DNA of 64,000 nt, taken from Adhaeribacter soli. GTDB lineage: Bacteria > Bacteroidota > Bacteroidia > Cytophagales > Hymenobacteraceae. Shown here piece after piece: positions 1 to 64,000 of the stretch. The stretch covers positions 248,001-312,000 of the forward strand of contig NZ_VTWT01000002.1 of assembly GCF_008727925.1 (NCBI RefSeq), given 5' to 3'. The notes beneath the pieces were generated by a model, which was given only the letters and a program-made list of their open reading frames with translations, was not told the origin of the DNA and searched no databases. The translations under genes were made by a program, and so were the position numbers. Position 1 is the stretch's first letter, and each line of letters opens with the position of its first letter.

Positions 1-250
1 AACGAAAATAAAACGCCTGAACCAGAATCCGCGCCTCAGGGCCATGAATAACCTGGGCATTGTATTTACCGCCGTAAAATCGAGGGGCTTTATTAAGGGC
101 GATGGCTACGGTTATGGCTACGGCTACGAAGGCCGCTACCGCGAGAAAGGTTTCAAAACCCAGGATACCCAGGCAAAATCGCAACTCGCTTTTTTCAGCC
201 AGAAACTCCTGCCCAAATTCAAATTATTCCGGGAACGGATCGACGGCTGA
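1..250 (+). CDS. C-terminal end of Wzc-like polysaccharide tyrosine autokinase (partial)
   Basis: The reading frame is open from the first bases of the window to a TGA at 248-250. The visible approximately 82 residues include NLGIVFTAVKSRG followed by a Gly-Tyr tail (GYGYGYGYEGRY). A short hydrophobic strand (LGIVF.AVK) followed by a Tyr cluster is how bacterial BY-kinases of the Wzc/CpsD type end; the Tyr cluster is the autophosphorylated segment that controls chain length and export. The catalytic Walker motifs lie outside the window, so the call rests on the tail and on position, directly upstream of an exopolysaccharide locus. A remnant or unrelated Tyr-rich protein cannot be excluded. 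Confidence 0.6.
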   Translation, partial: TKIKRLNQNPRLRAMNNLGIVFTAVKSRGFIKGDGYGYGYGYEGRYREKGFKTQDTQAKSQLAFFSQKLLPKFKLFRERIDG

Positions 251-647
251 AATGAAAGATTTAAACGCTAAGGAATATGCATTAAAAAGTATTCACAGGC
301 GCATCAGCCTTTTATTTACATTAGAATAATTCAATTTACATAAACATACTGCAAGTTGTACGGTTCTTATATAAACGCCTGTACGAAAGCAGCCAGACGG
401 ATCTAAAATGGTAGGTTTTCGGGTTAAAAAAGTAAAGACAACCTGCTGATTTAAAAATAAATTCAGACGCTCCTCCAAAAAGAACTTCTGCAAAGCTGGT
501 TTAATACCCGGCTTATAAATAAAATGCTAAAGTGCTTTTAAATACACCTCCCTGAAATATAGCGCAATTTTTCTCCCGGTTACGCCCTGTGACTGAGGTC
601 GGCGAAGCCTTATCCTTTCACCAAGCTCTTCAACAAAACAAAAAATT
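251..647. other. 397-bp non-coding leader region before the exopolysaccharide operon
   Basis: There is no convincing gene on either strand. The region separates the kinase gene end from the NusG-like gene and is where the promoter and any 5' leader of the following genes should lie. I see a direct repeat of TGTACG (around 357 and 381) flanking an AT-rich stretch, but no clear TAnnTTTG box and no clear terminator hairpin. Because the next gene is an UpxY-type antiterminator, a recruitment element is expected in this leader; I could not recognise one. Confidence 0.4.
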
Positions 648-1151
648 ATGGACTCGAAATGGTATGCTGTTTACACCAAACCCCGCTGGGAAAAAAAAGT
701 GGCCGAAGAGCTAACCTTTCAGGGGTTTACCAATTACTGCCCCCTGCACCGGGTTACCCGCCAGTGGAGCGACCGGAAAAAAACAATTGAAGAGCCTTTG
801 TTCACCTCCTATGTATTTGTAAAAGTAACGGAAAAGCAACTCGGCGAACTTCGGAAAGTAAACGGCATCCTGAACCTGGTTCATTGGCTGGGCCGACCGG
901 CCGTTATTCCCGAAGCGGAGATCAACGCGATCCGGCAGTTCTTAAACGAACATCGCAACGTAAAACTGGAGAAAACCGCCCTTCAGGTAAACGATACCAT
1001 TAAAGTTACCCAGGGCACTTTCCAGGAAAAAGAAGGTACGGTAGTGGCCATAAAAAACCACACGGTTAAAGTTGCCCTTCCTTCGCTAGGCTTCACGCTT
1101 TACGTTGAAACCGACCTCGACTCCATCGAAAAGATAACTGAAAAGTGCTGA
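648..1151 (+). CDS. NusG-like transcription antiterminator, UpxY family
   Basis: This is a 167-residue NusG/RfaH paralogue. The N-terminal NGN domain is clear (KWYAVYTKPRWEKKVAEEL at residues 4-22, then CPLHR and FTSYVFVKV), and a C-terminal KOW-like segment follows (VTQGTFQEKEGTVVAI around residues 121-136). UpxY proteins are encoded first in Bacteroidota capsule operons. By family knowledge they bind RNA polymerase in the 5' leader of their own operon and prevent premature termination. Its position in front of the epimerase, flippase and transferase genes fits that role. The ATG at 648 gives the standard N-terminus starting four residues before the conserved WYAVYT. The downstream gap to the next gene is about 110 bp. 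Confidence 0.9.
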   Translation: MDSKWYAVYTKPRWEKKVAEELTFQGFTNYCPLHRVTRQWSDRKKTIEEPLFTSYVFVKVTEKQLGELRKVNGILNLVHWLGRPAVIPEAEINAIRQFLNEHRNVKLEKTALQVNDTIKVTQGTFQEKEGTVVAIKNHTVKVALPSLGFTLYVETDLDSIEKITEKC

Positions 1152-1264
1152 AATAACCTTCCCCGTTTTTACCCCGGTCTGCAGCAAGTCCATTTGCAAG
1201 CAGCAACCATGGGTTTACCGAATGCCCCTTCCTGTTTTTGTCCTGCACCTTTAAATCTTACAAT

Positions 1265-2350
1265 ATGAAAGTATTAGTTACCGGAACAGCCGGTTTTGTA
1301 GGTTTTTTCTTAGCCGAACAATTGCTCCGCCGCGGCGACGAAGTGGTAGGCGTAGACAACATCAATGACTATTACGATCAGCGGCTGAAATTCGACCGCT
1401 TGGCCGAAAGCGGTATCCGGGAGCACTTAATTGCCTGGAACAAAGAAGTTAAAAGCATTCGCCACCCGGGTTACCGCTTCATCCGCATGAACCTGGAAGA
1501 CAAAAACGAATTAATGGCCCTATGCGCCCGCGAACAGTTCGATGTAATTGTACATTTAGCCGCCCAGGCCGGCGTGCGTTATTCCATTACCAACCCAGAT
1601 GCCTATGCCCAATCCAATTTAATAGGTTTTCTGAACATTCTGGAAGCCAGCCGGCATAATAAAATAAAACACCTGGTTTATGCCAGCTCCTCGAGCGTTT
1701 ACGGCATGAACGAAGAAATGCCGTTCTCGGTAAAACACAATGTAGAACACCCGGTTTCGCTTTACGCGGCCAGCAAAAAAGCCAATGAGCTTATGGCGCA
1801 CACCTACAGCCACTTATACCGCATCCCTACTTCCGGGCTCCGCTTCTTTACCGTTTATGGTCCCTGGGGCCGGCCGGATATGGCGTATTTCCTGTTTGCC
1901 GAAGCCATCCGGAAAAACAAGCCGATCCAGGTATTCAATCACGGTAAAATGAAAAGGGATTTTACTTACATCGACGATATTATTCAGGGAATTATAAACG
2001 TAATGGACAGCCCGGCACAACCTTGCCAGGATTGGGATCCTAAAAAACCGGATCCTTCCCGCTCCTCCGCGCCTTACTGCATTTACAACATCGGCAACAA
2101 CAATCCGGTAGAACTGCTTGGCTTTATTCAGGAAATTGAAAAGAATATGGGTAAGGAAGCCATTCTGGAAATGAAAGAAATTCAGGACGGCGATGTAATT
2201 GCTACCTGGGCCAACGTAGACGACCTGATCAACAACTTCAACTACCGCCCGGAAACCCCCATTCAAACCGGCCTGAAGAAATTCACCGACTGGTACAACA
2301 ATTACTATTCCACCGAAAAAAGCCAGTCCAGAAAAGCCGAACGGGTTTAG
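1265..2350 (+). CDS. NAD-dependent UDP-sugar 4-epimerase (UDP-glucuronate epimerase type)
   Basis: This is a 361-residue short-chain dehydrogenase/reductase of the extended class. The Rossmann motif GTAGFVG is at residues 7-13, YASSSSVYG follows in the middle, and the catalytic YxxxK (Tyr167, Lys171 in YAASKKAN) is intact. The sequence DNINDYYDQRLK after the second strand and FFTVYGPWGRPDMA are hallmarks of UDP-glucuronate/galacturonate 4-epimerases, so it probably supplies UDP-GalA or a related nucleotide sugar to the exopolysaccharide. I start it at the ATG at 1265, which puts the glycine motif at the usual distance from the N-terminus; an in-frame TTG at 1238 adds nine residues with no family support. 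The exact substrate cannot be read from sequence. Confidence 0.88.
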   Translation: MKVLVTGTAGFVGFFLAEQLLRRGDEVVGVDNINDYYDQRLKFDRLAESGIREHLIAWNKEVKSIRHPGYRFIRMNLEDKNELMALCAREQFDVIVHLAAQAGVRYSITNPDAYAQSNLIGFLNILEASRHNKIKHLVYASSSSVYGMNEEMPFSVKHNVEHPVSLYAASKKANELMAHTYSHLYRIPTSGLRFFTVYGPWGRPDMAYFLFAEAIRKNKPIQVFNHGKMKRDFTYIDDIIQGIINVMDSPAQPCQDWDPKKPDPSRSSAPYCIYNIGNNNPVELLGFIQEIEKNMGKEAILEMKEIQDGDVIATWANVDDLINNFNYRPETPIQTGLKKFTDWYNNYYSTEKSQSRKAERV

Positions 2351-2504
2351 GCCTTCGCAAAAGCACCTATCCTTTCGATCCTCTAAAAATTCTATATGCT
2401 ACCCTGTTCGTTTGGGTTTCAGCAAATGCATTAGCTGAGTTACCTGTGGCTGTTTACCGCCAGGGTTTTAAAGCAAAAAAATACCTATTCGTTATCCCAA
2501 CTTT

Positions 2505-4019
2505 ATGACAAAGGAAAAAAAACTTACCGACCGCACGCTTGCCGGCTTTCTCTGGACGATAACCGGCAGCGGCATTCAGGTTTCCCTTAAAATTGGGGTG
2601 CTTGCCATTATGGCCCGGTTAATTAGTCCGAAGGAATTCGGGGTGGTAGGTATGGCGGTCATTGCCATTGAGTTTTCCAAAATGTTCACCCAGATGGGCG
2701 TAGGCCCGGCCATTGTGCAGCGGAAAGAACTGGAAGACCGCCACCTGGCAACCGGCTTTACCATGTCCTTACTGATGGGTTTATGCTTTGCCACCACCTT
2801 ATTTTTAGGTGCCCCTATGCTGGCAACTTTCTTTCGCATGGAAGGCCTGCAGGAAGTACTCAGAACCGTTTCCCTGATCTTTCTGATCGATTCCTTCACC
2901 CTCGTGGGCCAGGCCCTTTTGCAACGCGCAATGAAATTTAAGGTAATTGCCGGCATCGATGTCGCTTCTTATGCGATTGGTTACGGGATCGTTGGGATCA
3001 CCTTAGGGTATTTAGGCTACGGAAAATGGGCCTTAGTTACAGCTTTGCTATCCCAATCCTTGCTTCATGCTATCCTGGTAGTAATCATTCAGCCTTACCC
3101 AAAAACGCCAAAACTGGACCGCAATGCTTTTAAGGAACTGCTTCATTTTGGCGGTGGCTTCACCCTGGCCCGTATCGGGAACTACATTGCCCTGCAGGGC
3201 GATAACCTGGTGATCGGCCGCATGCTGGGCGCCGCTGCCCTCGGTATCTACGGCCGCGCTTACCAGTTCATGGTAATGCCTGCCGCCCTGTTTGGTACCG
3301 CGCTGGATCAATCGCTTTTTCCGGCCATGGCCAAAGTGCAGGACGACAAGCAACGATTGGGCAAAGCTTTCCTGACCGGGGTCGGCTTTATTGCCCTGGC
3401 CGGCATTCCGTTAAGCGTGCTCCTGGTCTTTTTAGCGCCGGAAATCGTGCTGGTGCTGCTCGGGCCAAAATGGGTTGGAGTTACCCTGCCGTTTCAGATC
3501 CTGGCCAGCGGCCTGCTTTTCCGGATGAGCTACAAAATGAGCGATACCCTGGTTCGGGCCACCGGTGCCGTTTATAAAAGGGCCTGGCGGCAGCTGATCT
3601 ATGGCGTAATGGTAGTTCTGGGCTCGTATATCGGGCAGTTCTGGGGTCTTTACGGCGTGGCCTGGGGCGTAGCAATTGCGCTGATCGTCAACTTCCTGCT
3701 CATGGCCCAGCTCAGCGTGCAGCTTACCGACGTCCGTTGGTCCGATATTGCCAAAGCCCACTACCATGGACTATTGCTGGGAGCTACTACCGGCATGACA
3801 ACCCTAATTCTGCTTACGCTGTGCCGCGAAAATATAGATTCCGCCCTGGCCGTTTTACTGATAACCGGTATAGGAGCCGGCGCTCAGATTCTGCTTTCTA
3901 CCTATTTCTTCCCCGGCATTTTCATGCGGCCCGATCAGCAGGAATTAGTTCAAAAACTGATCCTGAAACGCTTTAAACCGGCTTCCACCCCTAAAACAAC
4001 CAACCCTACCCATGGATAA
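2505..4019 (+). CDS. Wzx-type polysaccharide flippase (lipopolysaccharide/EPS export protein)
   Basis: A 504-residue polytopic inner-membrane protein of the MOP/RfbX-WzxC family with about 12-14 hydrophobic segments. The N-terminus (TDRTLAGFLWTITGSGIQ) and the conserved SPKEFGVVGMAVI and GRAYQFMVMPA segments match the WzxC/MATE-like polysaccharide exporters. It should move undecaprenyl-diphosphate-linked repeat units across the inner membrane. The stop codon overlaps the next ATG by 8 bp (4012-4019), so translation of the downstream nucleotidyltransferase-like gene is probably coupled to it. Together with the Wzy candidate at 7.5 kb this marks the locus as Wzx/Wzy-dependent. Confidence 0.9.
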   Translation: MTKEKKLTDRTLAGFLWTITGSGIQVSLKIGVLAIMARLISPKEFGVVGMAVIAIEFSKMFTQMGVGPAIVQRKELEDRHLATGFTMSLLMGLCFATTLFLGAPMLATFFRMEGLQEVLRTVSLIFLIDSFTLVGQALLQRAMKFKVIAGIDVASYAIGYGIVGITLGYLGYGKWALVTALLSQSLLHAILVVIIQPYPKTPKLDRNAFKELLHFGGGFTLARIGNYIALQGDNLVIGRMLGAAALGIYGRAYQFMVMPAALFGTALDQSLFPAMAKVQDDKQRLGKAFLTGVGFIALAGIPLSVLLVFLAPEIVLVLLGPKWVGVTLPFQILASGLLFRMSYKMSDTLVRATGAVYKRAWRQLIYGVMVVLGSYIGQFWGLYGVAWGVAIALIVNFLLMAQLSVQLTDVRWSDIAKAHYHGLLLGATTGMTTLILLTLCRENIDSALAVLLITGIGAGAQILLSTYFFPGIFMRPDQQELVQKLILKRFKPASTPKTTNPTHG

Positions 4020-5514
4020 GGAAGTAAACATCCAGGTCCCTGCGCTTTCGCTGGTTGAAAACCTGTTGCTTGCGTTTCACAAACAAGGCATCCGGTATTG
4101 CCACTGGAAAGGGAACGAACACGTGGGCGCCTCCATGATCGGGGACAGCGACTTGGATATACTGTTTGACATAAACCAGAAACCAGCATTGGAGGCTCTC
4201 CTGGCTGATCTGGGTTTTAAGAAATTCAATGTCATTCGCCAGAAACAAATGAAGGATGTGGTGGATTATATCGGCCTGGATACCCCTTCGGGCAGGATCG
4301 TGCACGTGCATTCATATTTCAGGTTAACAGTGGGAAAACTATTTCTGAAATCGTACCAGATAAACCTGGAGGAAAAATTTCTGAATACCCGGATCTACAA
4401 CGAGCAATTTGGCATTTACTGTTCGGAGCCAACTCTGGAACTGCTGCTCTTATGTTTCAGCGAAGCCCTGAGCCTCCGCCACCGCGACGTTGCTAAAATT
4501 TACCTATCCGGCAAAATAAATTATACCGGGAAAACCCAGCGGGAATACACCTGGCTGAAAAAGAGAACCACAGATGCTAAAATCAAGGCTGTTCTCCAGG
4601 AACTGCTCACCGATTTCCGCCCCGTTTATGATTTGGTAACCGGCGAATTCAACCGCTTGCAAATGCGAAAACTGGCGCACCTGCTAAGAAAAGAATTCAG
4701 AAACAACCATTTATATAAACCCGGAATAGCCCTGATGCGCCGCTGGTACCACGAAGCCACGGTAATTCTTGCCCGGAAGTTGGCTCAGCGGTTTCCTTAC
4801 CCGTTTTCTACCCAGCGCATTAACCCCAGGGGAGGCGTTGTTGTTGCGATTAACGGGAAAAACTGCTACGAAAAAACCAGGATCCTGGAAGACCTGAAAC
4901 ACACCTTCCGGCAAAAACTGGATGTGTATACTTTATCCGTACGCCATGGAAAGATAAGACCAGATTGGGAAAAAGAAATCCGCGGCATCATCGGAAAAAT
5001 GGTAGCATCGGCACCAGAAAAACCGCAATACCAAGTCTATAAAAAGAACTTTACGGTGCTGCAAATGACCCAGGTCCAGAGCTTAAAAAAAAACCTGAAG
5101 GCCTGGCTTCTGCACCAAAAAAAGATCCGCAACCTTCGCTACATTTTAAAAGCCAGGCAAAAAGGAATGTTTGTCATTTGTGAGCATTTCCCCCGTACGG
5201 ACAATGCTGAAGCTGCTATTTCCAACAACGGCAGAGACCAGTTAACCAAAGCTGGTTTAAGTATAAAAAAACAACTCTTTGCCTTGGCCCAGCACAATCC
5301 GCCCGATATCCTGATCGAGCTGGTTGACGAACCTTTATTAAAAGAAACCATGCTTCCGGGTGGGAACTCGCATGAGCTGGTAGTGGAAAAGATCTCGGAA
5401 AAAGGGAAAGTAAACAGCCGGAACAATACCAAAACCATCATAATCGACTTAAACCAGCCGCTGGCCAAAACCCTTTCAAAAATTAAGAAGGAGATATGGA
5501 ATGCCTGCCCCTGA
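4012..5514 (+). CDS. Nucleotidyltransferase-like / kinase-like fusion with degenerate P-loop
   Basis: This 500-residue protein is closely similar along its whole length to the 514-residue product of the next gene. The N-terminal half has a minimal nucleotidyltransferase signature (YCHWKGNEHVGAS then GDSDLDILFD, about residues 27-54) like the uncharacterised NTP_transf_5 group. The C-terminal half has a thymidylate-kinase-like layout. At residues 282-289, where the paralogue has a textbook Walker A (GADGSGKS), this copy reads GKNCYEKT, and the paralogue's DRF motif is EHF here. The kinase half is therefore probably inactive while the nucleotidyltransferase DxD is kept. It overlaps wzx by 8 bp. 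A regulatory or scaffolding partner of the intact paralogue is a plausible inference; function is unknown. Confidence 0.75.
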   Translation: MDKEVNIQVPALSLVENLLLAFHKQGIRYCHWKGNEHVGASMIGDSDLDILFDINQKPALEALLADLGFKKFNVIRQKQMKDVVDYIGLDTPSGRIVHVHSYFRLTVGKLFLKSYQINLEEKFLNTRIYNEQFGIYCSEPTLELLLLCFSEALSLRHRDVAKIYLSGKINYTGKTQREYTWLKKRTTDAKIKAVLQELLTDFRPVYDLVTGEFNRLQMRKLAHLLRKEFRNNHLYKPGIALMRRWYHEATVILARKLAQRFPYPFSTQRINPRGGVVVAINGKNCYEKTRILEDLKHTFRQKLDVYTLSVRHGKIRPDWEKEIRGIIGKMVASAPEKPQYQVYKKNFTVLQMTQVQSLKKNLKAWLLHQKKIRNLRYILKARQKGMFVICEHFPRTDNAEAAISNNGRDQLTKAGLSIKKQLFALAQHNPPDILIELVDEPLLKETMLPGGNSHELVVEKISEKGKVNSRNNTKTIIIDLNQPLAKTLSKIKKEIWNACP

Positions 5515-5682
5515 TCCGGATGCCTTACTATTCCGGTAGCTGTCTATGAAATCTGCATCAGCTGGCAGTCATCCTTTAAACTGATAAAGACCTGTCAACA
5601 TTTACCTCTCGACTCCCCGGCAATATTCAACTGGCCATGCGCTGACTTATTAAAGAAAACATCGATCTAAACCGTTACCAAA
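5515..5682. other. 168-bp spacer between the two paralogues
   Basis: Nothing recognisable is coded here. The two flanking genes are homologous, so this is the spacer of an old tandem duplication. I found no terminator hairpin, so the downstream copy is probably read from the same transcript. Confidence 0.4.
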
Positions 5683-7227
5683 ATGCAAGATTTAGCTGCC
5701 AAACCGCTGGATGATACTGTAGCCAAACCGGTTACCAAACTGAACCTGATCGCCGGTCTGCTTGATGTTTTCCATAAGCAGAACATCCTGTATTGTCACT
5801 GGAAAAGCAACGAACATTTAGATGCCTCCATGACCGGAGACACCGATTTGGATGTGTTGTTCGACATAAAGCAGAAAGGCAAACTTCTGCAGCACTTGCA
5901 CACCCTTGGTTTCAAGAAATTCGATTCCATTAAGGAAAAACAATACCACGACATAGAAGACTATATCGGCCTGGACATTCCCTCCGGAAAAGTGGTGCAC
6001 CTGCACGCGCATTTCCGCATGACCATGGGCGAAACCTACCTGAAAGGCTACCAATTGGCCCTGGAAGACAAAATTCTAAAAAGCCGGGTTTACGACGAAA
6101 CGTTTGGCATTTACACTTCCTCCCCCGCCTTCGAACTGATCCTGCTTTACTTCCGCGAAGCCTTAAAATTACGCAACCGCGAAGCCCTGAAAATGAGCCT
6201 ACTGAACCGGGTGAATTATTCCGAAAACGTAATGAAGGAATACCGCTGGCTGAAGGAGCGTGTTACCGATTCCCAGATCGAAACCATTCTGAAAAGCTTG
6301 TTCAATAACTACCGGCCCATATACAACCTGGTAACCGGAAGATTCAACCGGAAAGAGCTACAAAAATTAGCCCTCCTGATAAAAAAGGAATTCAAAAAGT
6401 ACCGCCTGTATTCCCCTGCCGAAGCTACTTTAACCCGCTGGTACCGCGAAGCAACCGTACTTTTTTCCCGTAAGCTGGCCACATTATTAAACCGCCCCAT
6501 CATGTCGCAACGCATTAACCCGCGCGGCGGCCTCACCATTGCGGTGGTAGGCGCCGACGGATCCGGAAAATCTACCGTTACCGCCGATCTGCAAAACACT
6601 TTCCGCACCAAGCTGGATGTGTACCGCGTGTACCTGGGCCGCGGCGACGGCAAAATTTCTTTAGCCCGGAAAGTACTATTGGGCGCCCGAAAAATGGTAG
6701 GTCCTGAGCCGAAAAAAGGAACCGCTAAAAAAGGAAATAGGAATTCCGGAAATAAGCAAAAAGGATTACTGGCCAATGTTTACAAATGCATCGAAGCCAT
6801 GCTGGTAGCCAATGAAAAAAGCCGAAATCTGGAACGCATGCAGCAAGCCAAGCAAAAAGGCATGCTCGTGATCTGTGACCGTTTCCCGCAAAACCAGATC
6901 ATGGGCTACAACGATGGTCCGCTTTTAAACCACCTGGCGAAATCTTCAAATCCGGTTTTCCGGGCCATTTCCGATCTGGAAGCAAAGGTGTATAAAAAGG
7001 CTGAAAATAATCCCCCGGACCTGGTGATAAAACTGATTGCCGAAGCCGAAGTGGTGGAAGCCCGCAAACCCGGCGAAACCAGTCTGGAAATGCTGGAAGC
7101 CAAAATTGCCGGCATCAAGGCCCTGCAGTTTAAAGACAGCTGTCAGGTAATAACCATCGACGCTTCGCAACCCCTGGGAACGGTACTGGCAACGGTAAAA
7201 AAAGCCATCTGGAATAACTACCGCTAA
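5683..7227 (+). CDS. Nucleotidyltransferase-like / thymidylate-kinase-like fusion, intact P-loop
   Basis: This 514-residue protein is the tandem paralogue of the preceding gene. The N-terminal domain carries YCHWKSNEHLDAS and GDTDLDVLFD (about residues 33-60), a pol-beta-like nucleotidyltransferase signature. The C-terminal domain carries a perfect Walker A (GADGSGKST from residue 290), a YLGRGDGK segment, and CDRFP later, all expected of the thymidylate kinase fold. Proteins of this kind occur in polysaccharide clusters, but I know of no assigned substrate; phosphorylation or nucleotidyl transfer onto a sugar or lipid precursor is only an inference. A basic linker (KKGTAKKGNRNSGNKQKG) interrupts the kinase domain at the place where the degenerate copy is shorter. 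Confidence 0.78.
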   Translation: MQDLAAKPLDDTVAKPVTKLNLIAGLLDVFHKQNILYCHWKSNEHLDASMTGDTDLDVLFDIKQKGKLLQHLHTLGFKKFDSIKEKQYHDIEDYIGLDIPSGKVVHLHAHFRMTMGETYLKGYQLALEDKILKSRVYDETFGIYTSSPAFELILLYFREALKLRNREALKMSLLNRVNYSENVMKEYRWLKERVTDSQIETILKSLFNNYRPIYNLVTGRFNRKELQKLALLIKKEFKKYRLYSPAEATLTRWYREATVLFSRKLATLLNRPIMSQRINPRGGLTIAVVGADGSGKSTVTADLQNTFRTKLDVYRVYLGRGDGKISLARKVLLGARKMVGPEPKKGTAKKGNRNSGNKQKGLLANVYKCIEAMLVANEKSRNLERMQQAKQKGMLVICDRFPQNQIMGYNDGPLLNHLAKSSNPVFRAISDLEAKVYKKAENNPPDLVIKLIAEAEVVEARKPGETSLEMLEAKIAGIKALQFKDSCQVITIDASQPLGTVLATVKKAIWNNYR

Positions 7228-7301
7228 TCTGGTTTAATCATTGGCCTTCCAGCCTTTTGAAGTTCCACTTTGGAAGCAGGGCCGCTTCATGCTCACGTTC
7301 G

Positions 7302-7399
7302 CTGGTTCAAGTTTGAGCGAAGCGGGAACTTGGACCTACAAATATTCTGAAGTTTGTAAATCAGTGAGGCGACAGCCTCAAAAGGGCTGTTTCTACAAT
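7302..7399. repeat. Dispersed intergenic repeat, copy A
   Basis: About 98 bp matching 9736-9835 with scattered differences. Shared blocks include GGTTCA.GTTTGAGCG, AAGCGGGAAC.TGGACCTAC and a TGAGGC/GCCTCA hairpin (7365-7380). It sits in the 306-bp gap before the Wzy gene. The rest of that gap (7400-7533) holds a C-rich/G-rich inverted stretch (around 7421-7485) resembling a decayed form of the CCCCTCCTT-type repeats seen near 40.9 kb, and no gene. Confidence 0.75.
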
Positions 7400-7533
7400 G
7401 ACGAACAGGTAAATGCCCCCTCTAGCTCTCCTGAAGGGGAGAATTTATCAGAATTAAATCCCCCCTTCAAACGGGGACTTTCCTCCTGCTTGTGAAATGT
7501 CAGTTAATCACGCTCTAACCTTTCAGCTGGCTT

Positions 7534-8766
7534 ATGAATCAATCTAAAATTACGGTATACCGCACGGCACTTGCACTGTTCATCGTGGCCAACGTGCTGG
7601 AGTTATTTATACCCCGCATGGACGAAGGAAATTACTTTGTCCGGATGCCGATTCAGCTCATAAACGGTGGCCTGTTGGTGCTCATGTGGGCCACGCTGCT
7701 AAACAACCGCAACCATTGGACCCCGGTTACCAAAATTACGCTGGTCGTTATCCTGATGATACTTGTGTACACGGCCGGTTACCTGATGAACAACCAGATG
7801 GAAGTGAGCGCTTACGCCGCGTACATCCGGTTCCTGCTCTGGACCACCTCGCTCATTTTCTTTTATGAAATGATGCTGAAGTACGGCATAGACAACAAAC
7901 TGATGTGCATTTACATCCTTACGTTTGTGGCCGGCGTAGCCAAAAAACTCTTCGAAACGCCGGTAACGGAACTGGACAACCTAGGCGCGGGAGACACAGC
8001 CGCCTTGCCCCTGCTTTTCATTACCCCTATTATTCTGGTTTGCTTCAGCGACAAAACCAAGATGCTCATCTTATCGGTAGTAGCGGTACTGATCCTTATT
8101 TCGCTCCGCCGCACGGTAATTTTGGGTTTTGCCATCAGCTTTCCTTTCATCTACAAATACATCAGCGCCAAGCTTAAAACGCACCACCTGGTTTTACTCA
8201 GTTTTGCGTTTATGCTCGCCATTTATTTTGCCTGGGGTTATATAGGCGAAGCGCTGATTTTCCGGTTTGAAAACCTGCTGGTAGGCGACGGCGGCGGGGC
8301 CAAAGATTCCTACGGTTCCGGCCGGAGCGAATTCTACATGATCGTGCTCAACGGCTGGTTCAACTCCGACCTTCCGGCTATGATCTACGGCCACGGCCTG
8401 ATCGATATTGCCGAACTGCTTTCCCGGACCTACGGCATTACCCACGCTCATAACGACATTCTGGAAATAGGCTACACCTTCGGCTTTATCGGCATTGGCG
8501 TTTGGTTTACCTTTCTGGGCCGCCTTTGGGGGCTCCGGAACGAAATGCGCCGCTACGTTCCCGAAAATACGAACCTGTTCTACGTCGCTTTTATTTCTTA
8601 CCTGATCATTGGTCTGGCTTCCGGCTGCATTTTGCGCATTACTACCATGCCCCTGGCATTTTCCATCGCCATTCTGGTATACCAGGTGCAAACGGCCAAG
8701 TATGCAAAAGCTGTGCAGCCGGAAACCGATGCTCAAATTAAATCTGAAGATTATGTTCCGGTTTAA
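7534..8766 (+). CDS. Wzy-type O-antigen/EPS polymerase (O-antigen ligase family)
   Basis: A 410-residue inner-membrane protein with about 10-12 hydrophobic helices and one large central periplasmic loop (about residues 240-300, containing GDGGGAKDSYGSGRSEFY), followed by THAHNDILEIGYTFGFIG. The loop plus the H.HNxxLE motif is typical of the Wzy/WaaL superfamily, which polymerises undecaprenyl-linked repeat units or ligates glycans. Location beside a Wzx flippase argues for polymerase rather than ligase. Its stop overlaps the start region of the next gene by 14 bp. Sequence divergence in this family is high, so substrate cannot be inferred. Confidence 0.82.
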   Translation: MNQSKITVYRTALALFIVANVLELFIPRMDEGNYFVRMPIQLINGGLLVLMWATLLNNRNHWTPVTKITLVVILMILVYTAGYLMNNQMEVSAYAAYIRFLLWTTSLIFFYEMMLKYGIDNKLMCIYILTFVAGVAKKLFETPVTELDNLGAGDTAALPLLFITPIILVCFSDKTKMLILSVVAVLILISLRRTVILGFAISFPFIYKYISAKLKTHHLVLLSFAFMLAIYFAWGYIGEALIFRFENLLVGDGGGAKDSYGSGRSEFYMIVLNGWFNSDLPAMIYGHGLIDIAELLSRTYGITHAHNDILEIGYTFGFIGIGVWFTFLGRLWGLRNEMRRYVPENTNLFYVAFISYLIIGLASGCILRITTMPLAFSIAILVYQVQTAKYAKAVQPETDAQIKSEDYVPV

Positions 8767-9502
8767 AACAAAAGAAACTGACACCAGGGCCCGCAAGGAT
8801 GATATTTTCCACCATGCCGGCGCCATTGTAGTAGAATGTGTCGGCCCACCGGGTTCCGGCAAAACTACCAACTGCAAATCTTTCTCCGGCCTGCTAAAAA
8901 AGAAAAACCTGAACGTATGCTTGTCCGATGATCTGAAAGCCTATATCCGGAAAATGAGCAAAGCCAGGAAACTGCTTTTACTTGCCGAAACCTTAGTTTT
9001 AAGAGGTCATTTACTACTGTTTTACACGGCGGCGCTGGCCTTTAATAAGATCTACAGCTTCGATTCCATTTACCGCTACTTGCGGCTTTCCATTTTCAAC
9101 CAGGCGCTCCAAAAGTTTATAAAAAACAAAGAAGTCGATATTGTATTACTGGATCAGTGGATCATTCAGGAGCTGTGGTCGGCTACCATATTTAAGCTAC
9201 CAACTTACACCAAAGTTAAAGACCATCTGAAGCCCTTTTATTTCAAAACCGACTTTGTGCTGTACTTCGATATAGCTGCCGAAACGGCTTCCGAAAGGAT
9301 CAGCAACCGCGCTACCCGGCTCAGCCGCTTCGATCTGATGGGACCCGATAAAAGACTGGAAGAATTACTGAAATACAACGGCTACCTTTTTGAGCTTTAC
9401 CAGAATTCAGGCTGCAAGCAAAAGCACCTGTTTACCACCGACCAGATCCCGGATCAGAACGCCGAAAAGTTCTTTCAGCACCTGAAGAAGTTCACCAAAT
9501 AA
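8753..9502 (+). CDS. P-loop nucleoside/sugar kinase-like protein
   Basis: A 249-residue protein with a Walker A motif GPPGSGKTT about 29 residues from the chosen start and VDIVLLDQWIIQELW as the likely Walker B/DQW segment, resembling the thymidylate kinase/adenylate kinase superfamily. The start at 8753 (MFRFKTKET) overlaps the end of the Wzy gene; ATG at 8729 is an alternative. It is the third kinase-fold protein in this polysaccharide locus, but it lacks the nucleotidyltransferase domain of the two earlier ones. The substrate is unknown; modification of a sugar or lipid carrier is an inference from context only. Confidence 0.72.
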   Translation: MFRFKTKETDTRARKDDIFHHAGAIVVECVGPPGSGKTTNCKSFSGLLKKKNLNVCLSDDLKAYIRKMSKARKLLLLAETLVLRGHLLLFYTAALAFNKIYSFDSIYRYLRLSIFNQALQKFIKNKEVDIVLLDQWIIQELWSATIFKLPTYTKVKDHLKPFYFKTDFVLYFDIAAETASERISNRATRLSRFDLMGPDKRLEELLKYNGYLFELYQNSGCKQKHLFTTDQIPDQNAEKFFQHLKKFTK

Positions 9503-9602
9503 GCATCAAATCTTTTCTAAGCTGCTCATATTTTAAAGAACCAACTTTAAGCTGAACTTCAGCCGGAAACAGTTCCCGATACGGTAGGATTTTCTGCCAA
9601 AA

Positions 9603-9721
9603 ACTAGTGCTCGACCGAATTAATTATTAGCATTTGCTTGACGGGATTTGTAATCCCGTCTTAACCGAGCCGTGGGATTTGTAATCCCACACGCTTAAAA
9701 TTAATTCGGCTGAGCACCAGT
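9603..9721. mobile_element. MITE-like element with 23-bp terminal inverted repeats and two REP-type hairpins
   Basis: The ends are imperfect inverted repeats of 23 bp (9603-9625 and 9699-9721, 20 of 23 matching; shared core CCGAATTAATT). Inside are two hairpins with 3-nt loops: GACGGGATT/AATCCCGTC (9640-9660) and GTGGGATT/AATCCCAC (9672-9690). No coding capacity. The right end recurs in decayed form near 14866-14883. Small size, inverted ends and lack of genes fit a non-autonomous mobile element or a REP doublet mobilised in trans. Confidence 0.6.
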
Positions 9722-9735
9722 CCCGCTACCTAAGA

Positions 9736-9835
9736 GCTGGTTCAGGTTTGAGCGAAGCGGGAACCTGGACCTACAAATGATCTGAAGTTTTCAACTTCAG
9801 TGAGGCGTCAGCCTCAGAAAGGGCAGTTTCTACAA
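9736..9835. repeat. Dispersed intergenic repeat, copy B
   Basis: Second copy of the approximately 100-bp repeat at 7302-7399. This copy is better structured: a CTGAAGTT/AACTTCAG hairpin (9782-9800) is followed immediately by TGAGGC/GCCTCA (9801-9816). It lies 14 bp from the MITE-like element in a 593-bp gene-free gap (9503-10095). The remainder of the gap carries a CTCCGGC/GCCGGAG hairpin (10043-10061) just upstream of the next gene and nothing else I recognise. Confidence 0.75.
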
Positions 9836-10095
9836 GAATCAACCGGTACTTAACAACCCTATGTATGCTCAAGGGGATAGTCATTAGCCAGAATAAAACA
9901 CCCCTGCTACCTGCAAACTAAAAATGCCGACTTTTTAACCAGCATTTCCTACCAATTTATCCCGGATAATCTCCGATAAAAAGGCAGGAAAGCTGATTCC
10001 CCACTTAAGAATTCTGATTTCCTTTTTCCTTCTATAAATACCCTCCGGCCAAAAGCCGGAGCACTTCCATTCCGAATTACCAAAAGCATATAAGC

Positions 10096-11241
10096 ATGAA
10101 AAGTATTTGCATTTTATCCAGTCTTTACCCGAATGCCGTTTACCCGGCCGGCCAGGTTTTTGTGCAGCAGTTTGTGTGGGCCATGGCCGATCTGGGAATT
10201 GAATGCACCGTAATTTCGCCGGTGGCCGTGAACCTGAATCCGATGGTAGCGAGGTTACCGAATTGCGTTACCGAAACCACTACCAACGGCGCCAAGGTGA
10301 AGGTTTATTTTCCGAAGTTTATCTCGTTTGGGCAACGGAATTTACTGGGGGTAAAAACCGCGCGGTTCACCACCGAATCTTTTTACGATGCCATTCACAA
10401 CGTCTGGAAAAAGCTGAACCCAAGACCGGAAGTCATTTACGGGCATTTCCTCACGCCGGCCGGTATTTGCGCCAGCCGCATCAGCCGCAAATATAACGTA
10501 CCTTCTTTTGCCGCCTACGGCGAAAGTTCCCCCTGGTCGATCTTCAATTACGGCGAAGAAAAAATGAAAACCGAGATCGGCAATCTGAACGGGATCGTAG
10601 CGGTTTCGAGCGCCAGTCAGCAGGATTTGGAAAAGGTAAATGTGTTCCCGATCACCAAAGTGCGCGTGTTCCCGAACGGTATCCGCCTGAACCATTTTTA
10701 CCCGCGCGACAAAACCCTGGCCCGGGCAAAATTCGGCTTCGATCAGGACAGCTTCATTGTTTCTTTCCTGGGTCAGTTTTGCGAAAGAAAAGGCGTATTG
10801 CGCGTAGCCGAAGCGGTGAAAGGTTTAGAGAACGTAAAAGTGGCTTTTGCCGGCGACGGGTTTCAGCAGCCCAACGTGGCCAATTGCGCCTACAAAGGTC
10901 TGGTGAAACCCGCCGATGTCCCGGATTTCCTGAGCGCTTCGGACGTGTTTGTATTACCGACCCTGGGCGAAGGCTGCTGCAACGCCATTCTAGAAGCTAT
11001 GGCTTGTGGCCTACCCGTAATTTCTTCCAACCTGCCCTTCAACGCCGACATTCTGAACTACGAAAATGCCATTCTGGTAGACCCGAACAATGTGCAGGAA
11101 ATCAGAAGCGCCATTATAAAAATGCGCGACAATCCGGAAAAAAGCAAAACCATGGGCGAAGCATCGCTCAGCATGGCCCGGAACCTGACCATCGAATCGC
11201 GGGCAAAGAATATTTACGACTGGATCAGGGAAATGGCCTGA
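10096..11241 (+). CDS. GT4-family (GT-B) glycosyltransferase
   Basis: A 381-residue retaining glycosyltransferase. The N-terminal acceptor half begins SLYPNAVYPAGQVFVQQF; the donor half has VSFLGQFCERKGV and the E-x7-E type motif LGEGCCNAILEAMACGLPV (around residues 292-310), which binds the nucleotide-sugar in GT4 enzymes such as WaaG and PimA. It should add one sugar to the growing lipid-linked repeat on the cytoplasmic side. It follows a long repeat-filled gap, so it may have its own promoter. Donor and linkage cannot be told. Confidence 0.9.
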   Translation: MKSICILSSLYPNAVYPAGQVFVQQFVWAMADLGIECTVISPVAVNLNPMVARLPNCVTETTTNGAKVKVYFPKFISFGQRNLLGVKTARFTTESFYDAIHNVWKKLNPRPEVIYGHFLTPAGICASRISRKYNVPSFAAYGESSPWSIFNYGEEKMKTEIGNLNGIVAVSSASQQDLEKVNVFPITKVRVFPNGIRLNHFYPRDKTLARAKFGFDQDSFIVSFLGQFCERKGVLRVAEAVKGLENVKVAFAGDGFQQPNVANCAYKGLVKPADVPDFLSASDVFVLPTLGEGCCNAILEAMACGLPVISSNLPFNADILNYENAILVDPNNVQEIRSAIIKMRDNPEKSKTMGEASLSMARNLTIESRAKNIYDWIREMA

Positions 11242-11411
11242 GGGTACGGTTTACTCCTCCAATCCTGATCCATCATCCGCACCATGCTTTTCCCTTTAAG
11301 CACTTCAATCATCGGCATCCGGTCAGCCCGCCTAGGTTCTCAGAAAATGGTAGGCTGTTGCATTCAAAAGCTGAAGCCAGAAATAGTTAATCTAACTAAA
11401 ATTGATCCGAT

Positions 11412-12461
11412 ATGAACATTTACGTTACCTACGATTATGAGCTTTGCTTTGGCGGGCAGACCGGCACGATTGAAAAATGCATGCTGGAGCCCACCTATAA
11501 ATTAATGCAGCTGGCAAAACTGCACCAGGCGCATTTTACTTTTTTCGTGGATGTGCTTTATTTAATGAAGCTGAAAGAATATTCCTTTATCGACACCCTC
11601 GCCGAAGAATTTCAGGCCATAAAAAAACAGCTGGAAGCCCTGATCGAACAAGGCCACGACGTACAGCTGCACCTGCACACGCACTGGATAAACGCCCGCT
11701 ACGACGGCGAGTGGAACCTCGATCTGCCCAACTACCGCATCCATAAATTCACCACCGAAGAGATCAATAAGATCGTGGGCACTTCGGTTAAATTCCTGGA
11801 AGACATTACCAAACAGAAAGTATTCGCTTTCCGGGCCGGTGGCTGGTGCCTGCAACCCTTCGACAAGCTGAAAGAAGCTTTTGCCAACCATGGCGTCTGG
11901 CTCGATTCCACTGTTTTCTATAAAGGCTACAACCATACCCCAACCAACCTTTACGATTTCCGGAAATCTCCCGACCTGGACCTCTGGAAATTCGACGATG
12001 ACCCGCTTAAAATAGAAGCCGACGGGGCTTTTACCGAATTACCCATTACTTCCTGTGCCGTTTCCCCACTTTTCTACTGGAAGACCGTATTCTTTAAAAA
12101 GCTTTTCCCGAAAAAACACGCTGTAATCGGCGACGGCACTTTCCTGAGAAGCAATAAAGCGCAAATGGTGCGGCTGCTGCTTACCCCATCGCACGCCGTG
12201 GTTTCCTGCGATGGTTACCGGTCTTCCTTACTGGAACCAACTTTTAAAGCGTTTTCCAATACCAGTAAGGCCAATTTTGTGGTAATAGGCCATCCGAAAC
12301 TGATGAGCGCCTATTCCCTGGATAAGCTCGAAAGTTTCATTTTCAACACCACCAAACAAGGTCACCGCTTCACGAGCATTCACGAAGTATTTGGCGCTCC
12401 TAAAACTGAAGAAGCATTAACACAAGCCAACTCCCCAACCGAACTGTCGAACAACCCATAA
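11412..12461 (+). CDS. Polysaccharide deacetylase-like protein (NodB-related)
   Basis: A 349-residue protein with a NodB-type (beta/alpha)7 layout. TYDYELCFGG near the N-terminus holds the first metal/catalytic acids, QLHLHTHW holds the HxxxH metal pair, FRAGGWC is the substrate-groove strand, and IGHPK near the C-terminus is the last conserved His motif. There is no signal peptide, so it probably acts in the cytoplasm, either on lipid-linked intermediates or, as in other exopolysaccharide loci, on an N- or O-acetylated sugar. Gene order (between GT4 and WecG-type transferases) supports a tailoring role. Its exact substrate is not readable from sequence. Confidence 0.75.
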   Translation: MNIYVTYDYELCFGGQTGTIEKCMLEPTYKLMQLAKLHQAHFTFFVDVLYLMKLKEYSFIDTLAEEFQAIKKQLEALIEQGHDVQLHLHTHWINARYDGEWNLDLPNYRIHKFTTEEINKIVGTSVKFLEDITKQKVFAFRAGGWCLQPFDKLKEAFANHGVWLDSTVFYKGYNHTPTNLYDFRKSPDLDLWKFDDDPLKIEADGAFTELPITSCAVSPLFYWKTVFFKKLFPKKHAVIGDGTFLRSNKAQMVRLLLTPSHAVVSCDGYRSSLLEPTFKAFSNTSKANFVVIGHPKLMSAYSLDKLESFIFNTTKQGHRFTSIHEVFGAPKTEEALTQANSPTELSNNP

Positions 12462-12619
12462 AGCAACCGCTACTTTTCCGGTCAATCAACCACTGCCAGT
12501 AACCCACTAACCTTTCCCAAAAGCACACTCTCCCCACGGTGTTCCTTATTCAGATTTAAGGATCGAAACGCACCCTTCCTACTCCTAACCCTCCCCCTCA
12601 CCTAAACTACCCGAGTAAC

Positions 12620-13381
12620 ATGACTTCAACAACTTTAAAAAAGAACCGCATCACTTTATCCGGCATTCCCATCGATCCGCTAACCATGCAGCAGACACTT
12701 AACCGCATCGACCGCTCCATTGAGCGAAGGGAAATGCTGCACCACGTGGTAGTAAATGCCGCCAAACTGGTAAATGCCCAGAAAGATCCGGAGCTGAAGG
12801 CTTCCATCGTAAACTGCGACATCATCAACGCTGATGGCCAGGCCATTGTCTGGGCCGCCAGGCTGCTGAACCAGCCTTTGCCCGAACGGGTAGCCGGCAT
12901 CGACCTGATGGAAAATCTGGTAAAACTCGCTGCCGAAAAGAAATACAAGATATTCTTTTTGGGCGCGAAAGAAGAAGTAATCCAGCGCATGGTGGCCAAA
13001 TATCGCGCCCTGTACGGCGATGAGATAATTGCCGGTGCCCGCAATGGTTACTTTAAAAAAGAAGAAGAACCCCAGGTAGCCCGGCAGATCGCCGAATCGA
13101 AAGCCGACATTCTCTTTGTAGCCATTACTTCCCCTAAGAAGGAAATCTTTCTCGATACCTACAAAGAGCTTATTAAAACCCCGTTCATTATGGGCGTGGG
13201 CGGCAGCTTCGATGTGGTTTCCGGGTTGGTGAAACGGGCGCCGCTCTGGATGCAGCACATGGGCCTGGAGTGGTTCTACCGCCTTGCCCAGGAGCCCGGC
13301 CGCATGTGGAAACGCTACCTCTACGGCAACTCCGAATTTATCTACCTGATCCTGAAAGAGAAATTAAAACAGCTGTTCTGA
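12620..13381 (+). CDS. WecG/TagA/CpsF family glycosyltransferase (GT26)
   Basis: A 253-residue member of the WecG/TagA/CpsF family. Diagnostic segments are VVVNAAKLVNAQKDPEL, IINADGQAIVW (Asp of NADG being the proposed catalytic base region), FFLGAKEEV, GVGGSFDVVSGLVKRAP and the C-terminal GLEWFYRLAQEPGRMWKRY. Family members transfer ManNAc, ManNAcA or glucose to a polyprenyl-diphosphate-linked acceptor at the inner membrane. The next gene encodes a WecB-type UDP-GlcNAc 2-epimerase, which makes UDP-ManNAc, so ManNAc or a derivative is the likely donor here (inference from neighbours). Confidence 0.9.
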   Translation: MTSTTLKKNRITLSGIPIDPLTMQQTLNRIDRSIERREMLHHVVVNAAKLVNAQKDPELKASIVNCDIINADGQAIVWAARLLNQPLPERVAGIDLMENLVKLAAEKKYKIFFLGAKEEVIQRMVAKYRALYGDEIIAGARNGYFKKEEEPQVARQIAESKADILFVAITSPKKEIFLDTYKELIKTPFIMGVGGSFDVVSGLVKRAPLWMQHMGLEWFYRLAQEPGRMWKRYLYGNSEFIYLILKEKLKQLF

Positions 13382-13669
13382 AAGTGAAATCGCTTTTGAA
13401 AATCACCAATTATGCACAGCTCTGATTATATATGCTGCTTTAAACGCAATTAAATTCCAACGATACCTGCACTTTCTGCGCGAAAATTCCTGAACCAGGT
13501 TTCAGGAGAAAACAAACTTAATGTTTAAGGCAAACGCCTGAACTCCAACCCTTCCGGAATGCTGAAGCCGAAAATTTGCAAAAAAAAAGCAAGACCTGCT
13601 TCGGCAAACCTGATGGTACTGATCTCAATTTCCCGCATTCTCAACTTCCGAATATTAACCCCGATAAAC

Positions 13670-14788
13670 ATGGACATAACTATTGTAGCAGGCGCCCGGC
13701 CTAATTTTATGAAGATCTCCCCGATCATAAAAGCAATCAAGAATGCCAATAAAGACAAGCTTAATATCCGCTACCGGCTGGTGCATACCGGCCAGCATTT
13801 CGACCAGAAAATGAGCGGCGATTTCTTTAAGCAACTGGGCATTCCGGATCCGGATGTGAACTTAGGGTGCGGCGGCGGAACCCAGGCCGAGCAAACCGCT
13901 GCTATTATGACCAAATTTGAAAAAGAACTGGTAGAAAACCGGCCCGATGTGGTATTGGTAGTAGGCGATGTAACGTCTACCATGGCCTGCACTATTACCG
14001 CCAAAAAACTGAGCATCGATGTGGCACACGTGGAAGCCGGCATCCGCTCCGGCGACTGGTCCATGCCGGAAGAAATTAACCGCGTGGTTACCGATTCCAT
14101 CTGCAATCATTTTTTTACTACCAGTAACCAGGCCAGCCAGAACCTGCTTAAAAGCGCCGTTTCGGTAGATCGTATTCATTTCGTGGGTAACACCATGATC
14201 GATACGCTTTACCAGAACCTGAGCCGCCTGCAGAAGCCGCCCTTCTGGGACGAGTTTAAACTGGAAGAGAAAAAATATTTTCTGGCAACGCTGCACCGGC
14301 CTTCCAACGTGGATGATCCGGAAAAACTGAAAACGATATTAAATTCCATCAGAAACAGCATTTCCGGTTCTAAGGTAATTTTTCCGGTGCACCCGCGCAC
14401 CCGCAAAGTGCTCGAGTCGATCAACTTTCACGACGACAACATTATCATGATCGATCCGCAAGGGTACCTGGAATTCATTTACCTGGTGAAAAACGCGAAA
14501 GGCATCATTACCGATTCCGGCGGCATTACCGAAGAAGCCACCGTGCTGGGTATTCCGTGTCTTACCCTCCGTAATTCAACCGAAAGGCCGGAAACTGTTA
14601 CCCTGGGCACCAACGAACTGATCGGCGACGATTATGCCAAACTAAGTAATTTCCTGCAAAAGATTCTTCAGGATGAGTGGAAATCAGGCTCCATTCCGCC
14701 GCTGTGGGATGGAAACACCTCCAAGAGAATTGTAAGCATTTTATATAACATTTATGAAAGTAAGAAGGAAGCGCTTTTAGCCGCCTGA
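13670..14788 (+). CDS. wecB: UDP-N-acetylglucosamine 2-epimerase (non-hydrolysing)
   Basis: A 372-residue protein with the full set of WecB motifs: IVAGARPNFMK at the N-terminus, VHTGQHFDQKMS, HVEAGIRSGDWSMPEE, VHPRTRK, and SDSGGITEEA near the C-terminus. It interconverts UDP-GlcNAc and UDP-ManNAc in the cytoplasm. I chose ATG 13670 because the GARPN motif then sits at the usual distance from the start; an upstream in-frame ATG (13559) would add 37 basic residues without family support. Paired with the WecG-type transferase just upstream, it points to a ManNAc-type residue in the repeat unit. Confidence 0.92.
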   Translation: MDITIVAGARPNFMKISPIIKAIKNANKDKLNIRYRLVHTGQHFDQKMSGDFFKQLGIPDPDVNLGCGGGTQAEQTAAIMTKFEKELVENRPDVVLVVGDVTSTMACTITAKKLSIDVAHVEAGIRSGDWSMPEEINRVVTDSICNHFFTTSNQASQNLLKSAVSVDRIHFVGNTMIDTLYQNLSRLQKPPFWDEFKLEEKKYFLATLHRPSNVDDPEKLKTILNSIRNSISGSKVIFPVHPRTRKVLESINFHDDNIIMIDPQGYLEFIYLVKNAKGIITDSGGITEEATVLGIPCLTLRNSTERPETVTLGTNELIGDDYAKLSNFLQKILQDEWKSGSIPPLWDGNTSKRIVSILYNIYESKKEALLAA

Positions 14789-15280
14789 TTACTTCTTTTA
14801 ACCTAAGTTCGATTTAAGAATACGCTTAAAATTCAGCTTCGCTTACTTTCATAATTAACGTGATTATTTCGGCTGAGCGCCAGGTGCTTTCGGCTTCACT
14901 ATATCCGGAAATTTGCCACATTGGTAAATCTCAGGTTGTTCAGTTTTCTGTTTGTTTTTCCGCTTACCAGGGCCATTTTCAACAGGATCAAACTGACCTG
15001 CAGGGTGGCCAGATCAGGGTTTTTGCGGCGGTTTATATACCGTTTCAGCAAGCAGACACCCTGGTTCGTTCTCCGCTTTAATTCGGTTAATTGGTGGCAG
15101 AAAACTCAGAACGAAAACCAGCCAATCCGGGCAGAAATAATCACTTTAAGCATTCCTGGGAGCGCGATTCATTACCGATCCGATTGGTAGTTAAATTGCC
15201 TGAACCGGGACTGCAGCCTGAAATTTTTTCAGGCTGCAGCAGCTTCTATAATGCGCTTTATTCAAACCAATTATAGAATT
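14789..15280. other. 492-bp gene-free gap with a repeat relic and a perfect palindrome
   Basis: Short open frames here overlap each other and match no family I know. Around 14866-14883 the sequence TTTCGGCTGAGCGCCAG resembles the right end of the MITE-like element at 9699-9721, so this is probably a decayed copy. A strong hairpin follows at 15211-15239. Confidence 0.5.
15211..15239. terminator. 13-bp perfect hairpin upstream of the Alg14-like gene
   Basis: CTGCAGCCTGAAA and its exact reverse complement flank a 3-nt T loop. There is no long T tract after it, so it may be an attenuator, an mRNA stabiliser or an intergenic repeat rather than a classical intrinsic terminator. Confidence 0.45.
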
Positions 15281-15721
15281 ATGAAAGTACTTGCTATTGC
15301 CTCTATTGGCGGCCACTGGATCCAGTTGCTTCGCCTGAAACCTGCATTTAATAATGTAAATTTAGAATTTGTATCTACTAATGAATGCTGTGCCGCTATG
15401 GTGCCGGAGCATACGTTTTATGCCGTTCCGGATTCCAACCGGTCGAACAAAATAGACGTGCTGAAGTCTTTCTGGAACATCAGCAAACTCCTGGTAAAAA
15501 CCCGGCCCGATGCCATTATTACCACCGGTGCGGCGCCAGGTTTAATGGGCATCATTGCCGGAAAAATGCTCGGAATAAAAACCATCTGGATCGACAGCAT
15601 TGCCAATATTGATGAACTCTCGATGAGCGGAAAAATAGCCATGAAGTTTGCCGACCGCGTGTACACGCAATGGCCGCATCTGGCGAATACAAAAGTTTTA
15701 TATAGCGGAAGTGTATTATGA
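15281..15721 (+). CDS. Alg14/PssD-like glycosyltransferase membrane-anchor subunit
   Basis: A 146-residue protein similar to Alg14/PssD/CpsF-type proteins: a start of MKVLAIASIGGHWIQLLRL, a central TRPDAIITTGAAPGLMGIIAGKMLG and a W-DSIAN segment. These proteins hold the N-terminal half of a GT28-type (MurG-like) transferase and recruit the catalytic half to the membrane. The next gene, overlapping by ATGA at 15718-15721, encodes that other half. An upstream in-frame ATG at 15251 adds ten residues; 15281 gives the conventional N-terminus. The acceptor sugar is unknown. Confidence 0.85.
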   Translation: MKVLAIASIGGHWIQLLRLKPAFNNVNLEFVSTNECCAAMVPEHTFYAVPDSNRSNKIDVLKSFWNISKLLVKTRPDAIITTGAAPGLMGIIAGKMLGIKTIWIDSIANIDELSMSGKIAMKFADRVYTQWPHLANTKVLYSGSVL

Positions 15722-16200
15722 TATTCGTTACAATCGGTACCCAGGAACCCTTCGACCGGCTCATAAAAACCGTCGATGAATTTGCGCCCGAATTGAATGG
15801 CATGCCCATTGTGGCCCAGGTCTTCAATTCAACCTACAAAGCCAGAAACATGAAAACCTTCGACTTTCTTACCCCTAAGGAATTTGAAGATTACTTTCAG
15901 CAGGCCAGCTTAATTATTAGTCATGCCGGCATGGGCACCATTATTTCGGCCTTAACCATTGCCAAACCCATTGTAATTGTGCCGCGGCAGGTGAAATACC
16001 ACGAGCACCGCAACGATCATCAGATGGCTACTGCCAAACGGTTCGAGGCATTGGGGTACGTAAATGTGGTTTATGAAGAGCAGCACCTGAAAGCCAAAGT
16101 ACTGGAAATGCTGCAAACCAACGGCCAAGCCAAACATACCATCGGTAACGTAGCATCCAACAACCTGATCGACTCCATCCGCGCTTTTATTTCATCCTGA
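15718..16200 (+). CDS. Alg13/PssE-like glycosyltransferase catalytic subunit
   Basis: A 160-residue protein with FVTIGTQEPFDRLI at the N-terminus and IISHAGMGTIISAL followed by PIVIVPRQVKYHEHRNDHQ, the GT28 C-terminal nucleotide-sugar site seen in Alg13, PssE and MurG. Together with the Alg14-like protein it should form a split cytoplasmic transferase adding a UDP-sugar to the lipid-linked chain. The ATGA overlap implies translational coupling and fixed stoichiometry. It is the last plus-strand gene of the main cluster; a bidirectional terminator follows. Confidence 0.88.
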   Translation: MIFVTIGTQEPFDRLIKTVDEFAPELNGMPIVAQVFNSTYKARNMKTFDFLTPKEFEDYFQQASLIISHAGMGTIISALTIAKPIVIVPRQVKYHEHRNDHQMATAKRFEALGYVNVVYEEQHLKAKVLEMLQTNGQAKHTIGNVASNNLIDSIRAFISS

Positions 16201-16317
16201 AGCTGCAAAAACGCTATAGATTGGGAGAAAAAAGTACAGGCCAAACCAGACAAAAACGCTAAGAAAAAGCTACAGAAAAGTATCGGTGCCAGGTTTAAAC
16301 CTTTTCATCGGGCATAA

Positions 16318-16346
16318 AAAAAGCAGCTAAAACTTAGCTGCTTTTT
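16318..16346. terminator. Bidirectional intrinsic terminator between convergent genes
   Basis: AAAAAGCAGCTAA and TTAGCTGCTTTTT form a 13-bp stem with a 3-nt loop, with an A tract on the left and a T tract on the right, so it works for both the plus-strand cluster and the minus-strand lyase gene. A second small hairpin CGGATAA/TTATCCG follows at 16354-16371. Confidence 0.85.
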
Positions 16347-16398
16347 CCGTGACCGGATAAATGCTTATCCGTATTTGCTTTTCAGGCTTTTATCAGAA

Positions 16399-17676
16399 TT
16401 ACTTTTTAACTGTGAAGTTAATGCTCAGGGTTGTACCTGCCGTTCCGGTTTTATTAGCGCCGGTATAGGCAGTGCCTTTCAGCGTGTATGAGCCGGATCT
16501 TGGCTCCCAGGTGTAATAATCACCTTTCTTATCGCCGTATAATGAATAAGGGTAAGACTCGTCGGATCTGGTTTTGCTGCTGGCGCCGCTCAGAGCAAAG
16601 TACACGCTACCCACCGTAGAAGGAGACGTATTGGCGCGGATGTTCACTTTTTTAGTTTTGATCGTGCCCAGGTTAATAACAGCACCGTTGGTAATGGTCA
16701 TGATATCCTTGTTGGTTTCGGCATTTACCAGGGTGTAGCTTACTACGTTCTGACCAGCCGGAGCTGGAGTTGTAGGAGCCGGTTCAGTTGGAGTTGGGGT
16801 TGGAGTTGGTGTAGGTGTAGGTTCAGTTGGAGTCGGAGCTGGCTCAGTTGGCGCCGGAGCTGTTGTAGCAGAACCCATCATTTCGGCCAAGGTAGCATTA
16901 GCGTTACCTACGCGGATATCGTCGTAGTAAAGTATGCGCTTGCTTACATCCGAAGTACCGTATTTAAAGGCCGATTTATAAACCCCAACTTTCCATTTCG
17001 GCAGGTCGCCGCTGTACATGTTCCCGCCTTTGTGGGTAAGGATCTTGGTCCCGTTTCTCCAAACCTCAATTAAGCCGTCGGAACCGTTTGAGTGAATGAA
17101 GTGCAGTACGAACTGGGTCCACTGACCTTTAGCCACCGGGCCTAAGCTGATATATTTCCGGTTATCGGGAGAAAGGGAATTACCGGTGTGCAGGTGATAC
17201 GTGTCGTCTTTGATACGCAGGGCTGTAGCCGGGCTGCTTCCCTGGAACCACTGGTTAATTACTTCGGGCTCTTTGTCTTTGGCATAATCGGTTGGCAGGT
17301 ACTGGGAGAAGGAATACCAGGTATCTTTCTGGATATCGCCTTCGGACCCTTTTACAATGGTAACCTCCACGCGCTTGCCGGTGCTTTCCAGCGGGTCGGT
17401 TTCTCTTAGTTCGAAACGGGCGGCTTTTTTACCGGTAAATACTGGATTGGTTACATACGTTAAACCATAGCTCATGGAGCCGGCTTCTATGCCGTGCGCC
17501 GTAGAGAAAGGGCTGCTGCCTTCCATGGTTTCTTCGTAGATCAGGTTGGCGGATCTGGCGCTGCTGGCCGAGGATTCAGAGGCGTTCGAAACCTCGTCGA
17601 GTTCTTTGTTGTCGCAGGAAGTGGCTAACACCCCAAATAAGGCGAGTGCTAAAAATGGTTTTAATTTCGTGTTCAT
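16399..17676 (-). CDS. Secreted lipoprotein polysaccharide lyase
   Basis: A 425-residue lipoprotein: signal peptide MNTKLKPFLALALFGVLATSC with the lipobox Cys at residue 21. Residues about 45-275 look like the Polysacc_lyase (PF14099; PL20-like glucuronan lyase) jelly-roll domain, with ETMEGSSPF, SFSQYLPTDY, INQWFQGSS and ILYYDDIRVG. A Pro-Thr-Glu linker (about 285-320) leads to a C-terminal Ig-like domain (TNGAVINLGTIKTKKVNIRA ... SGSYTLKGTAYTGANKTGTAG) common in Bacteroidota secreted proteins. I start it at 17676; an upstream ATG at 17742 would bury the signal peptide. It probably cuts a uronate-containing glycan, likely the product of the adjacent cluster, at the cell surface. Confidence 0.78.
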   Translation of the reverse strand: MNTKLKPFLALALFGVLATSCDNKELDEVSNASESSASSARSANLIYEETMEGSSPFSTAHGIEAGSMSYGLTYVTNPVFTGKKAARFELRETDPLESTGKRVEVTIVKGSEGDIQKDTWYSFSQYLPTDYAKDKEPEVINQWFQGSSPATALRIKDDTYHLHTGNSLSPDNRKYISLGPVAKGQWTQFVLHFIHSNGSDGLIEVWRNGTKILTHKGGNMYSGDLPKWKVGVYKSAFKYGTSDVSKRILYYDDIRVGNANATLAEMMGSATTAPAPTEPAPTPTEPTPTPTPTPTPTEPAPTTPAPAGQNVVSYTLVNAETNKDIMTITNGAVINLGTIKTKKVNIRANTSPSTVGSVYFALSGASSKTRSDESYPYSLYGDKKGDYYTWEPRSGSYTLKGTAYTGANKTGTAGTTLSINFTVKK

Positions 17677-18371
17677 TGTGTGTGTGTTTAAAGTGAATGG
17701 ATTAATTGAACCGTTAATTAATCTGGATTTTAGTTCCGGCATTCCATAGCATTTGAGCTGATGAGTTTAATTGTTGGCTGTGGAAGCGGCTTTGTAGCAT
17801 CTAGCTAAATTTAGAGGTGCATCATAGGCAGGTTTAATTGCATTTATTGATAATTTTTAATTGTACTTTATTGTTATAAATTGAAATATCAAATTATTTC
17901 AATGATATATACATGAAGCAAAAAGTTAAAATCAGCCAAACATAGTATAAAATGCAAAAGGTTAATTTAAAGCATTTTATGCATGTTATTCTGATTTTAC
18001 CCCTGAGGTCTTCTTATTTATTTTATATCACTTCATTTGATAAGTCACAATCCATAAACACTATGAATCTAGCAAAAAGTTTTGCATTTTTCAATGAATA
18101 CGCGCTAAGATTAGAAGAAATTTCAATAAAAACACAACCTAAGTGAACTTCTCACCGTAGTCCCCTGATTTTTCTCCGCCAGAAAAGATTAATGCGATAG
18201 TCAAGTCAGAATCAAATAACACTATCATCTTAATAACCAGCCATTTAAAACCAAAACTTATACAGCCCGCTAAGTCTGGGTCGGATCCTTTCAAACACCA
18301 GTCCGGCAGTTTTTGCGTTTCCAGTTTCAGATCTTAAAACAGTATACTTACTCACTTAAAAAGTATGTACC
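17677..18371. promoter_or_regulatory. 695-bp AT-rich divergent regulatory region between the two lyases
   Basis: No gene is supported. The region is much more AT-rich than its surroundings and must contain the promoters of both divergent lyase genes. A perfect inverted repeat, ATTGAAATA-6-TATTTCAAT (17880-17903), looks like an operator for a dimeric regulator. I did not find a clean TAnnTTTG box. Confidence 0.5.
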
Positions 18372-20306
18372 ATGGGTCCTTCATGCATCAGGTTCGCCGG
18401 TTTTATTTCTCTGCTCCTTTCCATTCTGAACCTGCCCCTTGCCAAAGCCCAGGCCATGGAAAAAGAAGCAGACATAAAAGCGCCGGAGAACATCCTGAAA
18501 ACCCTCCGGCAGGAACACCCCCGCCTGCTGGCTACCGGTAAAGATTTCGCCGGCCTGAAAAGCCGCCTTCAAACCGATCCTATCCTGAAAGCCTGGCACC
18601 GCAAGCTTCAGAAAAAAGGCGACCAGTTATTAGATACAGCCCCCTGCCGTTACGACCTTTCGGAGAAAAACCATTTGCTGGACGTAAGCCGCGAAGTAGT
18701 GAAAAGGGTGTATATTTTAAGCATGCTTTACCAGCTACAGGGAAAGGAAATTTATAAAGACCGTGCCTGGCAGGAACTGGAAGCAGCCGCCAATTTCCCG
18801 GACTGGAACCCCGACCACTTTCTGGATGTAGGCGAAATGACCCATGCCTTTGCCATTGGCTACGACTGGCTCTACCCGGCGCTAACCGAACAGCAGCGCA
18901 CAGTTTTGAGAACCGCCATTATCCGGAAAGGCTTAAATGAAGCGATGAAGGCTTATCAGGGAAAAGCCCTTTATAAACGCACATCCTGGATAAAAGCCGT
19001 TCACAACTGGAACCAGGTCTGCAACAGCGGAATCGGCATGGGCGCCCTTGCAATAGCCGATGAAGAACCCGCGTTGGCCAATGAGATTCTGGGGAAAGTA
19101 ATAGCCGCTTTGCCCTATGCCATGGTGCAATTTGGCCCCGATGGCGCCTGGGACGAGGGCCCCGGTTACTGGGCCTATGCCACGCGCTACAACGTAATTT
19201 TTATTGCCGGTCTGGAAACTGCCTTAGGAAATGATTTTGGTCTGAGTAAAATTGAAGGGTTTTCCCGCACGGCCCTTTTTCCGTTGTACATGAACGGCCC
19301 GACAAATAAGGTTTTCAACTACGCCGACGGCACCGACGAAGTAGTGAATGGTTACCAGCTGTTCTGGCTGGCCAACCGGTTTCAGCTTCCGGCAGCAGCC
19401 GCTTTTCAGCTGGAATCTGTAAAATCGCCCCATCCCCTGGATTTGCTATGGTATAACGCTAACCTGAAAACCACACCCCAGGAACTTTCTTTAGCTGCCT
19501 ATTTCCGTCATGCCGAAGTGGTAACCATGCGCAGCGCCTGGAATGACCCCAAGGCCTGGTTCGTGGGTTTTAAAGCCGGCAACAACAAGGCCAATCACAG
19601 CCATTTAGACTTAGGAAGTTTCGTACTGGATGCCTTTGGCAAGCGCTGGGCAGTGGATCTGGGGAAAGAAAATTATGCGCTTCCGGAGTATTTCGATTCC
19701 GGTAAAAAAACCGGCAACAAAAACGCCACCCGCTGGACCTATTACCGCACCCGCGCCGAAGGCCATAATACGTTAGTTCTAAACCCAAATCAGGAGCCGG
19801 ACCAAGACCCTTTTGCCAGTACCCGCATCGAAAAATTTCAGGCTAAGGAAAACACAGCCCTGGCTATAGCCGACCTGACGCCGGCCTATGCGGCAAATGC
19901 CAGTAGCGTTCGGCGGGGCATTGCGTTATTAGAGGGTCAGGGAGTGCTGGTGCAGGACGAAATAAAAACCCAGAAACCGGCTACCCTTTATTGGTTTATG
20001 CATACCCCGGCCAACGTAACAGTGCAGTTAGATGGCCGTAGTGCTTTGCTTACTATGGACAATGAGCAGCTGGAAGTTGTAATTCTTTCGCCGGCAAAAG
20101 CCAGGTTCAACGTAATGCCCGCCACTCCTTTACCTGGTACTCCCCGGCCCGAAGGCATAAATAAAAACGAAAAGATCAGAAAGCTATCCATACAATTAGA
20201 CCAGGTACAGGAAGCACAGATAGCAGTAATTTTCCGGCCAGCCGGTCAAAAAGATTCTCCGGTTGCAGGTTTCTATAAAGCACTCGATAAATGGAAACTA
20301 AACTAA
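18372..20306 (+). CDS. Heparinase II/III-like polysaccharide lyase, secreted
   Basis: A 644-residue protein with a signal peptide (FISLLLSILNLPLAKAQA at the N-terminus). An alpha/alpha toroid region follows (residues about 45-370: HPRLLATGKDF, MTHAFAIGYDWLYPAL, WIKAVHNWNQVCNSG, WDEGPGYWAYATRY), then the Heparinase II/III-like beta-sandwich (about 390-640: ANHSHLDLGSFVLDAFGKRW, WTYYRTRAEGHNTLVLN). NWNQVCN, YWAY and NHSHLD are the usual active-site neighbourhoods of this fold (alginate, heparin and related lyases). It probably depolymerises an acidic polysaccharide in the periplasm or outside. The last codons run into a pentanucleotide tandem repeat. Confidence 0.85.
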   Translation: MGPSCIRFAGFISLLLSILNLPLAKAQAMEKEADIKAPENILKTLRQEHPRLLATGKDFAGLKSRLQTDPILKAWHRKLQKKGDQLLDTAPCRYDLSEKNHLLDVSREVVKRVYILSMLYQLQGKEIYKDRAWQELEAAANFPDWNPDHFLDVGEMTHAFAIGYDWLYPALTEQQRTVLRTAIIRKGLNEAMKAYQGKALYKRTSWIKAVHNWNQVCNSGIGMGALAIADEEPALANEILGKVIAALPYAMVQFGPDGAWDEGPGYWAYATRYNVIFIAGLETALGNDFGLSKIEGFSRTALFPLYMNGPTNKVFNYADGTDEVVNGYQLFWLANRFQLPAAAAFQLESVKSPHPLDLLWYNANLKTTPQELSLAAYFRHAEVVTMRSAWNDPKAWFVGFKAGNNKANHSHLDLGSFVLDAFGKRWAVDLGKENYALPEYFDSGKKTGNKNATRWTYYRTRAEGHNTLVLNPNQEPDQDPFASTRIEKFQAKENTALAIADLTPAYAANASSVRRGIALLEGQGVLVQDEIKTQKPATLYWFMHTPANVTVQLDGRSALLTMDNEQLEVVILSPAKARFNVMPATPLPGTPRPEGINKNEKIRKLSIQLDQVQEAQIAVIFRPAGQKDSPVAGFYKALDKWKLN

Positions 20307-20325
20307 ACTAAACTAAACTAAACTA
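20296..20325. repeat. Pentanucleotide tandem repeat (AACTA)6 at the lyase stop codon
   Basis: Six perfect AACTA units. The heparinase stop codon TAA (20304-20306) lies in the second unit, so the rest of the tract is 3' untranslated. Unit-number changes would not extend the protein, because stops recur in every frame. Confidence 0.9.
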
Positions 20326-20440
20326 AATAATTATTTCCGCATTGTCCGCTCCGTTTCTTATCTGCCCAAATAGTATTCTTTCAGGATGGACTCCTCTGTT
20401 AACTTACACCATGCTTCCACCAAATTCTGAAGGCAAAACA

Positions 20441-20474
20441 CAACTTCCTGGTAAATTCAACATATACATTATAA
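20441..20474 (+). promoter_or_regulatory. Shared upstream motif, copy 1 (propeller-family gene 1)
   Basis: CAACTT at 20441, a spacer of about 13 bp, then CATATACATTATA. The same two-part arrangement stands 113-138 bp before all four paralogues of the T9SS propeller-like family. It may be the binding site and promoter of a dedicated regulator. This is the most diverged copy. Confidence 0.55.
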
Positions 20475-20553
20475 ACTTTCCAATATTAATAGAAAAATTC
20501 CACGGAGTTCTTCCTGAAGTTTACAGCCTCTACCTCATTAAAATTCCGATACT

Positions 20554-21972
20554 ATGAAGAAACGTCTACTACTTTTTTTCCTCTTTACAATACTGTTTTT
20601 CGGCCGGTCGTATGCGCAGTTTGCCTACTTCAAAGAATTAAAGCCTTTGCAGGTAACTACCAACACCAAAGATAAACCCCAGTCGAAGGTGTGGAACTAT
20701 GCCGGCAAATACTGGACGGTTCTAACCGATTCCTCCGGCACTTTTGTCTGGCGGCTCGATGACCTTACCTGGAAAAGATCGCTGCAGATTTCTACCAGCA
20801 CCTATGGCAAAGCAGACTGTAAAGTTGTTGGCAACGTTACCCACGTACTCATCTTCAAGAAAACTTCCACCTACCTTATATCCGTGGAATACGATGAGGA
20901 GCTGCAGGACTACAAACTCTGGTCGGTAAGAACCGCCAGGGCACCGATCGCGTTGGATTCAGGCGCCGAAACGGCAACCATCGACATTGATACGCGGGGC
21001 CGTATGTGGCTGGCCTCGGACGATACCACCAATGTCCTGTCATGTAATATAAATGTGCGCTGGAGCGATTATCCTTATGCCAGCTGGAGCGCCTCGATAA
21101 CGCTTGCTTCCGGCGTAACCCACGACGATCTGGGAGCCCTAATTGCCATGCCAACCGCCGGGAAAGTAGCCGTTCTCTGGTCCGATCAAAACAGCAAGCG
21201 TTTCGGTTTCAGAACGCATAACGACGAAGACGACCCGGAACACTGGTCAGAGGATGAGGTACCGGCTTCGGAGTCAGCTTTTGATATAGGAGGCGGCATG
21301 GCCGACGACCACATGAACATGGCCGTAAGCAGCGACGGTACCTTGTACTGCGCCGTAAAAACCAGCTACGACGACCCGGAATATCCACGGCTGGCCCTTT
21401 TAATAAGGCGGCCAAACGGCCACTGGGACCCGGTGTATGATGTAACGCGTTCGGGAACCCGGCCTATTGTGCTGTTAAATGAGGATATAGGCACCATAAA
21501 AATTGTGTACACCACCGTAGAAAATGGAGGAAATATCATTTACCGGGAATCCCCGATGGCCGATATCAAATTCAGTGCGCCTTATACCCTGCTGGTCGGA
21601 AAGTACAACTATGCCACCAGCATGAAACAGAATTTCAGCTCCAATGTGGTGATCCTGGCTTCCGATAGTATTCATGTGGTAGGCGTGCTGGCTACCGATA
21701 AAAAAGATAAATCGATGGAGTTGTATGCGTATCCCAATCCTTTCAGGGAAAAAACCAGCGTAAACTTCAGCCTGACAGAAACCCAGGAATACGCTCTGGA
21801 ATTATATGATTTTAAAGGTTCGAAAGTTGCGGTGCTGCAACAAGGAATCGCCAGGGCGCACGAACCCTATTTATACGACCTGCCGGGTACCCTCTTAGCC
21901 GATGGACTCTACATCGTGAGGCTTAGAACATCGAAACAAAGTAAGATCCTGAGGCTGATCCAAACCCGGTAG
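20554..21972 (+). CDS. Secreted propeller-like T9SS cargo protein, paralogue 1
   Basis: A 472-residue protein: signal peptide MKKRLLLFFLFTILFFGRSYAQ, an approximately 360-residue domain, and a T9SS type A C-terminal sorting tail (AYPNPFREK ... LYDFKGSKVAVLQQG ... GLYIVRLRTSK) ending in basic residues. The main domain repeats short motifs of the kind IDTRGRMWLAS and VSSDGTLYCAV, plus VRWSD and FGFRTH, which suggest blades of a beta-propeller (sialidase/Asp-box-like). I cannot name a family or assign an activity; a surface or matrix glycan-binding role is inferred from position after two lyases. DNA similarity with the next three such genes shows tandem duplication. Confidence 0.75.
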   Translation: MKKRLLLFFLFTILFFGRSYAQFAYFKELKPLQVTTNTKDKPQSKVWNYAGKYWTVLTDSSGTFVWRLDDLTWKRSLQISTSTYGKADCKVVGNVTHVLIFKKTSTYLISVEYDEELQDYKLWSVRTARAPIALDSGAETATIDIDTRGRMWLASDDTTNVLSCNINVRWSDYPYASWSASITLASGVTHDDLGALIAMPTAGKVAVLWSDQNSKRFGFRTHNDEDDPEHWSEDEVPASESAFDIGGGMADDHMNMAVSSDGTLYCAVKTSYDDPEYPRLALLIRRPNGHWDPVYDVTRSGTRPIVLLNEDIGTIKIVYTTVENGGNIIYRESPMADIKFSAPYTLLVGKYNYATSMKQNFSSNVVILASDSIHVVGVLATDKKDKSMELYAYPNPFREKTSVNFSLTETQEYALELYDFKGSKVAVLQQGIARAHEPYLYDLPGTLLADGLYIVRLRTSKQSKILRLIQTR

Positions 21973-22110
21973 TCGTAAACCATCTGGTTTCAGGCCACCA
22001 ATAATTAGCATGCATTAACAATTCAACCCAAACCGTATTTGTATGAGCTAAAAAACTGCCTTGCATACTACCCCCTGCTTTCCTGATTACCCAACTCCCG
22101 CCTCTCATCT

Positions 22111-22156
22111 GCCCATAGACTACTTCCGCCAGGGATGTCTATGGGCTTTTTGTTTT
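22111..22156 (+). terminator. Intrinsic terminator after propeller-family gene 1
   Basis: GCCCATAGAC and GTCTATGGGC form a 10-bp stem with a 16-nt loop, followed by CTTTTTGTTTTT. The rest of the 481-bp gap (21973-22453) carries no gene; its 3' part is AT-rich and includes the shared promoter motif of the next gene. Confidence 0.8.
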
Positions 22157-22315
22157 TGAGGCATCAGTTATAAGCGCCAGTTCCTTTATCTTGAATCATA
22201 AACCCGAAGCCTACCAGCCTACTTCTCCGAACTTCCCACTCCTTTACCAGACAAAACACATCCTCAATAAAAAAATTATACTTTTTACAATTTAAATATA
22301 AACAATTAAATTATT

Positions 22316-22356
22316 ATGCAACTTTAGCCTTGTTAAAACATATAAATAATATAAGT
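22316..22356 (+). promoter_or_regulatory. Shared upstream motif, copy 2 (giant propeller-family gene)
   Basis: ATGCAACTTT (22316-22325), a 12-bp spacer, then ACATATAAATAATATAA. The same blocks occur at 29621 and 31812 and, less perfectly, at 20441. The distance to the start codon is 138 bp. Confidence 0.6.
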
Positions 22357-22453
22357 GTTTTGGCCAACACTCCTCTTTAGCGATACAAAACATCCCCTGT
22401 ATCACTGCCTCATCAAATGCTCTTTAAAATTGATCTGATCTTGAAGTACCTTT

Positions 22454-25400
22454 ATGAAAAAAATCACAATTTTGTTTCTTATTGCAGCTCTCCTCCATTT
22501 CCGGAGTGTTGCCCAGTTTAGTTCTGTCACAAGTTTAAATCCCGTATCGGTTAAGGCTCATACCGGCGAAAAACCACAGTCCAAAGTATGGGTTCAAGAT
22601 GGGAAACAATGGGCAGTTATGGTTACTGGCGGCGGCACCTATGTTCACCGCTTAGACAGCACTTCCTGGACCAGGGTGCTTAAGCTCTCCTCCTCGGAAT
22701 ACGGGCATGCCGATTGCAAATCGGTTGGCAACGTAACCCATATCCTCCTGTTTAAAGGCAAATCCTGCGACCTGTTCTCGGTTGAATATGTCCCTTCCAC
22801 AAAAACCTACAAACCCTGGTCTGTACGAAGTTCGAAAGTTGATCTGGAACTGGACGATGGTGTGGAAACCGCAACCATTGACATGGACACGCATGGCCGG
22901 TTGTGGCTGGCTTCGGATGGAACTACTGATATAAACGTTCGCTGGAGCGATTCGCCATACAATGTCTGGAGCCCACCGATAACCATTGGCAGCGGCACTT
23001 CCGAGGATGATATATGCTCGGTAATTGCTATGCCTACCGCTGGAAAAGTAGGCGTACTCTGGTCGAACCAGATCTCTAAACGCTTTGGCTTCAGGACCCA
23101 TACCGACGGAGCATTACCCACATCCTGGTCGGCAGATGAAGTACCGGCCTCCCAGTCAGCCCTCGATGTAGGCAACGGGTTCTCCGACGACCACCTGAAC
23201 CTGAAGATTTCGAGCAATGGTACACTTTATTGCGCCGTAAAAACCAGCTACGACAAACCGGGCTACCCACGTCTGTCCTTATTGGTTCGTCGTCCTTCCG
23301 GTACCTGGGATAATTTATACAAGGTCTCTGAAAGTGGTACCAGAAGCATTGCTCTGCTCAATGAGCTTGCCGACAAAATAACGATCGTGTACACCGAAGT
23401 GGAAGATGGCGGCGATATTCTTTACCGCGAATCCAAGATGTCGAACATATCCTTTGGTTCGGTCAGAACCTTAATTTCCGGAAAATACAACAATCCTTCC
23501 AGCACCAAACAAACCTATAATTACGATGTCGCGGTTCTTGCTTCTAATAGTGATGATGTAGTCGGATTTCTTGGGGTAAACCTTCCGCCTCCATCACAAC
23601 CGGTCTTAGCATCCCCGGCAAATAGCGCAACAAATATAGACACCCAGCTCACATTAACATGGAACACTTCAGCACATGCAAGTTCATATCAGGTTCAGGT
23701 TTCAACGAGCTCAAGTTTTTCATCCACAGTATTCAATCAGGTTGATATTCCGACCAACTCAGTGCAGGTTCGGGGCCTTGTTAATAATACAACCTATTAC
23801 TGGCGGGTCAAAGCATCGGGGTCGGGTGGATCGAGCTCCTGGTCACCTATCTGGAGCTTCAACATAAAACCGCAAGCACCAACTTTAGCATCTCCCCAAA
23901 ACAATACCTTAAGAATAGACCTTCCTTCGGTTTTAACATGGAATGCTTTGCCAAATGTAACTTCGTATCAGTTATTAGTAGCCTCGAGACCTGATTTTGT
24001 AGTTACCTGGCTCAATAAGACTGCTCTTACTTCCACATCCTTTTCTGTCACAGGGTTAACAAACAATACCATTTACTATTGGAAAGTCAGGGCTGTAAGC
24101 TCTAAAGGCACAAGCGATTGGTCAACAGCCTGGCAATTCAAAACCATTTTAGCTACTCCTGCACAAAGTTACCCTACCGACGCAGCTCCCGGTTTGCCAA
24201 TTTCTTTTACCATCAAATGGGGTTCTTCCGCTGGTGCTTCATCTTATCAATTACAAATATCCAGCACCCAGGATTTCTCTTCCTTATTTATGGACCGGAA
24301 CGGCTTGACCACTACTTCTTCCAATATCAGCGGCCTTGCCAATCACACCACATATTACTGGCGGGTTAGAGCTGCTAATTCGGAAGGAAACAGCAATTGG
24401 TCCCCGGCCTGGAGCTTTACCACCATTCCGGCTACACCCGCAACTCCGGTTTTAAGCGCGCCTGTCAACCAAAGCACCGGCAATCCGCTTCCACCTACCT
24501 TAACCTGGAACCCGGCCACCAATGCCCAGAACTACATCGTACAGGTGTCTGCAAACGCCGACTTTACTTCGCCGGTTTTCAACCAGAGCAATATTACCGG
24601 CACTTCCGTACCAATACCAAACCTGGCGCATAGTACTAACTATTACTGGAGAGTAATGGCCAATAATTATGGCGTTACCAGCAACTGGTCGAATGTATGG
24701 CAATTTAAAACATCATTACCTAATCCAACCCTCCTGGCTCCGGCCAACAATGCCACCAGCACCCCTGTTTCTCTTCCGTTAACCTGGAACGCTATTTCGG
24801 ACGCCGGTTCTTACCAGGTTCAGGTTTCTACCGCGGCAGATTTTTCAAGTCTTCTCCTGGATCAGAATAACCTGAAGACCAATTCCGTAAATGTTTCCGG
24901 CCTTGCTAACCATACTACGTATTTCTGGCGAGTACGAGCTGCTAATTCGGAAGGAAACAGCAATTGGTCCCCGGCCTGGAGCTTTACCACCATTCCGGCT
25001 ACACCCGCAACTCCGGTTTTAAGCGCGCCTGTCAACCAAAGCACCGGCAATCCGCTTCCACCTACCTTAACCTGGAACCCGGCCACCAATGCCCAGAACT
25101 ACATCGTACAGGTGTCTGCAAACGCCGACTTTACTTCGCCGGTTTTCAACCAGAGCAATATTACCGGCACTTCCGTACCAATACCAAACCTGGCGCATAG
25201 TACTAACTATTACTGGAGAGTAATGGCCAATAATTATGGCGTTACCAGCAACTGGTCGAATGTATGGCAATTTAAAACAACGCTACCTACGCCAACCCTG
25301 ACTACTCCGGCCAACAATGTTACTGACCAGCCTGCTTCCATTTTATTCAGCTGGAATGCAGCGGCGGGAGCAGGTTCTTACCAGCTTCAGATTTCGACCG

Positions 25401-28400
25401 TTCAGGATTTTGGAACGTTATTCCTGGATCAGGATAATCTTTCGGCCACCTCTTCTCAGGTTACCACGCTTAATTACAGAACCACTTATTTCTGGAGAGT
25501 CAGAGCCCGGAATACTGAAGGAAACAGTAACTGGTCTGCCGTACGGACCTTTACCACCATGCCGCCGATTTTAGCCGGCCACTGGAAATTTGATGAAAGC
25601 TCCGGCACGGTGGTTAGCGATGCGTCGGAATATCTGAATCACGGAAGCATGGTCGGAACACCTACCAAATCGACGGGAATTACCGGGCTGGCAATCAACC
25701 TGAACGGTACCGACCAATACGTAACCGTTCCCAATAATGCATCTTTGAATATTACCAAGCAGATCACGCTTTCCGCCTGGATAAAACCAAGCCGAACCGG
25801 GGTTTCGCAGGTTATTATGAAAAAGGCAATTACCGACAAAAATAATGGCTACGAACTTGCCCTTACCAGCAGCGGGCTCATCTTTGTACGATTTAACCAG
25901 GATTCGAATGGCGACACGTACCGGCTCAATTCCACGGCTGTGCACCCTTCCGATGGCAATACCTGGATGCACGTGGCGGCTACCTACAACGGCTCCGTAC
26001 TGAAGCTCTACATAAACGGTACCGAACACAAGACAAAAACCTTCAGCTCGCCGCCAACCATTAAAACCAATACGCTGCCTTTAGCAATCGGGGCTCAAAG
26101 CAACGGTTCTAACCCGTTTCAGGGAGCTATTGATGATGCCCGGGTTTACAATATAGCCCTGAGCCCGGCCGAAATAAATGCTTTGGCTACCATTCCGCCA
26201 TCCAAACCCACCCTGGTGTCGCCTGCCGATCTTGCCTCCGGCATGCCGGTACCTGTTACCTTAAGCTGGAATACCGCTGCCGGCGCACCTACGTATCAGG
26301 TGCAGGTTTCTACGGCAGCAGATTTCTCGGCTAACATTTTCGACCAGAGCGGCATAGCGGCCACTTCTGTTCAGGTAAATGCGGTGGCAAATAATACCCG
26401 GTATTACTGGCGGGTGAAAGCCACCAACGTAACCGGTAGCAGCAGCTGGTCTTCCGTGAGAAGCTTCTTTACCAACCTGGACGCCCCGGTGCTGAACTCG
26501 CCGGCAGATGCTTCTAACGGGGTTGCCATTTCGCCTACCTTAAAATGGAATGCCGCTTCGGCCGCCAGCGCATATCAGGTTCAGGTTTCTACTGCCGCCA
26601 ATTTTGCCACAATTGTTTTTGACCAAAGCAATATCGGTGCGACTTCGGTACAAGTACCTGCTTTAGCCAACAATGTAACGTACTACTGGCGGGTGAAAGC
26701 GGCTAATGCGGGCAATAGCAGCGCCTGGTCCAATGCCTGGACGTTTACTACCATCCCGGTAGTTCCGCCCAAACCAGTACTGGCGTCGCCGGCAGATCTG
26801 ACCACCAGCCTTGGCTTACCGCCTACTTTAACCTGGAATCCCGCTACCGATGCAACTTCTTATCAGATCCAGGTGGCAGGGTCTTCGGATTTCATTTTCA
26901 AAACCTACGATCAGAGCGGGATTACGGCAACTTCAGCTCAGATTCCGGGCCTGGACAACAACAAGCAATACTTCTGGCGGGTGAAAGCCTTTAACCTGGC
27001 CGGCTCCAGCAGCTGGTCTACAGCCTGGAAGTTCACCACAAGTCTGGAAACGCCGGTATTGGCAACTCCGGCCAATGAAGCAACGGCCGTACCCGTAGAC
27101 CCAACTTTAAGCTGGACCAAATCTAATGATGCAACTGCTTATCAGCTTCAGATCGCCAGTACGGCCGACTTTAGCTCGCCGGTAGTGGATCAAAGTAACA
27201 TCACGGCTCCTTCGGTACAAGTAAACGGTTTAGCAAATAACGTAAAATACTACTGGCGGGTGAAAGCCTTAACGAGCAGCAACAGCAGTAACTGGTCTGG
27301 CACCTGGACCTTTACCACCATACCGCTTGTTCCGTCTAAGCCCGTCCTGGTTTCTCCGGTTGATCTGTCTGCCAGCGCTTCGGTACCACCAACCCTCGTT
27401 TGGAATGCGTCCTCCGATGCAGCGGCTTACCAGGTACAGGTTGCCACCACCCCTGATTTTACCACCAAAGTTTTTGAACAAACCGGCCTGACTGCAACTT
27501 CGGTACAGGCAAGCGGCCTGGCAAACAATACGCAATACTTCTGGCGGGTGAAAGCCAGCAATGTTGCGGGCAGCAGCAACTGGTCGGCGGTATGGAGTTT
27601 TACCACGGTACCGCCTAACCTGGTAGGGTATTGGAAAATGGATGAGGCCACCGGAACATTATTAACGGATGGCTCCGGATTCAGCAATAATGCCACCACC
27701 AGCGGAGGTCCTACACGGGTAACCGGCGTAGCCGGACTGGCGCTAAACCTGAACGGTACGAACCAATACGCTACGGCGCCCAACAGCAGCTCCCTGACCT
27801 TAACTTCCGGCATTACTCTGGCCGCCTGGATCCGCCCAAGCAAAACGGGAGTAAGTCAGGTTATTCTGAAAAAAGCCATTACAGATCAGAGCAACGGTTA
27901 TGAGCTTTGCCTGGCCAGCGACGGCAAGATCTTCTTCCGGATTAACCAGGATTCCAACGGCGACACCTACCGGTTGAATTCTTCAGTAACCCACCCGACC
28001 AACGGAGCGACCTGGATGCACATTGCAGTAACCTACGACGGAACCACGGCAAAAATGTACATCAACGGTGTGGAACATAAAACCAAAACCTTCAGCACGG
28101 CCATTAAAACCAGCTCGGCCGCTCTGGGAATTGGGGCACAAAACACTGGCTCTAACCGGTTCCAGGGAGCGATTGATGAAGCCCGCATTTATAAAGTTGC
28201 CCTGAGTGCAGGTGAAATAAGTGCTCTCGCCGCGATCCAACCGTCACAGCCGAACCTGGTTTCGCCGGTAAACCTGGCAAGCAACGTAGCGGTTCCGCCA
28301 ACCCTGAGCTGGGATGCCGCTGCCGGTGCGCCCACATACCAGGCCCAGGTTTCTACCACCGCTGATTTTACAAGCTTAAAATTCGACCAGAGCAACTTAA

Positions 28401-29452
28401 CCAAAACCTCGGTACAGGTATCAGGCCTCGCAAATACTACCCAATACTACTGGCGGGTAAGAGCAATCAACGCTTCAGGAACCAGCAGCTGGTCTACGGT
28501 GTGGAGCTTTACAACCGGTGCCTCAATTCCGACTTTGGCAGGCAACTGGAGAATGGAAGAAACCTCCGGAACCACGTTAACGGATGCCTCGAGCTTTGGC
28601 AACAATGGCGTTACTACCGGCAGCCCGGGCAGAGTAACCGGAGTTTCGGGTCTCGCCCTGAGCCTGAACGGCAGCAGCCAATATGCTACGGTTCCGAACA
28701 GCAGTTCGCTTAACCCTACAACGGCCATTACCCTGGCTGCCTGGATCAGGCCAAGTAAAACGGGTACGAGCCAGGTTGTGCTGAAAAAAGGAATTACGAG
28801 CGAATCGGATGGGTATGAACTCTCTCTTTCCAGCGATGCCAAGATCTTTTTCCGGATAAACCAGGATTCCAATGGTGATACCTACCGGCTGAACTCTTCG
28901 ACTACCCACCCTACCAGCGGAACAACCTGGATGCATATTGCTGCCACGTATGACGGTACCACAGCCAGACTCTACATTAACGGGGTGGAACATAAAACCA
29001 AAACGTATAGCACTACCATTAAATCCAGTACGGCCGCGTTAGGCATCGGTGCACAAAGCAATGGTTCCAACCGTTTCCAGGGCGCGCTCGATGAGGCTAA
29101 GGTTTACAATGTAGCGCTATCGCCGGAAGAGATCAGGGCACTAGCTACGGCAACCATACCGAGTGCCACGGCCCGCCAGCAAGCTGTGGTGCAGGATGAA
29201 TTCCGGGCTTACCCTAACCCTTACCACACTACGGCTACGATCAGGTTTACCCTGCCGGAAACTACCGAATACACCCTGAGCATGTACGATTTTAACGGCA
29301 AGCAAATAGCGGTACTGAAGCAGGGAGTAGCGAAAGCGGGTGAAACCATAAACGTAGAAACGAACGGCCGGCATTTAAAACGGGGTCTGTATCTGGTAAA
29401 ACTTCAAACCCACAAAAAGGTAAGGACTTTGAGTATGATGCTGGAGAAATAA
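22454..29452 (+). CDS. Giant modular T9SS surface protein: propeller-like domain + 13 FN3-like + 3 LamG-like modules
   Basis: 2332 residues. The signal peptide (ending RSVAQ) and residues up to about 375 match the three other family members. By motif counting, 13 FN3-like modules follow, each with P-x-L-x-[ST]-P ... [LT]-x-W ... YQ[VL]Q[VI]S ... YYWRV[KR]A ... SxWS. Three LamG/concanavalin-like modules are inserted after FN3 numbers 7, 12 and 13; each begins GxWxxDE/MEE and contains LNGT/SxQYxTxPN, WIxPSxTG, QDSNGDTYRLNS and ARIYNxALS. The C-terminus is a T9SS type A tail (AYPNPYHTT ... MYDFNGKQIAVLKQG ... GLYLVKLQTHKK). The protein is probably secreted by T9SS and attached outside the cell, where FN3 arrays space out LamG lectin-like heads. 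An exact 344-bp repeat lies inside. Confidence 0.88.
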   Translation: MKKITILFLIAALLHFRSVAQFSSVTSLNPVSVKAHTGEKPQSKVWVQDGKQWAVMVTGGGTYVHRLDSTSWTRVLKLSSSEYGHADCKSVGNVTHILLFKGKSCDLFSVEYVPSTKTYKPWSVRSSKVDLELDDGVETATIDMDTHGRLWLASDGTTDINVRWSDSPYNVWSPPITIGSGTSEDDICSVIAMPTAGKVGVLWSNQISKRFGFRTHTDGALPTSWSADEVPASQSALDVGNGFSDDHLNLKISSNGTLYCAVKTSYDKPGYPRLSLLVRRPSGTWDNLYKVSESGTRSIALLNELADKITIVYTEVEDGGDILYRESKMSNISFGSVRTLISGKYNNPSSTKQTYNYDVAVLASNSDDVVGFLGVNLPPPSQPVLASPANSATNIDTQLTLTWNTSAHASSYQVQVSTSSSFSSTVFNQVDIPTNSVQVRGLVNNTTYYWRVKASGSGGSSSWSPIWSFNIKPQAPTLASPQNNTLRIDLPSVLTWNALPNVTSYQLLVASRPDFVVTWLNKTALTSTSFSVTGLTNNTIYYWKVRAVSSKGTSDWSTAWQFKTILATPAQSYPTDAAPGLPISFTIKWGSSAGASSYQLQISSTQDFSSLFMDRNGLTTTSSNISGLANHTTYYWRVRAANSEGNSNWSPAWSFTTIPATPATPVLSAPVNQSTGNPLPPTLTWNPATNAQNYIVQVSANADFTSPVFNQSNITGTSVPIPNLAHSTNYYWRVMANNYGVTSNWSNVWQFKTSLPNPTLLAPANNATSTPVSLPLTWNAISDAGSYQVQVSTAADFSSLLLDQNNLKTNSVNVSGLANHTTYFWRVRAANSEGNSNWSPAWSFTTIPATPATPVLSAPVNQSTGNPLPPTLTWNPATNAQNYIVQVSANADFTSPVFNQSNITGTSVPIPNLAHSTNYYWRVMANNYGVTSNWSNVWQFKTTLPTPTLTTPANNVTDQPASILFSWNAAAGAGSYQLQISTVQDFGTLFLDQDNLSATSSQVTTLNYRTTYFWRVRARNTEGNSNWSAVRTFTTMPPILAGHWKFDESSGTVVSDASEYLNHGSMVGTPTKSTGITGLAINLNGTDQYVTVPNNASLNITKQITLSAWIKPSRTGVSQVIMKKAITDKNNGYELALTSSGLIFVRFNQDSNGDTYRLNSTAVHPSDGNTWMHVAATYNGSVLKLYINGTEHKTKTFSSPPTIKTNTLPLAIGAQSNGSNPFQGAIDDARVYNIALSPAEINALATIPPSKPTLVSPADLASGMPVPVTLSWNTAAGAPTYQVQVSTAADFSANIFDQSGIAATSVQVNAVANNTRYYWRVKATNVTGSSSWSSVRSFFTNLDAPVLNSPADASNGVAISPTLKWNAASAASAYQVQVSTAANFATIVFDQSNIGATSVQVPALANNVTYYWRVKAANAGNSSAWSNAWTFTTIPVVPPKPVLASPADLTTSLGLPPTLTWNPATDATSYQIQVAGSSDFIFKTYDQSGITATSAQIPGLDNNKQYFWRVKAFNLAGSSSWSTAWKFTTSLETPVLATPANEATAVPVDPTLSWTKSNDATAYQLQIASTADFSSPVVDQSNITAPSVQVNGLANNVKYYWRVKALTSSNSSNWSGTWTFTTIPLVPSKPVLVSPVDLSASASVPPTLVWNASSDAAAYQVQVATTPDFTTKVFEQTGLTATSVQASGLANNTQYFWRVKASNVAGSSNWSAVWSFTTVPPNLVGYWKMDEATGTLLTDGSGFSNNATTSGGPTRVTGVAGLALNLNGTNQYATAPNSSSLTLTSGITLAAWIRPSKTGVSQVILKKAITDQSNGYELCLASDGKIFFRINQDSNGDTYRLNSSVTHPTNGATWMHIAVTYDGTTAKMYINGVEHKTKTFSTAIKTSSAALGIGAQNTGSNRFQGAIDEARIYKVALSAGEISALAAIQPSQPNLVSPVNLASNVAVPPTLSWDAAAGAPTYQAQVSTTADFTSLKFDQSNLTKTSVQVSGLANTTQYYWRVRAINASGTSSWSTVWSFTTGASIPTLAGNWRMEETSGTTLTDASSFGNNGVTTGSPGRVTGVSGLALSLNGSSQYATVPNSSSLNPTTAITLAAWIRPSKTGTSQVVLKKGITSESDGYELSLSSDAKIFFRINQDSNGDTYRLNSSTTHPTSGTTWMHIAATYDGTTARLYINGVEHKTKTYSTTIKSSTAALGIGAQSNGSNRFQGALDEAKVYNVALSPEEIRALATATIPSATARQQAVVQDEFRAYPNPYHTTATIRFTLPETTEYTLSMYDFNGKQIAVLKQGVAKAGETINVETNGRHLKRGLYLVKLQTHKKVRTLSMMLEK
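24369..24712 (+). repeat. Exact 344-bp intragenic direct repeat, first copy
   Basis: By direct reading, this stretch is identical to 24936-25279, 567 bp downstream (189 codons, in frame). It covers the end of FN3 module 3, all of module 4 and the start of the following junction. Flanks diverge sharply at both ends. Confidence 0.9.
24936..25279 (+). repeat. Exact 344-bp intragenic direct repeat, second copy
   Basis: Identical to 24369-24712; encodes the end of module 5 and all of module 6. Other FN3 modules in the same gene differ at many synonymous positions, so the identity means a recent duplication or gene conversion. Confidence 0.9.
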
Positions 29453-29505
29453 TAACGTGTTGCTAAAAGATATCCTCAACCTGTTCAGCCTGTAACCTCT
29501 GCTGT

Positions 29506-29542
29506 AAAACCCCTGAAAGCATCTTGTTTTCAGGGGTTTTTC
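29506..29542 (+). terminator. Intrinsic terminator after the giant gene
   Basis: AAAACCCCTGAAA (29506-29518) pairs with TTTCAGGGGTTTT (29528-29540), 13-bp stem, followed by TC and a T-rich stretch, 54 bp after the stop codon. Confidence 0.85.
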
Positions 29543-29620
29543 TTTAAAGCCAGTAAGCGTTTGAAGAACGGCACCTTATCGTCATGAACCTCCGGAAAAA
29601 ATCCAATTATTATTTATTTT

Positions 29621-29659
29621 ATGCAACTTTTTACCTCAAAAAACATATAATTAATATAA
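29621..29659 (+). promoter_or_regulatory. Shared upstream motif, copy 3
   Basis: ATGCAACTTT (29621-29630), a 12-13-bp spacer, then ACATATAATTAATATAA, 114 bp before the next start codon. Nearly identical in layout to the copy at 22316. Confidence 0.6.
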
Positions 29660-29734
29660 AATTGCATTCTATCAACAATTCAATTCTTTTATTCTCACCG
29701 TTAATTTACTTTTTATGCTAAAACTTATACCGTT

Positions 29735-31171
29735 ATGAAAAAACTACTGTTCTTTTTTGCTTTTGCAACGCTGGTTGCCTTCCGGGTGAACGCTCAGTTT
29801 GGTTCTCTTACCAACCTGCACCCTATAAACATTACTACCGATACCAAGGATAAGCCCCAGTCTAAAGTATGGAGCCATGGCGGTTCCCAGTGGACAGCGC
29901 TGGCTACAGACACGGGCGCCTACTTATGGCGGTTAGATGGCACAACCTGGACCAATGTGCTGAAATTATCTTCTACTGATTACGGCCGGGCCGATTGCAA
30001 GGTAGTGGGCAACGTAACCCATATCTTTCTTTTCCGTGGAGAAGCTTCGCACCTGGTTTCGGTGGAATATGTGCCAGCCACCAACACGTATAAACGGTGG
30101 TCGGTTAGAAAAAATAAAGTACCTGTAATGCTCGACATGGGGGCTGAAACAGCCACCATAGACATTGACGGGACAGGTCGCATGTGGCTGGTTTCAGACT
30201 CTCCGAGTAAGATAAAAGTACGCTGGAGCGATGCCCCGTATACCACCTGGAACGGCCCGATAATCTTAGCATCCGGGGTTAATCAGGACGATTTAGGGGC
30301 CGTGGTAGCCATGCCGGCCACCAACCAGATCGGGGTTTTCTGGTCGGACCAGACCACCAGGCGCTTCGGCTTTAAAACCCATAACGATGCCGATCCACCA
30401 ACCGTCTGGTCGGCTGATGAAGTACCTGCCTCACAATCAGCTTTACAGATTGGCGGCGGCATGGTAGATGACCATTTAAACCTGACAGTTGCCAGCGACG
30501 GCACGATCTACGCGGCTGTAAAAACCAGTTACAACGACCCGTTGCAGCCGCAACTTGGCCTGCTGGTACGCCGGCCTTCAGGCGCTTGGGACAACCTGTA
30601 CGAAGTTACCCGAATGGATGGCACCCGGCCAATTGTTTTGCTGAATGAAACTGCGGGAAAAATCAAAGTCGTTTATCCGGCGGCAGAGTTGGGTGGTGAT
30701 ATTCTTTACCGGGAATCTCCGGTTAACAACATTGCCTTTGGTCCGGCCCATACGCTAATGGCGGGGATGTACAACTACGCTTCAAGCAGCAAACAGCCTT
30801 ATAATTCGGAGGTGGTGATTATAGCATCCGGCACTAACCAGGCTGTAAGTGTACTGGCCAATGAGCAGGGCGTTCTGGGAACGAGCACCAATATTCCGGA
30901 TTCAGGTAATAGTACAGTTTTGCAGGCCCACCCGAACCCGTTCAACTCCCAGGCTACTATCAACTTTACCGTTCCTAAAAATGAGGCCTATACGCTGACC
31001 CTGCACGATCTGAAAGGCTCCCAGGCTACCGTCTTAGCGCAAGGCAAGGCCCTTACCAGCGAAAAAACCGAATACCGGATAAATGGTACCGGCTTGGCGA
31101 ATGGAATTTACCTGGTTAAGCTACAAACCGGCAATGCCGTAAAAGTACTGAGGCTTATTCTTCAGAAATAA
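29735..31171 (+). CDS. Secreted propeller-like T9SS cargo protein, paralogue 3
   Basis: 478 residues, with the same architecture as paralogue 1: signal peptide (VAFRVNAQ), conserved KPQSKVWS, YGRADCKVVGNVTHIFLF, ETATIDIDGTGRMWLVSD, WSADEVPASQSALQIGGG, LLVRRPSGAWDNLYEVTR and GTRPIVLLNE, then a T9SS type A tail (AHPNPFNSQATINFTVPKN ... GLANGIYLVKLQTG). No FN3 or LamG modules. The shared upstream motif and preceding terminator show it is its own transcription unit. Activity unknown; sequence conservation of the W/D-rich blade motifs across four copies points to one common ligand or fold. Confidence 0.75.
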   Translation: MKKLLFFFAFATLVAFRVNAQFGSLTNLHPINITTDTKDKPQSKVWSHGGSQWTALATDTGAYLWRLDGTTWTNVLKLSSTDYGRADCKVVGNVTHIFLFRGEASHLVSVEYVPATNTYKRWSVRKNKVPVMLDMGAETATIDIDGTGRMWLVSDSPSKIKVRWSDAPYTTWNGPIILASGVNQDDLGAVVAMPATNQIGVFWSDQTTRRFGFKTHNDADPPTVWSADEVPASQSALQIGGGMVDDHLNLTVASDGTIYAAVKTSYNDPLQPQLGLLVRRPSGAWDNLYEVTRMDGTRPIVLLNETAGKIKVVYPAAELGGDILYRESPVNNIAFGPAHTLMAGMYNYASSSKQPYNSEVVIIASGTNQAVSVLANEQGVLGTSTNIPDSGNSTVLQAHPNPFNSQATINFTVPKNEAYTLTLHDLKGSQATVLAQGKALTSEKTEYRINGTGLANGIYLVKLQTGNAVKVLRLILQK

Positions 31172-31934
31172 TGCAACCGGACTCCTTGGAAGCATGCTAT
31201 CGTATTGTCCATGGTATTTCAGCCAGGCCTTTCCCAAACGGTAGGCTGGAGAGCTAAAAACCACGCTGGTAAAATCTTTTTCGAAGTTTGACCCTTTGGT
31301 TTCCAATTATTAATCTCCGATAAGCAAGTACAAGCAGGTGGTTTGCTCACGATTTTCAGGATTGATGCAATGGACAGGATTTTGTTTCCCAGAAGAATTA
31401 CTCCGGTTTAGAGCGCTTTATGAGATATATCCAGAGTTCGGCAAAGAAGGTAAATGAAACTTTCCGATACTTTCCCAAACCAGTCATGCAGAACAATTCT
31501 GGCTTTCTTTTAAACCTATTCCAGAACAAGAATAAATTCTTTCGTCAGGAAATCACAACTATCTTTTAATCCAAAAACCATGGTTTAGGCAAACCTGTAC
31601 AACAATTCTCAATTGGGTAAAAATCACAGGTCAATAATCGCATTTGCAACCAAGGCCAAACCAGGATAGAATCCAACATCACCCTGTAATTACCTGCAAA
31701 ATCTCCATTTAATATAATTTAAGTGGGGATTTTGCTTTTATTCAGATTCCTTCCAGCGTGAATTTTGACAACTAGGAGAAATAAAATATTTTATTGTATT
31801 ATCTTAGAATAATGCAACTTTATTAATTCCAATCCATATACATTAATACCAACATTACAAAACTCACGCTTCTCTTCCGCTACTATCTACAATTTCCGAG
31901 GCTGACATCAGGTATTTTACGAAGAGTTACCATT
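31172..31934. other. 763-bp gene-free region with a distal terminator hairpin
   Basis: No frame is supported on either strand. A 12-bp stem with one G-U pair (GCAAAATCTCCA, 31696-31707, with TGGGGATTTTGC, 31724-31735), followed by TTTTA, looks like a plus-strand terminator. It lies more than 500 bp after the preceding stop, so either the upstream mRNA has a long 3' tail, or a small RNA or decayed gene fills the gap. The 3' part holds the promoter motif of the next gene. Confidence 0.45.
31812..31852 (+). promoter_or_regulatory. Shared upstream motif, copy 4
   Basis: ATGCAACTTT (31812-31821), spacer, then CCATATACATTAATA, 123 bp before the start of the fourth paralogue. The downstream half is closest to the copy at 20441. 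Confidence 0.6.
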
Positions 31935-33374
31935 ATGAAAAAGCTTACCATTTTATTAGCCGTAGTAGCGCTAATTTCCTTCCGGGCGGTTGCTCAATAT
32001 TCGTCTCTTACAGTAATTAACTCGGTAAACGTTTCCACCGATACCAAAGACAAGCCTCAGTCTAAGATCTGGCAACGCGACAACAGCTACTGGACCGTAC
32101 TCACCCAGGACGACGGCACTTTCTTATGGAAACTGGATGGAACCAACTGGGTAAATGTTTTAAAATTATCAACCAGCGGGTATGGCCGGGCCGATTGTAA
32201 AGTAGTTGGAAATGTAACTCATATCCTGCTTTACCGCGGAGAATCTTCCCACCTGGTTTCGGTGGAATACGTAAAAGCTGCCGGAACCTACAAACTCTGG
32301 TCCGAACGGCCAACCAGGGTATCGGTAATGCTTGATCCGGGGGTAGAAACCGCTACCATTGAGCTGGACGAAAACGGCCGCATGTGGCTGGCATCGGATG
32401 CCACAAATAAGGTGAACGTCCGGTGGAGCGATGCTCCTTTTACCAACTGGAGCGCGCCAGTAACTTTAGCAACCGGATTAAACAACGATGACCTTTGTGC
32501 GATAGTAGCCTTACCGAAACAGGGAAAGATCGGCGTAATTTGGTCGAACCAGAACGGTAGGAAATTCGGGTTTAAAACCCACAAGACCGGCACTAACCCG
32601 GCAAATTGGTCGGCAGATGAAGAACCGGCTATTAAATCTGCCAAGAACAGCGGACGGGGCATTGCCGACGATCACATAAACCTGGCGGTAGCTAACGATG
32701 GAACCCTGTATTGTGCCATTAAAACGGGCTACGAAAGTTCCAGCCTGCCCCGGATTGCCCTGCTTATACGTCGGCCTTCCGGTTCCTGGGACGACCTGTA
32801 CGAAGTAACCCGGAACGAAGGCACCCGCCCCATTATCATTATAAACGAGGAAAATAAGAAGTTAAAAATAATATATACAGCCTCGGAATCCGGAGGAAGT
32901 ATTTACTACAAAGAAACCACCCTGGACCGGATCTATTTCAGCCCCCGGTTTACCCTATTAGAAGGAAAATACAACTTTGCTTCCAGTACGAAAGATAATT
33001 ACCGGACCACCACCGTAATTATGGCTTCCCGGAAAACGGAACCTGGCAGCGTAACCACCACCGAAGCCTGGAGCGTACTGGCTACCGATCCGCCATATAA
33101 TCCGGATCCGATCCGGGAAGAGCTGGTGGCCTATCCCAATCCATTTATCGAGAAATCGACCTTGCGTTTCTTTCTGCCGGAGAGCGGCCCCTATTCCATA
33201 ACCTTACAGGATATTGATGGAGTGCACCTGATGGATCTTTGCAAGGGTAAGCTGGCGGCAGACCAGGAAAAAACGATAGAGATAGACGGTTCAAAACTCC
33301 GGTGCGGGGTGTATGTGGCTAAAATGCAAACCAACCACGGCGTTAAAGTAGCCAGGCTTATTCTTGCCCGGTAA
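31935..33374 (+). CDS. Secreted propeller-like T9SS cargo protein, paralogue 4
   Basis: 479 residues. Signal peptide ending RAVAQ; propeller-like domain with KPQSKIWQ, YGRADCKVVGNVTHILLY, GRMWLASD, VRWSDAPF, KFGFKTH, DDHINLAVANDGTLYCAIKT and LLIRRPSGSWDDLYEVTR; T9SS tail with AYPNPFIEKSTLRF and CGVYVAKMQTN. It diverges from the others in the second half (for instance WSADEEPAIKSAKNSG where they have WSADEVPASQSA), so it is probably the oldest or fastest-evolving copy. Role unknown; most likely extracellular, like its paralogues. Confidence 0.75.
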   Translation: MKKLTILLAVVALISFRAVAQYSSLTVINSVNVSTDTKDKPQSKIWQRDNSYWTVLTQDDGTFLWKLDGTNWVNVLKLSTSGYGRADCKVVGNVTHILLYRGESSHLVSVEYVKAAGTYKLWSERPTRVSVMLDPGVETATIELDENGRMWLASDATNKVNVRWSDAPFTNWSAPVTLATGLNNDDLCAIVALPKQGKIGVIWSNQNGRKFGFKTHKTGTNPANWSADEEPAIKSAKNSGRGIADDHINLAVANDGTLYCAIKTGYESSSLPRIALLIRRPSGSWDDLYEVTRNEGTRPIIIINEENKKLKIIYTASESGGSIYYKETTLDRIYFSPRFTLLEGKYNFASSTKDNYRTTTVIMASRKTEPGSVTTTEAWSVLATDPPYNPDPIREELVAYPNPFIEKSTLRFFLPESGPYSITLQDIDGVHLMDLCKGKLAADQEKTIEIDGSKLRCGVYVAKMQTNHGVKVARLILAR

Positions 33375-33717
33375 ACGCTACAGGAAGATCTGCCTCAGGA
33401 AAAACAGCCAATAGCAAGCTTGATATTATTATATCCTTTATTTGGTTATTGCCTTTAAACGCGCCCTCCTATTGCAAGAATCCTACACCCCTAAATTTTA
33501 CCTTTTCACTACTTTTAAGCCGATCCAAACATCCTTCTTTAACTATTTCAGTAAACAGTAATATAATTTTAACAATAATAAAAATTACTTTAATTATATT
33601 ATCCATTTAATAAACTCCACTTTACCATCATTTAAACCAGCCCACCGTTGCCTCTGGCCCAAACCACCACAGCTCTCCTCACCTGAATTAACTATCACCA
33701 TTTAAAACTGAACTGAA
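33375..33717. other. 343-bp AT-rich upstream region of the initiating transferase
   Basis: No gene. The central part (about 33540-33620) is very AT-rich and is the likely promoter region of the glycosylphosphotransferase gene, but it lacks the CAACTT motif of the propeller family and I see no clear TAnnTTTG box or terminator. Confidence 0.4.
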
Positions 33718-35103
33718 ATGACACATAAGTACTCTTCCTTGTTCAAATGGGTTAATGTTGTAACCGATTACCTGCTCCTGAACGTTACTTTTTACGCGGT
33801 AACTGAGCAGTCCATCATCTGGATGAATGTGTATGACTACAAACTGATTATGCTGGTACTGAACCTGGCCTGGTTCTTCTGCTCCGATATCTTTGAAATA
33901 TACAACAACATCCTTACCCGCGACGCGGTATCGACGATGATTTCCAACACCGCCACTTTGGCTTTGTTTGCGATCCTGGGGCTTACGTTCTACTTTATTC
34001 AGCCGGAGTTGTTTGTTTCTACCGGTTATATTGTAAATCTTTTCTTCCTGTTCGCGGCCTTCCTGCTAACCTGGAAAGTGGCTTTTCTTTTCCTGAGAAG
34101 GTCGAAACGCAAGTTCTGGATCAGCCGCCACAAAGTTGCCATTGTGGGCGCCACCCCGGCCGGCATCGATCTGTATAATTTTATAGCGGCCAACCCGCAA
34201 CTGGGCTACGATGCCGAAGGGATTTTCGACGATAACCCGGCCCCGGAAACCGCCGGCACTTACAAATATCTGGGAAAAGTAGAGAACTGCATTTCGTACG
34301 CCAGCACCAATAATATTCAGGAGGTCTATTGCGCATTGCGCAATAAAAAAGGCAGCAAGATCGGAAACCTGAGGAAGTTAGCCGATAAACACCTGATCCG
34401 GTTCCGTTTAGTGCCTTACGTAAAAGGCCCCTTCGATAAGGAAGACCTGGTTGAATTTAACGCCAACAAACCCCTGATGATATCGCGGCAGGAACCGCTG
34501 GAAGACAAAATAAACGAACTGAAGAAGCGCGTTTTCGATATTGTTTTCTCTTCCGTAGTTATCGTTTTCCTCTTAAGCTGGCTCATTCCGCTGATCGCGA
34601 TCATTATTAAGCTCGATTCCAAGGGCCCGGTATTCTTCAAACAGCTTCGCTCCGGCAAAAACAACAAACCCTTTTACTGCTACAAATTCCGGAGCATGGC
34701 CCCAAACGCCGATTCGGACCGGGTACAGGCCAGCAAAGACGACATGCGCATTACCCGGGTGGGAAGAATACTCAGAAAAACCAGCCTCGATGAGTTACCG
34801 CAATTCTTTAATGTACTGATGGGCGATATGTCGGTGGTAGGTCCGCGCCCGCACATGCTCAAACATACCGAAGATTATTCGGAACTGATCAACAATTTTA
34901 TGGTGCGCCACTTCATTACGCCGGGCATTACGGGCTGGGCCCAGGTAAACGGTTACCGCGGCGAAACCAAAGAAACCGAATCGATGCTGAAACGCGTGCA
35001 GGCCGATATCTGGTACCTGGAACACTGGACCTTATTCCTAGACCTGAAAATCGTGTTCCTTACTATCTGGCGCGTGATGCAGAACGATGAAAAGGCGTAC
35101 TAA
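33718..35103 (+). CDS. Polyprenyl-phosphate sugar-1-phosphate transferase (WbaP/WcaJ type), EPS initiation
   Basis: 461 residues: an N-terminal membrane region of about four or five helices, a cytoplasmic Rossmann-like CoA_binding_3 region (VAIVGATPAGIDLYNF ... GYDAEGIFDD), then the bacterial sugar transferase domain, with the reentrant helix KRVFDIVFSSVVIVFLLSW, KLDSKGPVFFKQLRSG, YKFRSM, TSLDELPQFFNVLMGDMSVVGPRP and PGITGWAQVNGYRG. It transfers a hexose-1-phosphate from a UDP-sugar to undecaprenyl phosphate, the first step of the repeat unit made by the 1-16 kb cluster. It is separated from that cluster by the lyase and propeller genes, an arrangement that puts synthesis and surface genes under one locus. 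Confidence 0.93.
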   Translation: MTHKYSSLFKWVNVVTDYLLLNVTFYAVTEQSIIWMNVYDYKLIMLVLNLAWFFCSDIFEIYNNILTRDAVSTMISNTATLALFAILGLTFYFIQPELFVSTGYIVNLFFLFAAFLLTWKVAFLFLRRSKRKFWISRHKVAIVGATPAGIDLYNFIAANPQLGYDAEGIFDDNPAPETAGTYKYLGKVENCISYASTNNIQEVYCALRNKKGSKIGNLRKLADKHLIRFRLVPYVKGPFDKEDLVEFNANKPLMISRQEPLEDKINELKKRVFDIVFSSVVIVFLLSWLIPLIAIIIKLDSKGPVFFKQLRSGKNNKPFYCYKFRSMAPNADSDRVQASKDDMRITRVGRILRKTSLDELPQFFNVLMGDMSVVGPRPHMLKHTEDYSELINNFMVRHFITPGITGWAQVNGYRGETKETESMLKRVQADIWYLEHWTLFLDLKIVFLTIWRVMQNDEKAY

Positions 35104-35180
35104 TACATTGGTATCTGGATATTAGTATCTGGACTAAATAATTGAACGGATTTAGATTGAATAATATATCGTTTCCTCCC

Positions 35181-35244
35181 TGTCATTCTGCAAGAAACTT
35201 GTGCGTTTAGGGCACCCAAATCACAAGTTTCTTCCTGAATGACA
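35181..35244. repeat. Inverted repeat with 23-bp arms
   Basis: 35181-35203 and 35222-35244 are inverted repeats with two mismatches; the core is TGTCATTC ... AGAAACTTGTG. It may terminate the upstream gene, but it also resembles the GTCATCCTGAGCG-type dispersed repeats at 51.7, 52.9 and 62.5 kb. The rest of the 302-bp gap (35104-35405) is AT-rich with no gene. Confidence 0.65.
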
Positions 35245-35405
35245 ATTGGTATAGTTTAATGTAAATTTGTACACCTTCTTACTAATATTCAAATACCAGT
35301 AACCTTTTACTTATTACCAAAGGAATAATTTGGAAAACAGCCTTTTTAAATCAAATACGTTAGAATAGGAAAGGAAATTTTCAAAAATTATTCCCTGAAG
35401 ATATT

Positions 35406-37853
35406 GTGAGAAAGGGTAAGGTGAGCAAGGCAGGTATTATTATTCCGGGCATATTATTATTGTTCGGGCTTGCAGCTTTCTATACTTACCGCAACTGGCA
35501 GCAATTTACACCCAAAGTGGAAGAAGTAAGGTCGCTGCATATTGCATTCGAGAAAGATACAGCCCTCGTCATTGCCGGTATTCAGGTACAGAACCGTGCT
35601 CCCTTCCCGTTTACCATCGACAGCATCAAATATCAGATCAGTACCAGGGGCGTTACCTTATGCTGGGGCAGCCAGCTGATGCAGGAACGTTTGCCGGCGC
35701 TGGAGGACAAAGAACTGGATTTCAGGTTATTTCTGGACTTAAGCCGCTATCAGAAACAAATAAGCCTGCAAAAAGATCAGGACAGCCTGCACCTGGACGT
35801 ACAAATGCAGGTTTTCTTCGATCCGCCCCTTTTTAACCAGCAGGTAATTACCCTTGACCGGACCCTTGCATTGGCCAAACCCAAAGGTCCGGCCCTTAAG
35901 ATCGATTCCCTGATCGTAAAAAACTTCAGCCCGGATTCGGGTTATACTTTTCAGCTTAATCTGAATACCGATCTCAGCGACCTTCCTGCATTACAAATAG
36001 AAAACCTGGAATATGAGGTCCGCCTTTCCGACAGTTTATTGCTGGGGGGCAAGCTTGATTCAACTTTCCTGATAAAAGAAGGGGCGAAAACCATAGAAGT
36101 ACCTGTTCACCTGGAAACTTCGGAAATGATAACCCTGCTGTTTTTAAAACTGGGAAAGCAAAACATCTGGCCTTACGAAGCAACTGCCTCGGCTACGGTA
36201 AAAGCAAATCATCCTTTATTTACGAACACGGAGGTCAGCCTGGAAAAGAACGGCCTGATCGATACCCGGAAAATAAAGAGCAAAACCGGAGCCATGCCGC
36301 ACGTAATTCAGGTACAAAGCCTGCAGCTTGTTTCCAAACCCCGGAACACTTATTTGCAGGCGGAACTTCTGGTACAAAACCCTACTCCTTTACCCCTTTA
36401 CCTGGACAGCGCCCGTTATTTTGTGCGCCACCTGGGCAAAACCGTGGCCCAGGGCGGCCTGGATTACAACCAGGAATTTCCGGCGGAAAGCAACAAACCC
36501 TTGAAAGTAAAACTGGCCGTAAACAATGCGCAATACAACCGGATCATGGCCCAAGCCCGTGGAAAAACGGAAATTCCGATAGAGGCCGAAGTCGTTTTAC
36601 ATTACAACCTGAAAGGCAGTAAACCCCAGCAAATCTCCATAAAAGAAAAGCTGGCTTACCCGGTTACGGAAGCACCGGGTTTTAAAGTGATAGATGTGGG
36701 CATTAAGCAGTTTAGCAGAGAACAGGGCGCTCAGTTGTTTGTGAAAATGGCGGTTCAAAACCACAGCCAGAACCATCTTCAGCTGGACGATCTGCAGTAC
36801 CGGTTACTGGTAGATAAAAATATTGAAGTTACCGGCCGGACCCAAAACCAGATTCTTATAGATACCGGTACCACGGAACTGGAAATCCCGGTCGATCTTT
36901 CTGCTGCCGGGGTAAATCATATAACCAAAGGCCTGATCCAGGGCAAGGAAGACTGGGATTACACCCTCGACGGCCTGGCTTCCGTTTCCACCCAAAACAA
37001 AATGGTGCAGCATACGGAAATTAACCTGCAAACCGGCGGCGTGTTCAGCATCAATTCCAAAGGCTCTCCCGATTACATGCCCGAAATAAGCAAAATAGAT
37101 ACGGTGCATTACACCGTTCATACCGATACTGCGTGGGTAAACATGTACGCGGCCATTTACAATACCCTGCCCGTACCCGTAAATTTAACCAAAATGCAGG
37201 TAGATGTTATTCACCAGCAAGACACCATTGCCCTTTCGGAAGAGAAACTCAGATTAGTACTTACCCCCAACGCCAACTCCTTTGCCTGGCACACCCTGGG
37301 TATAAATTACGATACCTGGGGCGAGCATGTGCAACATCACCAGAGCGAAGACAGCATGTTGCTCAAAATACCAGTGAGGCTGTATTTTGAGCTGGCAGAT
37401 CTAGGACCACAACAGGCCGCCTTAAACCTGGACACCCGGATTCCGACGCCGGTTACGCCGGCTACCGAGTTGGGCAAAATAAAGTTCCGGGGCTTCAGCT
37501 TCAGGCATGGCATAAAACTCGATGCGCTGGTAACGGTCCACAATGCCAATTCCGCAGGGCTGACGATAAGCAATATCGATTACCGGGTCCTGCTGGAAAA
37601 CGGAGTGGATATGTGCGGCAAAATAAACCGTACTTACCGGTTTCCGATCGGTAAAAGCGAGGTGCAGTTTCCGGTAAGTTTAAGCGTTTGGGAAGCAGCG
37701 AAAATGTTGAAAAGGCAATTCTTTGGCCCGCCGGTTACCGATTATAAAATCAATGCCACCGCCACCGTTAGCACCGGTAATCCGAAAATGAAGCACGTTT
37801 ACGTAGTATATGAAAATCAGTATGAAGCCAGGCGGAAAAAGTCAGCTCCATAG
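35406..37853 (+). CDS. Large LEA2/WHy-like multidomain envelope protein
   Basis: 815 residues starting at GTG. A single N-terminal membrane segment or signal anchor (AGIIIPGILLLFGLAAFYTY) precedes about six repeated units of roughly 130 residues. Each unit has the LEA type-2 pattern: a short strand (IDSLIVKNF, VQSLQLVS, VIDVGIKQF, IDTVHYTV, KIKFRGFSF), then a VQN/VHN-x-(N/A)-P-(L/F)-x-(L/V)-(T/Y)-(L/I) strand and a YRVxLxxG strand. LEA2/WHy domains occur in desiccation-related and envelope lipoproteins; a chain of six is unusual. It probably lies in the periplasm. GTG is the only sensible start before the hydrophobic segment. Function beyond envelope or stress binding is unknown. Confidence 0.65.
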   Translation: MRKGKVSKAGIIIPGILLLFGLAAFYTYRNWQQFTPKVEEVRSLHIAFEKDTALVIAGIQVQNRAPFPFTIDSIKYQISTRGVTLCWGSQLMQERLPALEDKELDFRLFLDLSRYQKQISLQKDQDSLHLDVQMQVFFDPPLFNQQVITLDRTLALAKPKGPALKIDSLIVKNFSPDSGYTFQLNLNTDLSDLPALQIENLEYEVRLSDSLLLGGKLDSTFLIKEGAKTIEVPVHLETSEMITLLFLKLGKQNIWPYEATASATVKANHPLFTNTEVSLEKNGLIDTRKIKSKTGAMPHVIQVQSLQLVSKPRNTYLQAELLVQNPTPLPLYLDSARYFVRHLGKTVAQGGLDYNQEFPAESNKPLKVKLAVNNAQYNRIMAQARGKTEIPIEAEVVLHYNLKGSKPQQISIKEKLAYPVTEAPGFKVIDVGIKQFSREQGAQLFVKMAVQNHSQNHLQLDDLQYRLLVDKNIEVTGRTQNQILIDTGTTELEIPVDLSAAGVNHITKGLIQGKEDWDYTLDGLASVSTQNKMVQHTEINLQTGGVFSINSKGSPDYMPEISKIDTVHYTVHTDTAWVNMYAAIYNTLPVPVNLTKMQVDVIHQQDTIALSEEKLRLVLTPNANSFAWHTLGINYDTWGEHVQHHQSEDSMLLKIPVRLYFELADLGPQQAALNLDTRIPTPVTPATELGKIKFRGFSFRHGIKLDALVTVHNANSAGLTISNIDYRVLLENGVDMCGKINRTYRFPIGKSEVQFPVSLSVWEAAKMLKRQFFGPPVTDYKINATATVSTGNPKMKHVYVVYENQYEARRKKSAP

Positions 37854-37858
37854 CCGTT

Positions 37859-38086
37859 TCAGAATTTTATAAATAAGGGAATTTTGGTTATCCTGCGGAT
37901 ATGAAGCAACTCGGTTTCGGAAGCTATCTGCAGAAAAATATCAGAACCTTCCCGGCTGTAGTTAAAACCGCCACCCATCAGGGCTTCTAACGCTTCTTCC
38001 CTTTCCAGAAAAACGGCATGCGAAAAATCTTTTGACATCTGGTTGTGAAACAAAATACTGACCGCGTTCTTAGTTGGCGTATGCAT
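37859..38086 (-). CDS. Small hypothetical protein
   Basis: 75 residues, with no signal peptide or membrane segment. The composition (FSHAVFLEREEALEALMGGGFNYSREGSDIFLQIASETELL) looks like a folded small domain rather than random translation. I know no family. It converges with the LEA2-like gene, 5 bp from its stop, and lies head-to-tail with the next small gene on the same strand. Confidence 0.45.
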   Translation of the reverse strand: MHTPTKNAVSILFHNQMSKDFSHAVFLEREEALEALMGGGFNYSREGSDIFLQIASETELLHIRRITKIPLFIKF

Positions 38087-38180
38087 AGCGATTATCCAGG
38101 CTGCAATTCTTAAGTCTTAACTGGTTTCCCAAGGCTGTTATTAAGGGTTCATCTCCTTTTAATCGGCCAGCCCGAAACGT

Positions 38181-38453
38181 TTACCGGTAAGCCGGAGATT
38201 GCTGCCGGTTCGCGGTCTGCTCCTGTAAATGGCGCATGGCCTGGTGGTGGGAGATCAATTCGAAAACATCCAGCAGCGTTTTCGCATTACCGGAATTATA
38301 GCCTTTCAGGTAGAAGCCGTTGCTGGTTTTATAAACGATAAAATTATGGTTGCCGTAAGGCGCCGTTGCATTGCTGGCAATGGGTGCGGCCTTGCGCAGA
38401 TCGAAGGGTTTGCCGCACGTGGTCCGGATGATGGTTGAGCTTAGTTCTTTCAT
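38181..38453 (-). CDS. Small hypothetical protein
   Basis: 90 residues from ATG 38453 (an in-frame ATG at 38486 adds 11). The sequence has no signal peptide; it contains TTCGKPFDLRKAAPIA, GNHNFIVYKTSNGFYLKGYNSG and a Gln-rich tail (HHQAMRHLQEQTANRQQ). It looks like a cytoplasmic alpha/beta mini-domain of unknown role, perhaps co-transcribed with the small gene downstream at 37859-38086. Confidence 0.5.
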   Translation of the reverse strand: MKELSSTIIRTTCGKPFDLRKAAPIASNATAPYGNHNFIVYKTSNGFYLKGYNSGNAKTLLDVFELISHHQAMRHLQEQTANRQQSPAYR

Positions 38454-38677
38454 ATCGTAAAAGTAGTTTTGAAGTATTACCTGCACGTAAATTCATTATT
38501 ATCCTTTAACTAAAGGGCTGGTTTTTAAGGCTGAAAGGGTAGCGTTTTATCCAGGCGCTTAAACATTTAGGCTTTAAAAAACCATAACCCTCAAACACCC
38601 CAGTTAAAGTCCCCCCTGCTTTCCGTAAGTTTTATGATTCCTTAATTCCTGAATAATATCCTGGTTACATGTAAACC

Positions 38678-38785
38678 TAACTTTGCAGTCAGGAAAATAA
38701 CCGAAAGCTTTTTGCCAGGAGTTTTTTCAAAATTTGTGAATGTAAAGGTGAAATAAGAGCTCCACTTCTGGCGGAGCTTTTTTTG
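38678..38785 (+). ncRNA. Candidate small RNA: TAnnTTTG box plus terminator, no gene between
   Basis: TAACTTTG (38678-38685) matches the Bacteroidota -7 consensus. About 75 bp later an AGCTCC/GGAGCT hairpin (38758-38778) is followed by seven T's. No frame lies between them on the plus strand. A transcript of about 90 nt starting near 38692 is predicted. The -33 element is weak, so this is tentative. Confidence 0.35.
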
Positions 38786-38976
38786 TGCCTTTCCTGGAAC
38801 GATGCTTTGTTGAAGGTCAAAACCCACATTCTTCAATGGCCTTTCCGGCACTTTTTTTACAGTTCTGAGGAAAGGAAATTTTACTATTAAAAGGCATGAA
38901 AATAATTGACCCTATACCATCAAAAGACAAGCCCCCCTTTGGAGGTAAGGCCGTTTCATTCTAAACTAAAACAGCT

Positions 38977-39099
38977 TTTTCGGATATTTTTATCCGAAAA
39001 CTTCCTATTGGGGATCTATTGATCCCCGGATTGTGGCCTGTAAATAGTCCACGCGGGTTAATAAACCCGCAGCAGGATACTTCCGGATCAATAGATCCG
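38977..39099. repeat. Cluster of four REP-like hairpins
   Basis: Four stems with 4-nt AT-rich loops: TTTTCGGATA/TATCCGAAAA (38977-39000), GGGGATC/GATCCCC (39010-39027), GCGGGTT/AACCCGC (39053-39070) and CGGATC/GATCCG (39084-39099). The cluster lies in an 813-bp gene-free gap (38487-39299). Similar clusters occur at 53644-53772 and 9640-9690. Confidence 0.7.
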
Positions 39100-39135
39100 A
39101 AAGCGCAAACGGGGAGAATCCGCTGGAATGAAAAA

Positions 39136-39235
39136 TCCCCCTTTGGAGGAGTAGGGGGAGAATTTTCACACTATCCGATTTTTCATTAATTAATCGAAAA
39201 TGCATGGTCCTCCCCCTACCCCCTCCAAAGGGGGA
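39136..39235. repeat. G/C-rich inverted repeat downstream of the phosphoesterase gene
   Basis: TCCCCCTTTGGAGG...TAGGGGGAG (39136-39160) and its near reverse complement (39210-39235) flank a 49-bp AT-rich centre. This may act as terminator for the minus-strand phosphoesterase operon, but the sequence type also recurs at 7.4 and 40.9 kb. Confidence 0.65.
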
Positions 39236-39299
39236 CAAAAAGATTCTGTGTAGCGCTATGCTTTATAGCTTCTTTCTTTCAGGAACTAAGGCTACGGGG

Positions 39300-40832
39300 T
39301 TAGTTTACTGCGCTTTTAACAGGCTGCTGCTGCGCCAGTTCTTCCTGAAAAATATTCCCGAAACGGTCGGTTACTTTTACAGTAATTTTATGGGTATTGG
39401 GGCTTGGTTTAGCAAAAAACAAGTGTTCGGTTAGTTGCGGTTCTACCCATTTATGCTTGGCCGGTTTGGCTGTGCCTTCGTGAAGTTCTACCGATAGCGG
39501 ATCGTAGCCGGTTTCGCGTTGCATTTCTCCCATTTTTCTGTCGTCTTCGAGCCATTCCACTTTCCATTGCGGGTCCCAATTCCAGACGTTGGCGGCAAAA
39601 TGTTCGGGTTTTTCTTTCACTTTTCCTACCGGATAAAGTCGTAATTGGTGTTCTTTCGGGAGGCTGGTGCTTTTGTAATACCACTTAATATCGCTGCCGT
39701 TCACTTCGTATACCCCGTAACCGCCCGGCGTACCGTCGAAGCAGATCGGGCCGGTCCACCAGGCGCCGCAAACTGTGCCGTGCACGTGCTCGATAATGTT
39801 GTCGCCTTCCAATATCTTCTCGTTGAAATGCGTGTGGCCGGAGTTGATATGCGCTTTGAAGGGCTTCAGCAAACGGTACAGTTCTTTGCGGTTTGCCACT
39901 ACGCCGCCCAAGGGTTCATCTTTTTCCTTGTTGCGGATATGCTGCCGGGTAAACACCGGAATGTGCAGGTTCACCACTACGGTGCTTCCCGGTTTTATGT
40001 GAGCCAGATCCTGTTCGAGCCAGGCCAGTTGCTTTTCGGTTATATAGCCAATGTATTTTTTAGCCGTGCCGATAAAGAAAACGTCATCTAATACCACGTA
40101 ATGAATTTCGCCGCGGTTAAAAGAATAATACGTCGGGCCGAAAAGCTTCTTGAAGGTTTCGGCGGAGTGCTCGTCGGTGCGGGCAGTGAGGTCCATGTCG
40201 TGGTTGCCGATCACTTGGAAAAATTGGACGGCGGTATGGTTGAGAGCTTGCTGGTAATCGTCGAATAATTCGAATTTATCCCACACCAGGTCGCCGCAGC
40301 CAAAGCCATGAAAAAGCGTGCCGGCAGCATAACTGCTTACCAGTTTTTTCAGGTCGGGCGCCGATTCGGTTTTCAGTTGTTCGGCATCGCTTTTGGAAAT
40401 GATCTGTGGATCGGCCCAGACTACGTAATTATGGTTGGTATCGTCCTGAGTAAGTTTTTTCAGTTCGAAATCGGCTTTGAATTTACCGCGCTCCGCCGTT
40501 ATTCTTTTATAGAAACGGGTTATGCTTTTTTCGCTCGGAAACTCGTAGCCCCGCGGAATGGAAATGTACACAAATTCAACGGTGGCATTGCTGTCGAATT
40601 CGTAGCGGCCTTTGGCATCGGTGAGCACTACGTTGTAGCCATCGGTAACGGCCACGTTGGCAATGCCCGAACCGTTGGTATGCACCTTACCCGACAAACG
40701 AACTACGGAAAGATCTTTGCCTTTTGCCGGCATTTTATACTTGGGAGCGGCTTGGATCAGGCCCGGCATCAGCGATAGCCCGACACCGGCCAGCCCGAGT
40801 TTCTTCAGAAAATCCCTTCTTTGTACTGCCAT
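39300..40832 (-). CDS. Calcineurin-like phosphoesterase with Tat signal
   Basis: 510 residues. A twin-arginine signal (QRRDFLKKLGLAGVG) starts the protein, so it is exported folded with metals bound. An N-terminal CarboxypepD/Metallophos-N-like strand domain (about 40-115) is followed by the metallophosphoesterase core with VWADPQI, GCGDLVWDKFEL, VIGNHDMDL, VVNLHIPVF and SGHTHFNE (metal ligands), then a C-terminal beta domain (about 380-500). Such three-domain proteins remove phosphate from extracellular phosphomonoesters or diesters. It is last in the SusC-SusD-phosphoesterase run on the minus strand, separated from susD by an inverted-repeat element. Confidence 0.88.
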   Translation of the reverse strand: MAVQRRDFLKKLGLAGVGLSLMPGLIQAAPKYKMPAKGKDLSVVRLSGKVHTNGSGIANVAVTDGYNVVLTDAKGRYEFDSNATVEFVYISIPRGYEFPSEKSITRFYKRITAERGKFKADFELKKLTQDDTNHNYVVWADPQIISKSDAEQLKTESAPDLKKLVSSYAAGTLFHGFGCGDLVWDKFELFDDYQQALNHTAVQFFQVIGNHDMDLTARTDEHSAETFKKLFGPTYYSFNRGEIHYVVLDDVFFIGTAKKYIGYITEKQLAWLEQDLAHIKPGSTVVVNLHIPVFTRQHIRNKEKDEPLGGVVANRKELYRLLKPFKAHINSGHTHFNEKILEGDNIIEHVHGTVCGAWWTGPICFDGTPGGYGVYEVNGSDIKWYYKSTSLPKEHQLRLYPVGKVKEKPEHFAANVWNWDPQWKVEWLEDDRKMGEMQRETGYDPLSVELHEGTAKPAKHKWVEPQLTEHLFFAKPSPNTHKITVKVTDRFGNIFQEELAQQQPVKSAVN

Positions 40833-40918
40833 TTATTTTGATTTGAAATGATTATTGATTGCTTGTTTTATTTGGGTTTTGGAGCTTAAAAGCATAGCGT
40901 TCATCCACCCTTGTAACT

Positions 40919-41090
40919 CAACCACCCCCTAACCCCTCCTTGAAAAAAGGAGGGGAGCTTTTTCGCTGCTAGATCCTAATAGCAACGCTTTGTAGCAAAC
41001 TGTAAAATGCTATGTTTTTAGGCCCAAAAGCTCATTTAGAAGCAGAGTACAGCTCCCCTCCTTTTTTCAAGGAGGGGCCGGGGGTGGTTG
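40919..41090. repeat. 172-bp inverted-repeat element with 40-bp arms
   Basis: 40919-40959 and 41051-41090 are near-perfect inverted repeats; each arm is itself a hairpin (CCCCTCCTT/AAGGAGGGG). No coding capacity. It fills most of the 308-bp gap between the SusD-like and phosphoesterase genes and could fold into a cruciform or very stable RNA that lowers expression of the downstream gene. A short tandem TTGACTTTTTCAGC follows (about 41088-41115). Confidence 0.75.
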
Positions 41091-41140
41091 ACTTTTTCAG
41101 CTTGACTTTTTCAGCGCAAAACGTTAGCGTTTACTTAATC

Positions 41141-42580
41141 CTACTTTTCCCACCATACCCTGGTATTAATATCGTCCCCTCCCATGGCGGCAGCAGCTTT
41201 CTGGTAGTTGGTGGCGTTGTTGGTCATCTGGGTGGTTGGGTAGCGGAGGCGCGATGGCATTGTTTTGTTGTTTACCATGCCGTTGCCTTTCGGAAGTACC
41301 GGCAAGCCCGTGCGACGGTGCTCGAACCATTGCTGGTTGTCGTTGAAGAACAAGGCGTAATATTTCTGCAGCATGATGCGCTCCAGGGTACCGTCGAAAG
41401 CTGCTTTCGGGTTGGCAAAATAAGTAGCCGGCAGGGCTGCGCCCCATTGCTCGATGGCTGCTTTTACGCCGTTCTCATAATGTGCCTGGGCGGAGCCGGC
41501 GGCAATGCCTTTCAGGGCGAGTTCCGCTTTAATAAATTCCACTTCGGCATAGGTCATGATTACCGAAACCATGGGCGCGGTGGCAAACGAAATGTTTAAG
41601 TTGGAAGGCGTAAAATTGAACTGCGCATTGTTGCCCGAATAACCGCCCGGAATACCTTTATAGCCTAAAACCGTACCATCTTTGGCTTTGGCCTGGGTAA
41701 AGAATTTCGGCAAACGCGGATCAGAAACTTCGTTCAGGTTATCGATAAAGAATTCGCCGGCGGCACGGCCGTTCGTAAAATCGATGGCCCGGCCCCAGGG
41801 CGAAACCAGCGGCGTAACGCCGGTAATTTTCAGGATGGCCGCATCGTCGTTTTTAGTGAACACCGGGAATTTTACCGGGTCGATGATGATCTCTGCCATC
41901 TTCGCATTGGCATTCATTTCGGTGCGTTTGGCTATGCGAAGGAGCAAGCGTAGCCGCAGGGAATTGGTGAATTTCTTCCACTTGGCAATATCGTTTCCAT
42001 ACAAAATATCGGTACCGTACACCATGGGTTTGGCGGCATCGAATAAGCTGTTGGCAGTTTCCAGATCGGCCAGAATGCGGGTGTAAATTTCCTGTTGGGT
42101 ATTGTAAGCCGGGTAATAAATTCCTTCGCCGGCGCGGGAAGCTTCGTCCATGGGCACGTCGCCAAACGTATCGGTGAGCAGGGAATACACCCAGGCATTC
42201 AGGGTTAAGGCTACAGCTTTGTAGTTCGGGTCGTTTACTTTTTCGGCGGCTTCGCGCATTTCTTTCAGGTTGGCCAGCCAGCGGTAATAGGTATTCCAGG
42301 TAGAACTGCCGGCATTTTCCGAAATGTTGTAATGGTGCACGCCCAGGGCCTCTCCTACCCCGAACGGCAAGGTTACCTGCATCAGGTCGAAAGTAAAGCC
42401 GTTGCTGCGGCCGGTATTAAAGCTGGCCACTTCGTAAATAACCGGGTTCAGCAAGGTGCCGGGGTTAATGGTTTCGATGCGGTTCGGGTCGATGTTGTGC
42501 TTTTCAAAATCGTTCGTGCAGGCGGTACTTAACGTGCTCATGGCGGCGATCAGCACTAAAAATTTCTTTATTGGTTTCAT
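41141..42580 (-). CDS. SusD/RagB-like outer-membrane nutrient-binding lipoprotein
   Basis: 479 residues with a lipoprotein signal (LVLIAAMSTLSTAC, Cys 21). Helical TPR-like segments follow (TYYRWLANLKEMREAAEKV, LADLETANSLFDAAKPM), with the typical ending EWFEHRRTGLP-like block (QWFEHRRTGLPVLP) and LRYPTTQ...NATNYQKA. This is the SusD-like_2 type. It caps the SusC-like transporter encoded immediately upstream on the same strand (101-bp gap) and binds ligand at the cell surface. The following phosphoesterase suggests the ligand is a phosphorylated compound rather than a plain glycan; that is an inference. Confidence 0.9.
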   Translation of the reverse strand: MKPIKKFLVLIAAMSTLSTACTNDFEKHNIDPNRIETINPGTLLNPVIYEVASFNTGRSNGFTFDLMQVTLPFGVGEALGVHHYNISENAGSSTWNTYYRWLANLKEMREAAEKVNDPNYKAVALTLNAWVYSLLTDTFGDVPMDEASRAGEGIYYPAYNTQQEIYTRILADLETANSLFDAAKPMVYGTDILYGNDIAKWKKFTNSLRLRLLLRIAKRTEMNANAKMAEIIIDPVKFPVFTKNDDAAILKITGVTPLVSPWGRAIDFTNGRAAGEFFIDNLNEVSDPRLPKFFTQAKAKDGTVLGYKGIPGGYSGNNAQFNFTPSNLNISFATAPMVSVIMTYAEVEFIKAELALKGIAAGSAQAHYENGVKAAIEQWGAALPATYFANPKAAFDGTLERIMLQKYYALFFNDNQQWFEHRRTGLPVLPKGNGMVNNKTMPSRLRYPTTQMTNNATNYQKAAAAMGGDDINTRVWWEK

Positions 42581-42681
42581 GTTTTTTTATCGGTTTAAGA
42601 AGTTTCCGGAAACGGTGCAGGCTTCCGGGTTTTTCTCAGTAATTAGCTAGCGTTTCAGGAATTGTTTAGGAATTTCCGGGC

Positions 42682-45600
42682 TTAGAATTTCAAGGTCACG
42701 TTCATGCCGTAGGTGCGGGAAGAAGGCAACTGGCCCATTTCGATGCCCGGCAGAATGGTAGAGCCATTCAGAGCCGCCGTTTCCGGATCGAACATCGGGA
42801 AGTTGGTGATCATGGCCAGGTCGCGGCCGTAGAGGGCAATGCTGGCGCCGTTTACCACTTTGGTGCGGGCCAGGAATTGCTTCGGCAAATTGTACTCCAG
42901 GCGCACTTCGCGGAGCTTCAGGAAAGAGGCATCGAAAGAGTTGGATTCCACGTTGGCGCGGCGGTAATAATCCGCATAATAGGTGGGCAGCTTTACTTCC
43001 TTGGTGTTCGGGGAATACGTTCCGTCGCCGTTCTCCACCACGCCTTCGCCTACAATAAAACCTTCCTCGCGGCCTTTAAGCGTGTGTTCCAGCTTGCCCT
43101 GCTCGCTCATTTTGTGGTGCGTCTGCGAGTAAATAATACCGCCGTACTGCCCGTCTAACAGCACGCTGAATTTGAAATTTTTATAAGATACTTCGTTCAG
43201 GAAACCGCCTTTCCAGTCGGCGTAAGCATTGCCGATGTACTGGATCTCTGCCGGACGGGCCGGTAAACCTTCTTTGGTGTAAATGATCTGTCCGTCCGGA
43301 GCGCGCTTGAAACCGAAGCCGTAGATATCACCGGTAGAGCCGCCTACTTTGGCAATTAAGGTTGCGTTGCCGCCCACGCCAATTACCTGCTGATCCGATA
43401 AACCTTCGGCCAGTTCCAGCACTTCGTTTTCGTTCTTCGCCCAGTTAGCAGTGGTTTTCCAGGTAATGATTCCGTTATCGACCGGCTTGAAATTCAGGGC
43501 CAGTTCAATTCCCTGGTTACGCACTTCGCCGGCATTCAGCACGGCCTGGTTCACGCCGGTAGACCAATCCAAAGGCACATCCAGGATCTGGTTGCGGGTA
43601 AAGTTGCGGTACACGGCTACGTCCATACCGATGCGGCCATTAAAAAGCAGGTATTCCAGACCGGCTTCGTAACTCGTAGTAATTTCGGGTTTAAAACCGG
43701 CGTTAAAGAGGGTGCCCGGCGCGGCAGCGGAACTCGGAAATTCGCTGCGGTCGTAGTATTTGCTGGTCTTGTACGGGTCGGTATCGTTACCAACCTGCGC
43801 GGCAGATAACCGTAGTTTGGCGTAGGAAATTACCCGGGGCAAAGGCATCAGTTCGTTCAGAATAAAGCTGGAGCTGATGGATGGGTAAAAGAAGGAATTG
43901 TTCTGAACCGGCAAGGTGCTCGACCAGTCGTTACGGCCGGTGAGGTCTACAAAGATCTTGTCGTCGTAAGAGAAGGAAGCAAAACCGTACAAGCTGTTCA
44001 CGTATTTGTTGCTGTAATAAGTAGACATCATCGGGTTGTTAATGCCGTTGGAAAGTTTGTACACGCCCGGAATGCCCAGACCATCTACATAACCTGCCAC
44101 ATCGCTGTATTTCCGGGCCATTTTGTTTGCCCCCACCGAAGCGCGCACCGAGATCCGTTCGTTTATATTTTCCCGGTAAGAAAGCAAGGCATCGGTGTTT
44201 ATCTCGAAATCGAAGATCTTCTGTTCCCGGTAATAGCCCCGTAAAAAGTTAGCGGTGCTGTACGGGCGGCGCTGCCGGCGGTCTTCATCGGTCATGTCGA
44301 TGCCGGAACGCACCATCAGATCGAGTTTCGGCAGAATCTGGTAAGTGGCGGCCAGGTTGCCCACGGTGCTGTAATTGTTCAGACCGTTGGTCATTTCGTA
44401 GGCGATCAGATACGGGTTATCGATGAAAGAACTGAAGGGGTGGATCTGGTCGATCTGTTCTTTGCCGTTTTTCCAGCGGGGTTCGTACCAGGCCAGGTCC
44501 ACGTTCGGGTTCTGGAAGATCATGAAGTAAGCAATGGACTGGTTGTTGTAGCCGGTGGCCGGCAGGTTATCGCTTTGCTTGTGGGTAAAATTTATTTTGG
44601 AGCTTAGCTTCAGCTTATCCGAAACCTTGTAATTCACGCTAAGCGCTGCCGTCATCCGTTCGAAGCCGGTGTTCGGCATGATCCATTCGTTTTTGGAATG
44701 CGTAACCGACGCCCGAACCGAACCGAAATCGTTCCCGCCTTCCAGGGCAAGGCTGTTGGTAACGGTAGACCCGGTGCGCCAGAAACCTTTGATGTTGTCT
44801 TTATAAGGCCGCCAGAGCTGGCGTTCGGCCGAGCGGCCTTCCAGTTCCGGATCGTACTGGTAATAATACTGGCCGTTGAACTTCGGGCCGAAAGCGCTGC
44901 TGGTTCCGCTGGTGGCAGCGCCGTCGTCGGTTAAGCCATAGGAGTAATATTGTTCGCCGTCTTTATTCACGGAGGCGGTTCCCTGGCCATATTCGTACTG
45001 GTAAGCCGGCCATTTCAACACATCCTGAAAACTGACGTTGGTATTTACCGTTACGCCGATCCCGTTTTTCCTGCGGGCTCCGCTTTTGGTAGTAATGATC
45101 ATGGCGCCGTTGGCCGCGCGGCTGCCGTAAAGTGCGGCAGCGGCCGGGCCTTTCAGTACGGTGATGCTTTCGATATCGTCGGGGTTAATGTCTGCGATGC
45201 CGTTGCCGAAATCTACCGGAACATCGTTGCCGGAACCCGCGCCGTAGGCATTGCTAACGCCGGAGCTGCTCAGGGCGCTGCTCATCGGAACGCCGTCCAG
45301 CACGATCAGGGCACTGTTTTTATTCGGGTCGAGGGAGTTATCGCCGCGCAGGGTTACGCGGGTGGAATTTACCGGTCCGGAACCCGGCGAGGTCAGGTTC
45401 AAGCCGGCCACTTTCCCCGATAAGGCGCTTACAAAGTTGTTGGAACGGGCGTTGGTAAGCTGCTCGCTGTTGACTTCGGTAACGGCGTAACCAAGGGCTT
45501 TCTTTTCGCGCTCAATGCCGAGGGCCGTTACCACCACTTCGTTCAGTTGTTTGGTATCGGGCTGCAGCTGCACGTTTACCTGCTCGCGGTTGCCGGCGGT

Positions 45601-45870
45601 AATTTCCTGCGGACGGTAGCCCATAAAGCTAATCGTCAGCAATTCGTTCGGGTTGGCAACGGAGAGGCTGTAATTGCCATTGGCATCGGTAATGGTGCCG
45701 TTCGTGGTACCTTTTACGGACACGCTGGCGCCGGGCAGCCCCTCCCCGGTTTCGTCGGTAATTCTGCCTTTAATGGTTAAAGATTGGGCGATTGCACTGC
45801 AACACAGCAGCAGCATGCAGAGCGTGAGAACAAGGTGCCTCCGGATGCCGCGTACATAAGTAAAACACAT
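42682..45870 (-). CDS. SusC/RagA-like TonB-linked outer-membrane transporter
   Basis: 1062 residues. Signal peptide (LVLTLCMLLLCCSAIAQS), N-terminal carboxypeptidase-regulatory-like domain (GRITDETGEGLPGASVSVKG, about residues 35-110), TonB plug (LNEVVVTALGIEREKKALGY; ITVLKGPAAAALYGSRAANG) and a 22-strand barrel ending in MNVTLKF. It imports large substrates in a TonB/ExbBD-dependent way with its SusD partner. A probable promoter lies 27 bp upstream. No glycoside hydrolase or regulator accompanies the pair, so it is not a typical polysaccharide-utilisation locus. Confidence 0.95.
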   Translation of the reverse strand: MCFTYVRGIRRHLVLTLCMLLLCCSAIAQSLTIKGRITDETGEGLPGASVSVKGTTNGTITDANGNYSLSVANPNELLTISFMGYRPQEITAGNREQVNVQLQPDTKQLNEVVVTALGIEREKKALGYAVTEVNSEQLTNARSNNFVSALSGKVAGLNLTSPGSGPVNSTRVTLRGDNSLDPNKNSALIVLDGVPMSSALSSSGVSNAYGAGSGNDVPVDFGNGIADINPDDIESITVLKGPAAAALYGSRAANGAMIITTKSGARRKNGIGVTVNTNVSFQDVLKWPAYQYEYGQGTASVNKDGEQYYSYGLTDDGAATSGTSSAFGPKFNGQYYYQYDPELEGRSAERQLWRPYKDNIKGFWRTGSTVTNSLALEGGNDFGSVRASVTHSKNEWIMPNTGFERMTAALSVNYKVSDKLKLSSKINFTHKQSDNLPATGYNNQSIAYFMIFQNPNVDLAWYEPRWKNGKEQIDQIHPFSSFIDNPYLIAYEMTNGLNNYSTVGNLAATYQILPKLDLMVRSGIDMTDEDRRQRRPYSTANFLRGYYREQKIFDFEINTDALLSYRENINERISVRASVGANKMARKYSDVAGYVDGLGIPGVYKLSNGINNPMMSTYYSNKYVNSLYGFASFSYDDKIFVDLTGRNDWSSTLPVQNNSFFYPSISSSFILNELMPLPRVISYAKLRLSAAQVGNDTDPYKTSKYYDRSEFPSSAAAPGTLFNAGFKPEITTSYEAGLEYLLFNGRIGMDVAVYRNFTRNQILDVPLDWSTGVNQAVLNAGEVRNQGIELALNFKPVDNGIITWKTTANWAKNENEVLELAEGLSDQQVIGVGGNATLIAKVGGSTGDIYGFGFKRAPDGQIIYTKEGLPARPAEIQYIGNAYADWKGGFLNEVSYKNFKFSVLLDGQYGGIIYSQTHHKMSEQGKLEHTLKGREEGFIVGEGVVENGDGTYSPNTKEVKLPTYYADYYRRANVESNSFDASFLKLREVRLEYNLPKQFLARTKVVNGASIALYGRDLAMITNFPMFDPETAALNGSTILPGIEMGQLPSSRTYGMNVTLKF

Positions 45871-45896
45871 AGCTTTGGGTTAGTTTTATTTTCCTG

Positions 45897-45927
45897 CAAA
45901 GCTATTCCGGGGGCTTTAAGCCAATAT
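45897..45927 (-). promoter_or_regulatory. Probable promoter of the SusC-SusD-phosphoesterase operon
   Basis: Read on the minus strand: TATTGG near 45922-45927, then TAGCTTTG at 45904-45897, matching the Bacteroidota -33 (TTG) and -7 (TAnnTTTG) elements with close to standard spacing. Confidence 0.6.
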
Positions 45928-46067
45928 TAAGCGAAGGGCATCAGTTTGTTAAGGGTTTCGGGTGGGTGGAGGGAATTGGTAATGGTTTGGTAAAGTTGGG
46001 GTGAGGGTGGTGGATAAGATTGGGGCAGTAAAAGAATTAGATTCAAAACAGAATAGGCTTTTCTGTT

Positions 46068-46781
46068 ATGAGGATTTACTTTAATTTGAGACCAAATTCT
46101 AAGAAAATGGAAACTGCCATCTTACCCAAAACACCACAGGAAAAACTTAATACGCTTCTACTGTATTTCTATAACCGCCAAACCTATGCTGGAGAGTTCT
46201 TTGACCAGCGTGATTTAACTGGCAATGATGGAAATTGGAAGGAATTAGAATATTTAAGTAATCGGGAAGCTCTATTTTACTTAAATACATTAATTACTAA
46301 AGGATTGATACAAAGAATTCCAGAATGGGAATTTAAAATTACTTTCGATGGACTAAACTATGCACTCCAGCTCACAGAAGAAGGACTAAATTCAACAAAC
46401 TGCTTTGTAGCTATGTCTTTTGATGAGGACGATAAACCAATTTTTGAAGATGGGATTGTGCCGGCATTAACTGCAACTGGCTTTAGGCCTTTCATTGTGA
46501 ATAAAGAACATCTGGAGCCTGAGCAAACCATTAATGATGGAATAATTGCCGGCATAAAGAAAAGCAAGTTTATTATTGCCGATTTTACCAAGCAGAAAGA
46601 TGGAGTTTACTTTGAAGCCGGTTATGCACTAGGCAGGGGCCTAAAAGTAATTTATACCTGCCGGCGTGATTGGTTTTCACAATGCCACTTCGATATAAAT
46701 CACTTCCCCCACTTGATCTATGAAACACCTGCGCAACTTCGCTATGGATTAATTAATAAAATTGAAGCTTGGATAAAATAA
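46068..46781 (+). CDS. Winged-helix + nucleoside 2-deoxyribosyltransferase-like effector
   Basis: 237 residues (ATG at 46107 is an equally good start, 224 aa, with a purine-rich leader AAGAAA). Residues about 20-110 resemble a winged helix (KLNTLLLYFYNRQTYAGEFF ... REALFYLNTLITKGLIQRI). Residues 112-237 resemble the nucleoside 2-deoxyribosyltransferase/CMP-hydrolase fold: CFVAMSFDED, GIIAGIKKSKFIIADFT and VYFEAGYALGRGLKVIY, the Glu in FEAGYALG being at the place of the catalytic nucleophile. Such domains cleave or transfer N-glycosidic bonds of nucleotides and are structurally related to TIR NADases. It is coupled by a TAATG overlap to the KAP NTPase. Codon use is clearly AT-rich compared with all neighbours, so the pair was probably acquired. 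Confidence 0.75.
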   Translation: MRIYFNLRPNSKKMETAILPKTPQEKLNTLLLYFYNRQTYAGEFFDQRDLTGNDGNWKELEYLSNREALFYLNTLITKGLIQRIPEWEFKITFDGLNYALQLTEEGLNSTNCFVAMSFDEDDKPIFEDGIVPALTATGFRPFIVNKEHLEPEQTINDGIIAGIKKSKFIIADFTKQKDGVYFEAGYALGRGLKVIYTCRRDWFSQCHFDINHFPHLIYETPAQLRYGLINKIEAWIK

Positions 46782-48334
46782 TGCAACAGGAAAGAACAGA
46801 ACAAGAAATCTCTAATGCTGAGAAAGAAATAATACAAGAGCTAATTGATGGACCAGCAAAAGATTTTGCAACACATCTAGTTCAGGAAGGTAATGACCGT
46901 ATAATTTTCTCGGCTAGATATGGTACCGGTAAAACTACCTTTTTAAATAGCTTTTTTAAAGATCAAGATCGACACTGCTCTACTTTTAAAAGATACAATG
47001 TCATTCATCTATCACCAGTTAATTACTCTGTTGCAACTAACGAAGACATCTTCAAATACATCAAATTTGATATTTTATGCAAGCTAGTTCTTAATTATAA
47101 AGAGATCATAATTGATAATGAGAAGGTTGTAGGGAGTATTATTCCGCTTCTGAAAGGTTTTAGTGTAGAGAATCTTACGCAACTGCTTTCTCCACTTTTT
47201 ATTCTGGCATCTAAGGTATCTAAGTTCGAAGCCGAAGGCCCTGGTGCAAAATTAACAATTGGTTTAATGGAGTTAGCCAAGAAGCTTTATGAGCATGTAA
47301 AAGCGGAAAGAAAGGGGAAGAAAACAAACCAGACCCAAATTCAGACCTTCATCAATACCTTAACTGAGCAAGAAGGAAGTATTTACGAGGAAAACTTTTA
47401 TACTAACCTTATTCGTCAGTTTTTAGTTGAACTTAAGGCTGAAAAAAGAGACGAAAAAATTAAAGAGAACATTTTGATTATAGATGACTTAGATCGAATA
47501 GATCCGCATCATATTTTCAGGATATTTAATGTTTTTGCAGCACATTTAGAAAACTATACTTGGGAGAAATATCCAAATAAATTCGGCTTTGATAAGATAA
47601 TTTTTGTTTGTGACATTAACAACATCAAAAGTATTTATGACCATATTTATGGGAGTGGTGTAGATTTCAGAGGTTATATTAATAAATTCTACGCTAGGAA
47701 TATTTTTAATTTTAACATTGAAAAATATTTGCTAAAAATACTTAATGAAATAATTTATTCAATATCAATCGAAAGTGATACAAGAGGATCAACAGAATTT
47801 TTTAATTATCATTCAGATTTAAGGACGGAATTAACAGAATTATTGCTTCCTTTTTTACAGACCCATTTAATTACATTAAGGGACTTACTAAAATTTAAAA
47901 AGATAAATCTTTCAAGCAGAGAAGTTACATTCGAAAAAAATAATTCTCCTTCTCCTATTCAAGCTAGAAGTGAAGAAATTATAGGAATATCAATAATCGA
48001 GTATTTAGCTACAATCTTTGGAAGCCTTAAGAATTTCGAAGATGCTATTGAAAACTTACATTCTATTCCTAACCAATCTTTATACAGCTACAAAGGTAAT
48101 ATTGACGGTTTTATACTAATAATTGTGAGCTACAGTAGCCATAAGTTTAAAATCTATTCTGAAGTTGATCAGCCAACAAAGAAAGGTTTGTATATGTTTA
48201 AGCTCCTCCAGAATGAGAAGTTCCGATATTTCTATCCGGACAACACCAATAATCGTAGCATTGGCATAGATCACAAAAGATTCTCATTATTATTAGAAGG
48301 AATAGATTTATTAAAAGCAAAAAGAATAATTTAA
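46781..48334 (+). CDS. KAP family P-loop NTPase
   Basis: 517 residues from the ATG overlapping the upstream TAA (TAATG); a TTG at 46769 is less likely. Walker A is SARYGTGKTTF (around residues 44-54) and Walker B is ILIIDDLDRIDP (around 231-242), the D-D-L-D-R signature of KAP/STAND-type NTPases. The region between holds a long helical insert. KAP NTPases are often membrane-attached and recur in prokaryotic defence islands as sensors or switches controlling an effector. Here the partner is the deoxyribosyltransferase-like protein, so a sensor-effector pair is a reasonable hypothesis. AT-rich, unlike neighbours. No transmembrane segment is convincing in the insert. Confidence 0.8.
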   Translation: MQQERTEQEISNAEKEIIQELIDGPAKDFATHLVQEGNDRIIFSARYGTGKTTFLNSFFKDQDRHCSTFKRYNVIHLSPVNYSVATNEDIFKYIKFDILCKLVLNYKEIIIDNEKVVGSIIPLLKGFSVENLTQLLSPLFILASKVSKFEAEGPGAKLTIGLMELAKKLYEHVKAERKGKKTNQTQIQTFINTLTEQEGSIYEENFYTNLIRQFLVELKAEKRDEKIKENILIIDDLDRIDPHHIFRIFNVFAAHLENYTWEKYPNKFGFDKIIFVCDINNIKSIYDHIYGSGVDFRGYINKFYARNIFNFNIEKYLLKILNEIIYSISIESDTRGSTEFFNYHSDLRTELTELLLPFLQTHLITLRDLLKFKKINLSSREVTFEKNNSPSPIQARSEEIIGISIIEYLATIFGSLKNFEDAIENLHSIPNQSLYSYKGNIDGFILIIVSYSSHKFKIYSEVDQPTKKGLYMFKLLQNEKFRYFYPDNTNNRSIGIDHKRFSLLLEGIDLLKAKRII

Positions 48335-48760
48335 TCTTTTATACCTGCCCTAAATATTCATAGATTCAAGAACCTGTTACCACTGCCGCATTCTATCTAC
48401 AAGAACTGCAAATACAGCTTAAGGCATTTTTCTTTGGGAAAGTACAATCATTAAATATTTTACCGCCCTTAAGCTAAAGCTGATTGCATTGATTTATGCT
48501 CAGTATAAGAATCGGGCGGTCAGTGCAAAGCACCCTTCGCAGATTTCATCGGCAAGAATCGTATTCATGAAATATCGATGGCCCTACTAACCATTCAGCC
48601 TTTTCCCCATTCCCCCGGCCAAACGCTACCCTACCTCCCCGAAAAACCGAAACCCTGCAATACTGCTTTAAAATCCGTATCTTTGCACGATTTTTCCCTG
48701 AAAAGAACCAAGGCAGGAAACGCTATGTTTTAGGGAAAAACACTAATTCAAGAGCAGAGA
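48335..48760. other. 426-bp gene-free gap upstream of the ABC exporter
   Basis: No gene on either strand. It marks the right border of the AT-rich island: composition returns to background within about 150 bp. The distal part contains the promoter of the exporter. Confidence 0.5.
48678..48685 (+). promoter_or_regulatory. -7 box of the ABC exporter promoter
   Basis: TATCTTTG followed by CA matches the TAnnTTTG consensus; transcription would begin near 48692, about 70 bp before the ATG. The -33 element is not obvious. Confidence 0.55.
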
Positions 48761-50584
48761 ATGGCAAAACGCGGATTCGGTCCTTCCCGCAACGGAAGCG
48801 CCGACGATAAAGAAAATAAAAAACCTCTTACCAAAGAGAACCTCAAAAAAGGGATGCGCATTTTTAATTATGTGCTGCCTTACAAAGCCAAATTTATTAT
48901 CGGGCTTTTCTTCTTACTACTTTCCAGCTCCACCTTCATGGTTTTCCCGCTCGTAACCGGCAAGCTCGTCGATTCGGCTATGGGCAAAACCGACTGGATC
49001 GTGAACGACATTAACCTGATCGCGCTTGGCCTGTTCGGGGTGATCCTGCTGCAGGGCATCTTTTCCTTCTTCCGGATCTACTTCTTTGCCCAGGTTTCAG
49101 AAAATGCTGTGGCCGATATCCGCCGGGGCCTGTACCAGAAATTCATGACCCTGCCGGTTCATTTTTACGAAAAACGGCGCGTAGGCGAAATTACCAGCCG
49201 CATCACTTCCGACGTAGGTCAATTACAGGACACGCTTTCCATTACCCTGGCAGAGCTTTTCCGGCAGGTTATTACTTTGGTGGGCGGCGTGGTTTTCATT
49301 ATGGTGATGTCGGTGAAGCTGTCGTTGTTTATGCTGGCTACCTTCCCCTTCATTATTGTGCTGGCCATGGTTTTCGGAAAACGGATTAAGAAACTGAGCC
49401 GGAGCACCCAGGACGAACTGGCCAAAACGAACGTAATTGTGGAAGAAACGCTGCAGGCCATTAATGCGGTTAAAGCTTTTACGAACGAATTCTTCGAAAT
49501 AAAACGCTACAACGCGGCCCTGAACAAAACGGTACGCACGGCTTTGCAGGCTTCCTATTACCGGGGTGCCTTCGTTTCCTTCATCATCATCGGGATCTTC
49601 GGCGGCATTATTGCCATTATCTGGTACGGCGCTACGCTCGTGCAGAACGGCGATCTGACCATTGGCGAGCTGCTTTCTTTTGTAATGTACACGACCTTTA
49701 TCGGGGCTTCGGTGGGTGGTTTAGGCGATCTGTACAGCAAACTGCAGGTGTCGCTGGGCGCTTCGGAACGCGTTCTGGAAATTCTGGATGAACAACACGA
49801 AGAAGTGCAGGAAAGTGAACCGTTCAGCAACGAAGCTTCGCGGGTAAACGGCAATATTCTGTACCGGAACGTAGCTTTCTCCTACCCTACCCGTACCGAT
49901 GTGCAGGTTTTAAAGGATATGACCTTCGAGATCCGGAGCGGCGAAAAAATTGCTTTGGTAGGCCCGAGCGGCGCCGGCAAATCGACCATTGTGCAGCTGC
50001 TCATGAAATTCTACGATTTGCAGGGCGGCAGCATCAGCATCGACGGCCGGAACATCGACGATTTTAATTTAACCCACTTGCGCCATAATATCGGCATCGT
50101 TCCCCAAGAAACCATCCTGTTTGGCGGCACTATTAAGGAAAACATTGCCTATGGCCGTCCGGACGCAACCACCGAAGAAATTATGGAGGCGGCAAGAAAA
50201 GCGAATGCGTACCAGTTTATCCAGAACTTCCCGGAGCAGTTCGAAACAGTGGTGGGTGAACGCGGCATCAAACTTTCCGGCGGACAGCGTCAGCGCATTG
50301 CCATTGCCCGCGCCATCCTGAAAAACCCGGCCATTTTAATTCTCGATGAAGCCACCAGCTCCCTCGATTCCGAATCTGAACGCCTGGTACAGGCCGCCAT
50401 GGATGAACTGATGAAAGGCCGTACCAGCATCATTATTGCGCACCGTTTAAGCACCATCCGGAAGGCCGATAAAATTCTGGTGATCGACAACGGGCAGATC
50501 GTGGAAGAAGGCTCACACGAAGTACTTTCCGAAGATAACGGCATCTATTCCAACCTGTTAAAACTGCAATTACACCAGCATTAA
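48761..50584 (+). CDS. MsbA-like ABC exporter (fused permease and ATPase)
   Basis: 607 residues: an N-terminal six-helix ABC_membrane domain (about residues 35-325) and a C-terminal ATPase domain (about 360-595). ATP-site motifs are complete: GPSGAGKST (Walker A), LSGGQRQRIAIARA (signature), ILILDEATSSLDSESE (Walker B and D-loop) and IIAHRLSTI (H-loop). It is a homodimeric exporter of lipids, peptides or drugs at the inner membrane; the substrate cannot be read off. It is a stand-alone unit with its own promoter box and a strong terminator 29 bp after the stop. Confidence 0.93.
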   Translation: MAKRGFGPSRNGSADDKENKKPLTKENLKKGMRIFNYVLPYKAKFIIGLFFLLLSSSTFMVFPLVTGKLVDSAMGKTDWIVNDINLIALGLFGVILLQGIFSFFRIYFFAQVSENAVADIRRGLYQKFMTLPVHFYEKRRVGEITSRITSDVGQLQDTLSITLAELFRQVITLVGGVVFIMVMSVKLSLFMLATFPFIIVLAMVFGKRIKKLSRSTQDELAKTNVIVEETLQAINAVKAFTNEFFEIKRYNAALNKTVRTALQASYYRGAFVSFIIIGIFGGIIAIIWYGATLVQNGDLTIGELLSFVMYTTFIGASVGGLGDLYSKLQVSLGASERVLEILDEQHEEVQESEPFSNEASRVNGNILYRNVAFSYPTRTDVQVLKDMTFEIRSGEKIALVGPSGAGKSTIVQLLMKFYDLQGGSISIDGRNIDDFNLTHLRHNIGIVPQETILFGGTIKENIAYGRPDATTEEIMEAARKANAYQFIQNFPEQFETVVGERGIKLSGGQRQRIAIARAILKNPAILILDEATSSLDSESERLVQAAMDELMKGRTSIIIAHRLSTIRKADKILVIDNGQIVEEGSHEVLSEDNGIYSNLLKLQLHQH

Positions 50585-50612
50585 ACGGTAGGTTTCCGGC
50601 TGAAAAAAGTAC

Positions 50613-50645
50613 AAGGCTGCTCCGAAACGGGCAGCCTTTTTACTT
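50613..50645 (+). terminator. Intrinsic terminator after the ABC exporter
   Basis: AAGGCTGC (50613-50620) pairs with GCAGCCTT (50631-50638) across a 10-nt loop and is followed by a T tract. Confidence 0.85.
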
Positions 50646-50745
50646 TTAATTTCAGGTTTGGCAAGCTTTTGGTAAAAGAGTGAAAACCTTTAAAGTAATT
50701 TTTCAGTTTGGGGAAATTAGGATCTGCTAAACTAAACCTACACTT

Positions 50746-51630
50746 ATGTACAAGCGTCTATCACCCTCCGTTTTTGCCTTTTTATTCAGTTTAAGCTTCC
50801 TGCTTTCCCATTTTTCGTTTGCCCAGGTTACGCTGCCGCCCGTTAGCCCGCGCGCCAAACTCACTCAGAAAGTAGGCCTTACAGAAGTAACCATCGACTA
50901 TTCCCGGCCAAGCCTCCAGGGCCGTAAAATTTTCGGCGACCTGGTGCCTTATGGCAGCCTGTGGCGCACCGGGGCGAATGAATCTACCAAGATCACCTTT
51001 GTCGATAACGTAACCCTGGAAGGCAACCGCGTGCCGGCCGGCACTTACGCGCTTTACACCATTCCGGGCGAAAACCAGTGGACCATTATCCTGCACAAAG
51101 ATATTACGCTGTGGGGAATCGATAAATACGACCAATCCAAAGACCTGCTCCGTTTTAACGTTCCGGCCCAGAAAAACCCGAATAACGTAGAAGCCTTCAC
51201 CATCGACCTGACGAACTACACCCAGAACTCAGCCGATCTGGAACTGCTTTGGGCGAAAACAGCCGTAAAATTCCGCCTCGAAACCGAAGTAGATGAACGC
51301 GTGATGGCCGAAATTGAGCAACGCATGAAAGATCAGAAGGAACCGGATTACAGCTTATACTACTTGGCCGCCGGCTACCTTTACAACAACGACAAAGACC
51401 TAAACCAGGCCCTGCAATGGATCAACAAGTCCATCTCCATAGATCCCAAATACTGGACCGTCCACTTAAAGGCAAAGATCCTAGCCAAGCAAAAGAAATA
51501 CGACCAGGCCATTGCCGCCGCCAACGAATCGATCTTCCATGCCAAAAAAGCCCGCAACGAAGACTACGTAAAACTAAACCAGCGCTACATTGCCCAATGG
51601 AAAAAGATCACCAAAGACAAGGCGGTTTAA
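50746..51630 (+). CDS. DUF2911 domain protein with tetratricopeptide-like tail, secreted
   Basis: 294 residues. Signal peptide (FLFSLSFLLSHFSFAQ), then the DUF2911 domain (residues about 30-175: SPRAKLTQKVGLTEVTIDYSRPSLQGRKIFG, LVPYGSLWRTGANESTKI, VPAGTYALYTIPGENQWTIILHKD). The tail (about 190-290) has helix pairs such as YLAAGYLYNNDKDLNQALQWINKSISIDPKYW, a TPR signature. DUF2911 proteins are common periplasmic or outer-membrane proteins of Bacteroidota without a known function. The gene stands alone. Confidence 0.88.
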   Translation: MYKRLSPSVFAFLFSLSFLLSHFSFAQVTLPPVSPRAKLTQKVGLTEVTIDYSRPSLQGRKIFGDLVPYGSLWRTGANESTKITFVDNVTLEGNRVPAGTYALYTIPGENQWTIILHKDITLWGIDKYDQSKDLLRFNVPAQKNPNNVEAFTIDLTNYTQNSADLELLWAKTAVKFRLETEVDERVMAEIEQRMKDQKEPDYSLYYLAAGYLYNNDKDLNQALQWINKSISIDPKYWTVHLKAKILAKQKKYDQAIAAANESIFHAKKARNEDYVKLNQRYIAQWKKITKDKAV

Positions 51631-51682
51631 TTTTGGAATTGTTAATTGTTGATTGTTGATTGTCGGAATGCTAAATATAAGT

Positions 51683-51781
51683 CTGTCCTGTTGAGCGACA
51701 GCGAAACATCTTGTTGGCGATTTGTAGTGCAGTCTCTACTGGAAGCCGACAAGTTCCTTCGCTGGCGCTCAGGATGACAGG
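51683..51781. repeat. Dispersed inverted repeat, copy C1
   Basis: The arms start CTGTCCTGTTGAGCG...GCGAAACATCTTGT and end with TTCCTTCGCTGGCGCTCAGGATGACAG. Related to 52858-52966 and 62476-62572. Bordered by low-complexity AACAATTAGC-type runs at 51636-51660 and 51785-51835. It lies downstream of xdhC. Confidence 0.75.
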
Positions 51782-51830
51782 CTACTTAACTATTTAGCTA
51801 TTCAGCCATTTAGCAATCAACAATTAGCAA

Positions 51831-52811
51831 TCAAAAATTTTTCACCTGAACAAGCTGGGCGGCTACGCTGATGGCAATTTCTTCCGGCGTTTTGCTTTTT
51901 ATCTGAATTCCGATTGGGGCATGCACTTTCTTCAAATCTGTTTCTGAAAAACCTTCTTCTTTCAGTTCTGCAAAAAGCTGGTCAATTTTCGACTGACTGC
52001 CCATGAGCCCCAGGTATTTGAATTCTTTGCCCAACACCTGTTTCAGCGCTTCTTTATCTGGGCGGTACCCGAAGGTCATGATTACCACGTAGGTTTGTTC
52101 GCCTTCCGGTATGTAATCCGATATTTCCGAATAAGGCGCTACCGTTTTTGAATGCACATAATCGTTGGCTTCGAAAGTATTTAAACCAGGCCGGTCATCG
52201 AACAAATGCAGCTCAAAGTTCAGCAAAGCCAACACTTTCGATAAAGCCAATGCCACGTGTCCGCCGCCGATAATGTAAACCGTTTCCCGGGCCGGAATCC
52301 GCTCCGAAAACTGCCAAATGGTATTGTTTTCGGCGGAAAAAGTAAAACGGGAAGTCTGATCAGTTTCCGGTTGAAAGCTTAAACCTTTTTCATTCAGGTT
52401 TAACCTGCCAACTTCTCTCTGGCCTTCGGTCTCGTTTGTCGAAAAAACCTGAAGCATGCATGCAATAGCCGCCAAATCCTGTTGCTGGAGATAATAAATT
52501 GCCACCGTTTGCTCTCCCGAACAGATCATGCCGGACTGGTTTTGCGGCGCTTCCTTGGAGTGGATCTGCTTTTTAAAGATTGGCGTAAATGGTTTGTTTT
52601 CGGTTAGTAGTTTCCGGGCCAGTTCCACCAGTTTATGCTCCATGATTCCCCCGCCAATGGAGCCGCACATTTCACCGGAACCAGCCAAAGCCATTTTAAA
52701 ACCCTGCCTTCCCGGACTGCTTCCTTCGCTATGAAGTACAGCCAGCAAAGCCACCGGCTTCCCTTTTTCCAGTTGCTCCCGAATAAACTCCCAAATGGCA
52801 AAATCCTTCAA
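51831..52811 (-). CDS. xdhC: XdhC/CoxI family molybdenum-cofactor maturation protein
   Basis: 326 residues. N-terminal XdhC_CoxI domain (LHSEGSSPGRQGFKMAL, MCGSIGGGIMEHKLVELA) and C-terminal Rossmann-like XdhC_C (VYIIGGGHVALALSKVLALL, LFDDRPGLN, THVVIMTFGYR-like TYVVIMTFGYRPD, HAPIGIQIKSKTPEEIAISVAAQ). XdhC binds the molybdenum cofactor, assists its sulfuration and inserts it into xanthine dehydrogenase; the enzyme subunits are encoded 1 kb away on the same strand. The start codon appears to be TTG (52811): no in-frame ATG precedes the conserved domain. It is bracketed by two copies of a dispersed inverted repeat. Confidence 0.88.
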   Translation of the reverse strand: MKDFAIWEFIREQLEKGKPVALLAVLHSEGSSPGRQGFKMALAGSGEMCGSIGGGIMEHKLVELARKLLTENKPFTPIFKKQIHSKEAPQNQSGMICSGEQTVAIYYLQQQDLAAIACMLQVFSTNETEGQREVGRLNLNEKGLSFQPETDQTSRFTFSAENNTIWQFSERIPARETVYIIGGGHVALALSKVLALLNFELHLFDDRPGLNTFEANDYVHSKTVAPYSEISDYIPEGEQTYVVIMTFGYRPDKEALKQVLGKEFKYLGLMGSQSKIDQLFAELKEEGFSETDLKKVHAPIGIQIKSKTPEEIAISVAAQLVQVKNF

Positions 52812-52857
52812 GGTAGTGATTAATGATTAGTGATTAGTAGTCATCTCATAAAGGGCC

Positions 52858-52966
52858 GTCATGTTGAGCGCTAGCGAAACAACTTGTCGGCTATTGGTAA
52901 AAACATTAAATCTGGCTTTGGTGCTGAGAGCCAACGAGGTCCTTCGCTAACGCTCAGGATGACAGG
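52858..52966. repeat. Dispersed inverted repeat, copy C2
   Basis: Begins GTCATGTTGAGCGCTAGCG and ends GTCCTTCGCTAACGCTCAGG plus ATGACAGG. Same family as C1 and C3, more diverged in the centre. Followed by tandem AACAATTTA-like runs (52972-53030) up to the stop of the next minus-strand gene, and preceded by ATTAGTG-type runs next to the xdhC start. Confidence 0.75.
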
Positions 52967-53026
52967 CTTTCTAACAATTTAACAATTAAGCCATTTAACA
53001 ATTTAACCATTAAACAATTTAGCAAT

Positions 53027-53623
53027 TTATTTAAACCAGGTTGCTGCCAGCGCATAATAAACCGCCATTAGGGCCGAAAAAATGGCGCTTCCCATAAACC
53101 GGTAATGCAAGGGTAGTTTGTTCTGAATAAAATAATTCGCCGATGCGGAAACCGGAATATTATACATGAACGAAAGGCTCGCCACCCGCAAAAGATCCCA
53201 GGAAATCTCGTTCCAATGGCCGGAAAAAAGCTTAATAAACAGCAAATGCCGCGCTACCCACAACGGACTGAAATACAGCATCGACATGCCCGTTCGCTTC
53301 AGGGAATTCAGAAACGAATTTGGCCCGGTTATTTTGTGGGCAATGTACTGGAAATAATTCGGCACCTCAAAGGCATAAACCGTAGCCCCGATCAGCATCA
53401 TGCCCAGCATCCGGGTCAGGGAAAAACTACCCTGAAGCAGGGCGGCAACAGTATCGCCAATAGTATAAATAAGCAGGCCTCTTACAATATTGGCGCGGGT
53501 ATAAATAAAGGACAAGGGTACTCCGAAATTAAAAATGAAATACAAAATGCTGCTTCCCGGTAAAACTAAGAAGGAGCAAAAAAAGCAGTAGCAGATAAAT
53601 AGGTAGGGTAATGTTCCCTTCAA
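53027..53623 (-). CDS. Hypothetical polytopic membrane protein
   Basis: 198 residues with about five hydrophobic segments (LPYLFICYCFFCSFLVLPG, ILYFIFNFGVPLSFIY, LGMMLIGATVYAF, FMYNIPVSASANYF, AIFSALMAVYYALAATWF). The layout resembles small Bacteroidota membrane proteins of unknown function, with an L-alanine-exporter-like flavour in GDTVAALLQG and YNIPVSASANYF that I would not press. It lies between xdhC and the xanthine dehydrogenase genes on the same strand. The start codon appears to be TTG. Whether it takes part in purine metabolism, for instance as a carrier, is unknown. Confidence 0.6.
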   Translation of the reverse strand: MKGTLPYLFICYCFFCSFLVLPGSSILYFIFNFGVPLSFIYTRANIVRGLLIYTIGDTVAALLQGSFSLTRMLGMMLIGATVYAFEVPNYFQYIAHKITGPNSFLNSLKRTGMSMLYFSPLWVARHLLFIKLFSGHWNEISWDLLRVASLSFMYNIPVSASANYFIQNKLPLHYRFMGSAIFSALMAVYYALAATWFK

Positions 53624-53643
53624 ATATGCTGTACCGGAATGCT

Positions 53644-53772
53644 GTACCGGATTTTTTAATCCGGTACTTATGAGCTGCGGATTTGCAATCCGCTTACCTG
53701 CAAGAAAACGTTTCTGCTACATAAGCGGATTATAAATCCGCAGCTCACAGCTTTCGGATTACAAATCCGAAA
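53644..53772. repeat. Cluster of four REP-like hairpins (second cluster)
   Basis: GTACCGGATT/AATCCGGTAC (53644-53667), GCGGATT/AATCCGC (53677-53693), GCGGATT/AATCCGC (53725-53741) and TTTCGGATT/AATCCGAAA (53752-53772). In addition 53672-53696 and 53722-53746 are inverted copies of each other, so the middle pair can also form one long stem. No gene; the cluster sits in the 212-bp gap downstream of the dehydrogenase gene. Confidence 0.75.
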
Positions 53773-53835
53773 GAGCAAATTAGTCTGTTAATGTAAAGTT
53801 CACCCTCCAAAGAAGGATAAAAAATTTCACTTTCG

Positions 53836-56136
53836 TTACAAGGCATTTTCCTTTACCGAAGCCGTTTGTGCAGCAGCTTCAAACTCCGGATATAAATTCA
53901 GCAATACCTTTTCCGGCGTCATGGGCGCTACAAAAGCTGGTTCGGCTTCCGGACGGAAAGCTTTAATGGCGTTCCGCAAGGCAAAGAAAGCGCCGATGCC
54001 GTACATCAGCGGCGGTTCGCCTACGGCTTTAGAACCGAAAATAGCCCGCGGACTGCCCGGAGTATCCATAAAATGCACCTCAACTTCCTTTGGTACCGAA
54101 TAAATATCAGGCACTTTGTACGTGGATAAGGCATTCGAAAGCAAACGGCCTTCCTGATTAAAGATCAGTTCTTCCAGTGTCATCCAGCCGATTCCCTGCA
54201 CCAGTCCGCCTTCTATCTGCCCCAAGTCTACGTTCGTGTTCATGCTCGAGCCAAAATCGTGGGCGATTTTCACCGAATCGAAATCATACGTGCCGCGCAA
54301 ACAATCTACCGTTACCGTGAAAATAGCGGTGCCATACACGTGATAGGCAAAAGGATAACCTTTTTCTTTTTCCGGGTTGAAGTGAATGTCCGGGGTGGCG
54401 TAATGCGCATTTTCCGACAAACTCAACCGGCTCCAGTAAGCCGAGAAAACCAGTTTTTCCCAAGGCAGATCTACCGTTTTTCCGTTCACCAGTACCTGTT
54501 CCTCCTGAATTTCTATTGCCGCATTTCCTTCCAGGTTCAGTTGAATAGCAATGTGCGCTTTTAGCCTTTCAAGCAGGTTTTCGCAAGCCATTTGCACCGC
54601 TTTTCCGTTCAGGTCGGCGGTGGCGGAAGCGGCGGAAGGCGACGTGTTGGCTACGCGGGTGGTATTGGTGGTTTCGATGCGGATGCGGTTCGGATTGATG
54701 CCTAATACCTGGGCCGCCACCTGCAGCATTTTGGTGTTCACGGCCTGTCCCATTTCCACGGCGCCGGTGCTTACGCCCACGCTGCCGTCGGTGTAAATAT
54801 GCACGAGGGCGCGCGCCTGGTTCATGGCCGTTTTGGTAAAGGAAATACCGAAACAGATCGGCATCAGCGCCATCCCCTTTTTCAGCAACGTATTCTCCCG
54901 GTTAAAGGCATTTACTTCTTCCCGAAGCTGCTCCAGGTTGTAGCGCGATTCAGCAGTTTGCCAGCAGTTTTCTGCTTCGCAACCTTCGGTGTGCTGCCCG
55001 TACGGAAACTCATCTCCTTCTTTCAATAAGTTCGCTTTCTGAATGACCGAAGCCGCTACGCCCAGTTTTTCTGCCGCAAAGGCAATGGCCGATTCGATTA
55101 CGAACATGCCTTGTGGACCGCCAAAGCCTCTAAAAGCGGTGTTCGGCGGCAGGTTGGTTTTGCAGCTGTAAGCCGTAGCCCGCACGTTCGGAATAAAATA
55201 GGAATTGGTGGCGTGGAAAAGCGTCCGCTCCATTACTGCCGGCGAAAGATCGGCGGCGGCGCCGGCGTTTTGATAAAATGTAACTTCGTAAGCCTTGATT
55301 TTAAAGTCTTTGTCCAGGCCAATCTTAAAATCGGAGGAATACGGATGGCGCTTGCCGGTCATGCGCATGTCTTCCATGCGGTGCAGCACCAGTTTTACCG
55401 GTCGTTTGGTCAGAAAAGCACCCAGACAAGCCATTACGGCCCAAGGTGTAGCCTGATCTTCTTTTCCTCCGAAACCACCACCTAAACGCGTTACATCTAC
55501 TTCAATGCGAGACATGCCAATGCCTAAAACATGCGCTGTGTGGCGTTGTACTGCCGTTGGCCCCTGGGTAGAGGAAGCTACGTAAATACTACCGGTTTCT
55601 TTTGGCCAAGCATAAGCGCCTTGCGTCTCGATGTACAAGTGTTCCTGGCCGCCGTTTTCAGCAACGCCTTCAAAAATGTATTCGCACTCGGCAAAACCGG
55701 TTTCCGGATCGCCTAAATGGAAAGTGCGCGGCTGCATGATGAGGCTGCCAACCTTCTGGGCTTCCCGCGGATCGATGATGACCGGCAGCTTTTCAACTTC
55801 CAGCACAATTTTATGAGCGGCTTCCTGGGCCTGGGCTTCCGTTTCCGCTAAAACAATAGCAACCGGTTGCCCCCAGAAATGCACTTCGCCTTCGGCCAGA
55901 AGCGGTTCGTCGGCAATAATGCCCCCGATCTGGTTTTCGCCGGGAATATCGGCCGCGGTAAGAATGCGGTACACGCCGGGCATATTTTCCGCGGCGCTGG
56001 TATCGAGGCTCAGGATTTTTCCGTGTGCTACCTGGGAGCCGAAAACCCAGGCGTGCAGCGTGCCCTGACGTTCGGCTATATCGTCAAGGTACACCGATTC
56101 GCCGCGAACGTGGTTGAAAGCATCTATATTTCTCAT
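53836..56136 (-). CDS. xdhB: Xanthine dehydrogenase, molybdopterin-binding subunit
   Basis: 766 residues, matching the large subunit of bacterial xanthine dehydrogenases. The N-terminal domain is Ald_Xan_dh_C (VRGESVYLDDIAERQGTLHAWV), followed by the molybdopterin-binding domain: SSTQGPTAVQRHTA, GGGFGGKEDQATPWA, TAFRGFGGPQGMFVIE, MGQAVNTKMLQVAAQVLGI and GSKAVGEPPLMYGIGAF, whose Glu is the catalytic base position. It oxidises hypoxanthine and xanthine to urate, using molybdenum cofactor. The start overlaps the stop of the upstream subunit by ATGA (56133-56136), so both subunits are made together. Confidence 0.93.
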   Translation of the reverse strand: MRNIDAFNHVRGESVYLDDIAERQGTLHAWVFGSQVAHGKILSLDTSAAENMPGVYRILTAADIPGENQIGGIIADEPLLAEGEVHFWGQPVAIVLAETEAQAQEAAHKIVLEVEKLPVIIDPREAQKVGSLIMQPRTFHLGDPETGFAECEYIFEGVAENGGQEHLYIETQGAYAWPKETGSIYVASSTQGPTAVQRHTAHVLGIGMSRIEVDVTRLGGGFGGKEDQATPWAVMACLGAFLTKRPVKLVLHRMEDMRMTGKRHPYSSDFKIGLDKDFKIKAYEVTFYQNAGAAADLSPAVMERTLFHATNSYFIPNVRATAYSCKTNLPPNTAFRGFGGPQGMFVIESAIAFAAEKLGVAASVIQKANLLKEGDEFPYGQHTEGCEAENCWQTAESRYNLEQLREEVNAFNRENTLLKKGMALMPICFGISFTKTAMNQARALVHIYTDGSVGVSTGAVEMGQAVNTKMLQVAAQVLGINPNRIRIETTNTTRVANTSPSAASATADLNGKAVQMACENLLERLKAHIAIQLNLEGNAAIEIQEEQVLVNGKTVDLPWEKLVFSAYWSRLSLSENAHYATPDIHFNPEKEKGYPFAYHVYGTAIFTVTVDCLRGTYDFDSVKIAHDFGSSMNTNVDLGQIEGGLVQGIGWMTLEELIFNQEGRLLSNALSTYKVPDIYSVPKEVEVHFMDTPGSPRAIFGSKAVGEPPLMYGIGAFFALRNAIKAFRPEAEPAFVAPMTPEKVLLNLYPEFEAAAQTASVKENAL

Positions 56137-57539
56137 AGCAGTACTTCAGGTTTAAGGGTTTCCGGGTAAAACGCTAGAAAATGGGCGAATAAAAGCTGAC
56201 GGAGCAAAAGTCGTTTGTATTGCGCCGTGCCCCGGGCATCACTGATCGGGGAAATTTCCGTTTGGGCTACTTCGGCGGCGGCCTGCAACACTTCCTCCGT
56301 AACTTCTTTTCCTTTCAGGAATTCGGAAGTTCTTGCCAGGAACATGGGAACAGGTCCCACGCCACCGGCGGATGTAAAGGCTTCAGTAATGACGTTATTT
56401 TCAACTTTCAATTGCATAGCAGCATTTACGCTGGCGATATCCAGGTGCATGCGTTTGGATACTTTCTCGAAATTAAAATAGCTGTCCGGGCCCGGAATTT
56501 CGAACATCACTTTCTCGATCAGTTCATCGGGTTGTTTAGCCAGCGTTTTATAACCGAGGTAGAATTCTTTTAATGGTACTTCGCGGCGGGTTTCGCCTTT
56601 CCAGAGTAAAAGGGTAGCGTTTAGGGCCAGAAAGTAGATGGTAAGATCCCCGATGGGCGAAGCGTTGGCAAAGTTCCCGGCCAGCGTGCCCATGTTCCGG
56701 ATCTGGGTGGAAGAAACCAGCTTCAGGTGCTTGTACAAATGCGGAAAATGCCCCTTCATAACCGGCGAATCGCGAAGCTCGGAAACCGTGGAGCCACCGC
56801 CGATCACGATTTTATTTCCTTCCTTACTGATGCCTTTTAAATGATCCTGGTTCCAGAGTAAATTCACGTTGGCGCTCCGGATGGTTTCCATTTTCTGCAC
56901 CAGCAGATCGGTACCGCCGGCTACGGTAAAAGTAGCAGATGCATCTATATGACCGTCTTCCGGCAGGTTTAGTGCCAGCAGTTTTTCTTTAATAGCCGGG
57001 AAATAAGCAGGAAGGTAATTATTATCGGCCAGCCACTGAAAATGCTCTTTGGCCGGTCGTTCCGATAAGCCTTCTACCAATTTAGCTGCCGCCCGCTCCA
57101 ACGATTTGTAGCCGGTACAGCGGCAAATGTTCCCGTCCATAGCCGCAATGGCTTTCTGATATTCGGGTTTTTCGGTTTGCAGGCAATACCCCGTTAAGGA
57201 TACTACAAAACCTACCGTACAGAAACCGCATTGCGTGCCGTTCTCTTCCACAATGGCCTGCTGCACGGGGCTGAGTTCCGCCACGTTCAGGCCTTCCACA
57301 GTTACCACATGTTTTCCGGCCGCATTGCCCAGCGGCACCAGGCAGGAAGTAACCGACTGGTACTTCATTTCGCCGTTTTCGGGCTTGCCGAGCAAAACGG
57401 TACAGGCGCCGCAATCGCCTTCGCGGCAGCCAATTTTGGTACCTTTTAAATGCTGATGGTAGCGCACAAAGTCGAGCAGCGGCAGGCCGGGAGGCAGATC
57501 GGTGCTGATGGTTTGCTGGTTAAGAATGAACCGGATCAT
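56133..57539 (-). CDS. xdhA: Xanthine dehydrogenase, FAD/2Fe-2S small subunit
   Basis: 468 residues. N-terminal ferredoxin-like 2Fe-2S domain (GCREGDCGACTVLLG), second 2Fe-2S domain (TQCGFCTVGFVVSL ... GNICRCTGYKSLERA), FAD-binding domain (VAGGTDLLVQK, IGGGSTVSELRDSP, STQIRNMGTLAGNFANASPIGD) and CO_deh_flav_C tail (SAGGVGPVPMFLARTSEFLKGK). It passes electrons from the molybdenum site to NAD. It is first in the xdhA-xdhB operon; the 282-bp AT-rich divergent gap at 57540-57821 must hold the promoter, in which I see no clear consensus box. Confidence 0.93.
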   Translation of the reverse strand: MIRFILNQQTISTDLPPGLPLLDFVRYHQHLKGTKIGCREGDCGACTVLLGKPENGEMKYQSVTSCLVPLGNAAGKHVVTVEGLNVAELSPVQQAIVEENGTQCGFCTVGFVVSLTGYCLQTEKPEYQKAIAAMDGNICRCTGYKSLERAAAKLVEGLSERPAKEHFQWLADNNYLPAYFPAIKEKLLALNLPEDGHIDASATFTVAGGTDLLVQKMETIRSANVNLLWNQDHLKGISKEGNKIVIGGGSTVSELRDSPVMKGHFPHLYKHLKLVSSTQIRNMGTLAGNFANASPIGDLTIYFLALNATLLLWKGETRREVPLKEFYLGYKTLAKQPDELIEKVMFEIPGPDSYFNFEKVSKRMHLDIASVNAAMQLKVENNVITEAFTSAGGVGPVPMFLARTSEFLKGKEVTEEVLQAAAEVAQTEISPISDARGTAQYKRLLLRQLLFAHFLAFYPETLKPEVLL

Positions 57540-57821
57540 AGGTTACAAAATTTTGGAGCGAAAACCCGTAAAGTTAACTTTTTATAAACAATAACCCTGT
57601 TACTAACATCAGAAAATTATTTCTTTATATAACAAGGGCAACTGAAAAATTTTTACATAAAATTTCAAATTAAAAGGCCATATTAGCTAACTTTTTCCCT
57701 GAAATCAGTATTAATACTGTAAAAAATATTGAGATAAACTGAAAGCTAATTTTAAATTACTTCATCGGGGATAGTCCGGAATTTATTTAATTTTTACCAG
57801 CAGGCGTTCTCACCCGTCTTT

Positions 57822-58256
57822 ATGCAACAGGAATTTAAAACTTCTCAGGGCCGCATCTTTCTGAAGATGGAATATGATCCGGAAAATAACTGGATCTACT
57901 GTAACTGGATCGGCTATATTTCCCCTGACTCCATCTCCCTGAGTATAACCGAATTAGGCAACCTGATAAAGGAAAAAAGCTGCCCTTATTTATTAAATGA
58001 TAACCGGGAATTGCTTGGCCCCTGGGATAAAGCCAACGAAAAGCTTGAAAAAGAGGTATTCCCGAAATTCATTGAATATGGTTTGCGTTACATGGCGCAT
58101 GTTTTAGCGCCCAATATTGCTGGCGCTTTATCGGCCCAGGACCTTCACCGCCGAGTTAATAATACCTTCCAGATGCACTTATTCGGCGACATTGAAAAAG
58201 CCAAAGCCTGGTTGCGCGACTGTCAGCAAAAAAATGAAGCCAATACGAATTCCTAA
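57822..58256 (+). CDS. Small STAS/SpoIIAA-like hypothetical protein
   Basis: 144 residues, without signal peptide. Strand-helix alternation (GRIFLKMEYDPENNWIYCNWIGYISPDSISLSITELGNLIKEK ... YLLNDNRELLGPW ... AHVLAPNI ... FQMHLFGDIEKAKAWL) and the closing F-x-x-x-x-AxxWL helix resemble SpoIIAA/STAS-like proteins. It probably works in the cytoplasm; no partner is evident. It precedes the MOSC gene by 67 bp on the same strand and could be co-transcribed with it. Confidence 0.6.
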   Translation: MQQEFKTSQGRIFLKMEYDPENNWIYCNWIGYISPDSISLSITELGNLIKEKSCPYLLNDNRELLGPWDKANEKLEKEVFPKFIEYGLRYMAHVLAPNIAGALSAQDLHRRVNNTFQMHLFGDIEKAKAWLRDCQQKNEANTNS

Positions 58257-58323
58257 TTTCACCTTTTACCCGAATAATTTGCCGGAGCAGGAAAATTGAT
58301 CTTTGCCGGCTACTTTTGCTCTT

Positions 58324-59130
58324 ATGAATTACACCCTTTCCGAAATTTACATTTACCCCATAAAATCGTTGGGCGGCATTCGGGTAACAGAATCCACAAT
58401 AGAAAAACGGGGCCTGCAATACGACCGCCGCTGGATGCTCGTAGACGAAACCGGTTGTTTTATGAGCCAACGGAAATACGCGCAAATGGCTTTGCTGCAG
58501 GTTTCGCTTCTGGAAGATGGTATTCAGGTAACGCATAAAACCAAAGCCATTGAACCACTGCTTATTCCCTTTGAAGCCAACGATGAAAAGAGTTTGCTGG
58601 TAACGATCTGGGAGGATGTTTGCTTTGCCTTTCAGGTAACGCCGGAGGCCAATGCGTGGTTTTTGGAAGTGCTTGGCATGAATTGCAAGCTGGTGTACAT
58701 GCCGGACAATGCGATCCGGAATGTAGATCCAGAATACGGCCGCAAAGAGGATATCGTAAGCTTTGCCGATGCCTACCCGTTCTTAATTATCGGTCAGGAA
58801 AGCCTGAACGACCTGAACAGCCGCCTCGCAAACCCGGTTCCCATGGACCGTTTCCGCCCGAACTTCGTATTTACCGGCGGCAAAGCTTTCGACGAAGATA
58901 CCTGGACGGAATTTAAGATAGGGGAAACCACTTTTTACCCGGTAAAACCCTGCGCTCATTGCATACTCACCACCATAAACCAGGAAACCGGGGAAAAATC
59001 CGATGAACCGTTAAAGACGTTGGCTACTTACCGCACCCGTAATAATAAAGTAATGTTCGGGATGAATTTAATTCATAACGGGGCAGGGAATGTAATTAAG
59101 GTTGGGCAGGAAATTGAGGTGGTTGATTAA
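58324..59130 (+). CDS. MOSC domain protein
   Basis: 268 residues. N-terminal MOSC_N barrel (LSEIYIYPIKSLGGI, LQYDRRWMLVDETGCFMSQRK) and C-terminal MOSC domain (DAYPFLIIGQESLNDLN, MDRFRPNFVFTGGKAFDEDTW, PVKPCAHCILTTINQETGE). The Cys in PCAHC is the conserved sulfur-carrying residue. MOSC proteins handle sulfur for molybdenum cofactor or act as mARC-like reductases, so location 0.8 kb from xanthine dehydrogenase is suggestive though not proof of a shared task. I use ATG 58324, which sits three residues before the conserved start of the barrel; ATG 58303 adds seven residues. Confidence 0.88.
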   Translation: MNYTLSEIYIYPIKSLGGIRVTESTIEKRGLQYDRRWMLVDETGCFMSQRKYAQMALLQVSLLEDGIQVTHKTKAIEPLLIPFEANDEKSLLVTIWEDVCFAFQVTPEANAWFLEVLGMNCKLVYMPDNAIRNVDPEYGRKEDIVSFADAYPFLIIGQESLNDLNSRLANPVPMDRFRPNFVFTGGKAFDEDTWTEFKIGETTFYPVKPCAHCILTTINQETGEKSDEPLKTLATYRTRNNKVMFGMNLIHNGAGNVIKVGQEIEVVD

Positions 59131-59180
59131 ATCTGAAAAGGAGCGTAGGGCTTAAACCCTACGCTCCTTTTCAGATTTAA
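59127..59180. terminator. Bidirectional terminator with 24-bp perfect stem
   Basis: 59127-59150 and 59157-59180 are exact inverted repeats with a 6-nt loop. The stem contains the MOSC stop codon and codes for the last residues of the convergent ligase gene, whose stop codon lies in the loop. Confidence 0.9.
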
Positions 59181-60825
59181 CGGCAGTCTTCTTACTTTTA
59201 GAAGCCTTTTCACTACCACTTTCCGCTTCTTTCTCCTGCACCACTTCCTTCGCCGAAACTTCCCTTTCCCGGTTTACTTCGGTGGCTTTTTTGTCTTCGC
59301 GCAAACCTTCGAAAATGGCCTGGCGCACGAGGCCGGCGGAGGTCCATTCGGCGAAGGAAATTTCGCAAACCAGTTCCGGTTTTACCCAGGTAGCCGCACG
59401 GCTTACTTTCACTTTTCCGGCAAACGGCGATGCTTCCTGCTCCAATGGCTTCAGTTTTTTAATGAGCATCTCCAGGCTTTCGCGATTGAAGCCGCTGCCA
59501 CTCTGGCCAATGTATTGCAGTTTCCCGTCTTCGTAAACGCCCAATAATAACGCCCCGATATGAATACGGCTGCCTTTGGGTTCGGTGTAGCCGCCAATCA
59601 CGACTTCCTGCCGGAGGTGCGTTTTTACTTTGAGCCAATCGTCGGAGCGTTTGCCGTTGAGGTATTTGCTGTCGGCTTTTTTGGCCATAATGCCTTCGGT
59701 CTGAAGCTTTTCGGCTTCTTTAAAAAACACGATGCCTTTTTCTACCCGGTGCTCGCTGTAGCGGATCGGGTCGGTATGTTGCAGCAGATTTTCCAGTTTC
59801 TTTTTCCGTTCGAGCAAAGGTAAATCCCGCAGGTCTTCGCCGTTCAGGTACAGGATATCGAAAACGTAGTAGTATAAATGTTCGGTAGGCGTGTTCTGGA
59901 AATTCTGCAGGTCCTGGAAAATGACGCGGCCGTTTTCGTCCTGCACCACAATTTCGCCGTCCAGAATTACCTGTTCTACTTGCAGCTTTTCCAGGCCTTT
60001 TACCAGTTGCGGATATTGCGTTTTAAAAGAATTGCCGCTCCGGGAATAAAGCTCCGTTTTTCCCTTTTCAACTTCGGCAATCGCCCGGAAACCGTCCCAT
60101 TTATTTTCAAAGATCCAGTCGGGGTGGTCGAAGGGTTTGTCGGTGAGGCGCGCCATCATGGGCACGATGCGGTGCGGCATTTCGGTTTTCTCCGGCTTAG
60201 AGGCTTTTGTAGCTTTTTCTGATTTCGGAGCTTCAGCGGCTTTTACGGTTTTGGCCGATGCTTTTTTTTTATTTCCGCCTACGGTTTTGCCAAGGTGTTC
60301 TTCCGGATCGTAGGATTCATGCACGGCGAATTCATCGTCCTTTTTCAGCAGCAGCCAGTTGTTTTCGCCGCGGCCATGCATCTTCATTAACGTGAACGTG
60401 CCTTGCAGTTTTTCCCCTTCCAGCACGAAATGTATGCGGCCTTTTTGAAGCTCTTCCAGCAGCGTTTTTTCGCCTTCGGGTTCATCCGGAGTTTCGGTAT
60501 GGTGGTAGGTCCCTTCGTCCCAGATATCTACGTGGCCGGCGCCGTAATTTCCCGCCGGAATGTCGCCCTCAAAAGTGCGGTAGCTGAACGGATGGTCTTC
60601 CACTTCCACGGCCAGCCGCTTATCGGCCGGGTTCATACTCGGGCCTTTCGGCACCGCCCAGCTTTTGAGCACGCCCTCCATTTCGAGCCGGAAATCGTAG
60701 TGCAAACTCGAGGCATCGTGGCGCTGCACTACAAAGCGCAAGGCGCCTTTGGTACTTTTTCCGTTGGTTTTTGGTTCGGGCGTTTGCTTAAAATCGCGTT
60801 TATGGTTGTAGGCTTCGAGGCTCAT
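59152..60825 (-). CDS. ligD: LigD-like ATP-dependent DNA ligase with phosphoesterase domain (no polymerase domain)
   Basis: 557 residues. Residues about 25-150 form the LigD 3'-phosphoesterase domain (VVQRHDASSLHYDFRLEMEG, SWAVPKGPS, VEDHPFSYRTFEGDIPAGNYG, VDIWDEGTY). A basic Lys/Ala/Glu linker precedes the ligase core (about 235-520): ENKWDGFRAIAE with nucleotidylated Lys in KWDG, ILDGEIVV, EGIMAKKADS, DWLKVK and an OB-fold end (GGYTEPKGSRIHIGALLLG). The C-terminus is a long charged tail. The primase/polymerase domain of full LigD is absent. It should seal double-strand breaks with Ku in non-homologous end joining; no Ku gene lies in the window. Confidence 0.9.
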   Translation of the reverse strand: MSLEAYNHKRDFKQTPEPKTNGKSTKGALRFVVQRHDASSLHYDFRLEMEGVLKSWAVPKGPSMNPADKRLAVEVEDHPFSYRTFEGDIPAGNYGAGHVDIWDEGTYHHTETPDEPEGEKTLLEELQKGRIHFVLEGEKLQGTFTLMKMHGRGENNWLLLKKDDEFAVHESYDPEEHLGKTVGGNKKKASAKTVKAAEAPKSEKATKASKPEKTEMPHRIVPMMARLTDKPFDHPDWIFENKWDGFRAIAEVEKGKTELYSRSGNSFKTQYPQLVKGLEKLQVEQVILDGEIVVQDENGRVIFQDLQNFQNTPTEHLYYYVFDILYLNGEDLRDLPLLERKKKLENLLQHTDPIRYSEHRVEKGIVFFKEAEKLQTEGIMAKKADSKYLNGKRSDDWLKVKTHLRQEVVIGGYTEPKGSRIHIGALLLGVYEDGKLQYIGQSGSGFNRESLEMLIKKLKPLEQEASPFAGKVKVSRAATWVKPELVCEISFAEWTSAGLVRQAIFEGLREDKKATEVNREREVSAKEVVQEKEAESGSEKASKSKKTAVKSEKERRV

Positions 60826-60881
60826 GCTGACAAAAAAAATGTTCTTTTTGCCATACGTAAAACCGGAAGAACGGTAGCAGC

Positions 60882-61412
60882 TTATTTCAGCAAATAAATG
60901 TAGGCCACGGGCGCGGTACTTTTTACCACGAAGGTAATACCACTTGCTTCGTGCCGGTACGCGCGGGTAGTGGTTTTACTTTTTGCGGTGGGAATCTTAC
61001 CGTTTTCATCGGGCAAAGCCTGGCAGGTTTTGCGGATCCGGGCGTTCAGGCTTTCGAAATAAGGCCGGCCGGCGCGCTGAAATTGCAGTTCCAGTTCACT
61101 TTTTACTTTGAGGGGAAAATGCTCGCTCCGAACCTGCCGGCGGCACAACATGGGGCAAAAGAAAACGCTGGGCTTGCCATTGTTGCTGAAATAATAAACC
61201 GGCCGTTCGCAATATTCGGTATACTGCTTATCTACCCGTACATAGCCGTTATTTTCCAGCATATCGAACAGGCAAGTCGGGTACTCGGGCGCATTAAAGC
61301 AGGAAATTATCTGGTCGAGTTTCAGGTTCTGGTTCCGGGTTTGCGCCTGAACCCGGAACATAGTGAATAACAGAAAAAAAGAAAACAGTGCCTTAAAAAA
61401 AGAGATCTTCAT
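60882..61412 (-). CDS. Hypothetical secreted protein
   Basis: 176 residues with a signal peptide (FKALFSFFLLFTMFRVQAQ). The mature part has five Cys (SCFNAPEYPTCLFDML, YCERPVYYF, FFCPMLCRRQV) spaced for disulfides and a helical middle (VKSELELQFQRAGRPYFESLNARIRKTC). I recognise no family. It is transcribed in the same direction as the ligase gene but is separated from it by 56 bp. Confidence 0.6.
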   Translation of the reverse strand: MKISFFKALFSFFLLFTMFRVQAQTRNQNLKLDQIISCFNAPEYPTCLFDMLENNGYVRVDKQYTEYCERPVYYFSNNGKPSVFFCPMLCRRQVRSEHFPLKVKSELELQFQRAGRPYFESLNARIRKTCQALPDENGKIPTAKSKTTTRAYRHEASGITFVVKSTAPVAYIYLLK

Positions 61413-61661
61413 TGGGGAAAAGTATAAGCCGGTGCAAAATTATAAACCAGAAACGCCGGAATTAGTTAAACGGTATGTATTCGGGTAAAAAACTAAATTC
61501 TGAAGTAAAAATGATCAGGATCGGTTCGTCTTTACGTTCACCGAAGAAAAGAAGTTAAACCACAAGGCCTTATTATTCCGTTTCAAACGGCAAGAATTTC
61601 CCTTCAAAAACGCCTGTTTTTCCCAATAAACAAACCAGGCTGAAGGCCGTAGGTTAATCCT

Positions 61662-62051
61662 ATGGAAGAATTCGTAAAGCTGTTAACCATGTACCTGGCA
61701 AGGCTGGTGGAGATCGGCGCGGCGGCTATAATCGGCTTTGCTTCGCTTAAAGCGCTCTACTATTACGCAATCGGCATCTTCCGGCCCGACGGTAACGTTT
61801 TCCCGAAAAGTGAGATCCGCTTATCATTGGGCCGTACGCTGGCTTTAGCCCTGGAATTTTTGCTGGGCGCCGACATTCTGAAAACCGCCGTGGCGCCGAC
61901 CTGGAACGACATTGGCCAACTGGCCGCCATTGCCATTCTGCGAACCGGCCTGAACTATTTCCTGGAACGGGAATTAAGGGACGCCGATAAAAAACGGGAA
62001 ACCGAAGAGCGGCAGCGTTTACCACCCGATGTCGCTCCCGAAGCCCCCTGA
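61662..62051 (+). CDS. DUF1622 membrane protein
   Basis: 129 residues with three hydrophobic segments (LARLVEIGAAAIIGFASLKALYYY; TLALALEFLLGADILKTAV; IGQLAAIAILRTGLNYFL) and a charged tail (ERELRDADKKRETEERQRL). This is the DUF1622 family pattern, found in many bacteria and of unknown function. It is followed after 33 bp by a STAS-like gene on the same strand, so the two probably form an operon. Confidence 0.85.
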   Translation: MEEFVKLLTMYLARLVEIGAAAIIGFASLKALYYYAIGIFRPDGNVFPKSEIRLSLGRTLALALEFLLGADILKTAVAPTWNDIGQLAAIAILRTGLNYFLERELRDADKKRETEERQRLPPDVAPEAP

Positions 62052-62084
62052 AACGCTATTCTTTTCACCTAAAAACCAAACCCT

Positions 62085-62441
62085 ATGCTGGAATTACTGC
62101 CTTCGCCAAAAGAAAACATTGTAGTGCTGAAAGTTAGCGGCAAACTCACCAAAGCCCATTACGACCAGGTAGTTCCCATTCTGGAAACCAAAATAAAGCA
62201 GTTCGGGAAACTAAAATTGCACGCCGAGATCGAAAATCTTGAAATCCCTTCTCTGCAAGCTTTATGGCAGGATATTAAGTTCGACGTGAAACATTACAAC
62301 GATTTCAGCCATATTGCCGTGGTAGGCGAACCCGAATGGCTGGCCGCCATGACCAAACTGGTTTCGCCGCTGGTTCCGGCCGAGATTCGGGTGTTCAAAA
62401 AAGAAGAAAGAGCCGATGCGCTGAACTGGCTGGTAGGGTAA
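62085..62441 (+). CDS. STAS/SpoIIAA-like protein
   Basis: 118 residues matching the SpoIIAA-like (PF11964) pattern: start LELLPSPKENIVVLKVSGKLTKAHYDQV, then ILETKIKQFGKLKLHAEIENLE, a helix LWQDIKFDVKHYNDFSHIAVVGEPEWLAAMTKL and the closing IRVFKKEERADALNWLVG. Such proteins are small cytoplasmic STAS-fold domains, some with lipid-binding suggestions, but their role is not settled. It shares the closing ...AxxWL helix with the 144-residue protein at 57.8 kb. Confidence 0.8.
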   Translation: MLELLPSPKENIVVLKVSGKLTKAHYDQVVPILETKIKQFGKLKLHAEIENLEIPSLQALWQDIKFDVKHYNDFSHIAVVGEPEWLAAMTKLVSPLVPAEIRVFKKEERADALNWLVG

Positions 62442-62475
62442 AAAACGTTGGCAAACCTACATATTCTATAATGCA

Positions 62476-62572
62476 GTCATCCTGAGCGCCAGCGAAGGAC
62501 CTCGTTGGAAGTTAGTAGTATGCTATCTACTAAAAGCCAACGAGGTCCTTCGCTGGCGCTCAGGATGACAGG
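62476..62572. repeat. Dispersed inverted repeat, copy C3 (33-bp perfect arms)
   Basis: 62476-62508 and 62537-62569 are exact inverted repeats of 33 bp beginning GTCATCCTGAGCG; the 28-nt loop contains a further small stem (TTAGTAG/CTACTAA). Relatives at 51683 and 52858. It may also end the STAS-like transcript. Confidence 0.85.
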
Positions 62573-62613
62573 AAAAAAATGACAGAAAAAAAAAGTTGAC
62601 AGGTAAAAAAAAG

Positions 62614-62636
62614 TCCTCCCCTGATTTAGGGGAGGA
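62614..62636. terminator. Hairpin between convergent genes
   Basis: TCCTCCCCT and AGGGGAGGA with a 5-nt loop, preceded by long A runs. Read on the minus strand, the A runs become a T tract behind the hairpin, so it terminates the AAA ATPase gene. Confidence 0.75.
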
Positions 62637-62647
62637 TTTAGGTGGGG

Positions 62648-64000
62648 TCAATCCTCCTCAAAATCCTCTTTGCCAAAGCTCGGCATCGAGAACATGCTGC
62701 TGAACAGATCTTTGAATTGCGTTCCGGCCGTTAATGGATTCCGGCTAAGTTGGGAATGTTCCGCCAGGCCGTGCAGACAAAATTCCATTAAAAACAACTT
62801 TGCTTCTGTCGGCTGGTCTTTCTGGTAAAAATCGATCAGGTCGTGCAAGCCAGGTACCGAATTCAGTAGTTTTTTGTATTCTTTATCCGGCACGTCGTGG
62901 AGCAGATCGAGTGTATTGCCTTCGCTGAACCAGTCAGTAATAGCCTTGTACACATTCTTGCTTTTGTCTTTCTTCTTTTTCTCTTTATCCGGATCCGGGA
63001 AGTAATGAAGGAATTGCGAACGGATAGCTTTGCCCATGAGGTTGTTCGCCACCATGCCGGCTCCCTCCTGCTCGCCTTCATAAACCAGCTCCACTTTGCC
63101 GGTTATGGCCGGCACTGCCGCCAGGAAATCAGCAATGCGCACGTGGGTTTGATTTTCGCCGTTTATCAAGGCCCGGCGCTCCGCGGCACTCATCAGATTC
63201 TCAAAAGCCGAAATAGTTAACCGCGCCGAAACGCCGGATTTGGCATCTACATACTCGCTCGTGCGCGCTTCAATGGCCACCTGTTCGATGAGGTCGTTTA
63301 CCAGTTCGTGCGTTTTAACCAGTTGCTTTTGCGGCTCTTTGATTTTAGCTTCCTGCTTGGTGATCTTCTTCCCGATCTCGATATTTTTCGGATAGTGCGT
63401 AATGATCTGACTGTCGATGCGGTCTTTCAGGGGTGTAACGATGCTGCCGCGGTTCGTATAATCTTCCGGGTTGGCCGTAAAAACGAACTGAATATCGAGC
63501 GGCAAACGCACTTTAAAACCCCGGATCTGAATATCGCCTTCCTGCAGAATGTTGAACAAGGAAACCTGAATTCGCGCCTGAAGATCGGGCAATTCGTTTA
63601 TCACAAAAATGCCGCGGTGCGAACGTGGGATCAGACCGAAATGAATTACCCGCTCATCGGAATAAGGCAATTTCAACGTAGCCGCTTTTATCGGGTCTGC
63701 ATCACCAATTAAATCGGCTACAGAAACGTCCGGCGTAGCCAGTTTTTCCGTGTAGCGTTCCGATCGGTGCAGCCAGTTAATGGGCGTTTCATCGCCGTGC
63801 CGCTTGATCTGCTCCAACGCATAAACCGATAAGGGCTGCAGCGGATCGTCGTTCAGTTCCGAACCTTCTACTATCGGAATGTACTCATCCAGCAGATCCA
63901 CCATCATGCGAGCCAGCCGGGTTTTAGCCTGTCCGCGCAAGCCCAGCAGGTTGATGTGGTGCATGCTCAGAATGGCGCGCTGCAGATCGGGCACCACGGT
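62648..64000 (-). CDS. MoxR/Mg-chelatase-type AAA+ ATPase (N-terminus outside window)
   Basis: About 450 visible residues; the frame stays open past the right edge (GTG at 63997 reads as an internal Val), so the true start lies outside. Walker A variant is LLGLRGQAKTRLARM near the visible start, then DADPIKAATL, Walker B GIFVINELPDLQARIQVSLFNILQEGD, FTANPEDYTNRGSIVTPLKDRIDSQI (sensor and arginine-finger region) and a helical lid. This is the Mg-chelatase subunit I/MoxR layout used by chaperone-like ATPases that work with a VWA-domain partner, usually encoded next to them. The C-terminal Lys/Asp stretch (DPDKEKKKKDKSKN) is unusual. Confidence 0.85.
   Translation of the reverse strand, partial: TVVPDLQRAILSMHHINLLGLRGQAKTRLARMMVDLLDEYIPIVEGSELNDDPLQPLSVYALEQIKRHGDETPINWLHRSERYTEKLATPDVSVADLIGDADPIKAATLKLPYSDERVIHFGLIPRSHRGIFVINELPDLQARIQVSLFNILQEGDIQIRGFKVRLPLDIQFVFTANPEDYTNRGSIVTPLKDRIDSQIITHYPKNIEIGKKITKQEAKIKEPQKQLVKTHELVNDLIEQVAIEARTSEYVDAKSGVSARLTISAFENLMSAAERRALINGENQTHVRIADFLAAVPAITGKVELVYEGEQEGAGMVANNLMGKAIRSQFLHYFPDPDKEKKKKDKSKNVYKAITDWFSEGNTLDLLHDVPDKEYKKLLNSVPGLHDLIDFYQKDQPTEAKLFLMEFCLHGLAEHSQLSRNPLTAGTQFKDLFSSMFSMPSFGKEDFEED

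Follow-up and report, generated by a model that had tools for sequence, protein, structure and literature searches.

A nucleotidyltransferase-kinase of Adhaeribacter soli that has lost its kinase motifs beside an intact paralogue and is probably retained for its nucleotidyltransferase half

The window analysed in this study, a 64,000-nucleotide stretch of the Adhaeribacter soli genome, carries two tandem genes that each encode an N-terminal nucleotidyltransferase (NTase) joined to a kinase of the dTMP-kinase fold. The first of them, copy 1, is probably a retained protein whose only enzymatic function is that of an NTase. The computed support for this reading consists of the loss of kinase motifs, the unequal constraint on the two halves, the open frame, the predicted kinase fold of copy 1 and the domain-wise loss in relatives. 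The locus contains the following features:

2505..4019, forward strand: polysaccharide flippase gene (open reading frame; the homologous flippase frame in locus L006 is Pfam Polysacc_synt_3, E 7.6e-82)
4012..5514, forward strand: copy 1, NTase-kinase with NTase core kept and kinase half dead (open reading frame, 500 aa)
4141..4170, forward strand: retained NTase motif of copy 1, GDSDLDILFD
4855..4878, forward strand: destroyed Walker A of copy 1, GKNCYEKT
5179..5190, forward strand: CEHF of copy 1, where CDRF is expected
5683..7227, forward strand: copy 2, NTase-kinase with both motif sets (open reading frame, 514 aa)
5836..5865, forward strand: NTase motif of copy 2, GDTDLDVLFD
6550..6573, forward strand: Walker A of copy 2, GADGSGKS
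6874..6885, forward strand: CDRF of copy 2 (DR motif)
7534..8766, forward strand: membrane protein, probably of the O-antigen polymerase/ligase type (open reading frame, named by eye)
8753..9502, forward strand: small P-loop kinase (GPPGSGKT; start codon placed by eye)

The flippase stop codon and the start of copy 1 overlap by 8 bases. Promoter-like and terminator-like sites between 3900 and 7600 were at the level of shuffled sequence (3 against 3.7 and 7 against 5.8, respectively). The small P-loop kinase frame was listed by the program as 8609-9502, from TTG, and the stretch 8753..9502 scored 163 bits (E 1.4e-51) against a profile grown from the same protein.

An earlier note had described the two genes as tandem paralogues that align throughout and share the NTase motif, and this was borne out by an alignment of 507 columns with 43% identity and 64% positives. 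The loss of Walker A and DRF in copy 1 was likewise confirmed: tested for Walker A GxxGxGK[ST] together with a DR motif, copy 2 possesses both and copy 1 neither. Moreover, two further conserved motifs of the kinase half are gone from copy 1 (GRGDG to RHGKI and RKPGE to MLPGG). The earlier claim that the loss is confined to one half of the chemistry is true of the catalytic motifs; the NTase half of copy 1 is nevertheless altered as well. Among the positions invariant in ten other compared sequences, copy 1 retains 59 of 75 in the N half and 34 of 66 in the C half, and the same test applied to every other sequence in turn gave minima of 75/82 and 66/76. Of the family-wide columns (conserved at 90% or more), 24 lie in the N half, of which copy 1 retains 20, and 19 lie in the C half, of which it retains 10.

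A joint codon model with a single dS per branch, in which omega was estimated for each half, gave the copy 1 branch an omega of 0.16-0.17 in the N half and 0.40-0.43 in the C half, against a background of 0.067-0.068. Equal relaxation of the two halves was rejected (2dlnL 34.4-34.5), as was neutrality of the N half (14.0-15.8); neutrality of the C half was rejected weakly (4.2-5.3). The dN/dS comparison proposed in the earlier note thus showed a kinase half that is far more relaxed, and an NTase half that is mildly relaxed too (about 2.4 times the background omega). With a separate fit for each half, dS became saturated; the C-half omega of copy 1 was then 0.24-0.31, indistinguishable from background (2dlnL about 2) and not clearly different from 1 (2.3-4.1), and N-half neutrality was less strongly rejected (5.6-5.7). 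The protein branch of copy 1 measured 0.56 in the N half and 2.49 in the C half, compared with 0.07-0.54 and 0.07-0.56 in ten other Bacteroidota sequences. When the copy 2 gene was evolved neutrally in simulation, 0.3 substitutions per site were enough to leave stop-free N halves in 0 of 300 runs and stop-free C halves in 0.3%; the copy 1 branch has an estimated dS of about 1.4-1.5. Of the two marks of a random pseudogene named beforehand, frameshifts and relaxation of both halves, the first was absent and the second was present relative to background, mildly so in the NTase half. With 500 open codons, and without neutrality in both halves, copy 1 does not resemble a pseudogene in decay.

Copy 1 was present in 1 of 204 family genomes: no second class-A copy was found in the 203 others, including the congeneric A. 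terrigena, so its persistence rests on one sequence. The matching open frames (L004-L021) all carry the P-loop motif, and a scan of genome contigs with copy 1 alone as the query yielded zero confirmed relatives. Profile searches matched 8 of 390 genomes in the order and 2 of 395 in the phylum; because three candidates were scored per genome, absence in these searches is weak evidence. In the tree, copy 1 is nested in an 11-sequence Bacteroidota clade (support 0.997-1.0), and unfinished trees gave the same topology for copy 1 and for the Gemmatimonadota copies described below. Tandem duplication is the simplest reading of the origin of the pair, and only that, since the tree leaves the sister of copy 1 unsettled.

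Relatives were compared in a table of 105 rows, composed of copies 1 and 2, five f1 relatives, open frames taken from the best 80 of 198 contig matches and 18 frames from a search of a Gemmatimonadota class; L035 and L036 (duplicates of L004 and L005), L090 (broken frame) and L138 (unrelated) were left out. The class search matched 19 of 345 genomes, a sample of a larger group, with at most five candidates scored in each. Both sites are kept in 97 rows, only the kinase site is lost in 3 and only the NTase site in 3; the remaining two are L135, which fails both site tests, and the truncated L143. The active/inactive pair that the earlier note had proposed to look for in relatives was not found in the other 203 family genomes, but a complementary pair occurs in Gemmatimonadota, where copy 1 is kinase-dead and copy 2 NTase-dead at two loci (L083 and L110). 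The copies 1 of these loci keep 20 of 24 family-wide columns in the N half and 6-7 of 19 in the C half, and the copies 2 keep 11-13 of 24 and 19 of 19. Between the two loci, orthologue omega was 0.27 (N) and 0.34 (C) for copy 1 (2dlnL against 1 of 29.3 and 11.1) and 0.58 and 0.22 for copy 2 (4.5 and 36.4); both copies are under purifying selection, the dead kinase half included. A single origin of the kinase-dead copies was rejected, as those of L083 and L110 fall outside the Bacteroidota clade and cluster with the copies 2 of their own loci (support 0.89-0.91).

In a third genome, an NTase-dead copy lies close to an intact copy, and all six half-dead copies among the 105 sequences have a partner in the same cluster that keeps the missing half. 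Half-dead copies were found in 4 of 6 two-copy clusters, against an atypical site in 1 of 94 other rows (Fisher 1.9e-5, or 2.5e-4 when L083 and L110 are counted once). The groups of this comparison were chosen after the data were seen, its rows are related, some of the 94 come from genomes that carry another copy at a different place (G1044, G1210 and G948 among them), and the search covered the whole genome for a minority of the 94. Duplicates need not split, since both copies look intact in L053 and in G1610, which was examined separately (L160, L164) and enters the Fisher count only. No further split pairs were found in an order centred on a Lachnospiraceae genome (one match in 196 genomes, the centre itself), in a class centred on an Anaerolineales genome (8 of 229 matched; the single two-copy cluster is intact in both copies by eye) or in a cyanobacterial order (2 of 195 matched), and a phage search for the NTase-kinase gave no match.

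The proposal that a kinase-dead copy has been selected for is thus supported by the open frame set against the neutral simulation, by the unequal halves and by the Gemmatimonadota pair. The strongest alternative, though an unlikely one, is that copy 1 is an incipient pseudogene, relaxed by the redundancy of copy 2, which lost its kinase half first by chance and will lose the rest. Its occurrence in one family genome, the relaxation of both halves, the 16 of 75 N-half invariants lost and the weak rejection of C-half neutrality all suit that view; against it stand the frame kept open at such a dS, the rejected neutrality of the N half, the retained catalytic NTase residues and the similar split under purifying selection in Gemmatimonadota.

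The residues of the NTase half bear on a second and somewhat less likely alternative, in which neither half of copy 1 has a working site and the protein serves as a structural or regulatory subunit, a tether between copy 2 and the flippase. The overlap with the flippase gene and the flippase fusions of two other genomes (G138 and G142) are in keeping with a tether. Furthermore, S42, H110, R158 and K162 are substituted in the NTase half of copy 1, and the last three of these count in favour of a double loss. However, rows with both motif sets also depart from the consensus at these positions (n=12 at 42, 9 at 110, 2 at 158, 16 at 162), which shows that the changes are tolerated. K41, G52, D55, D57, D98, H106 and H108, moreover, persist in copy 1 and in the kinase-dead copies of both Gemmatimonadota loci. 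Loss of R158 and K162 was also considered as a marker of kinase-dead copies and discarded, as L110 copy 1 keeps R158 and members with both motif sets vary there. As judged from these residues, copy 1 may well be an active NTase. The Pol-beta-type fold is seen in its whole-chain model and the DxD metal site (D55/D57) in both copies. Foldseek related the copy 1 model to ANT(2'')-Ia (E 4.7e-4) and LnuA (E 5.8e-4), and it aligned with MenT1 at Z 11.1 (rmsd 4.0, 170 aligned). PF14907 (NTP_transf_5) was matched weakly in 4 of 7 close members (best E 0.0014), and L052, L059 and L134 reached 16 to 20 bits, below its gathering score of 31.2.

AlphaFold models, built with 70 and 42 rows drawn from the 105-row set, had a mean pLDDT of 92.4 for copy 2 and 84.2 for copy 1. 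Compared with dTMP kinases, they gave Z 16.5 (rmsd 3.1, 180 aligned) and Z 12.4 (rmsd 5.8, 166 aligned), respectively, and the kinase fold is accordingly predicted to persist in copy 1, with loops of low confidence. By sequence, copy 2 scores 21 against PF02223, under the gathering score of 27, copy 1 matches no family at E<=0.1, and a PDB sequence search returned three matches, all with E >= 0.2. That the kinase half has gained a function of its own, with the altered loop binding another ligand under separate selection, agrees with the persisting fold and the weakly rejected neutrality of the C half, but is highly improbable given the change across the entire kinase half, the low-confidence loops and the absence of the new motif from every other row.

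The retention of copy 1 as an NTase would be explained if a bifunctional NTase-kinase gene was duplicated and the copy in the flippase-coupled position lost its kinase activity, its kinase domain being turned into a scaffold; phosphorylation would then be supplied by copy 2, and perhaps also by the small P-loop kinase. The two copies may cooperate, and it is plausible that copy 1 is a partner of the active copy 2. We tentatively suggest that the pathway might phosphorylate a lipid-linked glycan or its precursor and, ahead of flipping, add a nucleotidyl or phospho group to it at the cytoplasmic face. Similar splits of this enzyme have arisen in unrelated bacteria, an indication of a so far unstudied pathway in which separate proteins can carry out the two reactions. 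The broader view is somewhat more doubtful: that the two active sites need not share a chain, and that the duplicates became obligate partners, in Gemmatimonadota independently of Bacteroidota. The setting would be a glycan-modifying module, widespread but unrecognised, that consists of a flippase, the NTase-kinase and the small P-loop kinase.

The NTase-kinase is spread over many bacterial phyla and often adjoins a flippase. The small P-loop kinase adjoins it in 58 of 80 loci (the best 80 of 198 matches), and this gene pair occurs in many bacterial phyla and also in archaeal records. L006 and L007 each carry flippase and NTase-kinase as a single open frame (Pfam on L006 only), and small kinase, NTase and kinase share a frame in L132 (Pfam) and L144 (by eye). 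These fusions provide a direct and testable tie to the export of lipid-linked glycans. Other apparent long fusions (L049, L052, L059, L063, L126 and L134) were discarded, as Pfam at E<=0.01 adds no in-frame domain. Several class-B proteins carry another P-loop-like pattern, which was judged by eye to be a chance match.

In Escherichia coli, tblastn with copy 2 matched three places in the record holding YghT, to which the kinase half is similar (34.6% identity over 46% of the query). The P-loop is kept in all three of YghR, YghS and YghT, and their genes adjoin yghQ, whose full-length product is a Pfam Polysacc_synt protein. The three appear as rows in a mutant screen table of PMC9278758, and a passage of PMC8170033 gives a doubling of the chlorhexidine MIC upon yghQ deletion. 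Although the NTase-kinase and small-kinase pair is widespread and has kinase-half relatives in E. coli K-12, literature searches, mostly at the level of title listings, found no functional study of the fusion. The half-dead natural copies show which residues belong to which reaction and suggest that the reactions are separable, so each half can be assayed alone.

In comparison with known systems, the kinase half of copy 2 shares the fold, P-loop and DR motif of the dTMP kinase family (PF02223), but it is fused to an NTase, lies in polysaccharide clusters and falls under the Pfam cut-off. The NTase half has the DxD core in common with PF14907 and with nucleotidyltransferases of the ANT(2'')-Ia/LnuA type, and differs from them in its fusion to a kinase. 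YghR, YghS and YghT are putative ATP-binding proteins that resemble the kinase half and are encoded next to yghQ, but they are stand-alone kinases with no fused NTase. That duplicates of a bifunctional enzyme may divide its labour, with halves reduced to pseudo-enzymes, is a known concept. The NTase-kinase copies resemble such duplicates in the loss of complementary active sites, whereas the enzyme concerned here is an uncharacterised one of bacterial glycan clusters, found split in two phyla.

Both tandem open reading frames described in the earlier note were recovered on the + strand, and the encoded proteins, as it had claimed, align nearly end to end (43% identity). Each is a fusion, here called NTK, of an N-terminal nucleotidyltransferase (NTase) half and a C-terminal kinase half. 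The relevant features of the window are as follows:

2505-4019: flippase gene, directly 5' of copy 1
4012-5514, + strand: NTK copy 1 (500 aa)
5683-7227, + strand: NTK copy 2 (514 aa)
7227-7534: intergenic, containing runs rich in C and in G that resemble a repeat element
8753-9502: small P-loop kinase

The motif reading also held: copy 1 keeps GDxDLDxLFD, and its Walker A and DR motifs are both replaced, as are GRGDG and RKPGE of the same kinase half. A whole-genome search found copies 1 and 2 as the only NTK members in this genome. There is an 8-base overlap between the flippase stop and the start of copy 1, with copy 2 following copy 1 after a gap of 168 bases. Relatives that carry one NTK (Adhaeribacter terrigena, Botryobacter, genome G135 and two Segetibacter records) have it directly after the flippase, and the two genes form one open frame of 1029 codons, a natural fusion, in G138 (locus L007) and G142 (L006 1492-4506; Pfam on L006); thus, copy 1 holds the usual NTK place.

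Both sites were scored in 105 rows comprising the window pair and relatives' open frames. Both were kept in 97, only the kinase site was lost in 3 and only the NTase site in 3, one row was truncated, and one (L135) failed both by our own scoring rule. The L135 frame (1372-2919, genome G902) has unusual residues at both sites (GRGEVALLVD, GGAGAGKSK, EQYP), and no second copy is listed for G902. In all six half-dead copies, a cluster partner carries the missing half, which fits the prediction of division of labour between duplicates. The earlier note had suggested searching related genomes for the same active/inactive pair. Two Gemmatimonadota loci (L083 and L110) each contain an independent pair, with copy 1 kinase-dead and copy 2 NTase-dead. 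Their gene row, named by eye, is flippase, polymerase, NTK copy 1, PIG-L-like gene, glycosyltransferase, NTK copy 2 and small kinase. There, copy 1 keeps DLD, has GEDENERAT or GDDDNKRAT at the P-loop site and fills 81/234 or 77/234 C-half columns; copy 2 has GSDGSGKST and DRYP, with GLD in place of DLD and CRWQG in place of CHWKS. Orthologue omegas between the two loci were below 1 in all four halves, the highest being that of the dead NTase half (0.58; 2dlnL 4.5), and their branches on a fixed tree were 0.72 (N) and 2.05 (C) for copy 1 and 0.80 (N) and 0.67 (C) for copy 2. In a third case, genome G1157, an NTase-dead copy (L144) and a copy that retains both motif sets (L126) are about 7 kb apart. 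The split in the window is one-sided, copy 2 retaining both sites; the chief grounds for doubt are the occurrence of copy 1 in a single known genome and some relaxation of its NTase half.

Compared with ten other sequences, copy 1 kept 59/75 invariants in the N half and 34/66 in the C half, with protein branch lengths of 0.56 and 2.49, respectively. The codon models were fitted with our own, unbenchmarked program. Separate fits put the copy 1 omega at 0.28-0.29 in the N half and 0.24-0.31 in the C half, but with greatly differing dS (0.9 vs 2.0-2.6), because dS saturates; N-half neutrality was rejected (2dlnL 5.6-5.7), and the C half was not distinguishable from background (about 2). A joint fit that assigned each branch a single dS yielded 0.16-0.17 (N) and 0.40-0.43 (C). 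Under this fit, the dN/dS comparison of halves proposed in the earlier note rejected equal relaxation (2dlnL 34.4-34.5, two placements of copy 1); over the same placements, neutrality was rejected for the N half (14.0-15.8) and weakly for the C half (4.2-5.3).

Of 204 genomes in the window's family, 19 had an NTK match. A close type, about 510 aa long, was present in six of the 19, with two copies in the window genome and one in each of five others; the remaining 13 carried a distant type (22-35% identity over the matched stretch). Among 198 relatives in a scan of named genomes, the 80 best were retained; these represent Bacteroidota, cyanobacteria, Chloroflexota, Gemmatimonadota, Bacillota, Pseudomonadota, Planctomycetota, Actinomycetota and archaea, and the gene was sporadic inside sampled groups (1-8 genomes per about 200).

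A small P-loop protein of the 8753-9502 type was found in the sequence available around NTK in 76/80 loci, and in all 46 loci whose two flanks each exceed 6 kb, by an iteratively grown profile that may include some other P-loop proteins. It adjoins NTK in 58/80 loci, 54 of these 58 having the G..[GA].GK[ST] motif. It is joined to the NTase and dTMP-kinase-like halves in a single frame in L132 (904-3309, - strand; Pfam), and to NTase and kinase-like halves in L144 (496-2964; by eye), where the NTase site is gone. A flippase was near NTK in 44/80 loci with a profile grown from the window's flippase, which distant flippases may escape. An annotated Chelatococcus XrtA cluster has the order tyrosine kinase, NTK, AAA ATPase and flippase. 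In E. coli K-12, YghR/S/T, relatives of the NTK kinase half, adjoin yghQ, and kinases of this kind lie near LptF/LptG-type permeases in other records. The MG1655 stretch from yghQ to yghT (L145 9342-12824) holds three uncharacterised paralogous kinases akin to the C half; its yghQ is shorter than the PN43 plasmid counterpart and is annotated immediately beside an IS5 element. These neighbourhoods suggest a link between NTK chemistry and lipid-linked glycans. In the scheme that we consider likeliest, though less probable than not, the small kinase together with the kinase half of NTK would phosphorylate a lipid-linked glycan or precursor, and the NTase would transfer a nucleotidyl or phospho group to the same molecule before flipping. 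No functional study of the NTK fusion was found in the literature searched.

As judged from motifs and models, the N half is a predicted Pol-beta-type nucleotidyltransferase, with weak PF14907 matches in 4/7 close members. In the model of copy 2 (pLDDT 92.4, Z 16.5), the C half has the fold of dTMP kinases, which copy 1 is predicted to keep at lower confidence (pLDDT 84.2, Z 12.4). Among known nucleotidyltransferases, the copy 1 model matched ANT(2'')-Ia and LnuA structurally, as well as MenT1 (Z 11.1).
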